Of a stretch of 41,449 bases of DNA, positions 1 through 41,449 are shown piece after piece. Every line of letters begins with the position of its first letter. Position 1 is the stretch's first letter. Made by a program: the position numbers and the translations under genes. The notes beneath the pieces were generated by a model. The model did not search any database. It saw nothing but the letters and a program-made list of their open reading frames with translations, and was not told the DNA's origin. This stretch comes from Candidatus Peregrinibacteria bacterium (GTDB taxonomy: Bacteria > Patescibacteriota > Gracilibacteria > UBA1369 > JABINC01). The stretch covers positions 1 through 41,449 of the forward strand of contig JABINC010000043.1 in NCBI GenBank assembly GCA_018697675.1. The letters are read 5' to 3'.

Positions 1-659
1 GAAAGAGTGATTATGCCAGATACAATTACTTCCTGAATTGCATCCGGAAAATCCAACATTTGCAAATATTTATATAATACACTAGCACCTATTCCAATTC
101 GTTTAGCTATAACTTTAGCTGCCTTTCCTCCATGTTCTGGCGTCGCTAATTCAACCAATTCCGCATATGCTGTAGCTAATTCGATTGGATTAAGATCCTC
201 TTGAGAGATATTTAGAATTAAAGATCCTATAAAAACATCCCGTGTCGTTGAATGATATACTATTTTGGCATTAATAACCTTATATTCGAGTCTTTGACAT
301 GCCCTTAGACGACGGGCCCCATCTACTACCAAAAATCGAATCTCACCTGTAGTTGCATCAACCAATAATGGGACCGCTATTATTGGAACCGTTTGTCCAT
401 CTTCATCAATAAATTCAGTTAGTTGAGCCATTTTAGACTCATCAAATACCCGCCTTGGCTGATCTGGGTTTTCTACAAACATTTCGATGGGCCAATCACG
501 TGAAGAGCCTTCACAATCAGGTATACGGACTAACTGACTGTCGTCTTGTAATATTTCCCCATGCTCTGTTATTTGTTCGCTTTGGACAAGCTCCGTTCTA
601 TCTTGTCTTAGTTCTTCTAAAGGCATTGAAATATGATTAATGGAGGGAATTATTAACAT
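1..659 (-). CDS. parB: ParB/Spo0J-family DNA-binding protein, 3' end outside window
   Basis: An open minus-strand frame runs from an ATG at 659-657 to the window edge (219 full codons, no stop), so the C terminus is missing. ParB-family proteins bind parS-type sites and act with ParA in chromosome or plasmid segregation. Seen here: an N-terminal extension of about 60 residues, then the ParB N-domain with the motif NPDQPRRVFDESKMAQL, a GQTVPIIAVPLL strand, and GARRLRACQRL in place of the usual GERR box. A helix-turn-helix-like segment follows (LNPIELATAYAELVEL, then AAKVIAKRIGIGASVLYKYL). ParA is not visible in the window. A second ATG at 626-624 is possible. The gene is divergent from the 751 membrane protein. 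Family assignment is firm; a role in segregation rather than transcriptional control is inferred. Confidence 0.85.
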   Translation of the reverse strand, partial: MLIIPSINHISMPLEELRQDRTELVQSEQITEHGEILQDDSQLVRIPDCEGSSRDWPIEMFVENPDQPRRVFDESKMAQLTEFIDEDGQTVPIIAVPLLVDATTGEIRFLVVDGARRLRACQRLEYKVINAKIVYHSTTRDVFIGSLILNISQEDLNPIELATAYAELVELATPEHGGKAAKVIAKRIGIGASVLYKYLQMLDFPDAIQEVIVSGIITL

Positions 660-683
660 GTCATGAGGACACTTGTCAATTTT

Positions 684-739
684 AGCGGATTTTGTATATT
701 GAAATTGGTTGAGTTGAAGTGTAGTTTGAAGCGGATTTT
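684..739. repeat. Direct repeat AGCGGATTTT (two copies) in divergent spacer
   Basis: AGCGGATTTT occurs at 684-693 and again at 730-739, 46 bases apart, between the divergent ParB gene and the 751 gene. The second copy lies just before the TATAAT at 745-750 that abuts the ATG at 751. It could be a binding site shared by the two divergent promoters. Only the repeat itself is observed. Confidence 0.35.
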
Positions 740-750
740 ATATTTATAAT

Positions 751-2484
751 ATGAATGTATTAAATAGTCTTTTTCGGCATAAATTTGGAGTTTTTGTAAT
801 CCTTTTTATAATTGGTTTTTTGTTTTTTGGGAATGTGGTGAAGGGGCCTTTTATTTTGGATGATTTTTCGTTGATTGTGAATAATGAGTCGATTCAATCG
901 TTCGATAATATGTCGGATTGGTTTGTGAGTGATCGGCTGGAAGGGAGTTCGTTCGATGGGAATGTGTATAGGCCGGTGACGACTGTGGTGCATGCTGTGA
1001 TGTATAGCGTTTTTGAATTAGATCATGGCGCGTATCATATTTTGAATATTTTGATTCATGTGTTGAATTCGTTTTTGGTGTTTCTTTTATTGGGGAGATT
1101 TGGATTCAAGAGGGCGATTGGAATGCTGCTAGCAATGCTGTTTTTGGTGCATCCTGTACAGGTTGAATCCGTGAGTTATATTGCTGGATTACCAGATGTT
1201 TTGAGTGCGACATTTGTACTTCTGGGGCTATTGATTTTTACTAATAAAAAAATTGAGCCTTCTATGTATTTGGTTTTGGGAATTGTGTTTGTACTTGGAC
1301 TTTTCTCAAAAGAGTCAGCCTTGGCATTGCTTCCGTTGGCTGGAGCGACAATGTTGTGTAGGGGGAATAACGGAAAATGGAAAGGGCTTCTTGTGTTAAT
1401 TGGAGTGGCAGCTGTGTATTTAATTTTGAGATTTACTGTTTTGAATTTTTCTGATGAGGGGCTTCTTGCTGGGCTTTCTAGCCTGGAAAATGAATACACT
1501 GGCAGTGTTTTTGTGAGACTTATGACTTTTGCATCTGTTTTGTGGGAATACTTTTTACTTATTGTGTTTCCTTTGAAATTGCATTTTATAAAAGAAGTTG
1601 GGCCGGTGATGACACTCTGGAGTGGGGGTGGGATTTTTGGCGTTCTTGTGATTTTGGGATGGGGAGGGCTTGGTATGTGGAAGTTTTTTGGAGGCAAAAA
1701 AATTGGGGAAAAGAATAGGGAAATGCGAGTCGGGGCGTTGAGTTTTCTTTGGTTTTTTGGAGAGCTAATTCCTGTGATGGGGCTTGTGCCTTTGAATACT
1801 GTTTATGCGGAACGATTTTTATATCTGCCAATTATTGGAATTTTGATTCTTCTGGGATTTTGTATTCAGAAATTTTGGTCCGAGAAAAGTGCTAAGGCTA
1901 TTTGTATTGGAGGTATGATTTTGGTTTTTGTACTTGGAGCACGCACCACCGATCGAAACAGAGATTGGGTGGACGTCCTCGAATTTTATAAAAATGAAAT
2001 AAAATACAATGAAAATTCTCCTCGAATAAATCATGAACTCGGAGTGGCTCATTTCCTGAAAGGGAATATTCAGCAAGCGGTCGTTTATTATAAAAAAACG
2101 ATAGAGCTGATGCCAGAATTTGCGTATGTGCATTATAATTTAGCAAATGCATATATGAATCTGAGTGAGGTTGGAGAGGGGTACATAACCGGAGTTGGGG
2201 ATGAAAGTTGCGATGAGGAAACTCATGAAGGGCATGATCACGAGGTCTTGGGGGCAGAGTTGATGGATGACGAAGAAATAGGCGAGAATGAGACAGAGGC
2301 TGAAAAGCCCTTTAATTCGGAATATGTGGAACTTGCAATTCAAGAATATTATAAGGCGATAGAGCTCAACCCAGATCTCGCCGATGCCTACAAAGCACTT
2401 TACCAGGTTTACTTTTATATCGTTGGTGACAAGGGGCGGGCCGAAGAGGTCTTACGTTCTCTGCCGGATTTTGCTAGGATGTAA
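751..2484 (+). CDS. TMTC-like multi-pass membrane protein with C-terminal TPRs
   Basis: This 577-residue protein has roughly ten hydrophobic segments in residues 12-410, followed by a soluble TPR tail. The layout and motifs resemble TMTC/GT-C-type membrane proteins: ILDDFSLIVNN after the first membrane segment, then NVYRPV, HPVQVESVSYIAGLPDVLSA, and LNTVYAERFLYLP near the last helices. Known members of this broad class transfer mannose from a lipid carrier or are uncharacterised, so glycosyltransferase activity is inferred. The tail has two clear TPRs (around PRINHELGVAHFLKGNIQQA and the segment ending in YYKAIELNPDLADAYKALY). They are separated by an acidic insert containing THEGHDHE. A TATAAT ends directly at the ATG, so the transcript may be leaderless. 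A TTGAAG at 714-719 could be its -35 box. Confidence 0.65.
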   Translation: MNVLNSLFRHKFGVFVILFIIGFLFFGNVVKGPFILDDFSLIVNNESIQSFDNMSDWFVSDRLEGSSFDGNVYRPVTTVVHAVMYSVFELDHGAYHILNILIHVLNSFLVFLLLGRFGFKRAIGMLLAMLFLVHPVQVESVSYIAGLPDVLSATFVLLGLLIFTNKKIEPSMYLVLGIVFVLGLFSKESALALLPLAGATMLCRGNNGKWKGLLVLIGVAAVYLILRFTVLNFSDEGLLAGLSSLENEYTGSVFVRLMTFASVLWEYFLLIVFPLKLHFIKEVGPVMTLWSGGGIFGVLVILGWGGLGMWKFFGGKKIGEKNREMRVGALSFLWFFGELIPVMGLVPLNTVYAERFLYLPIIGILILLGFCIQKFWSEKSAKAICIGGMILVFVLGARTTDRNRDWVDVLEFYKNEIKYNENSPRINHELGVAHFLKGNIQQAVVYYKKTIELMPEFAYVHYNLANAYMNLSEVGEGYITGVGDESCDEETHEGHDHEVLGAELMDDEEIGENETEAEKPFNSEYVELAIQEYYKAIELNPDLADAYKALYQVYFYIVGDKGRAEEVLRSLPDFARM

Positions 2485-2537
2485 GATGTTTATAGTTTGA
2501 TTAGTTCTAATTTTTTTATTTCTTAAACCTTTTTACT

Positions 2538-2813
2538 ATGCTTAATCCAAAAGCTCTTGCACTTTCTGGGGGTATTATCTGGGGACTTGGACTGTTTATT
2601 CTAACTTTTCTTGGAATGTATGTACCAGGCTACGGATTGTCTTTTTTCCAATTTATAACTGATGTATATCCTGGATATGGATTGGATATTTCTGGAGCAT
2701 TCCTTGGGCTTGCATATGGCTTCCTAGACGCGTTTATCGGCCTTTATATCTTTGCGTGGCTTTACAACAAGTTTTCTAATTGTTGCTGTAAAGATAGTTG
2801 TAAGAAAAAATAG
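2538..2813 (+). CDS. Small membrane protein of the 'bacteriophage holin-like' type
   Basis: This 91-residue protein begins MLNPKALALSGGIIWGLGLF and has two or three hydrophobic segments (about 8-30 and 55-80), the second reading GLAYGFLDAFIGLYIFAWLYN. It ends in a Cys/Lys tail, CCCKDSCKKK. The pattern 'NPKALALAxGIxWGLGLF ... GLxxGFxDGxIGGxIFAWLYN' is, as I remember it, common in bacteria and archaea and usually named 'bacteriophage holin'. There is no sign of a prophage here, so I would not read a lysis role into the name. It lies 53 bases behind the TMTC-like gene and could be co-transcribed with it. The function is unknown. Confidence 0.6.
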   Translation: MLNPKALALSGGIIWGLGLFILTFLGMYVPGYGLSFFQFITDVYPGYGLDISGAFLGLAYGFLDAFIGLYIFAWLYNKFSNCCCKDSCKKK

Positions 2814-2919
2814 AAGCTTAGATAGTCTTAAACAAATCCTTGATTTTTGGCTTAGATTTGAGCGGTTTTTGAGTATTTAAATTTGCAATTTTCATTACAC
2901 TAGAGTAAGTTTCTTTAAT

Positions 2920-2980
2920 GGATGTTCCATCATCCGAAAAAAATAAAAAAACTACCAACTTTTAATTACAAAAATTAAAA
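2920..2980 (+). promoter_or_regulatory. Hairpins in the leader of the SLH surface-protein gene
   Basis: Two inverted repeats precede the ATG at 2998. One is GGATG (2920-2924) with CATCC (2931-2935) around a 6-base loop. The other is TTTTAATT (2960-2967) with AATTAAAA (2973-2980) around a 5-base loop. Long structured leaders that stabilise mRNA are known for S-layer genes elsewhere. That role here is inferred, and no convincing -35/-10 pair was found upstream. Confidence 0.3.
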
Positions 2981-2997
2981 CCTAAAACAAAAATAAA

Positions 2998-5900
2998 ATG
3001 GGAAAATTAGGCTTTCTCTCTAAGCTTCGGCCCAGATGGGCTAAAGCTGTTACAGGTGTGTTCGTCCTAGCACTTGGGATGTTCTCACTGAATTCGCTAT
3101 ACATTCAAGATGCTAGAAATCTTCAAAGCAGCTTGCTTACCGCTGAATCTTTGGCTTCTGAACAGTCGGTTTTGACAGTTTATGATGCCACTCGAAATAT
3201 GTTTGGCAACCAAGTTCATTCTGGAGAAATGAAAATTCTTTTTGCATTGGAATTTAAGTCAGGATTACCTGACGAAGCCACGTTAACTGATATAGATTTT
3301 ACTTTTTCGAATACGGCAGGTGATGTAAGTAGTTTATTTACCAATGGGGAGGTAACTTCTGATTTATTTCTCGATGGAGCAAAGAGCTCTTATTCGAACC
3401 TTGTTGTTATCAAGGACCAGAATAGTAATGATGAAGTTGACCCTTCCGATATAATCGTACCGTCATCTAGTCCAATAACTTATACTGTCGCATCTGGGGA
3501 AGCTACTGCGACATGGGCTTCTCCTGGCATGGGACCTCTAGAAACTGGGGATATATATTTTATAGCTGCAAATATCAACGAATTCGCGCCTAATGAAGAA
3601 GACTTAACTGTGGGATTAACTGATATGGATCTGAATTTTGCAAATACGTTTACACCAGTAGAGGCGTCTTTCTTCGTAGATGCTTATGAGCCAGAGGTAG
3701 TGAGGGTGATTCCCAGCTCTGCTTCTTTAACTTCAGGAGCTACTGTCGCATTCACATTTAATCAATCCATGAATGTGCCAAGTGGGACTTCGGCAGATGG
3801 TCTTTTCTATGCATTTGGTGACTCACAGCATACTTGGGGGGCTGGAGCTAGCGTCGCTACCAGTTCGGTTGTTAATTCAAATGATACGGTAACTATTACG
3901 CTTGGATCGAGCCCTACAGTTGCGAACGGTGATGAAATTATGGTGAATTTCCCAAGTGCGGCTACCGACATGTACCCTTTTGAACCTATTGCGTTAGATA
4001 CCGATTCTCCAGACGTACTAATGGTGTACCTACATACAGACAAAGATGGTGATGGCAAAGCTGAGAGCAGAGGTGATGAAATTGCAATATTTTTTGATAA
4101 AAGGATGAGGCAGGACAGTTTTGATTATGGTACTTTATCTAATTCTATTGGCGTTTCCTCTGGATCAATTAGTAGCAATTATATTTATTGGCCGTCTGAC
4201 GACATGATGGTAATTCGATTAACTGCCAATAATGGTGGGAATGATGTCGTAGGTGCCAATATGAATTTTCAGACTTCTATCAAGGCTGCAAATAACAGAC
4301 CTCTTTCGATAAGTCCTGTTGAAATTTTGGATGTATCACCGGTACCTATGGCTGGGAATATAATGAAAAGTGGAACCGATAGCACTGATTCTTTTGTTAA
4401 CTCTGAAGATCTTGTATTTACATGGGAGTACTCCCCTGACGATACCGGAGATGTTCGAGGAATAGATGCCTATCTTTTGAAATCAAATTTAGCTGCTACC
4501 CCAAGTGCTCAGCCTCTTAATTATGCTGGATCGCTGACTTTAACTGGAGAACAGAGCTCTTCTGGCCAAGTAACATTTGATGCATCTCAATATGTAGCTT
4601 CATTGTCTCAAGAAATCCAAATGGATATTAATTGGGATAGTGAAAGCACGATAAGCCAGGGGGGGAATGAGTTTAATTTTATAGACTCTTACGACTCTTA
4701 TCGTTTTCATGTTAATACATGTGATGATGCGAATCAGGACAACCCTAATAGAACCTGTATCATGACTTCTTCATCTCCATTTTCATTTAGTGATGGATTT
4801 GACGCAGATATGATTTTTGATTTCGTAGATGGAATATTTATAGAATCTGCTTATCCTGGATTTGGGACCGTAGTTGGACCGAATGTTCAGAAAATGGCCG
4901 TAAGATTTTCTGCACCGCTAGATCAAACCACTCTCAGTTCTTCTAATATAACTCTGCGTGAGACCGACACGCCTAGTAATACAATCGCTGTGACAGCTGA
5001 TTATATCTCTAGAGCGGAGACTGTAGTGGTGACTCCGGGCTCTTCACTGTCATCAGAAACTGAATATGAGCTAGTATTCGGAACTGGAGTTAAAGATGAT
5101 CTAGGGCGAGCACTTGATCGTGAAATGGTAGTTGGATTTAAAACCAACACTAACAATATTACTTCTGCACCAACGATAGTTTATTCGCCTCAGAATGGGA
5201 CGCCACCATATGAAGACTTTGTATTTCAGTTCAATAGAGGGATGAATCCTTCAACCTTAACTTCTTCTAATATTTCTATCAGCCCTGATCTTGCAGGTGC
5301 ATGGGAATATGATAGTGGTTCACAGTCTCTAATATTTAGAGCGACTGAGGCTCCGGATGCGAGCACTTCTTATACTTTCACATTGAATGCTAGTGCTGCT
5401 GATATTTATGGGAATGCTCTAGCGGTTGCTAGCAGAACTCCATCTTTTACGACTGGAACTGCAGACAGTAGCACTCCTGAAATTAGGTGGGCTCGTCTAG
5501 AAGAAAATCGTTTGGAATTCGGACTTTCTATGAATCCTATAGAATCTAGCGTTACTTCCAACAACTTTACAGTCGCCTGTAATCAAGGGGGTAATATTCC
5601 AATTGATAACGATAATATAGAAGTGCATTATGACATGGTAGAAGTGCGTAATGTGCAACTTACTGCTGGCGATACTTGTAGAGTAACACTCGGATCCAAT
5701 ATGGAATTCCGTAATGGACAGGCTCCAAGTACAACCCCTCTTGAAGAAGATGTTATGACTACCTTTGGAGGGCATGGATCTGATCAATTTTTTCAAGATG
5801 GATTCCAAGGAGATGATCACACGGTTTCTGAAGAAGACTGGAATTTTGGAGAATTCGGAATGTTTGATTCTGATAATTATGAAAACCGTGCCGATGACAA

Positions 5901-8900
5901 AGGATCAATGTTCTACACTCCGATTTTTGTAGACCCAATTATTAAACTAACTGGCGCAGAAACTAAATATATGATTGGTATGCCGATAACTCAAGAAATC
6001 AGTCATGGCGACAAAATAAGAATTAAAAACTGGCCTGCTGGAACCGTACTCAGCTCTGCCTCTATTGCTACAGATCAAACGAACGATGACATCAATGGAC
6101 CTGATGGAGGTGAATTAGATGACACTACTTATCCTAGTGCTATCGTCACTATAAGCAATGTAACTTTCAAGCCTTCGATTGGGCTAGATCTCACGCTCTC
6201 TGTGGATGTTGATGGCGACAGTTCTGGGGATTCGGGTGCGCTCATTGGACCAACTTATTTAGATTTTGTACTGGATGGGATTACAAATGGTTCAACCGCT
6301 TCGAATGTTGATTTCACTGCAACAAGCTCTGAAGGAAACAGAGTCGATATTGAAATACGTGATGATACTGGGCGATTGGTTGAAGAGGTCGGTAAATCTG
6401 AGCCAATTTGGTTAATGGAAGGTGGTAGCGGAGAAATTGATTTCACTATTAAGAATGAATCAAATACTAATATCACCTCTCAATCTAAGTGTGAAGTATT
6501 TAACTGGCAATACTGGCAAAGAGATGATTGTGATGCAACTTTCAACAATCTCCCAAATGGAACCTATGAAGTAATGGTCGAAGCTCCAGATGGATTTTTT
6601 GAATTCTTTAAACAAGAACGAGTTGAAATTACGAATTCGGAATCATCGCATACTGTGACTAGAACTTTCAAGCGAGGGACTAATACCGTAAGCGGGACTG
6701 TCTCGGGAGCTCCTTCAGGAACCCTAATAGATGTAATTGCATCTGGACCTGATGGAATGGTGAAAAATCAGATCACAATGGGGGGAGGCGCTACAGCTTA
6801 CTCTCTGGAAGTTAATGATGGATTCTACTTCTTTAACTTGGCACCAGGATTCAACAAGGATGCTATGTTCCATGATAATGCTATGGAATCAACTTTTGCG
6901 CCTCCGAGAGGGCAAGATAGAAATATAACCGAGAATACGACAATCAACTGGGCCGTAGATGCGCCCGATCAAACTATTCAAGGAAAAGTGGTCGATGCGA
7001 ATGGAAATCCACTTTCAAATGTATTTGTGGATGCATTTGTACGTGAAGAAACCAAAGATTTTGACGATGGTTACTTCGGGTTTGGAGGAGTTCATACGAC
7101 AACAAATTCCGATGGGACATTCTCTCTGAATGTTATGGATGATCAATCATACAATGTTATGATTCATGCCTTTGGGCAAGAGAAAGAAAAGAAGGCGAGT
7201 TTAACAGGTGGAGTACAGAATCCATCTGCTGCTGAGTTTATAATTAAGATTCCAAAAGCTGACTACACTGCATCTGGTAAATGTCTCGTGGACAATTCTC
7301 CAGTTCAGTGTTTTGTGGAGTTCCGTGGAGACGAAGGAAACAGAGCTTGGGCGGATGACAGAGGTGATGGAGATGGATGGACGGCATTTGTATCAGAAGG
7401 ATCTTGGACCGGAGATGCTCATTCATTTGAACACGGATATATTGGACAAGTAAGTTTTGACGTTATAGATGAAGATATAACTGATCAAAACTTCTCTTTG
7501 AGTGCAGCAAGTTTTGGGACTATCTCTGGAAAAATCACTGTAGATGGAGCCCCTGCTGAAGGATTTAATGTGTTTGTAGAGGAGTACAATACTTCCACAC
7601 AAATACCTACTGGGAATATGCAATTTACACTGACAGATAGCAGTGGTACGGCAAGCAGTGGTGAATTTGATATGAAGATCAGAAAAAATAGTGCAAATAC
7701 AAGGCTCCGATTGTTTTACGATCATTCAGATTATGGAGCGTTCCCATCTATCAGTAACATAGATATTTCTTCTGTGGATTGGGACAATGACTCCATCTCT
7801 CCTGGAGACCTTAATACTGTCACCGCAACTGTAACTGGAATGGATAGTCTTGGTGTCAGCTTCGGATTCATCAATCTTTACGATCCAGTGAATAATAGTT
7901 TCGCTGGAAGACCTATTGATAGTGGAGACGGAACCTACACGGTTAAGCTTCCTAGTGGGACTTACTATGTAGATGCATTTATCGACAGGCTTGGGAATTT
8001 CCTTCCAAGTGAGCTAGACAATGAGGGGCAAGTGGTTATAAATGACGATACAGCATTAACTTTTGATTTGAGTGCAAGTACCTTTGGAGAGGTCACCGTT
8101 ACCGTACAAGATAGCGATGAAAATCTAATTCCAAATGCTCATGTAGAAATATTTGGAAATGGACGACATTCATATGAAGAAACCGACTCTAGTGGTGAAG
8201 CTGTAATTAGTGTAGCGACCGGAACTGGTTATAATCTTCGTGCGTTTGCAGAGGGATATACTGCGGGATCTGCTAGCAATGTAGCTATAACCGAAGCCGG
8301 TTCTACTAAAACCCTTATTGTAAAGAGTGCTGATTCTCAAATAACTGGTACTGTTGAAGTGTCTACAGTAGCTGTCGGGAATTCATTCATATTTGCTAAC
8401 TGTAACGATGGAAGTCGTATAGAAGAATTCTCTGAATCTGATGGAACTTTCTCTATCCCTGTCCCAACTGGCACAACCTGTACGGTCTCTGCTAATACTC
8501 CTACTGGTTACCAAGGGGCTGAGAACGGGTTGAGTGCCGGAGACACTGGAATAACGGTTGATGCAGACACTTCTATTCCATATGCACAACCGTTTGATAG
8601 TCAAACCTCTGCTATGGATCTATCCACCGGTGGTACGGTGAAGGTCGTTGATGACAATGCAGCATTCGAATCATTCCAAATGGATATTCCAACCGGAGCT
8701 CTAGCAACGAGCTCTGCAAATGGTAATGTATCCGTCTCTTCTGCTGCACCTCCTGAAAGTTCTACTGCCCAAACTCTTGCCGCAGTAAATGTAACCGCTA
8801 CAAATCTTTCCACCGACACTGCCGTAACATCTTCTTCGAAAGACATGGATCTGATTATGACTTTTGAAAAATCAGATATCGATGAATTTATTGATGGAGG

Positions 8901-9984
8901 CTACATGGAAATTGATGACTTAACAGAAATGCAAAATGCTTATTATGACGCCGATTCTGGAAGCTCTGCAACACTACCAACGACAAGAAATTGTCAGTAT
9001 CAAGAAGAAGCAGAAGACTCCTTCGTAACTGATTCTTGTGATGACCTTGTAGAGGCAATCCAAGGAAGCGCTTCCTTCAATGACTATAAGGTAACTCTTT
9101 CTTCTACAGTAGATCACTTCACGGTATTCACAACTGTAATTTCAAAGAGCTCTTCATCTTCTAGCATGGGACGACAAAGAGGAGTTGGTGGCTATGTTGA
9201 AAGCTTACTTGCTAGAGATGATGATGAAGGCGAGGATGATTTCTGGGCGGCGGTTGATGGGGGGGAGGAAGTTGATGATTCAGAATTTTCAGAATTTGAA
9301 GAGGAAATTTTAGAAGAAATTGAATCAGGAGCCCTACTTGAAGTTAATGAAGAAGAGGGGACTATAACCCACCTTGTCCCACCATTTAAAACATTCGAAG
9401 TTAATCTCGAAGATATTGAAAACAGCCTTTATTATGATGCAATTTACAACCTTGCAAGTCGTGGAATTCTAAAAGGATATTCTGATGGGAACTTCTATCC
9501 TGATAAGTTTGTGAGTAGAGCAGAACTTGTGAAGATTGCTGCAAGTGCTATGGAGCTTCCTGTTCCGCTAGATGTCACTAGATCTGAACTTGGGTTTAGC
9601 GATGTAATGGGGACTGACTGGTTTGCTCCTTATTTGATGGCTGCAAAGGAAGTTGGACTTATCGATGCAAAGATACGGTTCAGACCTCATGATGAAGTAA
9701 ATCGTGCAGAGGCTCTGAAGATCTTACTTCTTGCAGCTGGCGCGAATCTAGAAGATGTCCCTAAAGGATTTGTACTTCCTTTTGCGGACGTTGAGCGAGA
9801 CGCATGGTACAGACCGCATGTGAAGTATGCTTATTTCTTTGGGATTATAAGAGGGGTCATGGAAGATGGCCTCAGATACTTCCGAGGAGGTGAAAGCGCA
9901 AATCGTGGTGAAGTGGCTGACATAGTCGTTGAATCATTTGACTTCGACACAGAGGAAATTTTAGAAGAATCATTGGGGAATTAA
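2998..9984 (+). CDS. Giant cell-surface protein with Ig-like, CarboxypepD_reg-like and SLH domains
   Basis: The protein has 2,328 residues. A positively charged start and a hydrophobic stretch (AKAVTGVFVLALGMFSL) form a signal or anchor at residues 14-35. Bacterial Ig-like/SbsA-type modules follow at about 230, 610, 720 and 820, for example PTIVYSPQNGTPPYEDFVFQ. At about residue 350, DKDGDGKAESRGDE looks like a calcium-binding loop. Carboxypeptidase-regulatory-like beta modules start near residues 1230, 1325, 1507, 1696 and 1780, for example TIQGKVVDANGNPLSNVFVD. A Ser-rich then strongly acidic linker (about 2050-2130) leads to three SLH domains at about 2141, 2199 and 2261 (GYSDGNFYPDKFVSRAELVK; FSDVMGTDWFAPY; FADVERDAWYRPH). 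SLH domains anchor proteins to cell-wall polymers, so this is probably an S-layer or adhesin-like protein. It is monocistronic and ends at a strong terminator. Confidence 0.85.
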   Translation: MGKLGFLSKLRPRWAKAVTGVFVLALGMFSLNSLYIQDARNLQSSLLTAESLASEQSVLTVYDATRNMFGNQVHSGEMKILFALEFKSGLPDEATLTDIDFTFSNTAGDVSSLFTNGEVTSDLFLDGAKSSYSNLVVIKDQNSNDEVDPSDIIVPSSSPITYTVASGEATATWASPGMGPLETGDIYFIAANINEFAPNEEDLTVGLTDMDLNFANTFTPVEASFFVDAYEPEVVRVIPSSASLTSGATVAFTFNQSMNVPSGTSADGLFYAFGDSQHTWGAGASVATSSVVNSNDTVTITLGSSPTVANGDEIMVNFPSAATDMYPFEPIALDTDSPDVLMVYLHTDKDGDGKAESRGDEIAIFFDKRMRQDSFDYGTLSNSIGVSSGSISSNYIYWPSDDMMVIRLTANNGGNDVVGANMNFQTSIKAANNRPLSISPVEILDVSPVPMAGNIMKSGTDSTDSFVNSEDLVFTWEYSPDDTGDVRGIDAYLLKSNLAATPSAQPLNYAGSLTLTGEQSSSGQVTFDASQYVASLSQEIQMDINWDSESTISQGGNEFNFIDSYDSYRFHVNTCDDANQDNPNRTCIMTSSSPFSFSDGFDADMIFDFVDGIFIESAYPGFGTVVGPNVQKMAVRFSAPLDQTTLSSSNITLRETDTPSNTIAVTADYISRAETVVVTPGSSLSSETEYELVFGTGVKDDLGRALDREMVVGFKTNTNNITSAPTIVYSPQNGTPPYEDFVFQFNRGMNPSTLTSSNISISPDLAGAWEYDSGSQSLIFRATEAPDASTSYTFTLNASAADIYGNALAVASRTPSFTTGTADSSTPEIRWARLEENRLEFGLSMNPIESSVTSNNFTVACNQGGNIPIDNDNIEVHYDMVEVRNVQLTAGDTCRVTLGSNMEFRNGQAPSTTPLEEDVMTTFGGHGSDQFFQDGFQGDDHTVSEEDWNFGEFGMFDSDNYENRADDKGSMFYTPIFVDPIIKLTGAETKYMIGMPITQEISHGDKIRIKNWPAGTVLSSASIATDQTNDDINGPDGGELDDTTYPSAIVTISNVTFKPSIGLDLTLSVDVDGDSSGDSGALIGPTYLDFVLDGITNGSTASNVDFTATSSEGNRVDIEIRDDTGRLVEEVGKSEPIWLMEGGSGEIDFTIKNESNTNITSQSKCEVFNWQYWQRDDCDATFNNLPNGTYEVMVEAPDGFFEFFKQERVEITNSESSHTVTRTFKRGTNTVSGTVSGAPSGTLIDVIASGPDGMVKNQITMGGGATAYSLEVNDGFYFFNLAPGFNKDAMFHDNAMESTFAPPRGQDRNITENTTINWAVDAPDQTIQGKVVDANGNPLSNVFVDAFVREETKDFDDGYFGFGGVHTTTNSDGTFSLNVMDDQSYNVMIHAFGQEKEKKASLTGGVQNPSAAEFIIKIPKADYTASGKCLVDNSPVQCFVEFRGDEGNRAWADDRGDGDGWTAFVSEGSWTGDAHSFEHGYIGQVSFDVIDEDITDQNFSLSAASFGTISGKITVDGAPAEGFNVFVEEYNTSTQIPTGNMQFTLTDSSGTASSGEFDMKIRKNSANTRLRLFYDHSDYGAFPSISNIDISSVDWDNDSISPGDLNTVTATVTGMDSLGVSFGFINLYDPVNNSFAGRPIDSGDGTYTVKLPSGTYYVDAFIDRLGNFLPSELDNEGQVVINDDTALTFDLSASTFGEVTVTVQDSDENLIPNAHVEIFGNGRHSYEETDSSGEAVISVATGTGYNLRAFAEGYTAGSASNVAITEAGSTKTLIVKSADSQITGTVEVSTVAVGNSFIFANCNDGSRIEEFSESDGTFSIPVPTGTTCTVSANTPTGYQGAENGLSAGDTGITVDADTSIPYAQPFDSQTSAMDLSTGGTVKVVDDNAAFESFQMDIPTGALATSSANGNVSVSSAAPPESSTAQTLAAVNVTATNLSTDTAVTSSSKDMDLIMTFEKSDIDEFIDGGYMEIDDLTEMQNAYYDADSGSSATLPTTRNCQYQEEAEDSFVTDSCDDLVEAIQGSASFNDYKVTLSSTVDHFTVFTTVISKSSSSSSMGRQRGVGGYVESLLARDDDEGEDDFWAAVDGGEEVDDSEFSEFEEEILEEIESGALLEVNEEEGTITHLVPPFKTFEVNLEDIENSLYYDAIYNLASRGILKGYSDGNFYPDKFVSRAELVKIAASAMELPVPLDVTRSELGFSDVMGTDWFAPYLMAAKEVGLIDAKIRFRPHDEVNRAEALKILLLAAGANLEDVPKGFVLPFADVERDAWYRPHVKYAYFFGIIRGVMEDGLRYFRGGESANRGEVADIVVESFDFDTEEILEESLGN

Positions 9985-10004
9985 AGTTCGTTTAAGTTTT
10001 TAGG

Positions 10005-10035
10005 AAAGGGCCGCTTGCAAAGCGGCCCTTTTTTT
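10005..10035 (+). terminator. Rho-independent terminator after the SLH gene
   Basis: A perfect 12-bp stem, AAAGGGCCGCTT (10005-10016) with AAGCGGCCCTTT (10020-10031), closes a 3-base loop and runs into a T tract to 10035. It starts 20 bases after the stop codon. Confidence 0.93.
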
Positions 10036-10081
10036 GAGACCCTACCTATGATATGTTTGAGCACCCTAATGAAACGCCTAA

Positions 10082-10552
10082 ATGAGCTCCAAGAAAAAAC
10101 TTGCGAAAACCCAAACCAAGAAAAAAACTAAGAAAGAGAAAAATCCCAAAGTGAGTTTGCTTTTGAAAATTTTACTCCATGTTTTCATTGTTTCTGCCTT
10201 CACTTTTTTGAGCTGGGGAGTCGCCGAAGCTGGGGGGAATTTTCTTCCAGCCCCATGGAATTCGATCTTCTTTTTTTCTAGATTCTTTTTGGATGTAGAC
10301 ATCCTTGTTTTTGGACTTGCGTTCTTCTTGTATTTTGAGTTTATTCACTATTTTGAGCCTTGGTATGTAGCGATCATTGTAATGGTTAATCTTACCCTGT
10401 TTGACTTTATTTCTTGGGCGATTGTCCGGAGCCCTGACCTTATGATAGTTGTTTTAAACTGGCTACTTTCTATGTTTTTGGCCGTACTTATTGTTTTTGC
10501 CATGAGTGTTCGCTACGAGCAAAAGAAGCATCGCAAGAAAAGCAAAACTTGA
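10082..10552 (+). CDS. Small four-helix membrane protein, function unknown
   Basis: This 156-residue protein has a very Lys-rich start (SSKKKLAKTQTKKKTKKEK) and a basic tail (EQKKHRKKSKT). Between them lie about four hydrophobic helices, near residues 26-48, 68-90, 92-114 and 119-143. I recognise no family. The start was chosen because the ATG at 10069 in another frame stops soon, and 10082 is the first ATG in this frame. It follows the SLH terminator and so probably has its own promoter. Both ends are predicted to be cytoplasmic by the positive-inside rule. Its partner may be the next membrane protein 92 bases downstream, which also has a basic tail. Confidence 0.7.
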   Translation: MSSKKKLAKTQTKKKTKKEKNPKVSLLLKILLHVFIVSAFTFLSWGVAEAGGNFLPAPWNSIFFFSRFFLDVDILVFGLAFFLYFEFIHYFEPWYVAIIVMVNLTLFDFISWAIVRSPDLMIVVLNWLLSMFLAVLIVFAMSVRYEQKKHRKKSKT

Positions 10553-10644
10553 TAAAGGAATTTTATTTTTCAAATGAAAAGAAATGTGCTATCAAATTCT
10601 AGAGTGTTTCTATTAAAAAATTATTTTTCTAATTTTTAAGACTT

Positions 10645-11700
10645 ATGAAAATCTCTCTTAACCTCCTCATGATACTTGGGATCGGCCTTTTGTGCATGGG
10701 GATTATCACGCTAGTTCCAGGATCAGAGATATTTGTGTTACTTGGAGTGGCTCTAGCAACACTTGGAATCGGACTCAAAAAACAAGCCTGCAGATGCTGG
10801 ACTCTTGCGGCATTTTTTGCGCTTCTATTTGGAGCTGCTTTTATAGCTAGTGCAATGGCTGGCTACATCACCAATCTTCAGCTACTACTCCTGATCGCTA
10901 CAGCTGTATTTTTTGCCATTGGACGTCTTTCTGAGACAAAGACATTGATCGTTCTCGCCATTATAATGTCAGCCTCAGTGCTTGGGATGTGGGACATCAG
11001 CCCTCTTAGTTTATACTCTGGGCTCAATGCGGATTTTTTCCTCGGAGTTGAATCAGTAGCTTTTGCGACTATAGTTTTTGGACTTATCGCTTTTCTCATG
11101 CCAAAGCTCACTTGCCGTCTAAAAGATGGATGCAAGAGAATAAATGCCGTTGTGTATCGTACTGCATTTGTATTGATGAATTACGGACTACTCTCTGGAT
11201 CGCTATCTGGAGACACTATTGGGACTGTAGATATACTCGGAGACTACAACATCTACTTGAATGTTCAGAATTATGCTACTAACGGATTTATCCCAAGAAT
11301 GGTTGAAGGGGTGTTTGTAATCCCTTCTTATTTTTATCTAGTAATTACTTTGATTGTATTTGCCGTGGTTGGATTTTTCGCTATGAAAAAACACCTATGC
11401 TTCCGCATTCATGCAATCGGAATTTTCTTTGCAATCCTCTTCTTCATTAAGTGGTTTACTTATTTGGGGACAGAATACTGGAGTCTTTTGATCGCTGGAG
11501 CCGTTGCAATTGCAGGAGCCGTATATTTTATGAAAGAGATGAAAAAAATGTCATGTGGCATGAAAACCGTGACCGCACCTATTGCGAAAAAAGTCGCAAC
11601 TGCACCTATTAAGAAAACTGCTATTAAAAAAACTAATAAAAAAGTTCCAACAAAAAAACCTGTTAAAAAAACAATCAAAAAGAAGACAACAAAAAAATAA
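10645..11700 (+). CDS. Polytopic membrane protein with Lys/Thr/Pro-rich tail, function unknown
   Basis: The protein has 351 residues. About nine or ten hydrophobic segments fill residues 5-300. A low-complexity basic tail of roughly 45 residues follows, built from PIKKT, PTKKPVKK and TIKKKTTKK-like units that recall histone-H1 or AlgP-like tails. Cys residues cluster at cytoplasm-facing loops (QACRCW, LTCRLKDGCKR, KKMSCGMK). The tail could contact nucleic acid or acidic polymers, but that is only a guess from charge. I do not recognise the membrane domain. The gene ends just before a bidirectional terminator shared with the convergent TrmB-like gene. Confidence 0.7.
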   Translation: MKISLNLLMILGIGLLCMGIITLVPGSEIFVLLGVALATLGIGLKKQACRCWTLAAFFALLFGAAFIASAMAGYITNLQLLLLIATAVFFAIGRLSETKTLIVLAIIMSASVLGMWDISPLSLYSGLNADFFLGVESVAFATIVFGLIAFLMPKLTCRLKDGCKRINAVVYRTAFVLMNYGLLSGSLSGDTIGTVDILGDYNIYLNVQNYATNGFIPRMVEGVFVIPSYFYLVITLIVFAVVGFFAMKKHLCFRIHAIGIFFAILFFIKWFTYLGTEYWSLLIAGAVAIAGAVYFMKEMKKMSCGMKTVTAPIAKKVATAPIKKTAIKKTNKKVPTKKPVKKTIKKKTTKK

Positions 11701-11747
11701 AAAAACAGGCTCAATAATTTACCCAGAAAATAAAATTGATCGATCTT

Positions 11748-11780
11748 AAAAACCCGGGGCCATAAAGGTCCTGGGTTTTT
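11748..11780. terminator. Bidirectional terminator between convergent genes
   Basis: The left arm is AAAACCCGGGGCC (11749-11761) and the right arm is GGTCCTGGGTTTT (11767-11779). They pair over 13 positions including two G-T wobbles around a 5-base loop. An A tract on the left and a T tract on the right let it work in both directions. It lies 3 bases beyond the stop of the minus-strand TrmB-like gene and about 50 bases beyond the stop of the plus-strand membrane protein. Confidence 0.88.
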
Positions 11781-11782
11781 GC

Positions 11783-12541
11783 TTAGAGTTGCCCCCAAAG
11801 CATTTCAAATACTGTCATCATTGAAGCGTAGTAATCGGGCTGAGTAATTTTGATGGCGACTTCTTTGTGGGGATCGTAGTGGAGTAGGTAGACAGAGCCG
11901 CCCATGAATATCATGTCAGAGAGAATCTTTTTGTCCGCTGGAATCTTTTTGAATTGATGATTTGGATTATTGGCGTTTTTGATAAACCAATCTGATTCGG
12001 GACTATCGACAACTATATCGCGTATATGGGGCTTAGTTTTTGCAGCTTCATTTAAATGCCCTAGGGCGATCTTCTTTAAGCTTTCTGAATGGAAAACAAT
12101 ACCTGGATTGAAGATAGAGCAGTAATCACCACCACCAAGTGCAGTCTCAAGCTGAGCGTAAACAGAATCAATTGAATCCATAGATCGAATATCAAAAACT
12201 CCGAAGTCTTGATCTGATTTAAATGCTAAATCATTGAGATGTGTTTCGAGAAGATGACTTGCCGTTTTCACTTCTTCAAATTTACGCTCTGCATGATGAG
12301 TTAAGACTTTTGAAATCATGTCTGGTGAAAGAGGGGAGAAGTACGTGGTTTCTTTTTTCTTTTGCTTAACGATTAGATTTCTGGCGAGAAGATTTTCGAG
12401 AATTGCATACACAGTTGGACGCTTCAGTTCAGTGGCTTTTGAGATCAGGCTTGCGGTTGTCGAGCCGCGTTTAAGAAGATGCAAGAGAACCGATTGTTCA
12501 CTTTGGTTTAGGCCGCAGGTTTTTAGAAGATTTGTTAACAT
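11783..12541 (-). CDS. TrmB-family transcriptional regulator (TrmB-1), divergent from P1
   Basis: This 252-residue protein starts with a TrmB-type winged helix: GLNQSEQSVLLHLLKRGSTT, then ASLISKATELKRPTVYAILE as the recognition helix region, and a wing around KQKKKETTYFSPLSP. A coiled region (residues 85-115) and a C-terminal domain of about 130 residues follow, as in TrmB-like proteins whose C-terminal part senses a ligand, classically a sugar. The ligand cannot be read from sequence. The gene shares a 207-base divergent control region with P1, the first Cys-rich paralog, which makes P1 its most likely target besides itself. A second TrmB-like gene has the same divergent position in front of P9. 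Confidence 0.85.
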   Translation of the reverse strand: MLTNLLKTCGLNQSEQSVLLHLLKRGSTTASLISKATELKRPTVYAILENLLARNLIVKQKKKETTYFSPLSPDMISKVLTHHAERKFEEVKTASHLLETHLNDLAFKSDQDFGVFDIRSMDSIDSVYAQLETALGGGDYCSIFNPGIVFHSESLKKIALGHLNEAAKTKPHIRDIVVDSPESDWFIKNANNPNHQFKKIPADKKILSDMIFMGGSVYLLHYDPHKEVAIKITQPDYYASMMTVFEMLWGQL

Positions 12542-12624
12542 GATATGGATTGCTTCGCATTTTTATTTCGCAATGCAAGTGCTTTGCACGCATCGCGTGT
12601 TGTCAGAAAATTATTGACAGGCTT

Positions 12625-12654
12625 AGTATATCATAATATGGCTTGCGTAAGCAA
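12625..12654 (-). promoter_or_regulatory. Candidate promoter of TrmB-1
   Basis: Read on the minus strand, TTGCTT (12654-12649) and TATACT (12630-12625) are 18 bases apart, about 85 bases before the ATG at 12541. The -35 box overlaps a small palindrome, TTGC-GTAA-GCAA on the plus strand. Confidence 0.5.
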
Positions 12655-12682
12655 TCCTTTTAATGTATCTATATTTTGATTC

Positions 12683-12715
12683 TTGAAAAAATTTGATAAA
12701 GGTATAGTATATACC
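12683..12715 (+). promoter_or_regulatory. Candidate P1 promoter with GGTATA-GTA-TATACC palindrome
   Basis: A perfect palindrome, GGTATA-GTA-TATACC, covers 12701-12715 and contains TATAGT (12703-12708), preceded by AAAGG. TTGAAA at 12683-12688 could be a -35 box, though its spacing (14 to TATAGT, 19 to TATATA) is poor. The same AAAGG-TAYA arrangement precedes P2 and P5. A palindrome sitting on the -10 box and facing a divergent regulator is a natural operator candidate for TrmB-1. Confidence 0.45.
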
Positions 12716-12748
12716 CTTGAGTAAAATAATTCATTTAACCACCACAAA

Positions 12749-14431
12749 ATGAATACCCTGCACGCCAAAAAATGTGCGAAATGTCCGGCTGAGTTTAACA
12801 TCACGGAAAGTGATAAAAAGTTCTATGAAAAGATGGATGTGCCAGAGCCAACCCTCTGCCCGGAATGTCGGTACAAACGTAGACTTGCATTTCGAGCCGA
12901 GAGAAATCTTTATACTCGTAAATGTAGCGCAACGGACAAAGCTATTTTGTCGATGTATGACGAGAATGCTCCGTTTCCAGTCTATGAAATTTCATACTGG
13001 TGGGGCGATAAATGGGATGCCATGGACTATGGCCAGGAGTTTGATTTCGAGAGACCGTTCTTTGAGCAATTTGAGGAGCTGATGAATAAAGTTCCTAGGA
13101 TGAATTTGATACAGGAGCGAAATGAAAACAGCGAATACACCAACTGTGTTTCGAATTTGAAAGACTGTTATCTGCTATTCTCGAGCGACTATAATCGGGA
13201 TTGTTATTATGGAATTTGGACGCTTTATTCGAATGACTGCATGGACAATTTGATCATTCAAAAGTGTGAACTTACATATGAATCGATATTTTCGAACAAC
13301 CTCTATAATTGTATATTTGCGATCCAGTCTTCGACCTGTCGGGACTCTGCATTCATCATGGATTGCAAAAATTGTTCGGATTGTTTCATGTGTACGGGGC
13401 TCCGGGGCAAGCAGTATTGCATTCAAAATGTGCAGTATTCCAAGGAAGAGTATGAGAAATTTAGGACGCAGTATCCGATTAGCTCGCACCATAACTTTAG
13501 CTCTTTCAAAGCTCAATTCCTGGAAATAATGAAAGGGGCTGTACATCTCTACATGCGTCGAAATGGTCGCATAGATAATTCTACTGGGAACTTCCTCACC
13601 GACACCATGAATTGTGAGGAATGTTTCGAAATCTTAAACTCTAAGGACTGTAAATATGTCCAAGGAGGGTTTGATGACAAAGATTGCATGGACTGCTCGT
13701 ACGTCCAAGGAGAGCTCGGTTACGAGACCTGCGAATGTGTACCGATGCCATTTAATTCTCGATTTAATGTAAATTCTTACTCAGGCTCTGACCTGACTTA
13801 TTGTGACTCTTGTATGAACAACTGCCGAGATTGTTTCGGCTGCATCGGGTTAAAACAAAAACAGTATTGTATTTTGAACAAGCAATATACGAAGGAGGAA
13901 TACGAAGCTTTGTTACCGAAAATTATAGAGCATATGCGAAAGCCGATACAGGGGGAAGGCCACGCTGACGCGTGGCTGTTCGGAGAATTCTTTCCAGGCT
14001 CGATCTCACCATTCGCTTACAATGAAAGTAACGCAATAGATTTCTTCCCACTTTCAAAGGAAGAAGCGATCGCCCAGGGTTACAAATGGAAAGAGGAAGT
14101 TGTGAAAAATGTTATTCCTCAGCTATATACAATTCCTAATGACATCACAGAGGTGACTGATGAAATTTTAACCCAAGTGCTGACATGTGAAGCTACGGGC
14201 AAGAATTTTAAAATCATTCCTCAGGAGCTGAAATTCTACCGACAAATGGGGCTTCCAATTCCAAGGACTTGCCCAGAAGCCCGTCAGTGTGAACGAATGA
14301 AATTCAGGACTAGCAGGTCATTGCATGATAGAAGTTGTACTCAATGTGGAACTGAGCTACGTAGCGTGTATAATATTGACGACCCTAGAAAAGTCTTCTG
14401 CGAAAAATGTTATTTGGAGTCGGTGGGGTAA
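12749..14431 (+). CDS. Cys-rich zinc-ribbon/solenoid protein P1
   Basis: This 560-residue protein carries 37 Cys by my count and has no signal peptide or membrane segment. N-terminal ribbon A1 is intact (CAKC at 9-12, CPEC at 37-40). The following B1 unit keeps only one Cys (RKCSATDKAILSMY, then VYEISYWW). Cys-rich half S1 runs about 118-230 and ends KQYCIQNVQYSKEEYEKF. S2 runs about 277-385 and ends KQYCILNKQYTKEEYE. The C-terminal A2 unit has lost its pairs (TCEATGK; CPEARQCER) while B2 is intact (CTQC ... CEKCYLE). A palindromic in-frame insert sits between IIEHM and GEFF. The gene stands alone, with TrmB-1 divergent in front of it. Zinc binding by the ribbons is inferred from the CxxC pairs; the biological role is unknown. 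Confidence 0.88.
   Translation: MNTLHAKKCAKCPAEFNITESDKKFYEKMDVPEPTLCPECRYKRRLAFRAERNLYTRKCSATDKAILSMYDENAPFPVYEISYWWGDKWDAMDYGQEFDFERPFFEQFEELMNKVPRMNLIQERNENSEYTNCVSNLKDCYLLFSSDYNRDCYYGIWTLYSNDCMDNLIIQKCELTYESIFSNNLYNCIFAIQSSTCRDSAFIMDCKNCSDCFMCTGLRGKQYCIQNVQYSKEEYEKFRTQYPISSHHNFSSFKAQFLEIMKGAVHLYMRRNGRIDNSTGNFLTDTMNCEECFEILNSKDCKYVQGGFDDKDCMDCSYVQGELGYETCECVPMPFNSRFNVNSYSGSDLTYCDSCMNNCRDCFGCIGLKQKQYCILNKQYTKEEYEALLPKIIEHMRKPIQGEGHADAWLFGEFFPGSISPFAYNESNAIDFFPLSKEEAIAQGYKWKEEVVKNVIPQLYTIPNDITEVTDEILTQVLTCEATGKNFKIIPQELKFYRQMGLPIPRTCPEARQCERMKFRTSRSLHDRSCTQCGTELRSVYNIDDPRKVFCEKCYLESVG
13959..13976 (+). repeat. Perfect hairpin inside P1 (palindromic in-frame insert)
   Basis: GCCACGC (13959-13965) and GCGTGGC (13970-13976) pair perfectly around TGAC. 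The hairpin lies in a short stretch of codons between IIEHMR and GEFFP that most paralogs lack. P7 and P4 carry inserts with hairpins at the same codon position. Confidence 0.6.
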
Positions 14432-14433
14432 TT

Positions 14434-14462
14434 TTGCAAAAACACCCTTTTTATGGCATAAT
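14434..14462 (+). promoter_or_regulatory. Promoter of the 14500 gene
   Basis: TTGCAA (14434-14439) and CATAAT (14457-14462) are 17 bases apart. They start 3 bases after the P1 stop codon and lie 38 bases before the ATG at 14500, so the small gene has its own promoter rather than depending on P1. Confidence 0.6.
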
Positions 14463-14499
14463 TCGAGCGTGATACTTTGAAAAAATTAATTTCAATAAA

Positions 14500-14856
14500 A
14501 TGAGTCAAATTGAATTTGAACAGGAATTCCTCGAAAATGCTGCAAGGGCGGCAGAGGCCTTAAAAAGAAATGCTAATGAAAAAATCACTGAACAGCGAGG
14601 TAGAGGCTGGCTACCTGAGGATTGTGAATCTATAGATGCCCCAGGGCCAAAGGTGTTTTTCTCAACAACTGAAGTGGGGACTCTCCTCTGCTGGCTAGGC
14701 AACAACGCACTGGCGCATGAAGAGGCGGAGGCCGCGGTGAGTAAGGGCATGATTAGTCAGGAACGTGCCGACGAACTTCTGAAAGAAGCTCCAATTCAGG
14801 CAATTGAAATGATAAGAAAGGCTGTAGAAGAACCTCTTAAAGGCTCTAGTGAATAG
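14500..14856 (+). CDS. Small acidic protein of unknown function (118 aa)
   Basis: The protein has 118 residues and I recognise no family. It looks mostly helical: an N-terminal helix (EFEQEFLENAARAAEALKRN), a middle segment with GWLPEDCESID and KVFFSTTEVGTLLCWLGN, and C-terminal helices (EEAEAAVSKGMISQERADEL). It is probably soluble and cytoplasmic. A TTGCAA-17-CATAAT promoter precedes it. It sits with a second small unknown gene between P1 and P2, and the two may belong to the array or be incidental passengers. Reality as a gene is supported by the promoter and an uninterrupted frame with protein-like composition. Confidence 0.6.
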   Translation: MSQIEFEQEFLENAARAAEALKRNANEKITEQRGRGWLPEDCESIDAPGPKVFFSTTEVGTLLCWLGNNALAHEEAEAAVSKGMISQERADELLKEAPIQAIEMIRKAVEEPLKGSSE

Positions 14857-14874
14857 AAATGGGGGGGGAAGTGA

Positions 14875-14979
14875 GAATTAAGATAATTAATAAAAGATAA
14901 TACTTGAGATTGGTAAGTCTCAATAAAACTTCTCGAGATTCGTAAGTCTCGCTAAAACTTCGGTTTTAATTCTTAATTC
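14875..14979 (+). other. Multibranched structured element before the 14987 gene
   Basis: An outer stem pairs GAATTAAG (14875-14882) with CTTAATTC (14972-14979) and, past a 2-base bulge, AATTA (14885-14889) with TAATT (14967-14971). Inside are two 29-base tandem repeats (14904-14932 and 14933-14961), each a hairpin: TTGAGA/TCTCAA around TTGGTAAG, then CGAGA/TCTCG around TTCGTAAG. The T-A pair next to GAGA in the first is C-G in the second, which is a compensatory change. A third hairpin, TAAAAC-TTCG-GTTTTA (14953-14968), has a stable UUCG loop and slightly overlaps the outer stem. It ends 7 bases before the ATG at 14987, so it could be a leader regulating that gene or a small RNA. No known riboswitch is recognised. 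Confidence 0.6.
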
Positions 14980-14986
14980 AAGAAAT

Positions 14987-15292
14987 ATGACCCAAGAATA
15001 TCCATTTCCAAGCGGATTTACTCCAGAAGTATTACCTACCGATGCAGAAATTTTGCATTTACTTTTCATGCTTTGGAGTAAATTGCCCGAAGATACGGAA
15101 GAAGCTACCAGAGAATACTGTTTTTTAAGAAACCGCATTGATGGACCACGCGCATTACTACAAAGACATCTCACACCTCCTATTTTCAGAATGGTAGTAG
15201 AAAGACGAAGGGCCTTGCGTGAAAAACTGAGAGAGCTTATCAATCCATTGCGTTTTAAAGTAATGATAGATGGGCGGCTTCATCTAGCTTGA
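14987..15292 (+). CDS. Small protein of unknown function (101 aa)
   Basis: This 101-residue protein is of no family I know. It is probably helical and soluble: TDAEILHLLFMLWSKLPEDT near residues 18-37, an Arg-rich middle (YCFLRNRIDGPRALLQRH), and RMVVERRRALREKLRELI near residues 67-85. Basic and acidic residues alternate in the last helix, which could be a coiled coil. It is preceded directly by a multibranched structured element, and its 3' end overlaps the candidate P2 promoter. It might be translated only when that structure opens, but this is inference. Confidence 0.55.
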   Translation: MTQEYPFPSGFTPEVLPTDAEILHLLFMLWSKLPEDTEEATREYCFLRNRIDGPRALLQRHLTPPIFRMVVERRRALREKLRELINPLRFKVMIDGRLHLA

Positions 15293-15317
15293 AGTCTTAA
15301 AATGAAAAAGGTACAAC
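15289..15317 (+). promoter_or_regulatory. Candidate promoter of the P2 unit
   Basis: TTGAAG (15289-15294) and TACAAC (15312-15317) are 17 bases apart, with AAAAAGG just before the -10 box as in P1 and P5. The expected start site near 15324 lies after the in-frame TTG at 15322, which supports the ATG at 15340 as the P2 start. Confidence 0.5.
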
Positions 15318-15339
15318 ATTATTGAACTTAAAAATTCCC

Positions 15340-17004
15340 ATGGAACAGATCATCGAAACTAGAGAATGCCGAAGGTGTACGGTTGAATTTCACATAACCG
15401 ATCGAGATCAAGCTTTTTACGATAAAATCGGGGTCCCGCGGCCGACACTTTGTCATAATTGCAGACAGCAGAGACGGCTTGCTCAAGGAAATCAACTTTA
15501 TCTCTATAAAAAGAAATGTGACCTTACGGGAAAAGAAATTATTTCAAATTTTCATCCTGATTCTCCTTTCAAAGTTTATGATATGGAAGCTTGGTTTAGT
15601 GACGCCTGGGACCCGTGTGATTACGGAAGAGATTTTGATTTTAATCGCCCTTTCTTTGAGCAATTTAAAGAGCTTTGGCTAGAAGTTCCACGCCCTGCAC
15701 TTCAACGCGGATATCAATATGATGAGAATTCCGACTATACAAATTACGCTGGGAAAAACAAAAACTGTTATCTTATTTTTGATTCAGATCAAAATGAGGA
15801 CTGTTATTACAGTTATAGTGCGCATGAGGGCATAAGCTCCATGGACTGCTACAGATTCAGAAAAGGAGAGCTCCTATATGGCTGCGTAGACACCGACAAC
15901 TGTTACAACTGCTATTTCTTGCAGGATTGTTCTAACTGTTCTGATAGTTATTTTTTGAAGAATTGTATCGGGTGCAAAAATTGTATCATGTGCTGCAATC
16001 TTCGAAATAAGGAATATCACATCAATAATAAGCCTGTATCCAAAGAAGAATTTGAAACGTATAAAAAAGGGGTGAGATCCCGTACATATATTGAGCAATT
16101 GCGAGGGCACTTTGAAAAATTCAAACTACAATTCCCTCAAAAATATATCCATGGAGTGCAGAATGAAAATGTAACCGGAGATTATTTGAATAACTGTAAA
16201 GATTCTTATATGTGTTTTGATAGTCCGGAACTGTGGGATTGCAAATATGTTTACCAAGCCTTTGATGCACTAAAAGATTCTATGGATATTCAAGAATGTG
16301 GGGATGGGGAAAAAATATATGAAAGTTGTTTTGGTGGATACAATGCATATGATGTTAAATTTTGCTCACACTTTTTGGGAGGTGATCCGAATGATTTACA
16401 ATATTGCATGTACTCTCAGCATGGATCTCATTTGTTCGGATGTGTTTCAACCAGACATAAAAAGTACTGTATTTTGAATAAGCAATATTCGAAAGAAGAA
16501 TATGAGGAGCTCGTGCCTAAAATTATTGAACATATGAAATCTACGGGAGAGTATGGGGAATTCTTCCCGATGAGCTTTGCTCATTTCGCATATAACAAGA
16601 CAATGGCCCAGTGGCATTACCCACTTACTAAAGAACAAGTTTTGGCTGAAGGGCTTGAATGGCGTGAGGACGATCCTAAAGAATACGCACCCACTACTTA
16701 TCAAGTACCGGACACCATCGATGAGATTTCTGATGATATTTTGAAAGAAGTTTTGGCATGTGGAAGCTGTAGTCGGAATTACAAAGTTATGGCTCAAGAA
16801 TTGAAACTGCTTAGGCAAATGGGAATGCCTTTACCTACCGAATGTTTCTTTTGCAGGCATGATAGAAGGCATAACATGAGAAATGCTAAACATCTTTTCG
16901 CCCGTGAATGTGAGAAATGCGGTTCTGGCATTTTCACCACTTATTCTGAAGATAGGCCTGAGATTGTTTACTGTGAGAAGTGCTACTTGGAGTCGGTGGG
17001 GTAA
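15340..17004 (+). CDS. Cys-rich zinc-ribbon/solenoid protein P2
   Basis: I chose the ATG at 15340 (MEQIIETREC, like MEQIIHHKTC of P8) over an in-frame TTG at 15322, giving about 554 residues with 36 Cys by my count. Both A units are intact: CRRC ... CHNC at the start and CGSC ... CFFC near the end. B2 is intact (CEKC ... CEKCYLE), while B1 has one Cys (KKCDLTGKEIISNF). S1 contains a dense run, NCIGCKNCIMCCNLRNKEY. S2 ends KKYCILNKQYSKEEYE. The linker GEYGEFFPMSFAHFAYN follows, without a palindromic insert. It begins a likely operon with the symporter 17 bases downstream, then P3, P4 and the DUF3147-like gene. Probable cytoplasmic metal-binding protein; role unknown. Confidence 0.88.
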   Translation: MEQIIETRECRRCTVEFHITDRDQAFYDKIGVPRPTLCHNCRQQRRLAQGNQLYLYKKKCDLTGKEIISNFHPDSPFKVYDMEAWFSDAWDPCDYGRDFDFNRPFFEQFKELWLEVPRPALQRGYQYDENSDYTNYAGKNKNCYLIFDSDQNEDCYYSYSAHEGISSMDCYRFRKGELLYGCVDTDNCYNCYFLQDCSNCSDSYFLKNCIGCKNCIMCCNLRNKEYHINNKPVSKEEFETYKKGVRSRTYIEQLRGHFEKFKLQFPQKYIHGVQNENVTGDYLNNCKDSYMCFDSPELWDCKYVYQAFDALKDSMDIQECGDGEKIYESCFGGYNAYDVKFCSHFLGGDPNDLQYCMYSQHGSHLFGCVSTRHKKYCILNKQYSKEEYEELVPKIIEHMKSTGEYGEFFPMSFAHFAYNKTMAQWHYPLTKEQVLAEGLEWREDDPKEYAPTTYQVPDTIDEISDDILKEVLACGSCSRNYKVMAQELKLLRQMGMPLPTECFFCRHDRRHNMRNAKHLFARECEKCGSGIFTTYSEDRPEIVYCEKCYLESVG

Positions 17005-17021
17005 TTTGGTAGAGTGCACGT

Positions 17022-18395
17022 ATGCAAAGCTCTCTTTCACATCTCGACCTTGTACTGATCGGGGCTTATATATTGCTTTGTCTTTTTATTGGATGGAAGT
17101 CTTCACGGAATGAATCCACTGAAGGATTTTTGCTCGGAGATCGGAAACTTGGAACATTTGAGAATATTGCAACGATGCTGGCTTCGAAAACCGGTGGGGG
17201 AATGTTTCTGACCGCAGTAACTTTTATGTATTTATACGGCGGAGCAATCCTGTGGGCATATGTTGGGATTGGGGTTGGGTATTTGATTTTTGTGAAAATT
17301 GGGACGACACTTCGGAGACTTTCGGAGGAGAAAAAATATTACACATTGTCGGATTATTATTTTGATAAGTTCGATAATGTCGCTGGGTATACAACTGCGT
17401 TTGCGATCTTGATTGGACTAATGATGGGGCTGATAATTCAGCTCACAGGTGGGGCGATGATTATGAGCCAACTCATGGGATGGTCGTTTGAAGCAGCCCT
17501 AATTATCACGTCCGTGACCATTTTGATTTATATAACTCTTGGTGGATTCAAGGCGGTTGTGAAGACGGATATAGCTCAGTTTTTCGCATTGATTGTGCTG
17601 TCGACTTTTATTGGATTTGTACTGATAAATGGCATGGAGATGTCGTATGGCGAATTTGAATTTACGGCACTACCTGTGAAAACTTTAATCGGATTTTTCT
17701 TATTTGGGATTCTTTATCCGTTTGCTTCGGCTGAACTTTGGCAGCGAATTTATGCTGGGAAAAGCGTTAAATCAATTCAAAAAACTATCGTGGCTTCGGC
17801 GTTTATCTATGTGCTACTTGGGATCCCTTTTATGATGATGGGGCTCGGCATCAAGGCGAAATTGCCACCTACGAACAGTGAGGTTGCGTTGATCGAAGGA
17901 TTCCTACAGCTCCTACCTTCTGGCATTATGGGAATTGGGCTAGTAGCGATTTTTGCGGCGATTATGTCCTCTGCAGATACGGCTCTGTTTACGATGACCT
18001 CTGTTGTTCTGCAGGATTTTTATGACCGAATTCGGAAAACAACTGGACGAGTTGTTAGTAAGGGGAATTTGGTAAAGCTGTTTAGAGTCTGGCTTGGAAT
18101 ATTTATGATAGTTGGATTTTCTCTCTCATTATTTTTAAGGAGCATCAATGATGCGGCATTGATTTTTACAGGATTTGTACCGGTAACCGCTCTGACGGTC
18201 TTGTTTTCATGGATCTGGAAATGCATGCCAGGATATTTTTTCACACTGATGATTGGCTTCGGATATGCCGGATCGATTTATGCAATTTTTACAATTGGAA
18301 TCACCGAACAATTGATCCTGAGCGGACTTGAAGGGGCGTTGGTAGGCTTTGGAGTTGGACTTTTAATACATGGATGGGTTAAAATCCGCACATGA
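17022..18395 (+). CDS. Sodium:solute symporter (SSS family)
   Basis: The 457-residue protein has about 12-13 hydrophobic segments. SSS hallmarks are seen in order: a glycine-rich start FLLGDRKLGTFENIATMLAS, KTGGGMFLTA in the first core helices, TLGGFKAVVKTDIAQ in the middle, ELWQRIYAGKSVKSIQK, and IFAAIMSSADTALFT near the Na+ site region. Known members use sodium to import proline, sugars, pantothenate, nucleosides or similar; the substrate here cannot be told. It begins 17 bases after P2 and overlaps the P3 start by 4 bases (ATGA), so it is very likely co-transcribed and translationally coupled with the Cys-rich paralogs. Its import function may therefore relate to them. Confidence 0.88.
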   Translation: MQSSLSHLDLVLIGAYILLCLFIGWKSSRNESTEGFLLGDRKLGTFENIATMLASKTGGGMFLTAVTFMYLYGGAILWAYVGIGVGYLIFVKIGTTLRRLSEEKKYYTLSDYYFDKFDNVAGYTTAFAILIGLMMGLIIQLTGGAMIMSQLMGWSFEAALIITSVTILIYITLGGFKAVVKTDIAQFFALIVLSTFIGFVLINGMEMSYGEFEFTALPVKTLIGFFLFGILYPFASAELWQRIYAGKSVKSIQKTIVASAFIYVLLGIPFMMMGLGIKAKLPPTNSEVALIEGFLQLLPSGIMGIGLVAIFAAIMSSADTALFTMTSVVLQDFYDRIRKTTGRVVSKGNLVKLFRVWLGIFMIVGFSLSLFLRSINDAALIFTGFVPVTALTVLFSWIWKCMPGYFFTLMIGFGYAGSIYAIFTIGITEQLILSGLEGALVGFGVGLLIHGWVKIRT

Positions 18396-20053
18396 GTCCT
18401 TTTTTAAATAAAGATTGTCGGAAGTGTTCGATTAAATTTGAGATCACGGCGAGTGACCAAGCTTTTTATGTGAAGATGCAGGTGCCTGAACCAACGCTCT
18501 GTCCGGCCTGTCGGATGCAGAGGCGGACTACTTTTCGGAATGAGCGGAATCTTTATATGAGGAAATGCGATGCAACTGGGCGGGATATTATTTCTGTTTA
18601 TCCACCGGATAGTCCTTTCAAAATTTATGATCAAACTGTGTGGTGGGGCGACTCTTGGAACGCTGTAGAATATGGGAGGGATTTTGATTTTAATCGGCCG
18701 TTTTTTGAGCAGTTTTATGAATTAGCTTTGGATGTACCAAGAATCAATTTGCAAAATCGGAACTGTGAGAATAGTGAATATTGTCATGATTGTTCTGGAT
18801 CGATAAATAGTTATTTATGTTTCAATGGCGGCAATATGAGGGATTCTCATTACTGCACAACCTATGGAATGGGGAGCACCGATTGCATGGATATGTTTTG
18901 GTCACTTGCATCCGAACTTTGCTACGAGGGTATAAAAGTATTTGGCGCATATCATTGTTTCTGGTGCTTTAACTGTGCTGGGATTTCTGATTGTTATTTT
19001 TGCGAAGATCTTCGGGAATGTAAAAATTGTTTCGGATGCGTGGGGCTCCGGCAAAGGGAATATTGCATTCACAACCAACCTGTTGGGAAAGAAAAATATG
19101 AACAGTTTATGAAGGAGTGGAATTGGACGAGGGAAAATATCAAAATTGCAAAAGAAAAATTGACTGCACTTCGTTTGCAGGTGCCACGTAAGAATTTGGA
19201 AATCCAGAACAGCGAGAATTGTCTGGGCGATTATATTTCTAACTCCAAAAATTGTACGTTTGCTTTTGATGTAATCGATTCCGAGAATGTTAAATATTTC
19301 TGGGATGGAATGGCGAACAATGGCATGGACTGCTTCAACGCTGGAATTAATACAAATTTTGTTTACGAATGCGTAGCGGTATATAGCAGTACCAACATCA
19401 AATTCTGTAACAAATGCTCTGAATCTTCGGATCTTTTGTACTGTGATTTTTGTATGCAGTGCGAACACTGTTTTGGATGCATCGGACTTCAACGAAAGAA
19501 GTATTGCATTTTGAATAAGCAATACTCTGAGGAGGAGTATTTTAAAATGCGAGATCGGCTTATCAAGCATATGGAAATTACGGAAGAGCGGGGTGAATTT
19601 TTCCCAGCTTCTCTATCACCTTTTGGATATAATGACTCGATGGCTCAGGAGTATTTTCCGCTATCACGGGAAGATGCCTTGAAGTCTGGGCTTACCTGGA
19701 ATGACTACAAGAATCCTAAGCCCGAAGGACTCAAATACATCCCTGCCCGTAACCTGCCAGAAAGCATTGAAGAAGTCTCAGATGACATTGTGAATTGGGC
19801 ACTTGAATGTAATGGATGTCAGAAATTTTTCAAAATTACTCCTTGGGAATTGAAATTCTATCACAAAGAGGGCTTGCCAATACCTAAGCTATGCCCAGAT
19901 TGCAGACATTTCGAAAGAAAAGGCAAAATAAATCCTCGGAAGTTATACGATAGAACTTGCATGAAATGTGATGCTGAAATGAAAACATCATATGCGGCGG
20001 ATAGACCTGAAATCGTGTACTGTGAAAAGTGTTATTTGGAGAGCTTGGGATAG
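18392..20053 (+). CDS. Cys-rich zinc-ribbon/solenoid protein P3
   Basis: This 553-residue protein starts at an ATG that overlaps the symporter stop (ATGA), implying coupled translation. A1 is intact (CRKC ... CPAC), as are A2 (CNGCQ ... CPDC) and B2 (CMKC ... CEKCYLE). B1 is reduced to one Cys (RKCDATGRDIISVY). S1 reads through DCYFCEDLRECKNCFGCVGL, and its closing motif is diverged to EYCIHNQPVGKEKYEQF, shared in part with P7 (VGKEKYEEF). S2 ends KKYCILNKQYSEEEYF. No palindromic insert is present (TEERGEFFP). P4 follows after 18 bases. It is a probable cytoplasmic metal-binding protein of unknown function. Confidence 0.88.
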   Translation: MSPFLNKDCRKCSIKFEITASDQAFYVKMQVPEPTLCPACRMQRRTTFRNERNLYMRKCDATGRDIISVYPPDSPFKIYDQTVWWGDSWNAVEYGRDFDFNRPFFEQFYELALDVPRINLQNRNCENSEYCHDCSGSINSYLCFNGGNMRDSHYCTTYGMGSTDCMDMFWSLASELCYEGIKVFGAYHCFWCFNCAGISDCYFCEDLRECKNCFGCVGLRQREYCIHNQPVGKEKYEQFMKEWNWTRENIKIAKEKLTALRLQVPRKNLEIQNSENCLGDYISNSKNCTFAFDVIDSENVKYFWDGMANNGMDCFNAGINTNFVYECVAVYSSTNIKFCNKCSESSDLLYCDFCMQCEHCFGCIGLQRKKYCILNKQYSEEEYFKMRDRLIKHMEITEERGEFFPASLSPFGYNDSMAQEYFPLSREDALKSGLTWNDYKNPKPEGLKYIPARNLPESIEEVSDDIVNWALECNGCQKFFKITPWELKFYHKEGLPIPKLCPDCRHFERKGKINPRKLYDRTCMKCDAEMKTSYAADRPEIVYCEKCYLESLG

Positions 20054-20071
20054 ATATGCTAATCTTCGCAT

Positions 20072-21649
20072 GTGGAAAAAGCTGTGAAAAATAAGGTTTG
20101 TGCGAGTTGTTCTGGGGAATTTTCTGTTTTTGAGGAGGATTTGAAGTTTTATGAAAAAATGGAGGTGCCGGAACCAACTTGGTGTCCTTCTTGTAGGGCT
20201 ATGCGGAGGCTTGCTTTTCGAAATGAAAGGCATCTTTATCATAGAAAGTGTGATCTTTCTGGGAAGGAAATGCTTTCTGTTTTTTCACCTGACAAACCAG
20301 TGAAAGTTTATCTTCAATCGGAGTGGTGGTCTGATAAATGGGATGCGCTTGATTATGGTCGGGATTTTGATTTTTCTCGGGGATTTTTTGAACAATTTCA
20401 TGAGCTCCTTCTGGATGTGCCGCAGATGAATGTAATTGGGGAAAATAATGAGAATTCTGATTATTGTAATTTGACTGCAAACTGCAAGAATTGTTATTTG
20501 GTTTTTGAAAGCAGTAATAATGAGGATTGTTTTTATGGATATTGGTTGCAGAAATGTCTTGGCTGTGTGGACACGTCCTTTTCTCACGAATGCCAGTACT
20601 GCTATGAAGTCGATAATTGTTATGGTTGTTATAATTTGAAGTGGTCGCAGAATTGTGTGAATTCATCGGACAGTGCTTTTTTGCGTGATTGTGTCGGATG
20701 TAAAAATTGTCTTTTTTGCATGAATTTGAGACATAAGGAGTATTTTATTTTTAATATTCAATATTCACGTGAAGAATATGAACGGATTTTGAAAGAATAT
20801 AATTTAGAGACTTTTGAAGGAGTGGAGATGATGAAAAAGGAATTTGAGACGTTCAGATTAAAACAGCCTCATCGTGGATCGGAGTTTATTCAAACTGAGA
20901 ATTGCACAGGAGAATATATCAATCAGAGCAAGGACTGTTTTTGGTGTTTTCATGCTCATGAAGCGGAGGATTGCAGGTATGGCGAACATGTTTGGCGTGA
21001 CTCAAAAAGCAATATGGATGTGAGCACGGTGGGCCGGGGAGCGGAGCGTTGTTACGAAGCTATCAACACCGGAATTGGCTCGTCTTTTATGCGTTTTACC
21101 AATCAATGCTGGTCAGGTTGTAGCGACCTAACTTACTGTTCAAATTGTTTCTCTTCTCAGAATTGTTTTGGATGCGTGGGACTTCGGCATGGAGAGTTTT
21201 GTATTTTGAATAAACAGTACTCGAAGGAGGAATATTTTGAGATGCTGACTAGAATAATTGAGCACATGCGAAGGCCCTCTTATAATAGCTCTGCCTCGAC
21301 AAGCTCGGCAGTAGAGTGGGGCGAGTTTTTCCCAATGGAAATTTCACTTTTTGAATACTTTGAAACCCCAGCTGCTGAACAATATCCGATGGAAAATACT
21401 CATCGTGAATTCGTTGATAAGCCTTATAAAATAATTTCTCAAGAGAAGGCATTTTATGAAAAAATGGGGATTCCGGAGCCTAAAAAATGTCCTGAACAAA
21501 GGCATCTTGATCGGATGAATTTACGAAACCCTCATAAACTTTGGAATCGAAAATGCGATAAGTGTTCTGCCGAAATCTGGAGTTCTTTTTCCCCAAATCG
21601 CCCTGAAATCGTCTACTGTGAAAAATGCTATTTAGAAATTGTTAATTAA
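20072..21649 (+). CDS. Cys-rich zinc-ribbon/solenoid protein P4, shortened C-terminal unit
   Basis: At 525 residues this is the shortest copy. The GTG at 20072 (MEKAVKNKVC) is the best start because it aligns with MEQVVENKKC of P9; the ATG two bases upstream is in another frame and stops at once. A1 is intact (CASC ... CPSC). B1 has one Cys. After GEFFPMEISLFEYF the usual linker (PLSKEEAL... through the A2 CxxC) is deleted, so A2 restarts at KPYKIISQEKAFYEKMG with CPEQR. B2 is intact (CDKC ... CEKCYLE). The HMRR-to-GEFF segment carries a Ser-rich insert with a hairpin. The DUF3147-like gene begins 2 bases after its stop. Confidence 0.87.
   Translation: MEKAVKNKVCASCSGEFSVFEEDLKFYEKMEVPEPTWCPSCRAMRRLAFRNERHLYHRKCDLSGKEMLSVFSPDKPVKVYLQSEWWSDKWDALDYGRDFDFSRGFFEQFHELLLDVPQMNVIGENNENSDYCNLTANCKNCYLVFESSNNEDCFYGYWLQKCLGCVDTSFSHECQYCYEVDNCYGCYNLKWSQNCVNSSDSAFLRDCVGCKNCLFCMNLRHKEYFIFNIQYSREEYERILKEYNLETFEGVEMMKKEFETFRLKQPHRGSEFIQTENCTGEYINQSKDCFWCFHAHEAEDCRYGEHVWRDSKSNMDVSTVGRGAERCYEAINTGIGSSFMRFTNQCWSGCSDLTYCSNCFSSQNCFGCVGLRHGEFCILNKQYSKEEYFEMLTRIIEHMRRPSYNSSASTSSAVEWGEFFPMEISLFEYFETPAAEQYPMENTHREFVDKPYKIISQEKAFYEKMGIPEPKKCPEQRHLDRMNLRNPHKLWNRKCDKCSAEIWSSFSPNRPEIVYCEKCYLEIVN
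21289..21314 (+). repeat. Hairpin inside P4 (in-frame insert)
   Basis: CTGCC (21291-21295) pairs with GGCAG (21307-21311), extended by CT (21289-21290) with AG (21313-21314) past a one-base bulge. It lies in the Ser-rich insert between IIEHMRR and GEFFP, the same codon position as the hairpins in P1 and P7. It is weaker than those two. Confidence 0.4.
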
Positions 21650-21651
21650 TT

Positions 21652-22443
21652 ATGGATCCATTTATTTTAAAACTTGTTTTGTCGTTTGTTGTGGGTAGCC
21701 TGTGGATTACCGGGGCGACTGTAGTTGCTGAAAAAGCTGGGACTAAACTCGGTGGATTTATTGCGGGATTGCCGTCGACTATTGTGGTGGGGCTTCTTTT
21801 TATTGGAGTGGTAAATGGGGCGGTTGCGGCCGGTGAAGCGACGGATGCGATGGGTCTTTTGGTTGGAATTGGATGCGTAATGCTAGTGGTTTTTTCATGG
21901 CTTGTCAGCAGAGGTTTTTGGTTGGCTTTAGCGATTTATTTTAGTATTTGGCTGGTAGCTGCGCTGGGTAGTTTTGTTTATGATTTTCATTATTTTTGGG
22001 CTGGATGTGTCGTGTTTTTGGTTTTATTTTTCCCTTCTCTTTATCTCCTTGAAAAGGCACTTAAGATCTCCTCTGAAGAAGGTAGGAAAATAGATTATAC
22101 TCGTTTGCAAATATTCGGGAGAATCGTTCTAAGCGGTTCTATGATTACTTTTGCAGTTTATTTGAGCAAAGTCGGAGGGCCTCTTCTCGGCGGAATATTT
22201 TCTGTGTTTCCAGCGGTTATTTTATCCACCTTGATCATTGCCTATTTGGCGCATGGCGTAGAATTCACGCGTTCGATTAGCAAGGCTCTAATTCTCTCAA
22301 GCCCAAGTTTGGTACTTTATGCGATCTTGGTTCGCTGGAGTTATCCTGAATTTGGACTGTTTTTTGGAACTGCAATTTCTTATGTTGTATCGGTGGCATT
22401 TGGCTGGCCTTGTTATCAATTTATGAAGAAATACCTAAAATAA
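21652..22443 (+). CDS. DUF3147-like membrane protein with two similar halves
   Basis: This 263-residue integral membrane protein has about eight hydrophobic segments. The two halves resemble each other: LGGFIAGLPSTIVVGLLFIG near residues 31-50 and LLGGIFSVFPAVILSTLIIA near residues 178-197. The first half resembles DUF3147-type proteins (GxLGGxIAGLPST), whose function is not established; some are suspected transporters. The gene begins 2 bases after P4 and is surely in the same operon as P2, the symporter, P3 and P4. This gives the operon two membrane transport-type partners. Substrate and direction of transport cannot be told from the sequence. Confidence 0.65.
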   Translation: MDPFILKLVLSFVVGSLWITGATVVAEKAGTKLGGFIAGLPSTIVVGLLFIGVVNGAVAAGEATDAMGLLVGIGCVMLVVFSWLVSRGFWLALAIYFSIWLVAALGSFVYDFHYFWAGCVVFLVLFFPSLYLLEKALKISSEEGRKIDYTRLQIFGRIVLSGSMITFAVYLSKVGGPLLGGIFSVFPAVILSTLIIAYLAHGVEFTRSISKALILSSPSLVLYAILVRWSYPEFGLFFGTAISYVVSVAFGWPCYQFMKKYLK

Positions 22444-22451
22444 AGTTAACT

Positions 22452-22475
22452 GATTTTGGGAAAATCGAGATTTTT
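22452..22475 (+). terminator. Weak AT-rich terminator-like hairpin
   Basis: GATTTT (22452-22457) and AAAATC (22461-22466) pair around GGG, followed by GAGA and TTTTT to 22475. The stem has little GC, so termination may be partial. It lies between the P2-P4 operon and the Fic gene. Confidence 0.35.
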
Positions 22476-22583
22476 AGGTTAACTCTTGGTATTAAATTTA
22501 CAGCTTCCACAGGCCGCCTGAAGCAAAACTGATTGATTTATTTCTTTTAAGATGTTATAATTTTTATCGATTTTTAGGTTAAC
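22469..22583 (+). promoter_or_regulatory. Operator-like direct repeats upstream of the Fic gene
   Basis: The 15-base sequence GATTTTTAGGTTAAC occurs at 22469-22483 and again, identical, at 22569-22583, exactly 100 bases apart. A further GTTAAC lies at 22445-22450. The second copy covers the expected transcription start (TATAAT at 22556-22561) and ends 7 bases before the ATG at 22591, a classic repressor position. The spacing would allow looping. The binding protein is unknown. Confidence 0.6.
22533..22561 (+). promoter_or_regulatory. Promoter of the Fic gene
   Basis: TTGATT (22533-22538) and a consensus TATAAT (22556-22561) are 17 bases apart. Start of transcription is expected near 22568, at the edge of the second operator-like repeat. 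Confidence 0.7.
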
Positions 22584-22590
22584 CAATTTT

Positions 22591-23508
22591 ATGCAATTTG
22601 TAGTCAAAAAAGTTATCAAGGGGAAGGCGTACTATTACATGCAATATAGTAAATATGGCGTGTATCTTGGAGAATCCGTTCCCGCCAATATCAAGAAAAA
22701 ATTAATGAACTTCTTCATCCAAATAGGAAAAGAAGAGGTGAAAAAACTTGATGAAGAAATTATTAAGGCCTTTGCTCCAAAGAAGATCGAGGCAATCGAG
22801 GTGATGCGTCATCTGTTTATTCTAATTTCAAGAAGCGAGCTTTTTAGCCATGAATATCAGAATTATTTAACCGACCTCACCGTTCGTTTCACCTTTAATT
22901 CCAATAGGTCTGAAGGGTCCAAAGTTACGAGGAAGGAGGTCGAAAATATTTGTCTAAAAAATACCAGAAAGCCAAGGAGTCATATCGAGAGAGAGGTATT
23001 CAATTCGTTTTCGGCACTACGATTTGCCTTTTCTGAAAAAATGAATTGGAATCCGCTGAATGTAAAAAGAATTCATTCTCTTTTATTAAATAACATCGCC
23101 GACCCATTAATTGTGGGGAAATGGAAAACTCAAAATGTAGTTGCTCCTGGAAATCAGACAACTACTAATCCGGAATACGTTGGAGATGAAATGAAGAAGC
23201 TTTTTGAGTGGCTAAAAGAGCGTAAGAGGGCGAAAATGTATCCGCCGCTTCTTGCGACGGAATTTTATATACGATTTGAGGCTATACACCCTTTCACTGA
23301 TGGGAATGGAAGAGTCGGGCGAATCCTCTTGAATGCGCTACTTTTCCATTTTGACTACATGCCAATTGTGTTTTTCACACAGAACCATGAGGCTCATTGT
23401 AGAGCTATCACAAAAGCTATCGAAGGTAGGCCTGGAACATTTAACAGGCACTTTGTTGAACAGGCGAAAAAGACGATAGAATTAATTAAAATTGGTTTAT
23501 TGATTTGA
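22591..23508 (+). CDS. fic: Fic-family protein (likely AMP-transferase) with N-terminal inhibitory helix
   Basis: This 305-residue protein has a complete Fic active-site motif, HPFTDGNGRVGRIL, matching HxFx(D/E)GNGRxxR, at about residue 231. Upstream at about residues 106-111, SNRSEG fits the class II inhibitory motif (S/T)xxxE(G/N), which in characterised proteins holds ATP in an inactive state until relieved. A flap-like segment, NVVAPGNQTTTNPEYV, lies before the motif as in other Fic proteins. Fic enzymes usually attach AMP to Tyr, Thr or Ser of a target protein; the target here is unknown. The first 60 residues are basic and of no family I recognise. The gene has its own promoter and operator-like repeats, and its stop codon overlaps the P5 promoter. 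It may modify or regulate array proteins, or be a passenger. Confidence 0.88.
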   Translation: MQFVVKKVIKGKAYYYMQYSKYGVYLGESVPANIKKKLMNFFIQIGKEEVKKLDEEIIKAFAPKKIEAIEVMRHLFILISRSELFSHEYQNYLTDLTVRFTFNSNRSEGSKVTRKEVENICLKNTRKPRSHIEREVFNSFSALRFAFSEKMNWNPLNVKRIHSLLLNNIADPLIVGKWKTQNVVAPGNQTTTNPEYVGDEMKKLFEWLKERKRAKMYPPLLATEFYIRFEAIHPFTDGNGRVGRILLNALLFHFDYMPIVFFTQNHEAHCRAITKAIEGRPGTFNRHFVEQAKKTIELIKIGLLI

Positions 23509-23533
23509 GTTTTGAGCTAGAGAAAGGTATACT
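23505..23533 (+). promoter_or_regulatory. Promoter of the P5-P6-P7 unit
   Basis: TTGAGT (23505-23510) and TATACT (23528-23533) are 17 bases apart. The -35 box overlaps the Fic stop codon. AAAGG immediately precedes the -10 box, as in front of P1 and P2. Confidence 0.65.
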
Positions 23534-23563
23534 TCAGCACTGAAAATTTTAAGCTTTTTAACC

Positions 23564-25249
23564 ATGGCACCAATCACTCAAACATGTAGAATTTCTGGAG
23601 AGCAATTTATCGTTAGCGATGAAGACCTGAGCATGCTTGATAAATTATCGCCAGTTTTGAATGGAGTGAAATATGAACTGCCGCTTCCGACTGTGCGTCC
23701 ACGGGAGAGACAGAGGCAGAGGATGGCTTTTCGAAATGATCGAACGCTTTATTATCGGAAATGTGATTTAAGTGGGAAACGGATTTTATCTCAGTATCCA
23801 GAGAAATGCGATTATCTGACTTATGATGCGAATCTCTATTGGACGGACCAGTGGAATCCTATGGACTTTGGCCAAGATTTTGATTTTGGACGGCCGTTTT
23901 TTGAGCAATTTGAAGAATTTATGAAGCGTGTTCCAAGGTTGGCTGTTAATGGAATTGCGAATGAGAATTGTGATTTCACGAGCTTCGCGGGCTGGAGTAA
24001 AAATTGCTATCTAACCAACACTGCGGACTACAATGAGGACTGTTATTATATCGCTTATGCTTTCAAAAATAACGACTGCTGTGACGGATGTTTTTTGAAT
24101 GATTGTCAGCTTTGCTACGAACTTATTGATGGTAAAAAATGTTATCATTGTCTGTATTCTCAGAATCTCACAAACTGTAGCGACTGTATTTTGAGTCGAG
24201 ATATGATTGGATGCCAAAATTGTTTTGGATGTATAGGACTTCGAAATAAGCAATATTATTACTTCAATGAAAAATTATCTCAGGAAGATTGGGAGGCGAA
24301 AGTTAATGCCTGGAATTTAAATTCCCATCAAAGCATACTCGATGCAAAGAAGAAAGTTTCTGAATTTTTCTTGCAATTTCCAAGAAGGGCTATGGAGGTG
24401 ACGGGCTCTGAAAACATCCTTGGAGATTATGTTTTCTTTTCTAAAAATTGTCATTGGTGCTTCGATGTCAAAGACTCTGAAGATCTTCGATATTGTTCAC
24501 ATATTATGAATGCGAAAGACTGTATGGATTGGGATTATTATGGAAGTGATGCTGAAATGTGCTATCAAATGCAGAGCTCTGCGGGAGGGGTGAAGTATTG
24601 CGCCTTTTGCACGAATTGCTGGGGAAATGATTCCGGGCTTTTGTATTGTGATCTGTGTACGCGGTCGAAAAATTGTTTTGGGTGTATCGGTTTGAAAGGG
24701 GCTGAATATTGTATTTTCAATAAGCAATATTCTGCTGAAGAATACTTTGTGTTGGTTGGAAGAATTATTGAAAAAATGAAACAAGATGGATCATTTGGAG
24801 AATTTTTCCCAACTTCTCTCAGCCCACATGCTTACAATGAATCTGTTGCCCAGGATTATTTTCCGCTTTCAAAAGAAGAAATTTTGGACAAAGAACTTAG
24901 GTTCGAAGAAGAAAAAGATCCACTGGCTTATGAAGGCAATATTCCTGAAGTTCCAGATAAAATTGATAAAGTGGATGATTCGATTTGCAAGCAAGTTTTC
25001 AAATGTGAGGTATCCGGGAAATTTTATAAAGTTATTCCACAAGAATTCCGATTTTATAGAACTAATGGAATCCCGCTGCCAAGAAGATGTCCAAATCAGA
25101 GATATAAAGATCGAATGAGCATTCGAAATCCTAGGGTTATTGTCGATAGAGGCTGTGCTAAATGCAGTGCTGCTATAAAAACTTCGTATATTGAAGGTAG
25201 GCCTGAAATTGTGTACTGTGAAAAATGCTATTTGGAAACCGTTAATTAG
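23564..25249 (+). CDS. Cys-rich zinc-ribbon/solenoid protein P5, degenerate A units
   Basis: The protein has 561 residues. A1 has lost its zinc pairs: it begins TQTCRISGEQFIV, has a 10-residue insert (KLSPVLNGVKYELPLPT) shared with P10, and reads VRPRERQRQR where others have CPxCR. B1 keeps one Cys (RKCDLSGKRILSQY). A2 is likewise reduced (KCEVSGKFYKVI; CPNQRYKDR), but B2 is intact (CAKC ... CEKCYLE). S1 includes NCYLTNTADYNEDCYY and CQNCFGCIGLRNKQYYYF; S2 ends EYCIFNKQYSAEEYF. The Cys-rich core is therefore kept while the end ribbons decay. P5 and P10 look like closest relatives. P6 begins directly after the stop, so they are co-transcribed. Confidence 0.88.
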   Translation: MAPITQTCRISGEQFIVSDEDLSMLDKLSPVLNGVKYELPLPTVRPRERQRQRMAFRNDRTLYYRKCDLSGKRILSQYPEKCDYLTYDANLYWTDQWNPMDFGQDFDFGRPFFEQFEEFMKRVPRLAVNGIANENCDFTSFAGWSKNCYLTNTADYNEDCYYIAYAFKNNDCCDGCFLNDCQLCYELIDGKKCYHCLYSQNLTNCSDCILSRDMIGCQNCFGCIGLRNKQYYYFNEKLSQEDWEAKVNAWNLNSHQSILDAKKKVSEFFLQFPRRAMEVTGSENILGDYVFFSKNCHWCFDVKDSEDLRYCSHIMNAKDCMDWDYYGSDAEMCYQMQSSAGGVKYCAFCTNCWGNDSGLLYCDLCTRSKNCFGCIGLKGAEYCIFNKQYSAEEYFVLVGRIIEKMKQDGSFGEFFPTSLSPHAYNESVAQDYFPLSKEEILDKELRFEEEKDPLAYEGNIPEVPDKIDKVDDSICKQVFKCEVSGKFYKVIPQEFRFYRTNGIPLPRRCPNQRYKDRMSIRNPRVIVDRGCAKCSAAIKTSYIEGRPEIVYCEKCYLETVN

Positions 25250-26872
25250 ATGACTGAAACTATAAAAAAATGTCGGATAACTGGAGCTGATTTTGTCGTT
25301 ACTGATGACGAGCAGAAATTTTGTGAAATGATGAACGTGCCGTTTCCGACCCTGTGTCCGGAGGAGAGGATTCGGAGGCTGATGATGGAGAGAAATGCGC
25401 GGAGCCTTTATTATCGAACTTGTGACTCGACCGGTAAAAAGATCCTCTCACAACATCATCCGGATATGCCGTTTCCGGTTTTCAACACGCCTGTGTGGTG
25501 GGGGGACACTTGGGATGCGGCTGACTATGGGGTTGGATTTGATTTTTCTCGGCCGTTTTTTGAACAGTTTTTGGAACTGAAAAATCGTGTGCCACACATG
25601 GCGACTTATGTGATTTGGGGAACTCTTGAAAATAGTGATTTCACAAATTGTACCGGGTATTTGAAAAATTGTTACTTGATTTCGGAATGTGACTACGATG
25701 AGGATTGTTATTTTTCAAATCGAATTTACCATTCAAAAGATATTGTCGATTGTTCAAATATGAATAAATGTGAGCTTTGCTATGAATGTTTGGATTGCAC
25801 CGAATGTAACCGACTCAGATACTGTGAAGAGTGTTCGCAATGCAGTGATAGTTACGCCCTGTATCAATGTCGTGACTGCCATGATTGCATCGGATGTATA
25901 AATCAGCATCACAAAAAACATATGATTTTTAATGTGCAATATACGCCTGAAGAATATGAGGCGCATAAGGCTGCATTTGAATTGGGGACTAGGGATGGGG
26001 TTGAAAAACTTCGTGTGCAGTGTGATGAATTCTTCAAAGGACAACCTCATAAGCCGCTTCAGGAAGAGCATAATCAAAATTCTACAGGAGACCATTTATA
26101 TCATTCAAAAAATAGTTTTAATTGTTTTGATAGTAGAGACCTGGAAGATTGCAGAAACTGCATGAGGGTTGCCGGAGGCGTAAAGTCCGCTGAAAATTAT
26201 GTATCTTGGGGATTCAAAGCTGAGAAAATTTATATGTGTTCTTCTTGCGGCGATGACGTTTATAATTTGAGATTTTGCAGTATGTGTACTACCAATGTGA
26301 GCGATTCCGATTACTGTTATTTGATAACCGGATGCAGTAATTGTTTTGGATGTGTGGGATTGAAGAAAAAGAAATATTGTATTTTGAATAAGCAATATAC
26401 TAAAGAAGAATACGAAAAGCTTGTGCCTAAAATTATAGAGCATATGAAGTCTACCGGTGAATGGGGCAAATATTTGCCGCCGGAGCTCTGTTCTTTTGCT
26501 TATAATGAAGCGATTGTTATGGAAAATTTCCCACTTTCGAAAGAAGAAGTTTTGGCACGTGGATATCGCTGGCGTGAGGAAGAAGAGGTCAGTACTCCAG
26601 ATGAAATTAATGACAAGATTCTCAAATGTGAAGTGTCTGGGAAGTTTTTTAAATTGATTCCGCAGGAGCTCCGTTTTCACGATAAGCTTGGCATTCCTAT
26701 TCCTTCGAGATGCCCTCGGCAGAGACATACGGACCGCTGTGCTCGTCGAAATACTTATCATCTTTATGATAGAGCGTGTGCTAAATGCTCATGCGAAATA
26801 AAGAGTGCTTATTCTCCGAGGAAATCTGAAGTCGTATATTGTCAAAACTGTTATTTGCAAGAGGCTTACTGA
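25250..26872 (+). CDS. Cys-rich zinc-ribbon/solenoid protein P6
   Basis: This 540-residue protein starts at an ATG abutting the P5 stop (TAGATG), so translation is probably coupled. A1 is degenerate (KKCRITGADFVV; LCPEERIRR) and B1 keeps one Cys (YRTCDSTGKKILSQH). S1 is especially Cys-dense: NKCELCYECLDCTECNRL is followed by YCEECSQCSDSYALYQC and DCIGCINQHHKKH. Its closing motif is HMIFNVQYTPEEYEAH. S2 ends KKYCILNKQYTKEEYE. The linker after GKYLPPELCSFAYN is about 15 residues shorter than usual. A2 is reduced (KCEVSGKFFKLI; CPRQR); B2 is intact (CAKCSC ... CQNCYLQ). P7 starts 17 bases downstream. Its role is unknown. Confidence 0.88.
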   Translation: MTETIKKCRITGADFVVTDDEQKFCEMMNVPFPTLCPEERIRRLMMERNARSLYYRTCDSTGKKILSQHHPDMPFPVFNTPVWWGDTWDAADYGVGFDFSRPFFEQFLELKNRVPHMATYVIWGTLENSDFTNCTGYLKNCYLISECDYDEDCYFSNRIYHSKDIVDCSNMNKCELCYECLDCTECNRLRYCEECSQCSDSYALYQCRDCHDCIGCINQHHKKHMIFNVQYTPEEYEAHKAAFELGTRDGVEKLRVQCDEFFKGQPHKPLQEEHNQNSTGDHLYHSKNSFNCFDSRDLEDCRNCMRVAGGVKSAENYVSWGFKAEKIYMCSSCGDDVYNLRFCSMCTTNVSDSDYCYLITGCSNCFGCVGLKKKKYCILNKQYTKEEYEKLVPKIIEHMKSTGEWGKYLPPELCSFAYNEAIVMENFPLSKEEVLARGYRWREEEEVSTPDEINDKILKCEVSGKFFKLIPQELRFHDKLGIPIPSRCPRQRHTDRCARRNTYHLYDRACAKCSCEIKSAYSPRKSEVVYCQNCYLQEAY

Positions 26873-26889
26873 TGTGATTAACTTCTCAT

Positions 26890-28575
26890 ATGCCAGATAT
26901 TATTCAAACATGCAGGCTATCCGGGAAGGAATTTATAATTGATGAGAAGGATCAGGCCTTTTATGAAAGAATTGGGATGCCGCTACCGACGATCACGCCG
27001 GATGAGAGGCAGAGGCGGCGGATGAGTTGGCGTAACGAAAGGAATTTTTATGCGAGGAAATGTGACATGTGCGAAAAGCAAATGATTTCAATTTATGATG
27101 CGGCTTCGCCACACACGATTTACTGCAATGATTGTTGGTGGTCAGATAAATGGGAGGCGAAAGATTATGGTCAAGAATTTGATTTTAGTCGGCCGTTTTT
27201 TGAGCAATTTGCAGAGCTGCAATTAAAAGTTCCACGACTAGCTCTTTATCGGAAAAATTGTGAGAATTGTGATTATATAAACCATTCTGAGAATGATAAA
27301 AATTGCTACCTCTGTGTGGACATCGCTTTTTGTGAAAATGTTTATCATTCCAAATGGATGATCAAAAACAAAGACTGCATCGATTGCCATAATATTGAAA
27401 ACTCTGAGCTTTGTTACGAAGTGCAATATCAGGAGCCTGGATACAACAATAAATTTTCTATGTTCTCACTCGGCTGCTCGGACTCGGCATTTGTTTACTA
27501 CTGTATTCACTGCAAAGATTGCTTTATGTGTTCGAATTTAAATAGAAAACAGTATTACATTTACAATCAATATGTTGGAAAAGAAAAATACGAGGAATTC
27601 ATGAGCAAAGTAGACCTTGGTTCGTATGATATGATCGAGCACTACAAAAGGGAGTATGAAAAAATGGTTCAGGAGACTCCAAAAGATGCATCTGTTTTTC
27701 ATCAGTGTGAAAATTGCACCGGAGACCTAATGGATCGCTCAAAAAACGTTCATGATAGCTATGAAGTTGTCTATTCAGAAGATTGTCGATACTGCTATGA
27801 CGCTGGATACATGAAGGATTGCTATGACACGTATGAATCGGCTTTTAACTGTGAATTGCAGTACGAATGCCATGGTTGCAATAATGGTAAATACCTGAAT
27901 TTCGCACATGTATCATATGATAATCACGATGCGAATTATATCGACACCTGCCATAATTCTGGAAACCTTTTTGGGTGCATTGGAATGAGGCATGGAAAAT
28001 ATTGCGTGCTGAATAAACAGTATTCGAAGGAGGAGTATGAAGAACTTGTGCCCAGAATTATTGAGCATATGCAAAATCCGATACAAGAAAATACACACGC
28101 ATCCGCGTGCGTAGAATATGGTGAGTTCTTCCCAACTGAGCGGTCTTTGTTTGGCTACAACGAAACTTTGGCAAATAATTTTTATCCATTAACCAAGGAT
28201 GAAGCTCTGGCACGCGGCTACAAATGGAAGGACGATTTCGAAAAAGAAGAGTACCAAGGCGAAGTCTATAAATTGCCGGATAATATCAAAGACACTCCAG
28301 ATGATGTTTGTAAGAAAGTTTTAAAATGCAAAGTGACCGGCCAGGCCTACAAAATAATTCCACAGGAGCTCGAATTGTATCGCAGGCTTGGCGTAGCTTT
28401 ACCGAGAAGGTGCCCAAACCAACGTTTCCGCGACCGCATGAAACTCCAAAATGCTAGAGCGCTCTGGCCACACACTTGCGCTGTCTCTGGCAAACAAATC
28501 ATGGCTCCGTATCCTCCTGATCGCGGCGACACCGTCTACTCTCATGAGGAGTTTTTGAAGATGCTTTATGGATGA
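26890..28575 (+). CDS. Cys-rich zinc-ribbon/solenoid protein P7 with swapped B-unit integrity
   Basis: The 561-residue protein is the mirror image of most copies. Its N-terminal B1 unit is intact (KCDMCEKQMISIY, then YCNDCWWSD). Its C-terminal B2 unit has lost both pairs (HTCAVSGKQIMAPY, then VYSHEEFLKMLYG). A1 and A2 are both degenerate (TCRLSGKEFII with TPDERQRRR; KCKVTGQAYKII with CPNQR). S1 ends KQYYIYNQYVGKEKYEEF and S2 ends KYCVLNKQYSKEEYE. A palindromic in-frame insert lies between IIEHMQ and GEFFP. It is the last gene of the P5-P7 unit. Loss at one end while the other is kept suggests that one working B unit is enough, though that is inference. Confidence 0.88.
   Translation: MPDIIQTCRLSGKEFIIDEKDQAFYERIGMPLPTITPDERQRRRMSWRNERNFYARKCDMCEKQMISIYDAASPHTIYCNDCWWSDKWEAKDYGQEFDFSRPFFEQFAELQLKVPRLALYRKNCENCDYINHSENDKNCYLCVDIAFCENVYHSKWMIKNKDCIDCHNIENSELCYEVQYQEPGYNNKFSMFSLGCSDSAFVYYCIHCKDCFMCSNLNRKQYYIYNQYVGKEKYEEFMSKVDLGSYDMIEHYKREYEKMVQETPKDASVFHQCENCTGDLMDRSKNVHDSYEVVYSEDCRYCYDAGYMKDCYDTYESAFNCELQYECHGCNNGKYLNFAHVSYDNHDANYIDTCHNSGNLFGCIGMRHGKYCVLNKQYSKEEYEELVPRIIEHMQNPIQENTHASACVEYGEFFPTERSLFGYNETLANNFYPLTKDEALARGYKWKDDFEKEEYQGEVYKLPDNIKDTPDDVCKKVLKCKVTGQAYKIIPQELELYRRLGVALPRRCPNQRFRDRMKLQNARALWPHTCAVSGKQIMAPYPPDRGDTVYSHEEFLKMLYG
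28092..28113 (+). repeat. Hairpin inside P7 (palindromic in-frame insert)
   Basis: TACACACGC (28092-28100) pairs with GCGTGCGTA (28105-28113) around ATCC with a single A/C mismatch. It sits in the codons between IIEHMQ and GEFFP, as in P1. P1 and P7 also share CCGATACA just upstream of their hairpins. Confidence 0.55.
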
Positions 28576-28705
28576 TTATCGATATATCTCTCTTCTACGC
28601 CCTACTTTTGGAACATAAAATACACTCCCTGAACCCGTTTTCTCTTTTAAAGTCAAAAGTATCCTATAGTTACCAACCCTAATGCGATGCGTATCAATAT
28701 CTAAC

Positions 28706-28734
28706 TTGAAGAATGGCATATAGCCACGTAAAAT
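28706..28734 (+). promoter_or_regulatory. Promoter of P8, implying a leaderless mRNA
   Basis: TTGAAG (28706-28711) and TAAAAT (28729-28734) are 17 bases apart. The ATG of P8 at 28741 is only 6 bases beyond the -10 box, so transcription would start at or beside the start codon. A weaker TATAGT lies further upstream at about 28661-28666 and could give a longer leader. Confidence 0.5.
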
Positions 28735-28740
28735 CTAGCT

Positions 28741-30417
28741 ATGGAACAAATCATTCATCACAAAACCTGTTCAAATTCCATCTGCGGGAAAGAGTTTCCG
28801 ATCACTGATCGGGATCAAGGATTTTATAAGAAAATGGATGTTCCAGAGCCGAGCATGTGCCCGGATTGTAGACTTCAAAGAAGACTTCTTTTTCGAAACG
28901 AGAGAAATCTTTATCATAACACTTGTGGGCTTTGTAATAAGTCGATCGTTACCATCAACTCTTCTGATAAACCATACCCCGTGTACTGTACCACATGCTG
29001 GTGGGGAGACTCTTGGGATCCGATAAGTTATGGGCGCGACTTTGATTTTGATCGGCCTTTTTTTGAACAATTCAAAGAGCTCTGGGATAGCGTTCCAAAA
29101 TTACAATTTCTGGTCCTTGGAGATAATATCAACAGTGATTACTCTCAAGATTCTTACAAAATGGTGAACTGTTATCTTGTATTTGAGGCTGAACAGAGCA
29201 AGGATTGCTACTATGGCGAAACCTGTTACCAACTTATAGATTGCTGTGATTTCCTTTGTCTAAAAAGTTCCGAACTCTGTTACGAATGTGTAAATTGCAC
29301 GGATTGCTATAACGTAGATTTTTCTAGATATTGCAATAACTGTGCCGATTCTCAGTTTCTTTTGAATTGCAAAGGGTGTCGAAGCTGTTTCGGATGCGTG
29401 AATTTGCAAAATAAATCTTATTATATTTTTAATAAATCTTATTCGAAAGAAGAATATGAGAAATTAGTAGCTCAATATAAACTGGGGAATTCTATAAATT
29501 TAGAAGATTTCAAAATGAAGATTGAAGAATTTTTCAGGAAGTTCCCTCAGAAAAATTTACATGGAATTATGAATGAAAATGTCACAGGTGAAAATATAAG
29601 CAATTGCAAAGATACCTTTGAATGCTTTAGTTGTGATGGCTTGCGGGACTGCAAGTACTGTACAAATATGATGGGTGGAGCTAATGACTGCTATGACGTT
29701 GATATTTGGGGCAATAAATTGGACCTTGCATACAATAGCGCTGGGATTGGAGATGGTTGCCAAAATATTGTAGCTTCGTATTACACTTGTATTGGCGTAA
29801 AGGACGTATACCATTCTATTTTTTGCATGAACAATAATAATGACTTACTTGGTTGCGTAGGATTACATCAGAAGAAGTTTTGTATTTTGAATAAGCAATA
29901 TTCTGAAGATGAGTGGCATGAGATGTTTCGTAAAATAAAGGGGCATATGATTGGAACCGGGGAATGGGGTGAATTTTTCCCACCAAGCCTGAGTGCCTTT
30001 GGATATAATGAAACGGTTGCTCAGGAATATTTCCCACTGACTCGTGAGGAGGCTCTAGAGCGTGGTTTTAAATGGAAAGAAGAAGATGCTCGTGAATACA
30101 TTCCGCAGACTTATGCAATTCTGGAGGATATTTCAGATGTGCCAGATGGTGTCTGCCAGGAGGTTTTGGCATGCACCGATTGTAGTAAAAATTTCAAAAT
30201 AATTCCGCAGGAGCTTAAATTATATAGAAAGAAATCTTTGCCAATTCCAAGAAAATGCCCGGACTGTCGACACATGGATAGACTTGCCTTGCGTAACCCG
30301 AGGAAACTTTGGGATAGGGGATGTTCTGCGTGTAGTTGTGCAATTAAAACCTCTTATTCTCCGGGGCGACCAGAAAAAGTACTTTGTGAAAAATGTTATT
30401 TGGAAGAGGTTTATTAG
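28741..30417 (+). CDS. Cys-rich zinc-ribbon/solenoid protein P8, all zinc ribbons intact
   Basis: This 558-residue protein has 45 Cys by my count and is the most complete copy. A1 has CSNSIC (a CxxxxC variant) with CPDC. B1 is complete (TCGLCNKSIVTI, then YCTTCWW). A2 is complete (CTDC ... CPDC), and so is B2 (CSACSC ... CEKCYLE). It therefore shows the ancestral plan: the same A-B ribbon pair at both ends of a Cys-rich core. S1 runs from NCYLVFEAEQSKDCYY to CRSCFGCVNLQNKSYYIF, and S2 ends KKFCILNKQYSEDEW. It has its own promoter. Its 3' end overlaps the convergent TrmB-2 gene by 4 bases. Confidence 0.89.
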   Translation: MEQIIHHKTCSNSICGKEFPITDRDQGFYKKMDVPEPSMCPDCRLQRRLLFRNERNLYHNTCGLCNKSIVTINSSDKPYPVYCTTCWWGDSWDPISYGRDFDFDRPFFEQFKELWDSVPKLQFLVLGDNINSDYSQDSYKMVNCYLVFEAEQSKDCYYGETCYQLIDCCDFLCLKSSELCYECVNCTDCYNVDFSRYCNNCADSQFLLNCKGCRSCFGCVNLQNKSYYIFNKSYSKEEYEKLVAQYKLGNSINLEDFKMKIEEFFRKFPQKNLHGIMNENVTGENISNCKDTFECFSCDGLRDCKYCTNMMGGANDCYDVDIWGNKLDLAYNSAGIGDGCQNIVASYYTCIGVKDVYHSIFCMNNNNDLLGCVGLHQKKFCILNKQYSEDEWHEMFRKIKGHMIGTGEWGEFFPPSLSAFGYNETVAQEYFPLTREEALERGFKWKEEDAREYIPQTYAILEDISDVPDGVCQEVLACTDCSKNFKIIPQELKLYRKKSLPIPRKCPDCRHMDRLALRNPRKLWDRGCSACSCAIKTSYSPGRPEKVLCEKCYLEEVY

Positions 30418-31169
30418 CCTGCGATGAAACTTGTGGCGCCGAGCCAAGAGAGGTTGAATATGGAGCGGTGGGTTTCGGCGAAGAGCGGGCTTTCGACGAC
30501 TACGCCGATTAGTTCTTTTGGGTTGAGTGACAGGGTCGCGACTTTGTTTCCGTAGATGTAAACTTCGTTTTCGAAGTGGAATTCATTTGGGTCGATGTAG
30601 AGGATTTCGGCGATCTCGCGGCGAGGGTCGTTCGGATAATATGTAGAGAGATAGGTCTTGGCGAGAGCGGTGTAAGGACTCAAGAATCTGGATCTGATTT
30701 TGCGTTTTTGACGTTCTTCTGTGTAGTAATAAAGGTACTCCTTGAGTAGCCCTACAAGATTGTCCACATTTGAATATCCTACTATTTCATCGGCACTCTC
30801 CAAAGTCTCTTCAATCACCCCTTTGATACCTTCTATTCCTTCAATAAATCTGATATTTGGCTTGAATGGCTGGTCAATCATGAGCGCCTTTAAATCTGGA
30901 AGGACACGTTCTGCGACTTGTAATTTTTCTGCTTGGCGTTTAACAATTTTATCCGGACTTTCCGCCTGATAAACCTTTGTTTTATGCTCCTCTGAAACAG
31001 AGATTAGGCCTTTTTTTACGAGATTATCGAGTGTGTGATAAGTCGTAACCCTATGAACTTTTGCGTGCTTTGCAATTGCACTCGCATATGTTTTCCCTAG
31101 CTCAAGAACGGCTAGGTATACCTTGGCTTCATCTTCATAGAGTCCTAGTTTTTTTAGTGGTTCAATCAT
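30414..31169 (-). CDS. TrmB-family transcriptional regulator (TrmB-2), divergent from P9
   Basis: I take the ATG at 31169 (MIEPLKKLGLYEDEAKVYLA, about 251 residues). An in-frame ATG at 31208 would add 13 residues but lies inside an inverted repeat. The TrmB-type winged helix includes YASAIAKHAKVHRVTTYHTL and DNLVKKGLISVSEEHKTKVY. A short coiled segment and a C-terminal domain of about 150 residues follow (NIRFIEGIEGIKGVIEETL, ADEIVGYSN), similar to TrmB-type effector domains. It is not a near copy of TrmB-1. The 3' end overlaps P8 by 4 bases tail to tail, and the 5' end faces P9 across about 225 bases, so P9-P10 and itself are the likely targets. The ligand is unknown. Confidence 0.85.
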   Translation of the reverse strand: MIEPLKKLGLYEDEAKVYLAVLELGKTYASAIAKHAKVHRVTTYHTLDNLVKKGLISVSEEHKTKVYQAESPDKIVKRQAEKLQVAERVLPDLKALMIDQPFKPNIRFIEGIEGIKGVIEETLESADEIVGYSNVDNLVGLLKEYLYYYTEERQKRKIRSRFLSPYTALAKTYLSTYYPNDPRREIAEILYIDPNEFHFENEVYIYGNKVATLSLNPKELIGVVVESPLFAETHRSIFNLSWLGATSFIAG

Positions 31170-31188
31170 TGTTACTTCGTGCCTTATT

Positions 31189-31236
31189 CGCAAATGAAGC
31201 TTCGCCATTTGCGTGATGTTGTAGAAGGTCGTCTAC
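31189..31236 (-). promoter_or_regulatory. Paired inverted repeats in front of TrmB-2
   Basis: CGCAAATG (31189-31196) pairs with CATTTGCG (31206-31213) across 9 bases that contain GAAGCTTC. Next to it, GTAGA (31221-31225) pairs with TCTAC (31232-31236) across 6 bases. The pair could be operators for autoregulation or leader hairpins. They cover the upstream ATG at 31208 and so favour the start at 31169. Confidence 0.5.
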
Positions 31237-31334
31237 AGGTAATTTAGCATAAGTGAATATCAAAAGAAAGGCTTATTTGAGCCGCTTTATTGATGGATGT
31301 GATTTTTCTGGATATTCAGAAAAATTATGTTGTC

Positions 31335-31362
31335 TTGCTTTTTCTACAAACAGAAATATAAT
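31335..31362 (+). promoter_or_regulatory. Promoter of the P9-P10-folC unit
   Basis: TTGCTT (31335-31340) and a consensus TATAAT (31357-31362) are 16 bases apart, 33 bases before the ATG of P9. The spacer contains TTTCT-ACAAAC-AGAAA, a small inverted repeat that may be an operator. Confidence 0.68.
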
Positions 31363-31395
31363 TAACTCTAGACAATTTTTTAATCCAAATGTCAA

Positions 31396-33057
31396 ATGGA
31401 GCAGGTAGTTGAAAATAAGAAATGCACAAAATGTGAATCCGGTTTTGAAATCACGGATAAAGATTTACAATTTTATGCAAAGCTAAATCTGCCAACTCCG
31501 ACCTTTTGCCCGATTTGCCGAGTTCAAAGAAGAATGACCTGGAGAAATGACCGGACTTTTTATATTCGAAAATGTGATAAATCTGGAAAGCAGATTATTT
31601 CGATTTACCCGACCCATTCTCAGTTTACAATTTACCATCCCGATGAATGGTATTCTGATTCCTGGAACGCCATGGATTACGGCCAGGAATTTGATTTTAG
31701 CCGGCCATTTTTTGATCAATGGGAGGAGTTAATGTTAAAAGTTCCACGGCTTGGAATCGATATCGTAAATTGTGAAAATAGCGATTACTGCAACTATTGT
31801 GGGGATGACAAAAACTGCTACTTAGATATTGCCGGAGAGGAAAATGAAGACTGCTATTATGATCTTTTTACGAAACATTCCAAAAACTGCGTTGACTGCA
31901 CTTTCGCCTACAATTCCGAACTCTGCTACGAGGCGATCAGTTGTTACAACTGCTACAATGTACGTCATTCAATGTACTTGGACAACTGTAATGACTGCTT
32001 CTTTTGTTTTGATCTGAAGGGCTGCAAAAATTGTATTTTTTCAAATAATTTACGACAAAAAGAATTTTATATTTTCAACAAACCTCACTCCAAAGAGGAA
32101 TATGAGAAAAAATTAAAAGAGCTGAAACTAGATTCTTACGAAGGACTTACCGAAGCAAAAAGAATTTGGAAAGAAGCCATGGGATGTGCCGTTCATCGAG
32201 ATATGTATAATACGAATTCTGAAAATTGCACAGGGAACAATATTAAAAATTCTAAAAATTGCCATTATGTTTTCAATGCTTCGAATTGTGAAGATTCCAA
32301 ATATTTGTTTGATGTCCTGGATGTGAAAGATTGCTATGACATGAGTTATTCGCTCTACAAGCCAGAGGTTGCATGTGACATAATCAGCACTTTGAATATG
32401 CGGTTTTCAGCGTTCTGCATGGCATCGCATTATTGCAGTGAAAGCTTTTATTGCGACCAGTGTAATAATTCTTCAAATTTATTTGGCTGCATCGGACTGA
32501 ACCATAAGAAATATTGTATTTTTAATAAGCAGTATTCTCGTGAAGAGTATTTTGAATTACTGCCGAAAATTATCGAAAAGATGAAACGTGATGGGCAATG
32601 GGGAGAATTCTTCCCTTCGGCGATTTCGCCATTTGGTTACAATGAAACGGTTGCTCAAGAATATTATCCGCTTGATAAAGTCAGTGCGGAAACATCCGGT
32701 TTCAAATGGCGCGATGAAGAATCGAAAGGTTTTTACGATGGACCAAAATATATTATCCCAGATGAAATTTCCGAAGTAGATGATGATCTTTGCAAACAAG
32801 TCCTCACATGCGAAGTTACTGGCAAATCTTACAAGGTGATTGCTGCGGAGCTCCGATTTTATAAAAAGATGGGGATTCCTGTGCCGCACAGATCACCAGA
32901 CCAAAGACACAGAGATAGAATCGCTTTACGCAATCCTCGTTGGCTTTGGCAAAGGACGTGCTCGAAGTGTAGTGGGGGAGTTAATACGAGTTACAGACCC
33001 GAACGGGACGAGCAAATTTACTGCGAAAAATGCTACGAAGAATTTATTTATAATTAA
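31396..33057 (+). CDS. Cys-rich zinc-ribbon/solenoid protein P9
   Basis: This 553-residue protein has 38 Cys by my count. A1 is intact (CTKC ... CPIC). B1 has one Cys (RKCDKSGKQIISIY). A2 is degenerate, with even the CP Cys lost (TCEVTGKSYKVI; HRSPDQRHRDR). B2 is intact (CSKC ... CEKCYEE). S1 passes through SCYNCYNVRHSMYLDNCNDC and GCKNCIFSNNLRQKEFYIF; S2 ends KKYCIFNKQYSREEYF. The usual ending CYLE is CYEEFIYN here. An ATG at 31390 is out of frame, so 31396 is the start. It is the first gene behind a good promoter, with TrmB-2 divergent and P10 14 bases downstream. Confidence 0.88.
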   Translation: MEQVVENKKCTKCESGFEITDKDLQFYAKLNLPTPTFCPICRVQRRMTWRNDRTFYIRKCDKSGKQIISIYPTHSQFTIYHPDEWYSDSWNAMDYGQEFDFSRPFFDQWEELMLKVPRLGIDIVNCENSDYCNYCGDDKNCYLDIAGEENEDCYYDLFTKHSKNCVDCTFAYNSELCYEAISCYNCYNVRHSMYLDNCNDCFFCFDLKGCKNCIFSNNLRQKEFYIFNKPHSKEEYEKKLKELKLDSYEGLTEAKRIWKEAMGCAVHRDMYNTNSENCTGNNIKNSKNCHYVFNASNCEDSKYLFDVLDVKDCYDMSYSLYKPEVACDIISTLNMRFSAFCMASHYCSESFYCDQCNNSSNLFGCIGLNHKKYCIFNKQYSREEYFELLPKIIEKMKRDGQWGEFFPSAISPFGYNETVAQEYYPLDKVSAETSGFKWRDEESKGFYDGPKYIIPDEISEVDDDLCKQVLTCEVTGKSYKVIAAELRFYKKMGIPVPHRSPDQRHRDRIALRNPRWLWQRTCSKCSGGVNTSYRPERDEQIYCEKCYEEFIYN

Positions 33058-33071
33058 TTTGGGGGAATTTT

Positions 33072-34745
33072 ATGCCAGACATAACTCAAACATGCAGGGT
33101 GTCGGGGAAGAAGTTCGTAATCACGGAGGCGGATCAGGAATTTTATAAAAAAGTTTCGCCGGTGATTGGTGGAGTTAAGTATGAAATTCCGCTGCCGACC
33201 CTGTGTCCGGATGAGCGGCGGCGGCGGCGATTTACACATCGCAATGAGAGACATCTTTATCATCGGAAGTGTGATCTAACGGGTAAGAGTATTATTTCAA
33301 ATTATTCTGCAGATGGGGGAATGACTGTTTATAATAATGAGGATTGGTGGAGTGATAAATGGAGTGCATTTGACCATGGGCGAGAGTTTGATTTTAATCG
33401 GCCATTCTTTGAGCAGTATCATGAATTGACTTTGGCGGTGCCGCAATTGGCGCTCTGCGTGTGGCATTCCGAAAATAGCAATTATTGTAATTATGTCGGG
33501 AATGTAAAAGATTCTTATCTAATTTTCGGACCTGTTTATTCGGAAAAGTGCTACTATGGATCGCCTTATTATTCCTTTGAATGCATGGATGCGCTCGTGA
33601 TCCGTGAGTGTAAATTTTGCTATGAATGCACAGATTGTCGAAAACTTTACGAATGTTTTTATTGCCAGGATTGTGAAGGTTCTGCGAATTTGATTTATTG
33701 TTATGATCTCCAAAATTGCCAGGATTGCATCGGTTGTGCGGGACTTCGGAATAAGAAATTTTGTATTTTTAATGTGCAGCATGGTGAGGAGGAATATAAA
33801 AAATATCGCGAAAGCTTGAATCTCTGTGATCCGAATGTTCATGAAATACTTAAGGATGAATTAGGGCGTTTGAAACTCGAAATCCCACATCGTTTTATGC
33901 AAAGTAAGCAGGCGGAAAATGTTGCTGGAAATTATATTTACAATTGTAAAAATGCCTCCAATTGCTACTACACGGACAAGTCTGAAGATGTGAAACATTG
34001 CGTGCAAGTGGTTGATTTGAAGGATTGCTATGACAATAATTATACCGAGGAAAATGAGCTTTGCTGTGATTATTTGGGCTCTTACCAAAACTCTCGACTG
34101 CTTTATTCTAAATTTTGCAACAAAGTTTCAGAGGCTTTGTATTCGGATAGTTGTTTTAATTCACATAATTTATTTGGATGTATTGGACTCAGAAATGCGT
34201 CTTTTTGTATTCTTAACAAACAATATACACCGGAAGAATATTTTGAATTGGTGCCAAAAATAATAAAACACATGAAAGAAACTGGTGAGTGGGGCGAATT
34301 CTTCCCAATAAATATTTCACCATTTAAATACAATGAATCGGTTGCGGATGAGTATTTTTCGATTTCGAAAGAGGAGGCGGCGAAGAATAAATGGCCGTGG
34401 CGAGACAGCGACGAAAAAGGTTTTTATGATGGTCCGCCTGTTGAAATCCCGATGAATATTTCAGATGTTTCTGATGAAATTTTGAAACAAATCCTCACAT
34501 GCGAAGAAGCCGGAGATTCATATCGAATTATTCCTCAGGAGCTTAAATTTTATCGTAAAATGGGACTGCCAATCCCGCGTCGCTGCCCAAATCAAAGACA
34601 CCGCGACAGGCTCGCCCTCCGAAATCCGCAAAGCATCTGGACTCGGCATTGCGCTAAATGCTCCTGCGATATCAAAACCACCTATGCTCCGGATAGACCG
34701 GAGAAGGTTTATTGTGAAACTTGCTATTTGGGAGAGGTGTATTAG
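33072..34745 (+). CDS. Cys-rich zinc-ribbon/solenoid protein P10
   Basis: The protein has 557 residues. A1 is degenerate (TQTCRVSGKKFVI), with the same 10-residue insert as P5 (KVSPVIGGVKYEIPLPT), followed by LCPDERRRRR. B1 keeps one Cys. S1 has ECKFCYECTDCRKLYECFYC and CQDCIGCAGLRNKKFCIF; S2 ends ASFCILNKQYTPEEYF. A2 is reduced (TCEEAGDSYRII; CPNQRHRDR), and B2 is intact (CAKCSC ... CETCYLG). A GGGGGA lies 6 bases before the ATG, the only purine-rich ribosome-site-like sequence seen among the ten. folC follows after 9 bases, so a housekeeping gene is tied to the last copy. Confidence 0.88.
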   Translation: MPDITQTCRVSGKKFVITEADQEFYKKVSPVIGGVKYEIPLPTLCPDERRRRRFTHRNERHLYHRKCDLTGKSIISNYSADGGMTVYNNEDWWSDKWSAFDHGREFDFNRPFFEQYHELTLAVPQLALCVWHSENSNYCNYVGNVKDSYLIFGPVYSEKCYYGSPYYSFECMDALVIRECKFCYECTDCRKLYECFYCQDCEGSANLIYCYDLQNCQDCIGCAGLRNKKFCIFNVQHGEEEYKKYRESLNLCDPNVHEILKDELGRLKLEIPHRFMQSKQAENVAGNYIYNCKNASNCYYTDKSEDVKHCVQVVDLKDCYDNNYTEENELCCDYLGSYQNSRLLYSKFCNKVSEALYSDSCFNSHNLFGCIGLRNASFCILNKQYTPEEYFELVPKIIKHMKETGEWGEFFPINISPFKYNESVADEYFSISKEEAAKNKWPWRDSDEKGFYDGPPVEIPMNISDVSDEILKQILTCEEAGDSYRIIPQELKFYRKMGLPIPRRCPNQRHRDRLALRNPQSIWTRHCAKCSCDIKTTYAPDRPEKVYCETCYLGEVY

Positions 34746-34754
34746 AATCATTTC

Positions 34755-36026
34755 GTGAATTATCCTGAATTTACAACTTGGCTTGAGGGGCTTGATAAGT
34801 TTCCGGAAGAAGCTCGTTTTGAGCGGATGGAGACGATGCTCAGGGTCCTTGGAAATCCGGAAAAGAAGATGAAATTTGTGCATGTTACGGGGACAAATGG
34901 AAAGGGGTCTACTTGCGCGATGATTGAATCGATTTTACGTTCTTCTGGGCAAATCACTGGGCTTTTTACTTCGCCGCATTTGCTTAAATATAATGAGCGT
35001 ATTCGGGTAGGAGGCGAGGATATTTCGGATGATGAATTTTTAAGAGTGGGAGTTGAGGTGAAGGGCATTGTTGAAGGAATTATTTCAGAAAATTCGAAGA
35101 TGGCACCGAGTCTTTTTGAAGTTCTTTTTGTGATGACTTTGAAATATTTTGCTGAAAAAAATGTTGAATTCGGAGTGATTGAAGTTGGACTTGGTGGCAG
35201 GAGGGATCCTACGAATGTTATCCAAAGCGAGGTTTCGATAATTACAAACATCGACCTGGATCACACGCATATTCTTGGGAAAACTCGCGAAGAAATTGCA
35301 CTCGATAAAGCCGGAATTATCAAAGAAAACGGAACCTGTATTACGACTGAAAAAGATGAGAAATTAATTGAAATTTTTAGTGAAGAGGCTAAAAAGAAGA
35401 ATGCCAAATTGATAGTCCTGGAAACGGAAGATTGTGATTTGATTAATCAAAGTTTGAAGGGTCAAGTTTTTAATTTTATAAATTATCAAGCTCTTGAACT
35501 CCCCCTTCTCGGAGCGCATCAACTTTCTAATGCAAGCTGCGCTATCATGTGTGCAGAAGTTTTGAGAAATAAAGGGCTGAATTTAACCGAACAAGATATT
35601 CGCCAGGGTTTGAAAAAGGTAAAATGGCCACTTCGCTTGGAAATTGTTCGACAAAATCCGACTGTGATAATTGATGGCGGACACACAGAAGTTGCTATGG
35701 AATTTACCTGTGAAACAATTGAAAATTTATTTTCCGGAAAAAAGAAAATTGGAATTATCGGATTCTCTGAGCGAAAAAATCACAAAGCCATGCTGGATAT
35801 TTTGATCTATACGGTAGATATTTTCGTGATTACTGAACAGGGCTATCAAGGCATGTCCCCTGAGAAAATTGTTGAATATTTGAAGGAAAAGGGCCAAACA
35901 GACATACTTCTGACCCAAAATGTCGCTGAAGCGGTTAAGAATGCTCTTTTCATTGCAAAAAACGAAGACTTAATAATGATCCTCGGCGGCCTCTACCTTG
36001 GGGCGAACGCTAAAATGTGTTTATAG
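34755..36026 (+). CDS. folC: Folylpolyglutamate/dihydrofolate synthase (FolC)
   Basis: This 423-residue enzyme of the Mur-ligase fold adds glutamate to folates (and to dihydropteroate in bifunctional forms) using ATP in the cytoplasm. It shows the P-loop VTGTNGKGSTCAMIESIL at about residues 44-61, TSPHLLKYNERIRV, the metal/folate region GVIEVGLGGRRDPTNVI, and NIDLDHTHILGKTREEIALD with KAGIIK. The C-terminal ligase domain has WPLRLEIV and IIDGGHTEVAM, where most family members have DGAHNP; the His is kept but A and N are replaced. The start is GTG at 34755, aligning with the usual N terminus. It lies 9 bases after P10 and is probably co-transcribed with it. Confidence 0.9.
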   Translation: MNYPEFTTWLEGLDKFPEEARFERMETMLRVLGNPEKKMKFVHVTGTNGKGSTCAMIESILRSSGQITGLFTSPHLLKYNERIRVGGEDISDDEFLRVGVEVKGIVEGIISENSKMAPSLFEVLFVMTLKYFAEKNVEFGVIEVGLGGRRDPTNVIQSEVSIITNIDLDHTHILGKTREEIALDKAGIIKENGTCITTEKDEKLIEIFSEEAKKKNAKLIVLETEDCDLINQSLKGQVFNFINYQALELPLLGAHQLSNASCAIMCAEVLRNKGLNLTEQDIRQGLKKVKWPLRLEIVRQNPTVIIDGGHTEVAMEFTCETIENLFSGKKKIGIIGFSERKNHKAMLDILIYTVDIFVITEQGYQGMSPEKIVEYLKEKGQTDILLTQNVAEAVKNALFIAKNEDLIMILGGLYLGANAKMCL

Positions 36027-36046
36027 CCCTGTCAAGCGCTGGAGCG

Positions 36047-36075
36047 TTGTAAAAATGGCTTATTTGTGCTAGAAT
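36047..36075 (+). promoter_or_regulatory. Promoter of the VirD4/TraG-like gene
   Basis: TTGTAA (36047-36052) and TAGAAT (36070-36075) are 17 bases apart. Transcription would start near 36082, which argues against the in-frame TTG at 36082 as a start codon and for an ATG further down. Confidence 0.6.
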
Positions 36076-36186
36076 AATACCTTGGAATTGTATATTGGGG
36101 GAAATGCACCTTTGTATGATTCTAAAATCATATTAAACTGCCGGTTGATGGCTCAAAAATCTCAAAAAAAAGAGGGTAAGAATAAA

Positions 36187-38433
36187 ATGGAAATCCTGCA
36201 TGTGATTGTGCCGCAGGGTACTCCGGAAAGCCCGAAACTTGAAAAATTGTTTTTGAGTTTTTTGGACAATCTTCATAACACTTCAAAGGGTAAGAAAATG
36301 TCATTTGAGATGTTTGGATTTAACCAATACACGTACTTCTTCATAGCGGTTGAAAGTGAAATTGCAAGGCTTGCTGAAGGGCTTATTTATTCGACATTCC
36401 CCGGAGCTGAGATCAAGCCGATGAAGGATTATACGAGGTTCTATGACCCCGCTAAACACACTTTGCTCGGGACGAGCATGAAGCTTAAGATGAGTGATAT
36501 TTATCCGCTCAAGGTTTATGATGAGTTTGAAGAGGATTCTCTTGCCGGGATTTTTTCCGTGATTTCAAAGATGGGGCACAAGGATCAATCTTGGATCCAA
36601 ATTCTGGTTTCACCGAGAAACGATAACTGGGCTTACCATTTTGGACGAAGAATTCGAATGAAATACAACAAATTAAAAAGGAATTTTAGACTGAAAAATT
36701 ATGCCCGAATTAAAGATAAGAAAACTTTTTTTAAGGAAGAGGATGAAAAATTCATAATGAAAACCGGTTACAATCCGTTTGAAATTGAGATTCGTTTTGG
36801 TTCTGTATCAGAAAATGCGGCTGAGGCGAAGAAAAATCTCGTAGCGATTGCCAAGGCCTTTTATCAATTCAACAAAACTGATTACAATGAATTTGTTTTG
36901 AATAAGGCGAAAAAGGGGAAAGCTTTTCTCAATGAATATACCGCGCGAAAAATCACAACTTCTTCTATGGTGAGTGCGCAAGAGCTTGCCACTATTTACC
37001 ATTTCCCAAATGCCGATCACGTACCTCATGTGGTACATGTTCTTGCGAAAAAACATGAGCCACCAAAAGATTTACCTACAAGCGGAACGGAAAATGTTTC
37101 CATGTTTGGTAAGACGAATTATCATAATAATTATGAGGATTTTGGAATTAAACGTGAGGATAGGAGGCGGCATCTTTATGTCGTTGGAAAGTCGGGTACC
37201 GGTAAATCGAAGCTTCTTGAGATGCTGATCCAAAAAGATATTTTAGATGGGAAGGGTGTTGGAGTACTGGACCCTCATGGGGATCTCGTGGACAATATTA
37301 TGCAGATGATTCCGGAGGAAAGAATGAAGGATGTGATTTATTTTGATCCGGGTGATATGGATTTCCCGATTGCGTTTAATCCTCTCGAAAAAGTTGATGA
37401 AAGATACAAGATGCAGCTGACAATTGGATTTATCGATATTTTCAAAAAACTATTTGGAACCAACTGGTCGGATCGTCTGGAGCATGTGCTTCGTTATACG
37501 ACTTTGGCGCTCCTGGATTCACCTAATACAACTATTCTTTCGATTTTGAAAATGCTGTCTGACAAAAATTACAGGCAAACTATTGTTGCTCGAATTAAGG
37601 ATTCTGTGGTGAAGAATTTCTGGGTAAATGAATTTGCGGGTTGGAGTGAAAAATTCGATGCTGAGGCGATTACGCCGCTTCTTAACAAAGTTGGGCAGCT
37701 CGTATCGACTAATATGGTGCGAAATATGATCGGGCAGCCGGACAATACTTTTGATATTCGTGATGTAATGGATAATCAAAAAATACTTCTGATGAAGGTT
37801 TCGAAAGGTCTGCTCGGTGAGGAGAATTCGCAGCTACTTGGTTCTATGGTGATTACGAAAGTTTATCAATCCGCGATGGCCAGGGCCGATATGCATGAAG
37901 AAGATCGTCAAGATTTTTATTTCTATGTCGATGAGTTTCAGAACTTTGCGACGGATACTTTCTCGGAAATTTTGTCGGAAGCTCGTAAATATCACTTGTG
38001 TTTAACAATTGCTCATCAGTATATCGGGCAACTAGATGATGATGTCAGGAAGACCGTTTTTGGTAATGTGGGATCGATGATTTCATTCAGGGTTGGGGCT
38101 GAGGATGCAGTGATTCTGGCTGATGAATACACTCCTGTGTTTGGAGTTCGAGATATTATTAATCTCGGCGTTCGTGAATTTTATACAAAACTATCAATCG
38201 ATGGAGAGCTCTCCGAAGCATTTTCGGCACGAACTCTTGATATGGTTTTCCCTAAAATTGATCGTAGTAAAGAGATACGTGAGATGTCCCGTGAAAAATA
38301 TTGTATGCCAAGAGAAGATGTCGAAATTTTGCTCCGCAAATGGGATGAAGGCGGCCTAGATGCCCCACCAGACGACAGCGAAACCAACACCGTTATCCAA
38401 CAAGAAGAGGACTTTGAGATGCCTTTGATTTAG
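36187..38433 (+). CDS. VirD4/TraG-like (TraM-recognition type) conjugation/secretion ATPase
   Basis: With the ATG at 36187 (AGAGGG 10 bases upstream) the protein has 748 residues; an in-frame ATG at 36148 adds MAQKSQKKEGKNK. The N-terminal ~300 residues (ILHVIVPQGTPESPKLEKLF, FPGAEIKPMKDYTRFYD) form a domain seen with such ATPases in CPR-type genomes, without a membrane segment. The ATPase follows: Walker A VGKSGTGKSKLLEM (codons from about 37180), GVGVLDPHGDLVDNI, Walker B FYFYVDEFQNF (about 37915), and ISFRVGAEDA. This family couples DNA or protein substrates to type IV machines; no relaxase or channel genes are in the window, so its role here is open and could concern pili or DNA uptake. 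rlmN follows after 17 bases. Confidence 0.8.
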   Translation: MEILHVIVPQGTPESPKLEKLFLSFLDNLHNTSKGKKMSFEMFGFNQYTYFFIAVESEIARLAEGLIYSTFPGAEIKPMKDYTRFYDPAKHTLLGTSMKLKMSDIYPLKVYDEFEEDSLAGIFSVISKMGHKDQSWIQILVSPRNDNWAYHFGRRIRMKYNKLKRNFRLKNYARIKDKKTFFKEEDEKFIMKTGYNPFEIEIRFGSVSENAAEAKKNLVAIAKAFYQFNKTDYNEFVLNKAKKGKAFLNEYTARKITTSSMVSAQELATIYHFPNADHVPHVVHVLAKKHEPPKDLPTSGTENVSMFGKTNYHNNYEDFGIKREDRRRHLYVVGKSGTGKSKLLEMLIQKDILDGKGVGVLDPHGDLVDNIMQMIPEERMKDVIYFDPGDMDFPIAFNPLEKVDERYKMQLTIGFIDIFKKLFGTNWSDRLEHVLRYTTLALLDSPNTTILSILKMLSDKNYRQTIVARIKDSVVKNFWVNEFAGWSEKFDAEAITPLLNKVGQLVSTNMVRNMIGQPDNTFDIRDVMDNQKILLMKVSKGLLGEENSQLLGSMVITKVYQSAMARADMHEEDRQDFYFYVDEFQNFATDTFSEILSEARKYHLCLTIAHQYIGQLDDDVRKTVFGNVGSMISFRVGAEDAVILADEYTPVFGVRDIINLGVREFYTKLSIDGELSEAFSARTLDMVFPKIDRSKEIREMSREKYCMPREDVEILLRKWDEGGLDAPPDDSETNTVIQQEEDFEMPLI

Positions 38434-38450
38434 ATTATACTTCGGGTCGT

Positions 38451-39482
38451 ATGCTCAAATATAAAGATTTAATTGAGGTTCTTAAAAATGCCGGCTATCC
38501 GAAGTTTCGGGCGGAGCAGGTTTTTCAAGCTGTGTATAAAAAAGGGGGGAATGATTATGAAAATATTTCTACTTTGCCTGGGGAATTGAAAGAGTTTTTG
38601 AAAGAAAATGTGCCTGTGTATTCGTTTGGAGTCGGGAATAGGATGGTTTCGAAAATTGATGGGACTCAGAAGGTTCTGTTTGAATTGTGTGATGGCAAAA
38701 AGGTCGAGGCGGTCCTAATGCGCTATAGTGATAAGACCGGGAAGCGGAATACTGTTTGTGTTTCTTCTCAAGTTGGTTGCGCCCTCAAATGTGCTTTTTG
38801 TGCGACTGGGAAGCTCGGGTTTAGTCGAGATTTAACTGCGGAGGAGATTGCGGATCAGGTTCTTTATTTTGATCATATTTTGAAGGCTGAAGAAGAGCGG
38901 GTGACGAATGTTGTGTACATGGGGATGGGGGAGCCATTTTTGAATTATGATAAAGTAATGAAATCTGTTCGAATTTTGAATGATGAAAAATGTTTAAATA
39001 TCGCAGCTCGTGGGATTACTGTTTCAACTTCGGGAGTTATTGAAGGGATTGAGAAATTTTCTGAAGAGAATTTACAAGTGAATTTGGCGGTATCTCTACA
39101 TGTACCAACGCAAGATGGGAGGGCGGAAATTATGCCAATTGCACGAGCAAATAGTTTGGATAAATTGATGGAATCTTTGGATGATTATGTGTTTCGTACA
39201 AATCGGCGAGTTTCTTATGAATATGTCCTTCTTAAGGGTGTGAATGATGGGGTTGAGGATGCGAGGGATTTGGCTGAATTATTGCAGGGAAGACTATGTC
39301 ATGTGAACTTGATTCAATATAATGAGACTGGGCTTCCTTTTAAAAAAAGTGGGAAATCGGAAGGTGAAAAGTTTTTGGAGATTTTGGAGGGTTCTGGAGT
39401 GCCGGTAAGTTTGCGAATTAGCCGTGGCCAAGATATTTTCGGAGCCTGCGGACAGTTGGCTGGGAAAGAAAATGCTGGATAG
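38451..39482 (+). CDS. rlmN: 23S rRNA/tRNA adenine-C2 methyltransferase RlmN
   Basis: This 343-residue radical-SAM enzyme methylates C2 of A2503 in 23S rRNA and A37 in some tRNAs. The 4Fe-4S motif CxxxCxxC is GCALKCAFCATGKLGF at about residue 111. Both catalytic Cys residues are in place, one in VCVSSQVGC before the cluster region and one in IFGACGQLAG near the C terminus. Other family motifs are VYMGMGEPFLNYD, VSTSGVIEGI, AVSLHVP and YVLLKGVND. Length is normal for the family. It starts 17 bases after the ATPase gene and is probably co-transcribed with it. Confidence 0.95.
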   Translation: MLKYKDLIEVLKNAGYPKFRAEQVFQAVYKKGGNDYENISTLPGELKEFLKENVPVYSFGVGNRMVSKIDGTQKVLFELCDGKKVEAVLMRYSDKTGKRNTVCVSSQVGCALKCAFCATGKLGFSRDLTAEEIADQVLYFDHILKAEEERVTNVVYMGMGEPFLNYDKVMKSVRILNDEKCLNIAARGITVSTSGVIEGIEKFSEENLQVNLAVSLHVPTQDGRAEIMPIARANSLDKLMESLDDYVFRTNRRVSYEYVLLKGVNDGVEDARDLAELLQGRLCHVNLIQYNETGLPFKKSGKSEGEKFLEILEGSGVPVSLRISRGQDIFGACGQLAGKENAG

Positions 39483-39487
39483 ATGCC

Positions 39488-39516
39488 TTGCGCAGAGAGT
39501 CATTTTTGAATATACT
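39488..39516 (+). promoter_or_regulatory. Promoter of tRNA-Ser
   Basis: TTGCGC (39488-39493) and TATACT (39511-39516) are 17 bases apart, 47 bases before the first base of the mature tRNA. Confidence 0.6.
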
Positions 39517-39563
39517 CCCTCTGCTTCCTTGTGGTGCCTTTGGCGCGACTTGGAGCAGCCCGC

Positions 39564-39656
39564 GGAGAGTTACCCAAGTGGCTGAAGGGGCGGCTTTGCT
39601 AAAGCTGTAGTGGGATGTAAATCCCAGCGGGGGTTCGAATCCCCCACTCTCCGCCA
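39564..39656 (+). tRNA. tRNA-Ser(GCT), CCA encoded
   Basis: The acceptor stem pairs GGAGAGT (39564-39570) with ACTCTCC (39646-39652), followed by discriminator G and an encoded CCA (39654-39656). The anticodon arm is CGGCT-TTGCTAA-AGCTG with anticodon GCT, reading AGC and AGT serine codons. A long variable arm (GTGGGA-TGTAAA-TCCCAG-like) marks a class II tRNA. The T arm is GGGGG-TTCGAAT-CCCCC. The serine recombinase on the opposite strand runs into it. Confidence 0.96.
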
Positions 39657-41246
39657 TCTTAGACGAATACTCTCCAAATGAGCACTTCTGTCTATTTGGC
39701 ATGCGCCTTCCGCTGGTTCGAAGCTCAGGTATTCTTTTTCAAGCTGTTTATACTCTTCTCCGATTGGGACGAGCCACTCGTGCGGAAGCATCTCTAGTTT
39801 CTTGTCCTTTATAAAAAAGTTCGAACCAAATCCCGATAGTATATTTCTCTTTTCTTCAAAACTACCATTGTCATAATGATGAGCTGAATAGGTGATAAAA
39901 CTAAAAGTCTTCTCCGTAAGCTCAAACCAATTCTTTGCACGCCTCTCCGTATCGCCAAGTTGCTCCTTCAGCTTTTCAAGTTTTTCAACAAGCTCCTTCT
40001 TTTGCCTTTTGTACTCATCCTCACCAATCAACTCCCGATAGCACATCTTCGTAAGATTATCTATTTCCGTCTGTGTAGTAAGCACAGCTCTACTCTGCAT
40101 CTTGTTAATATCAGTCCGCTGCTTTATTTCACTGTCATTGTGCTTATTGAGCATTTCAATAGCCCAATCTTTAAACTGAGGAAGGATAGTATACTGATCC
40201 ATTTCAGCTTTCATCATTTTTTTAAGTTCACGCTCTTCTATAGAACCCTGCTTACAATCTTTGTCTTTGTTATGCGTACAGTGATATAAAGTGTACTCTT
40301 TGCTCTCTCCACTTTTGAGCTTCTTTTTCTTGTATTCAGCCGTCACATGCCCTTCACAATCCCCACAAATAAGAAGTGGTTTGAAGCAAAAGTCATACTG
40401 CTGCGCACGTGGATTACCTTTTTTCCCTAACATTCTCTGCACTCTATCAAACTCCTCCAAAGTGACCATAGTGTCATGAGCACCCTTAGTCCAAGTATCA
40501 TCTTGCTGCTTAATTAGCCCAGCATAGAACTTATTATTGAACATCATATAAATACCACTACGACTCATAGGCTTACCTCCAGCTCTCTTTGTTTTGCGAG
40601 TCCTATACCCCCAATCGTCATTTAGTTTTTTCAAAATCTGTGGAGGTGTGTAGTTCCCAGTAAGCATTAAATCCCAACACTTTCTGAGAACAGGAAATCT
40701 TTTTTTATCAATGCTGATGGTCTTCATCCCCTTTGGACTCACGTAATCATTCAACCACCCTTGTGGGGCTTTATTAGGACGAATACCCATCTGGAGCTTT
40801 GTGCCTAAACCACGTTTGACATCTTTACTAAGTTTTGAAGAGAAGTACTGAGATTGAGACAAAGCCATTTGTAACATCATGATCCCCTCGGGGGAGTGGT
40901 CAAAATTGTATGAGCCAAACTTCAAATCTTTAATTACTCCTGTACGAAGAAGATATGTAATGGTTGCAGCATCAATTTCATTTCTTGAAAGTCTATCTGG
41001 ATGCCATGCAACAATCCCGTCCGCTTCTCCGTCCCTAATACGTTGAATCAAGCTTGGGAATTTCACTCTTTCATAAGGCTTAAATGCACTTTTACTCTCT
41101 TCAATCACTTCAACAATCTTAATATTTGGAAAGACTGCCTTGATTTTGTCTTTTTGAGAGCCAATAGAGAGAATCTGTCGTTCCTCTGATTCCTCCGACT
41201 TTCGTGCGTATAGAAAGTATCTGTAATGTGATGTGTCTTCGTTCAT
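39570..41246 (-). CDS. Large serine recombinase (site-specific integrase)
   Basis: I take the ATG at 41246 (MNEDTSHYRYFLYARKS), about 558 residues; an open frame continues up to 41366 but the extra residues lack family character. The resolvase domain has the catalytic Ser in YARKSEESEERQILSIGSQ and the active-site Arg motif WHPDRLSRNEIDA. A recombinase domain follows (GWLNDY; MSRSGIYMMFNNKFYAGL), then a zinc ribbon (LLICGDCEGHV ... YHCTHNKDKDC) and a coiled coil (about LTKMCYRELIGEDEYKRQKK onward). It integrates or excises the element by cutting att sites via a Ser-DNA link. The last 28 codons are antisense to the tRNA-Ser gene (ending at a TAA at 39572-39570), so the true C terminus in the circular form may differ. 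Confidence 0.88.
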   Translation of the reverse strand: MNEDTSHYRYFLYARKSEESEERQILSIGSQKDKIKAVFPNIKIVEVIEESKSAFKPYERVKFPSLIQRIRDGEADGIVAWHPDRLSRNEIDAATITYLLRTGVIKDLKFGSYNFDHSPEGIMMLQMALSQSQYFSSKLSKDVKRGLGTKLQMGIRPNKAPQGWLNDYVSPKGMKTISIDKKRFPVLRKCWDLMLTGNYTPPQILKKLNDDWGYRTRKTKRAGGKPMSRSGIYMMFNNKFYAGLIKQQDDTWTKGAHDTMVTLEEFDRVQRMLGKKGNPRAQQYDFCFKPLLICGDCEGHVTAEYKKKKLKSGESKEYTLYHCTHNKDKDCKQGSIEERELKKMMKAEMDQYTILPQFKDWAIEMLNKHNDSEIKQRTDINKMQSRAVLTTQTEIDNLTKMCYRELIGEDEYKRQKKELVEKLEKLKEQLGDTERRAKNWFELTEKTFSFITYSAHHYDNGSFEEKRNILSGFGSNFFIKDKKLEMLPHEWLVPIGEEYKQLEKEYLSFEPAEGACQIDRSAHLESIRLRWRRVGDSNPRWDLHPTTALAKPPLQPLG

Positions 41247-41449
41247 TGCTTTGAGGTTAAACACCCAAATAGGATGGTTCTGAATCATCCAACTCAGTTG
41301 CACGAAGCAATGACTTTGGCAGAACCACCCACAATTGGGCGACAAAGCGAAACGCTGTTCGTACAAACAAGCCGAGTTAGATGATTAACTTGATTATAGA
41401 TAACTTGATTGGAAAATTCCAGTAATTTTGCCTACTGCTTCTTACTTAC
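39657..41449. mobile_element. Left end of an element integrated at tRNA-Ser, continuing past the window
   Basis: A large serine recombinase lies immediately downstream of an intact tRNA-Ser and points toward it, the usual layout for elements that insert at a tRNA 3' end. ACTCTCC of the acceptor stem (39646-39652) recurs at 39669-39675. An inverted repeat, CCAAAT (39674-39679) with ATTTGG (39694-39699), lies just inside. The far att site is not in the window. Bases 41367-41449 hold no recognisable gene. Confidence 0.55.

Follow-up and report, generated by a model that had tools for sequence, protein, structure and literature searches.

A ~28-nt conserved leader unit, present in tandem in a Peregrinibacteria genome, as a candidate cis-regulatory RNA of Patescibacteria

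The window analyzed here, the whole 41,449-nt contig JABINC010000043.1 of a Candidatus Peregrinibacteria bacterium (assembly GCA_018697675.1), carries, ahead of the gene for a 101-aa protein, a small and strongly conserved unit of ~28 nt that is present twice in tandem, and a total of ten units was found at eight loci, all of them in Patescibacteria. Six of these loci have a single unit and two, the window and a locus in genome G615, have a tandem pair. We consider the unit a candidate for a new class of cis-regulatory RNA with a topology like that of the preQ1-I riboswitches, of which it is not a member, and we think it probable that it works as a riboswitch-like ON switch in the broad sense, doubled in the window.

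The structured element of the window

The initial annotation had described positions 14875-14979 as a multibranched structured element and had read it as a switchable leader or a small RNA of no recognized class. The features that it listed are all in the sequence (the leader parts and the gene behind them are all on the + strand). An outer inverted repeat, GAATTAAG-(AT)-AATTAA / TTAATT-CTTAATTC, has its 5' arm at 14875..14890 and the partner of that arm at ~14966-14979. Between the arms are two 29-nt tandem copies (14903-14931 and 14932-14960) that are 86% identical, each of which can fold, with one pair changed from T-A to C-G between them; this lone compensatory change is weak evidence, being expected by chance in ~5% of cases by our estimate. 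A competing hairpin predicted from the folds, AAAAC-UUCG-GUUUU (14954..14967), would take up the linker and tail of the second unit and has as its counterpart in G615 CAAAAAC-UUCC-GUUUUUG. The element ends 7 bases before the ATG at 14987. Upstream of it, a run of eight G residues lies at 14861-14868 between the preceding stop codon and the leader, in a window of 40% G+C.

As RNA, the 105-nt element has a predicted folding energy of -24.3 kcal/mol (z = -3.66), which none of 200 shuffled sequences reached. Folding energy alone is insufficient to prove function: the opposite strand has a strong fold too (z = -3.05), and when 183 intergenic regions were taken from 430 kb of this genome, window included, 25 of them had a best fold with z < -3.3. 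As such, we regard the feature as real by virtue of its conservation in other genomes, not of its folding energy. That conservation does not extend to the proposed multibranched fold, as the outer stem that would close it is present in no other member, the homologous tandem locus included. Its 5' arm is without counterpart elsewhere and probably does not belong to the unit; if transcription starts near unit 1, as it appears to do at the other loci, this arm would lie in the promoter and be untranscribed. The outer stem is thus best regarded as private to the window and outside the conserved unit.

Recurrence of the unit in Patescibacteria

Among 89 genomes of the order, a covariance model of the whole 105-nt element (R1) matched only itself at a convincing score, for want of conservation in the outer stem and flanks. 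The genome has one copy of the whole element, and searches of 59 relatives by DNA similarity produced no more than short, A+T-rich matches attributable to chance. When the repeat unit alone was used as a pattern, GAGATTNGTAAGTCTCNNTAAAA, in ~85,000 genomes, three matches were obtained, compared with ~0.5 to 1.6 expected by chance. All three were in Patescibacteria (Parcubacteria group JABMPQ010000002, Patescibacteria group JAFGPN010000018 and Uhrbacteria DNYJ01000023), in leader-like positions beside promoter-like sequence, and in each of them the unit continues with CTTCC, a sequence absent from the search pattern. Genomes G184 and G172 are apparently the same records as the first two of these matches, judging by the identical matched sequence.

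Later model and pattern searches brought in five more units, two of them in G615 and the others in G330, G621 and G066, one per genome. Since a reversed control pattern, with up to one mismatch allowed, gave about as many total matches as the real pattern, matches of this type were accepted only if GAGA and CTC were present outside the pattern. The unit is described by the pattern TTNGNAAGNNNNNNNAAAACTTCN and by a 10-member model (R3). Weaker model matches (L215-L221 and L205-L212) were discarded, as they lacked the full loop and tail; the multi-genome model searches used strict filters, so divergent members were probably missed. The named loci come from genomes assembled from metagenomes, and the distribution of the unit is sporadic, with 5 of 353 genomes of the class carrying it by our count. 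It was not found in the genome of the same genus, nor was a second locus found in the window's own genome, which the search covered but for a few contig remainders. The hairpin pattern had 66 matches in viral contigs, mostly in a coding-looking context and none with the full unit, and stricter patterns gave no fitting match, so that the unit is in no viral contig tested.

The unit and its predicted pseudoknot

Each of the two 29-base repeats of the window is a copy of a ~28-nt unit, GAGAUU-GG(Y)AAG-nCUC-nnnAAAACUUCC. In an alignment of all ten units (nn-GAGAUU-n-G-Y-AAG-n-CUC-nnn-AAAACUUC-n), 21 of 30 columns are invariant, AAAA among them. Based on this alignment and a count of pairs, the unit probably fits an H-type pseudoknot in which P1 is formed by GAG/CUC and P2 by the loop nG(Y)AAG with the tail CUUCn. 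Unit 1 (14904..14933) would have P1 between GAG 14906-14908 and CUC 14919-14921, extended outward by a U-A pair, P2 between GG 14912-14913 plus AAG 14915-14917 and CUUCU 14929-14933, and an A-rich linker at 14922-14928. In unit 2 (14933..14962), which follows at the 29-nt spacing also seen in G615, P1 would join GAG 14935-14937 to CUC 14948-14950 with a C-G extension, and P2 would join CG 14941-14942 plus AAG 14944-14946 to CUUCG 14958-14962, with a C-G pair in place of the usual G-C. The tandem hairpins of the initial annotation are present and able to fold, but since their loop, nGUAAG, pairs with the tail CUUCn, two pseudoknots are the better reading.

P2 consists of five pairs around one bulged pyrimidine and is paired in 50 of 50 cells across the ten units. 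One of these pairs varies: eight units have G-C, window unit 1 has G-U and window unit 2 has C-G, the C-G being a two-sided change that the pseudoknot explains. The named structure as a whole is paired in 92% of cells, compared with 27-56% for slid versions of it, and its covariation score of 0.098 (0.028 in shuffles) was reached by none of 500 shuffled alignments. Variation is confined to one P2 pair and one outer P1 pair, and the covariation bears on these alone; in 4 of 10 units the P1 positions 6/15 do not pair. Each tail in the window can be argued to pair with its own loop, since the end bases mismatch across units: the terminal U of tail 1 would face the C that opens loop 2, and the terminal G of tail 2 the G that opens loop 1. 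P2 is predicted from the complementarity of loop and tail in all ten units, and we infer from it that the pseudoknot would form in solution.

Promoters and downstream hairpins

A TTGACA-17/18-TATAAT-like promoter with 11 of 12 matches is located directly 5' of the unit at four loci (L143, L145, G615 and G066); the match is 9 of 12 in L144 and G330 and 8 in G621. Across the loci the -10 box ends 4 to 20 nt upstream of P1. The corresponding sequence in the window (14871..14901) is a possible weak promoter, GTGAGA-19 nt-GATAAT. It matches at 9 of 12 positions (shuffle p 0.10), stops 4 nt short of P1 and is placed mainly by analogy with the other loci. At every locus an ORF on the same strand lies downstream of the unit, and a free small RNA, the other option in the initial annotation, is less likely for this reason.

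The tail of the unit is complementary to sequences downstream of it. In L144 it can join a terminator, AAAACUUCCC/GGGAAGUUUU, and in L143 another, UCCGCC/GGCGGA-U6, while in G621 an AACUUCC/GGAAGUU hairpin lies over the purine-rich start site and ends at the AUG. In the window and G615 the tail can join an AAAAC/GUUUU hairpin; both hairpins are weak, and neither is significant by itself. The Shine-Dalgarno sequence GGAGG of L145 is a possible partner of CUUCC (one G-U), a pairing found in one local fold and absent with other boundaries. A hairpin mutually exclusive with P2 is clear in L144, L143 and G621 and weaker in the window, G615 and L145, and no clear competing hairpin was found in G330 and G066. 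Summed over the eight loci, the longest complement between tail and downstream sequence amounts to 44 nt, compared with 30.6 +/- 2.9 in shuffled sequences, none of 2000 of which reached this value; L144 and G621 are individually significant. This complementarity above shuffles, together with the leader positions of the unit in eight Patescibacteria genomes, lends support to the original suggestion of a switchable leader.

The genes behind the leader

The gene behind the window leader (14987..15292), which the leader putatively controls, encodes the 101-aa protein and has coding-like codon usage. The tandem pair in G615 precedes a gene for a 92-aa homolog of this protein (31% identity over 93 columns, E 7e-11 in a single comparison). 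This is the only homolog detected, and it was reached via the RNA motif, as neither its order nor the genome collection yielded a relative when the 101-aa protein alone was the query. The expectation that the leader would be conserved upstream of homologs was therefore borne out for the one homolog found. Window and G615 are identical at 54 of 62 leader positions (87%), compared with 108 of 273 positions of aligned coding DNA (40%) and 16 of the 60 nt upstream (27%), from which it follows that the leader changes more slowly than the protein. With the G615 homolog added, AlphaFold confidence rose from 48 to 73.5, and fold searches with this two-sequence model gave nothing significant. At the other loci the unit precedes small proteins of 60 to 155 aa that have no Pfam match; one downstream ORF is incomplete and has a sub-threshold PRA-CH match. 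The genes downstream of the eight loci indicate no common pathway.

The gene directly upstream of the window leader (14500-14856) encodes an orphan 118-aa protein and is strongly coding-like; no homolog of it was found in the genome of the same genus or in family libraries, and Pfam, PHROGs and NCBIfam gave nothing for either this or the 101-aa protein. The surrounding region (12749-34745) contains a run of about ten Cys-rich paralogs of ~550 aa, those scanned matching Pfam zf_Tbcl just above the cut-off. There are 21 zf_Tbcl matches in this genome and 17 in that of the same genus, an unusual expansion for a 1.46-Mb genome. Within the paralog array is a sodium:solute symporter gene (17022-18395) that is absent from the same-genus genome. 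In G330, the end of a zf_Tbcl-like protein (L225:1-276; sub-threshold zf_Tbcl_2) lies ~1.2 kb from the leader, which may be chance, as the family is common. In G615, a C-5 cytosine DNA methylase gene (L226:2223-3023) follows that of the 92-aa homolog.

Proposed mechanism and comparison with known RNA classes

We propose that the window transcript would begin with a 5' leader bearing the two tandem units, and that each unit could form an H-type pseudoknot composed of P1 (GAG/CUC, sometimes extended), a short AUU loop, the five-pair P2 and a linker, rich in A, that crosses P1. Binding of an effector, for which a small molecule is the simplest candidate, would stabilize this pseudoknot, so that P2 withholds the tail and the gene is expressed. 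Without P2, the tail of the last unit may instead build a downstream hairpin, either a terminator (L143, L144) or a start-site hairpin (G621), and expression would be lower; possible alternative partners are the Shine-Dalgarno GGAGG in L145 and the AAAAC/GUUUU hairpin in the window and G615.

That the element belongs to no known class, as first annotated, is supported by a search of 4227 Rfam families, in which it had no match at the gathering threshold. Only a tRNA was matched elsewhere in the window, and local Rfam matches to the leaders were far below threshold. The closest likeness is to preQ1-I, an H-type pseudoknot with UU beside P1, an A-rich tail and an AC/UC specificity position before the P1 3' strand (PMC11625349). 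The unit shares with it a very small, here predicted, H-type pseudoknot in an mRNA leader, the UU beside the P1 5' strand, the A-rich 3' linker and, as proposed, the competition with a terminator or Shine-Dalgarno sequence. However, all ten units have AAG-n at the AC/UC position, their second loop has just one base, which varies, no queuosine biosynthesis or transport gene lies behind the unit, the downstream ORFs being orphans, and the unit is predicted to be an ON rather than an OFF switch. The window, G615 and L144 leaders were not matched by the Rfam PreQ1 model, even when permissive E-values were allowed. Based on the missing AC/UC position, the one-base second loop and the lack of a queuosine gene or Rfam match, the unit was not filed as preQ1-I. 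The fluoride and ZTP (pfl) ON riboswitches follow the logic proposed here, a ligand-stabilized pseudoknot set against an intrinsic terminator, but their aptamers are larger or different and have another consensus. Tandem-aptamer leaders of the glycine and guanidine-II type likewise have a pair of short homologous units, one after the other, ahead of a single gene; their sequence and fold are different, and the unit described here is single at six of the eight loci. The general riboswitch characteristic of a conserved leader element in several species is seen at the eight Patescibacteria loci, each with a same-strand ORF 3' of the unit. In the literature searched, the core sequence GAGATTGGTAAG was found only in three papers on unrelated subjects. 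The more specific proposal, that the unit represents a new riboswitch class of ~28 nt, among the smallest natural aptamers, occurring singly or in tandem, responding to a putative ligand and controlling small orphan Patescibacteria proteins, is made tentatively, as we give it somewhat less than an even chance.

Alternative explanations

A different kind of partner was considered, namely that a regulatory protein binds the leader RNA, or that the leader pairs with a second RNA or with the ribosome, the loop and tail serving as a recognition sequence. Such binding would suit the very high primary-sequence conservation of the 28-nt unit and the unrelated orphan genes behind it, which form no obvious metabolic set. 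We nevertheless think it unlikely, as no common regulator was identified and the pseudoknot explains the loop-tail covariation of window unit 2 without a protein. The unit could also be a DNA operator, its dyad GAGA-N8-TCTC just 3' of the promoter being the site of a dimeric repressor, of which the window would have two in tandem. Its partly palindromic nature and location near the transcription start accord with this, but against it stand the asymmetric tail AAAACTTC, which is as conserved as the dyad, a mismatch at one dyad position in 4 of 10 units, the covariation of loop and tail, and the complementarity of the tail to terminators and start-site hairpins. An operator is, in view of these points, improbable.

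Quite improbable as well is a constitutive, non-switching role of the leader element, such as that of a hairpin at the 5' end which stabilizes the mRNA or aids translation. The unit is indeed near the 5' end of the predicted transcript, and G330 and G066 are without a clear alternative hairpin; in a stabilizer, however, the terminators that the tail builds in L143 and L144 would be purposeless. Finally, a chance occurrence, that is, an A+T-rich stretch carrying a tandem duplication, could be argued from the single copy in the genome, the lack of matches to the whole-element model in the order and the similar folding energies elsewhere. It is contradicted already by conservation, with ten near-identical units in comparable places in eight genomes, matches of CTTCC, GAGA and CTC outside the search patterns and a leader conserved far more than the gene behind it, and we consider it extremely improbable. 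The riboswitch-like ON switch thus remains our preferred reading.

Significance

Patescibacteria are a very large group of ultrasmall bacteria for which almost no literature on native riboswitches was found. Searches of the open literature returned PMC11665869 alone for riboswitches in Patescibacteria, in which they are mentioned only as a possible expression tool, and nothing for the candidate phyla radiation combined with structured RNA. A conserved 28-nt leader with a defined competing hairpin is directly testable in vitro and in reporters, and its tandem form permits a direct comparison of a one-unit and a two-unit switch. It could join the smallest known metabolite-sensing RNAs, and the leader offers a handle on small orphan proteins that are unassignable by sequence and fold searches.

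Follow-up and report, generated by a model that had tools for sequence, protein, structure and literature searches.

The window, which is the whole stretch of 41,449 nt analysed here, is contig C38 of a 1.46-Mb genome in 76 contigs. It carries the gene of a large serine recombinase (LSR), which begins at ATG 41246 or TTG 41366, runs against a tRNA-Ser(GCT) gene and stops inside it, at 39570-39572 (Table 1). The last 84 nt before the stop (39573-39656) are antisense tRNA and give the 28 codons WRRVGDSNPRWDLHPTTALAKPPLQPLG. The preliminary description had claimed this fusion of recombinase and antisense tRNA-Ser, and the claim held. Resolvase, Recombinase and Zn_ribbon_recom domains are found in the LSR, all above the Pfam gathering scores. 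Its residue S17 is conserved at 90% or more in alignment A1; the serine at this place near the LSR N-terminus is the catalytic one. We take the gene at the host side of attL to be that of an rlmN-like radical-SAM methyltransferase. Only 203 nt separate the LSR ATG from the end of the contig upstream of it. With a 93-nt query no second copy of tRNA-Ser(GCT) was found in the genome, and the other matches called as tRNA are different tRNAs.

Table 1. Positions of the recombinase, the tRNA and the attachment-site parts in the window
Feature	Positions	Strand	Remark
Chromosomal gene 5' of the tRNA	38451-39482	+	Host side of attL
tRNA-Ser(GCT)	39564-39656	+	attB target
LSR, integrated-state reading	39570-41246	-	558 codons and stop
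tRNA-derived C-terminal tail of the LSR (28 codons) and stop	39570-39656	-	
TCGAAC, antisense T-loop	39633-39638	-	+18 from core T; proposed zinc-ribbon contact, B' half-site
attL core TGGCGGAGAGT	39646-39656	-	Antisense of the CCA end, the discriminator and the beginning of the acceptor stem; second copy at attR, G000:C24:3490 (-)
P arm, last element-encoded LSR codons	39657-39740	-	
LSR leader with long inverted repeat	41247-41449	-	
Last codons (VSKKQ, stop) of the tyrosine-recombinase gene running off contig C24	41432-41449	-	Join of the contigs unproven

The repeat ACTCTCC, noted earlier 23 bases past the acceptor stem, does exist (39646 and 39669), but is irrelevant: it is missing in the nearest relative, L012, and was rejected as the att repeat in favour of the 11-bp core. 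The LSR leader, in the window and in L012, L026, L027 and L030, has a long inverted repeat and pseudoknot-like pairs, which by eye seem to covary (e.g. GGGCGGTTCTG / CAGGACCGTCC). No Rfam family was found in the leader.

The displaced C-terminal end in the same genome

The far att site, which the preliminary description had proposed to look for, was found in the same genome on contig C24. There TGGCGGAGAGT appears as at attL and is followed in the LSR frame by WRRVVDDVRTAIEEHNTEFNVFAKMVLNKGYTAPNMT and a stop. Across the 1.46 Mb of the genome TGGCGG-N18-V-GAAC is matched only once, at C24:3462-3490 on the minus strand, where the sequence is TGGCGGAGAGTCGTGGACGATGTTCGAACC onward. The reversed control pattern likewise has one match, and the weight of the C24 match comes from its similarity to the attR of genome G001 (locus L012) and from synteny. 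The two tails are identical in 67 of 93 nt and in 21 of 31 residues, with 7 synonymous and 10 nonsynonymous codon differences, so that constraint on the protein is suggested, not proven. On the host side the C24 attR is flanked by a gene, which we take to be that of an S41-type peptidase. In a congener its homologue, 74% identical in DNA over 271 nt, is found at about 0.9 kb from the same tRNA. On the element side C24 breaks off within a tyrosine recombinase, 392 residues of which match that of the G001 element at 77%. The displaced tail is thus shown, and very likely WRRVVDDVRTAIEEHNTEFNVFAKMVLNKGYTAPNMT is the native C-terminus of the LSR, severed by integration.

The end of C24 (GCCGTAAGT) and the start of the window contig on that strand (GTAAGTAAGAAGCAGTAG) are in frame and have GTAAGT in common. 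C24 and C38 appear to abut inside one tyrosine-recombinase frame, the join being unproven; if joined, they give an element of about 5.28 kb (3490 + 1793 - 6). In the window element (G000:C24), as in that of its nearest relative (L065), the gene immediately upstream of the LSR is that of a tyrosine recombinase. In L058 and L061 an ORF of 60-75 aa just upstream of the LSR possibly encodes a directionality factor. Two C24 frames had a reverse-transcriptase/DGR look, which Pfam did not support.

The LSR is predicted to have 558 aa in the integrated state and 567 aa on the circle. After integration 530 of the predicted 567 codons remain together and the last 37 go to attR. The earlier suggestion that integration gave the recombinase a new C-terminus is supported by the displaced end at the far att site, by comparable sites in six other genomes and by intact C-termini in three relatives. 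The suggested change of protein length is predicted too but is slight; it is the sequence and the predicted fold that change instead. Control of excision by the change of tail, proposed at the same time, stays an inference.

Recombinase frames ending in antisense tRNA and their far sites

The comparison of related recombinase C-termini, also proposed earlier, was run and the same tRNA arrangement proved common. A first search gave 26 relatives, mostly Patescibacteria, and ARAGORN called a tRNA at the LSR 3' end in 23 of them. These 23 and the window have one register: TGG (the complement of CCA; or CTG or ATG), then the T-loop as GAT-TCG-AAC. The survey comprised set A (the window and L012-L036, 26 loci), set B (L135-L163, 29 loci, window excluded), set C (the next 40 profile matches after set B, two contig-edge matches being skipped) and set D (21 other LSR matches, chosen by hand). 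Sets B and C come from an LSR profile search of 379 genomes of the phylum, 173 of which had a match at E 1e-60. The LSR overlaps an antisense tRNA in 24/26, 24/29, 35/40 and 13/21 loci of sets A to D, i.e. it ends in the adjacent antisense tRNA in 48/55 loci of sets A and B and in 83/95 of sets A to C. The conserved codon register is shown: it is identical in 24/24, 24/24, 28/35 and 10/13 of these overlaps, respectively, when the start of the motif match is corrected by one base for L033, L149 and L175 (GTCGAAC).

Twelve isotypes occur among the 48 same-register overlaps of sets A and B, and 17 in sets A to C (Ser, Lys, Gln, Trp, Asn, Asp, Gly, His, Phe, Arg, Met, Tyr, Leu, Glu, Ala, Pro, Val). 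Duplicates make up 5 of the 96 overlapping tails of all sets; L135 is the same locus as L015. The tRNA tails vary in length and sequence, and some stop 4-5 codons into the tRNA. Some loci counted as lacking the overlap are additional cases: in set C an LSR of the same profile (L191, 371-757) ends in antisense tmRNA, and in L139 (set B) and L050 (set D) the frame enters tRNA-like codons beside a group I intron (all by Rfam). Six loci were left unresolved (L137, L144, L159, L172, L193, L194). The phage and plasmid relatives of the recombinase are distant.

Several side observations were made in these loci. In L144 the frame crosses a whole antisense tRNA-Phe and continues for about 300 more codons, an open frame of 858 aa; in L132 it enters a tRNA interrupted by a group I intron (by eye). 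Inovirus-like modules lie beside some LSRs, with Zot in L131 (Pfam) and Zot and Rep in L061, L112 and L132 (tblastn to L131). In 11 of 40 set C loci and in 14 of about 66 plus-strand matches (counted by eye) the contig breaks off 10-460 nt before the LSR begins, as it does in the window, which suggests repeats or population variation there.

Three relatives read beyond TGG into codons that are not tRNA and reach their own stops. L131, an IMG/VR contig that carries genes for Zot, a G2P-type Rep and ArdC and is thus inovirus-like, ends in WLHELYIFRTL, L147 in WGRIVCDVRTEMILQV and L187 in WRRVWDALGTFFAQVPNQFLV. For attR sites, 21 long stretches were scanned with the attL core + N18 + [ACG]GAAC, giving 11 matches against 0.84 expected with shuffled cores. 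Nine sites in six genomes were accepted, all upstream of the LSR and in direct orientation: one in G001 (WRRVVDDVRTLIEANH, 11.5 kb from attL), three in G012 (8.6-10.9 kb), one each in G022, G009 and G017, and two in G006 (19 and 71 kb). The two other matches (G006 at 32 kb; G012b) were judged chance. The scan gave no accepted site in 7 of the 13 long set A stretches, and for one of these, G021, the attR was found via an 18-bp repeat 12.86 kb away, beside the displaced terminator (terminator by eye). In the relative G447 this terminator and tRNA-Gly are contiguous (74% over 191 nt), an empty site for the G021 element, although the block has the opposite orientation with respect to the gene that follows. 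G006 has a 15-bp repeat of the tRNA end. Long tRNA-end repeats as far att sites were found in G021, G006 and few others. The shortness of the shared core (5-7 bp in set C) explains why they are mostly absent; the search for core and spaced GAAC succeeded. We at first took the G021 and G006 repeats to mean a crossover at the T-loop, but now place it at the tRNA 3' end.

We also note several attR-type remnants near one tRNA, three in L067/G012:C17, and three displaced tRNA-Ser ends with terminators in L099/G006, as in repeated integrations.

Twin attP copies, T-loop spacing and terminators

Of 28 set C loci examined, 19 have a second, inverted copy of the LSR 3' end, about 75-150 bp long, upstream of the gene, the match in L184 being weak. 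No such copy was found in 58 loci of sets A, B and IMG, for which the upstream sequence is often short. Past the core the inverted copies encode W-x(7)-R-T tails with stops, e.g. WLSLLNEIRTYYQQNPD and WWCLLEKVRTFYQQNPDAD. Four set C elements show the entire unit, core-P'-cargo-inverted(P'-core-P)-LSR-P-core-tRNA, in which inverted P arms flank the gene and inverted P' arms flank the cargo. The units are 3.47 kb (G244, on one 1.05-Mb contig), 4.09, 6.97 and 2.62 kb long; in the last one (L187/G393) the DNA beyond the LSR end is not tRNA. Within the four units the copies are 97-100% identical over P arms of 78-135 bp and P' arms of 36-107 bp. Such twin-attP elements (2.6-7 kb) are L238 (G244:C1), L241, L245 and L247, and also L170, L173, L175, L186, L190, L201 and others. 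We infer that the circle would hold two inverted attP sites and that the LSR would keep its native tail if the other one were used.

Counted from the T of TGG, the GAAC of P' lies at +24/25 in 14 of the 17 inverted copies of set C that were mapped correctly (not in L183, L192 and L198), and the T-loop GAAC of the tRNA at +20. The 17 copies were found without using the GAAC motif; L181 (unmapped) and L184 (mis-mapped) are left out. In the window element TCGAAC moves to +23 in attR/P'. The set A attR scan required GAAC at +25, so that only set C and the intact attP cases give independent evidence of the spacing. In serine integrases the zinc-ribbon motifs lie 5 bp nearer the centre in attB than in attP (PMC3783163). 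As GAAC is similarly about 5 bp further out in the native tails, the LSR probably reads the universal T-loop, which is an inference. We consider it likely that the T-loop (GTTCGA) is recognised by the zinc-ribbon domain and that P' mimics it about 5 bp further out, which would make nearly any tRNA usable. The shift is seen for one half-site only, the P arm being without a mirror motif there (by eye).

AlphaFold models suggest a difference between the tails. The window LSR (24-sequence alignment) has a helix at 517-532 and pLDDT below 50 for 534-558, nearly the whole tRNA tail, while L147 with its native tail has a helix at 520-547, the last blocks scoring 93 and 82. As the pTM values are modest (0.42 and 0.46), only the local contrast is used: the native tail of L147 is predicted to form a terminal helix and the tRNA tail of the window to be disordered.

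Directly beyond the tRNA, within the LSR codons, the tRNA strand scores as a strong intrinsic terminator in 16/21, 15/23, 5/34 and 3/12 cases of sets A to D, against 2, 3, 1 and 1 on the other strand of the segment and 5/210, 8/230, 5/340 and 3/120 in shuffles (unique tails; some omitted for length or N). Hence, many elements of sets A and B carry, inside the recombinase gene, a substitute for the displaced terminator of the tRNA. The window P arm has no strong terminator (score 10), only a weak one. Loose terminator presence was discarded as uninformative (71/81 real against 63% of shuffles); only the strong score discriminates.

Proposed mechanism, alternatives and known systems

We suggest that the recombinase gene and attP overlap. 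In the circular element the ORF would consist of the P arm, the core (TGGCGG...), the P' arm and the native end ...WRRVVDDVRT... with its stop. The enzyme would recombine attP with the 3' end of the tRNA gene; attL would fuse the recombinase gene to antisense tRNA, giving a new tail and stop, and attR would take away the last 37 codons. With the loss of the terminal helix the integrated enzyme would be weakened or altered, integration would be self-limiting, and excision would need an intact copy or a directionality factor. That tails are exchanged by integration at the tRNA is very likely. The effect of helix loss on the enzyme, and the self-limitation, are inferred without activity data, and here we lean slightly towards doubt. 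As the tails vary and some comprise only 4-5 tRNA codons, the new tail may have no function of its own. For the whole explanation, with tail exchange, T-loop reading and self-limitation, we give a probability of about 0.6.

The strongest alternative is neutral overlap, in which the gene's 3' end houses attP merely for compactness and the exchange of tails has no effect. The variable, sometimes very short tRNA tails speak for it, as do the intact catalytic, Recombinase and zinc-ribbon domains, and McMurdie et al. gave a similar trivial reading for DsiB (PMC3146451). However, native tails recur in many genomes with W-x(7)-[RG]-T and their own stops, the two species compared above keep most tail residues alike (21/31), and the L147 tail is predicted to fold as a continuous helix. 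We place neutral overlap somewhat below an even chance. The native tail might instead be a degradation tag, so that integration stabilises the recombinase rather than cripples it. Mycobacteriophage repressors with attP in the ORF, whose 3' tag is removed by integration (PMC9934374), offer a parallel, but the native tails end diversely (PNMT, VRGF, STLA, NPD) with no common degron by eye, and this is unlikely. Chance or an annotation artefact, i.e. an ORF that just stays open into the antisense tRNA, could find support in the other register of 7/35 overlaps in set C and 3/13 in set D. It is all but excluded by the single register of 48/48 overlaps over 12 isotypes in sets A and B and by the displaced C-termini at attR.

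Tail exchange with self-limitation, the reading preferred here, can be extended. In a bolder form, serine integrases throughout the Patescibacteria would read the universal T-loop and so be able to move among almost all tRNA genes, and the enzyme itself would record the integration state: an intact terminal helix on the circle and a host tRNA tail when integrated. In one subfamily the second, inverted attP would allow the opposite gene orientation with the native tail kept, a two-state switch. Taken jointly, these claims may as well fail as hold.

Precedents are real. DsiB of the Dehalococcoides ssrA genomic islands (McMurdie et al. 2011, PMC3146451) is a 540-residue serine recombinase, the 3' end of which always lies over attL at the RNA gene; its stop is outside the island, and the authors suggested that full function may be limited to the circular form. 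The window LSR likewise crosses attL, stops in an RNA gene and is similar in size. However, DsiB is CcrB-like, uses only tmRNA and has a small partner, DsiA, and its displaced C-terminus is not identified in the relevant sections of that paper, whereas the Patescibacteria LSRs occur at 17 tRNA isotypes and one tmRNA, with displaced native tails and the inferred T-loop mimicry; homology to DsiB is not established. The integrase of the Ralstonia filamentous phages phiRSM is a serine recombinase acting at the 3' end of tRNA-Ser with the 13-bp core TGGCGGAGAGGGT (PMC4471427, PMC3816273). This core is almost that of the window, and some window relatives are inovirus-like too. Unlike the window LSR, the phiRSM integrase is small and resolvase-like, its attP lies between orf14 and orf15, and no exchange of its C-terminus is described in the relevant sections. 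The same literature describes C-terminal truncation of the phiRSS0 repressor ORF13 upon integration. An IMG/VR scan found eight matches to a phiRSM-type attP, but in no case did a long open recombinase frame precede the match. In Mycobacterium, AICEs with a serine recombinase reside in tRNA-Leu and such a tRNA target was called rare (PMC3218068); one isotype is used there, and gene overlap is not described in the relevant sections.

The att site inside the integrase gene is shared with the archaeal suicidal integrases, tyrosine recombinases whose product is altered by integration (PMC8371274); Mx8 and SSV integrases also extend across attP (PMC4383910). However, suicidal integrases are partitioned and perhaps inactive once integrated, while the window LSR keeps its catalytic and DNA-binding domains and exchanges only its end, so that the gene is not split into substantial parts (530/567 predicted codons stay together). 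In mycobacteriophage integration-dependent immunity, attP lies in an ORF and removal of the 3' end serves as a switch (PMC9934374); there the exchanged gene is a repressor and the lost end a degradation tag, and here the gene is a recombinase. Further related literature is available (PMC12884075, PMC5704250, PMC13059738, PMC6813254, PMC11476347). In the open-licence literature that was searched we found no description of this LSR family or of displaced LSR C-termini in Patescibacteria; the phylum-wide scale, the recovered displaced tails and the T-loop spacing appear to be new.

LSRs at tRNA genes are the rule among the Patescibacteria loci examined, and T-loop reading would be a simple explanation for the use of 17 isotypes by one family. 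Enzymes that read the T-loop, if this is true, would offer a common landing site. The two natural versions of one protein make it testable how a serine integrase avoids undoing its own integration. Elsewhere in the window, at 12749-34745, about ten ORFs of 525-561 aa form a run on one strand and are possibly paralogues.
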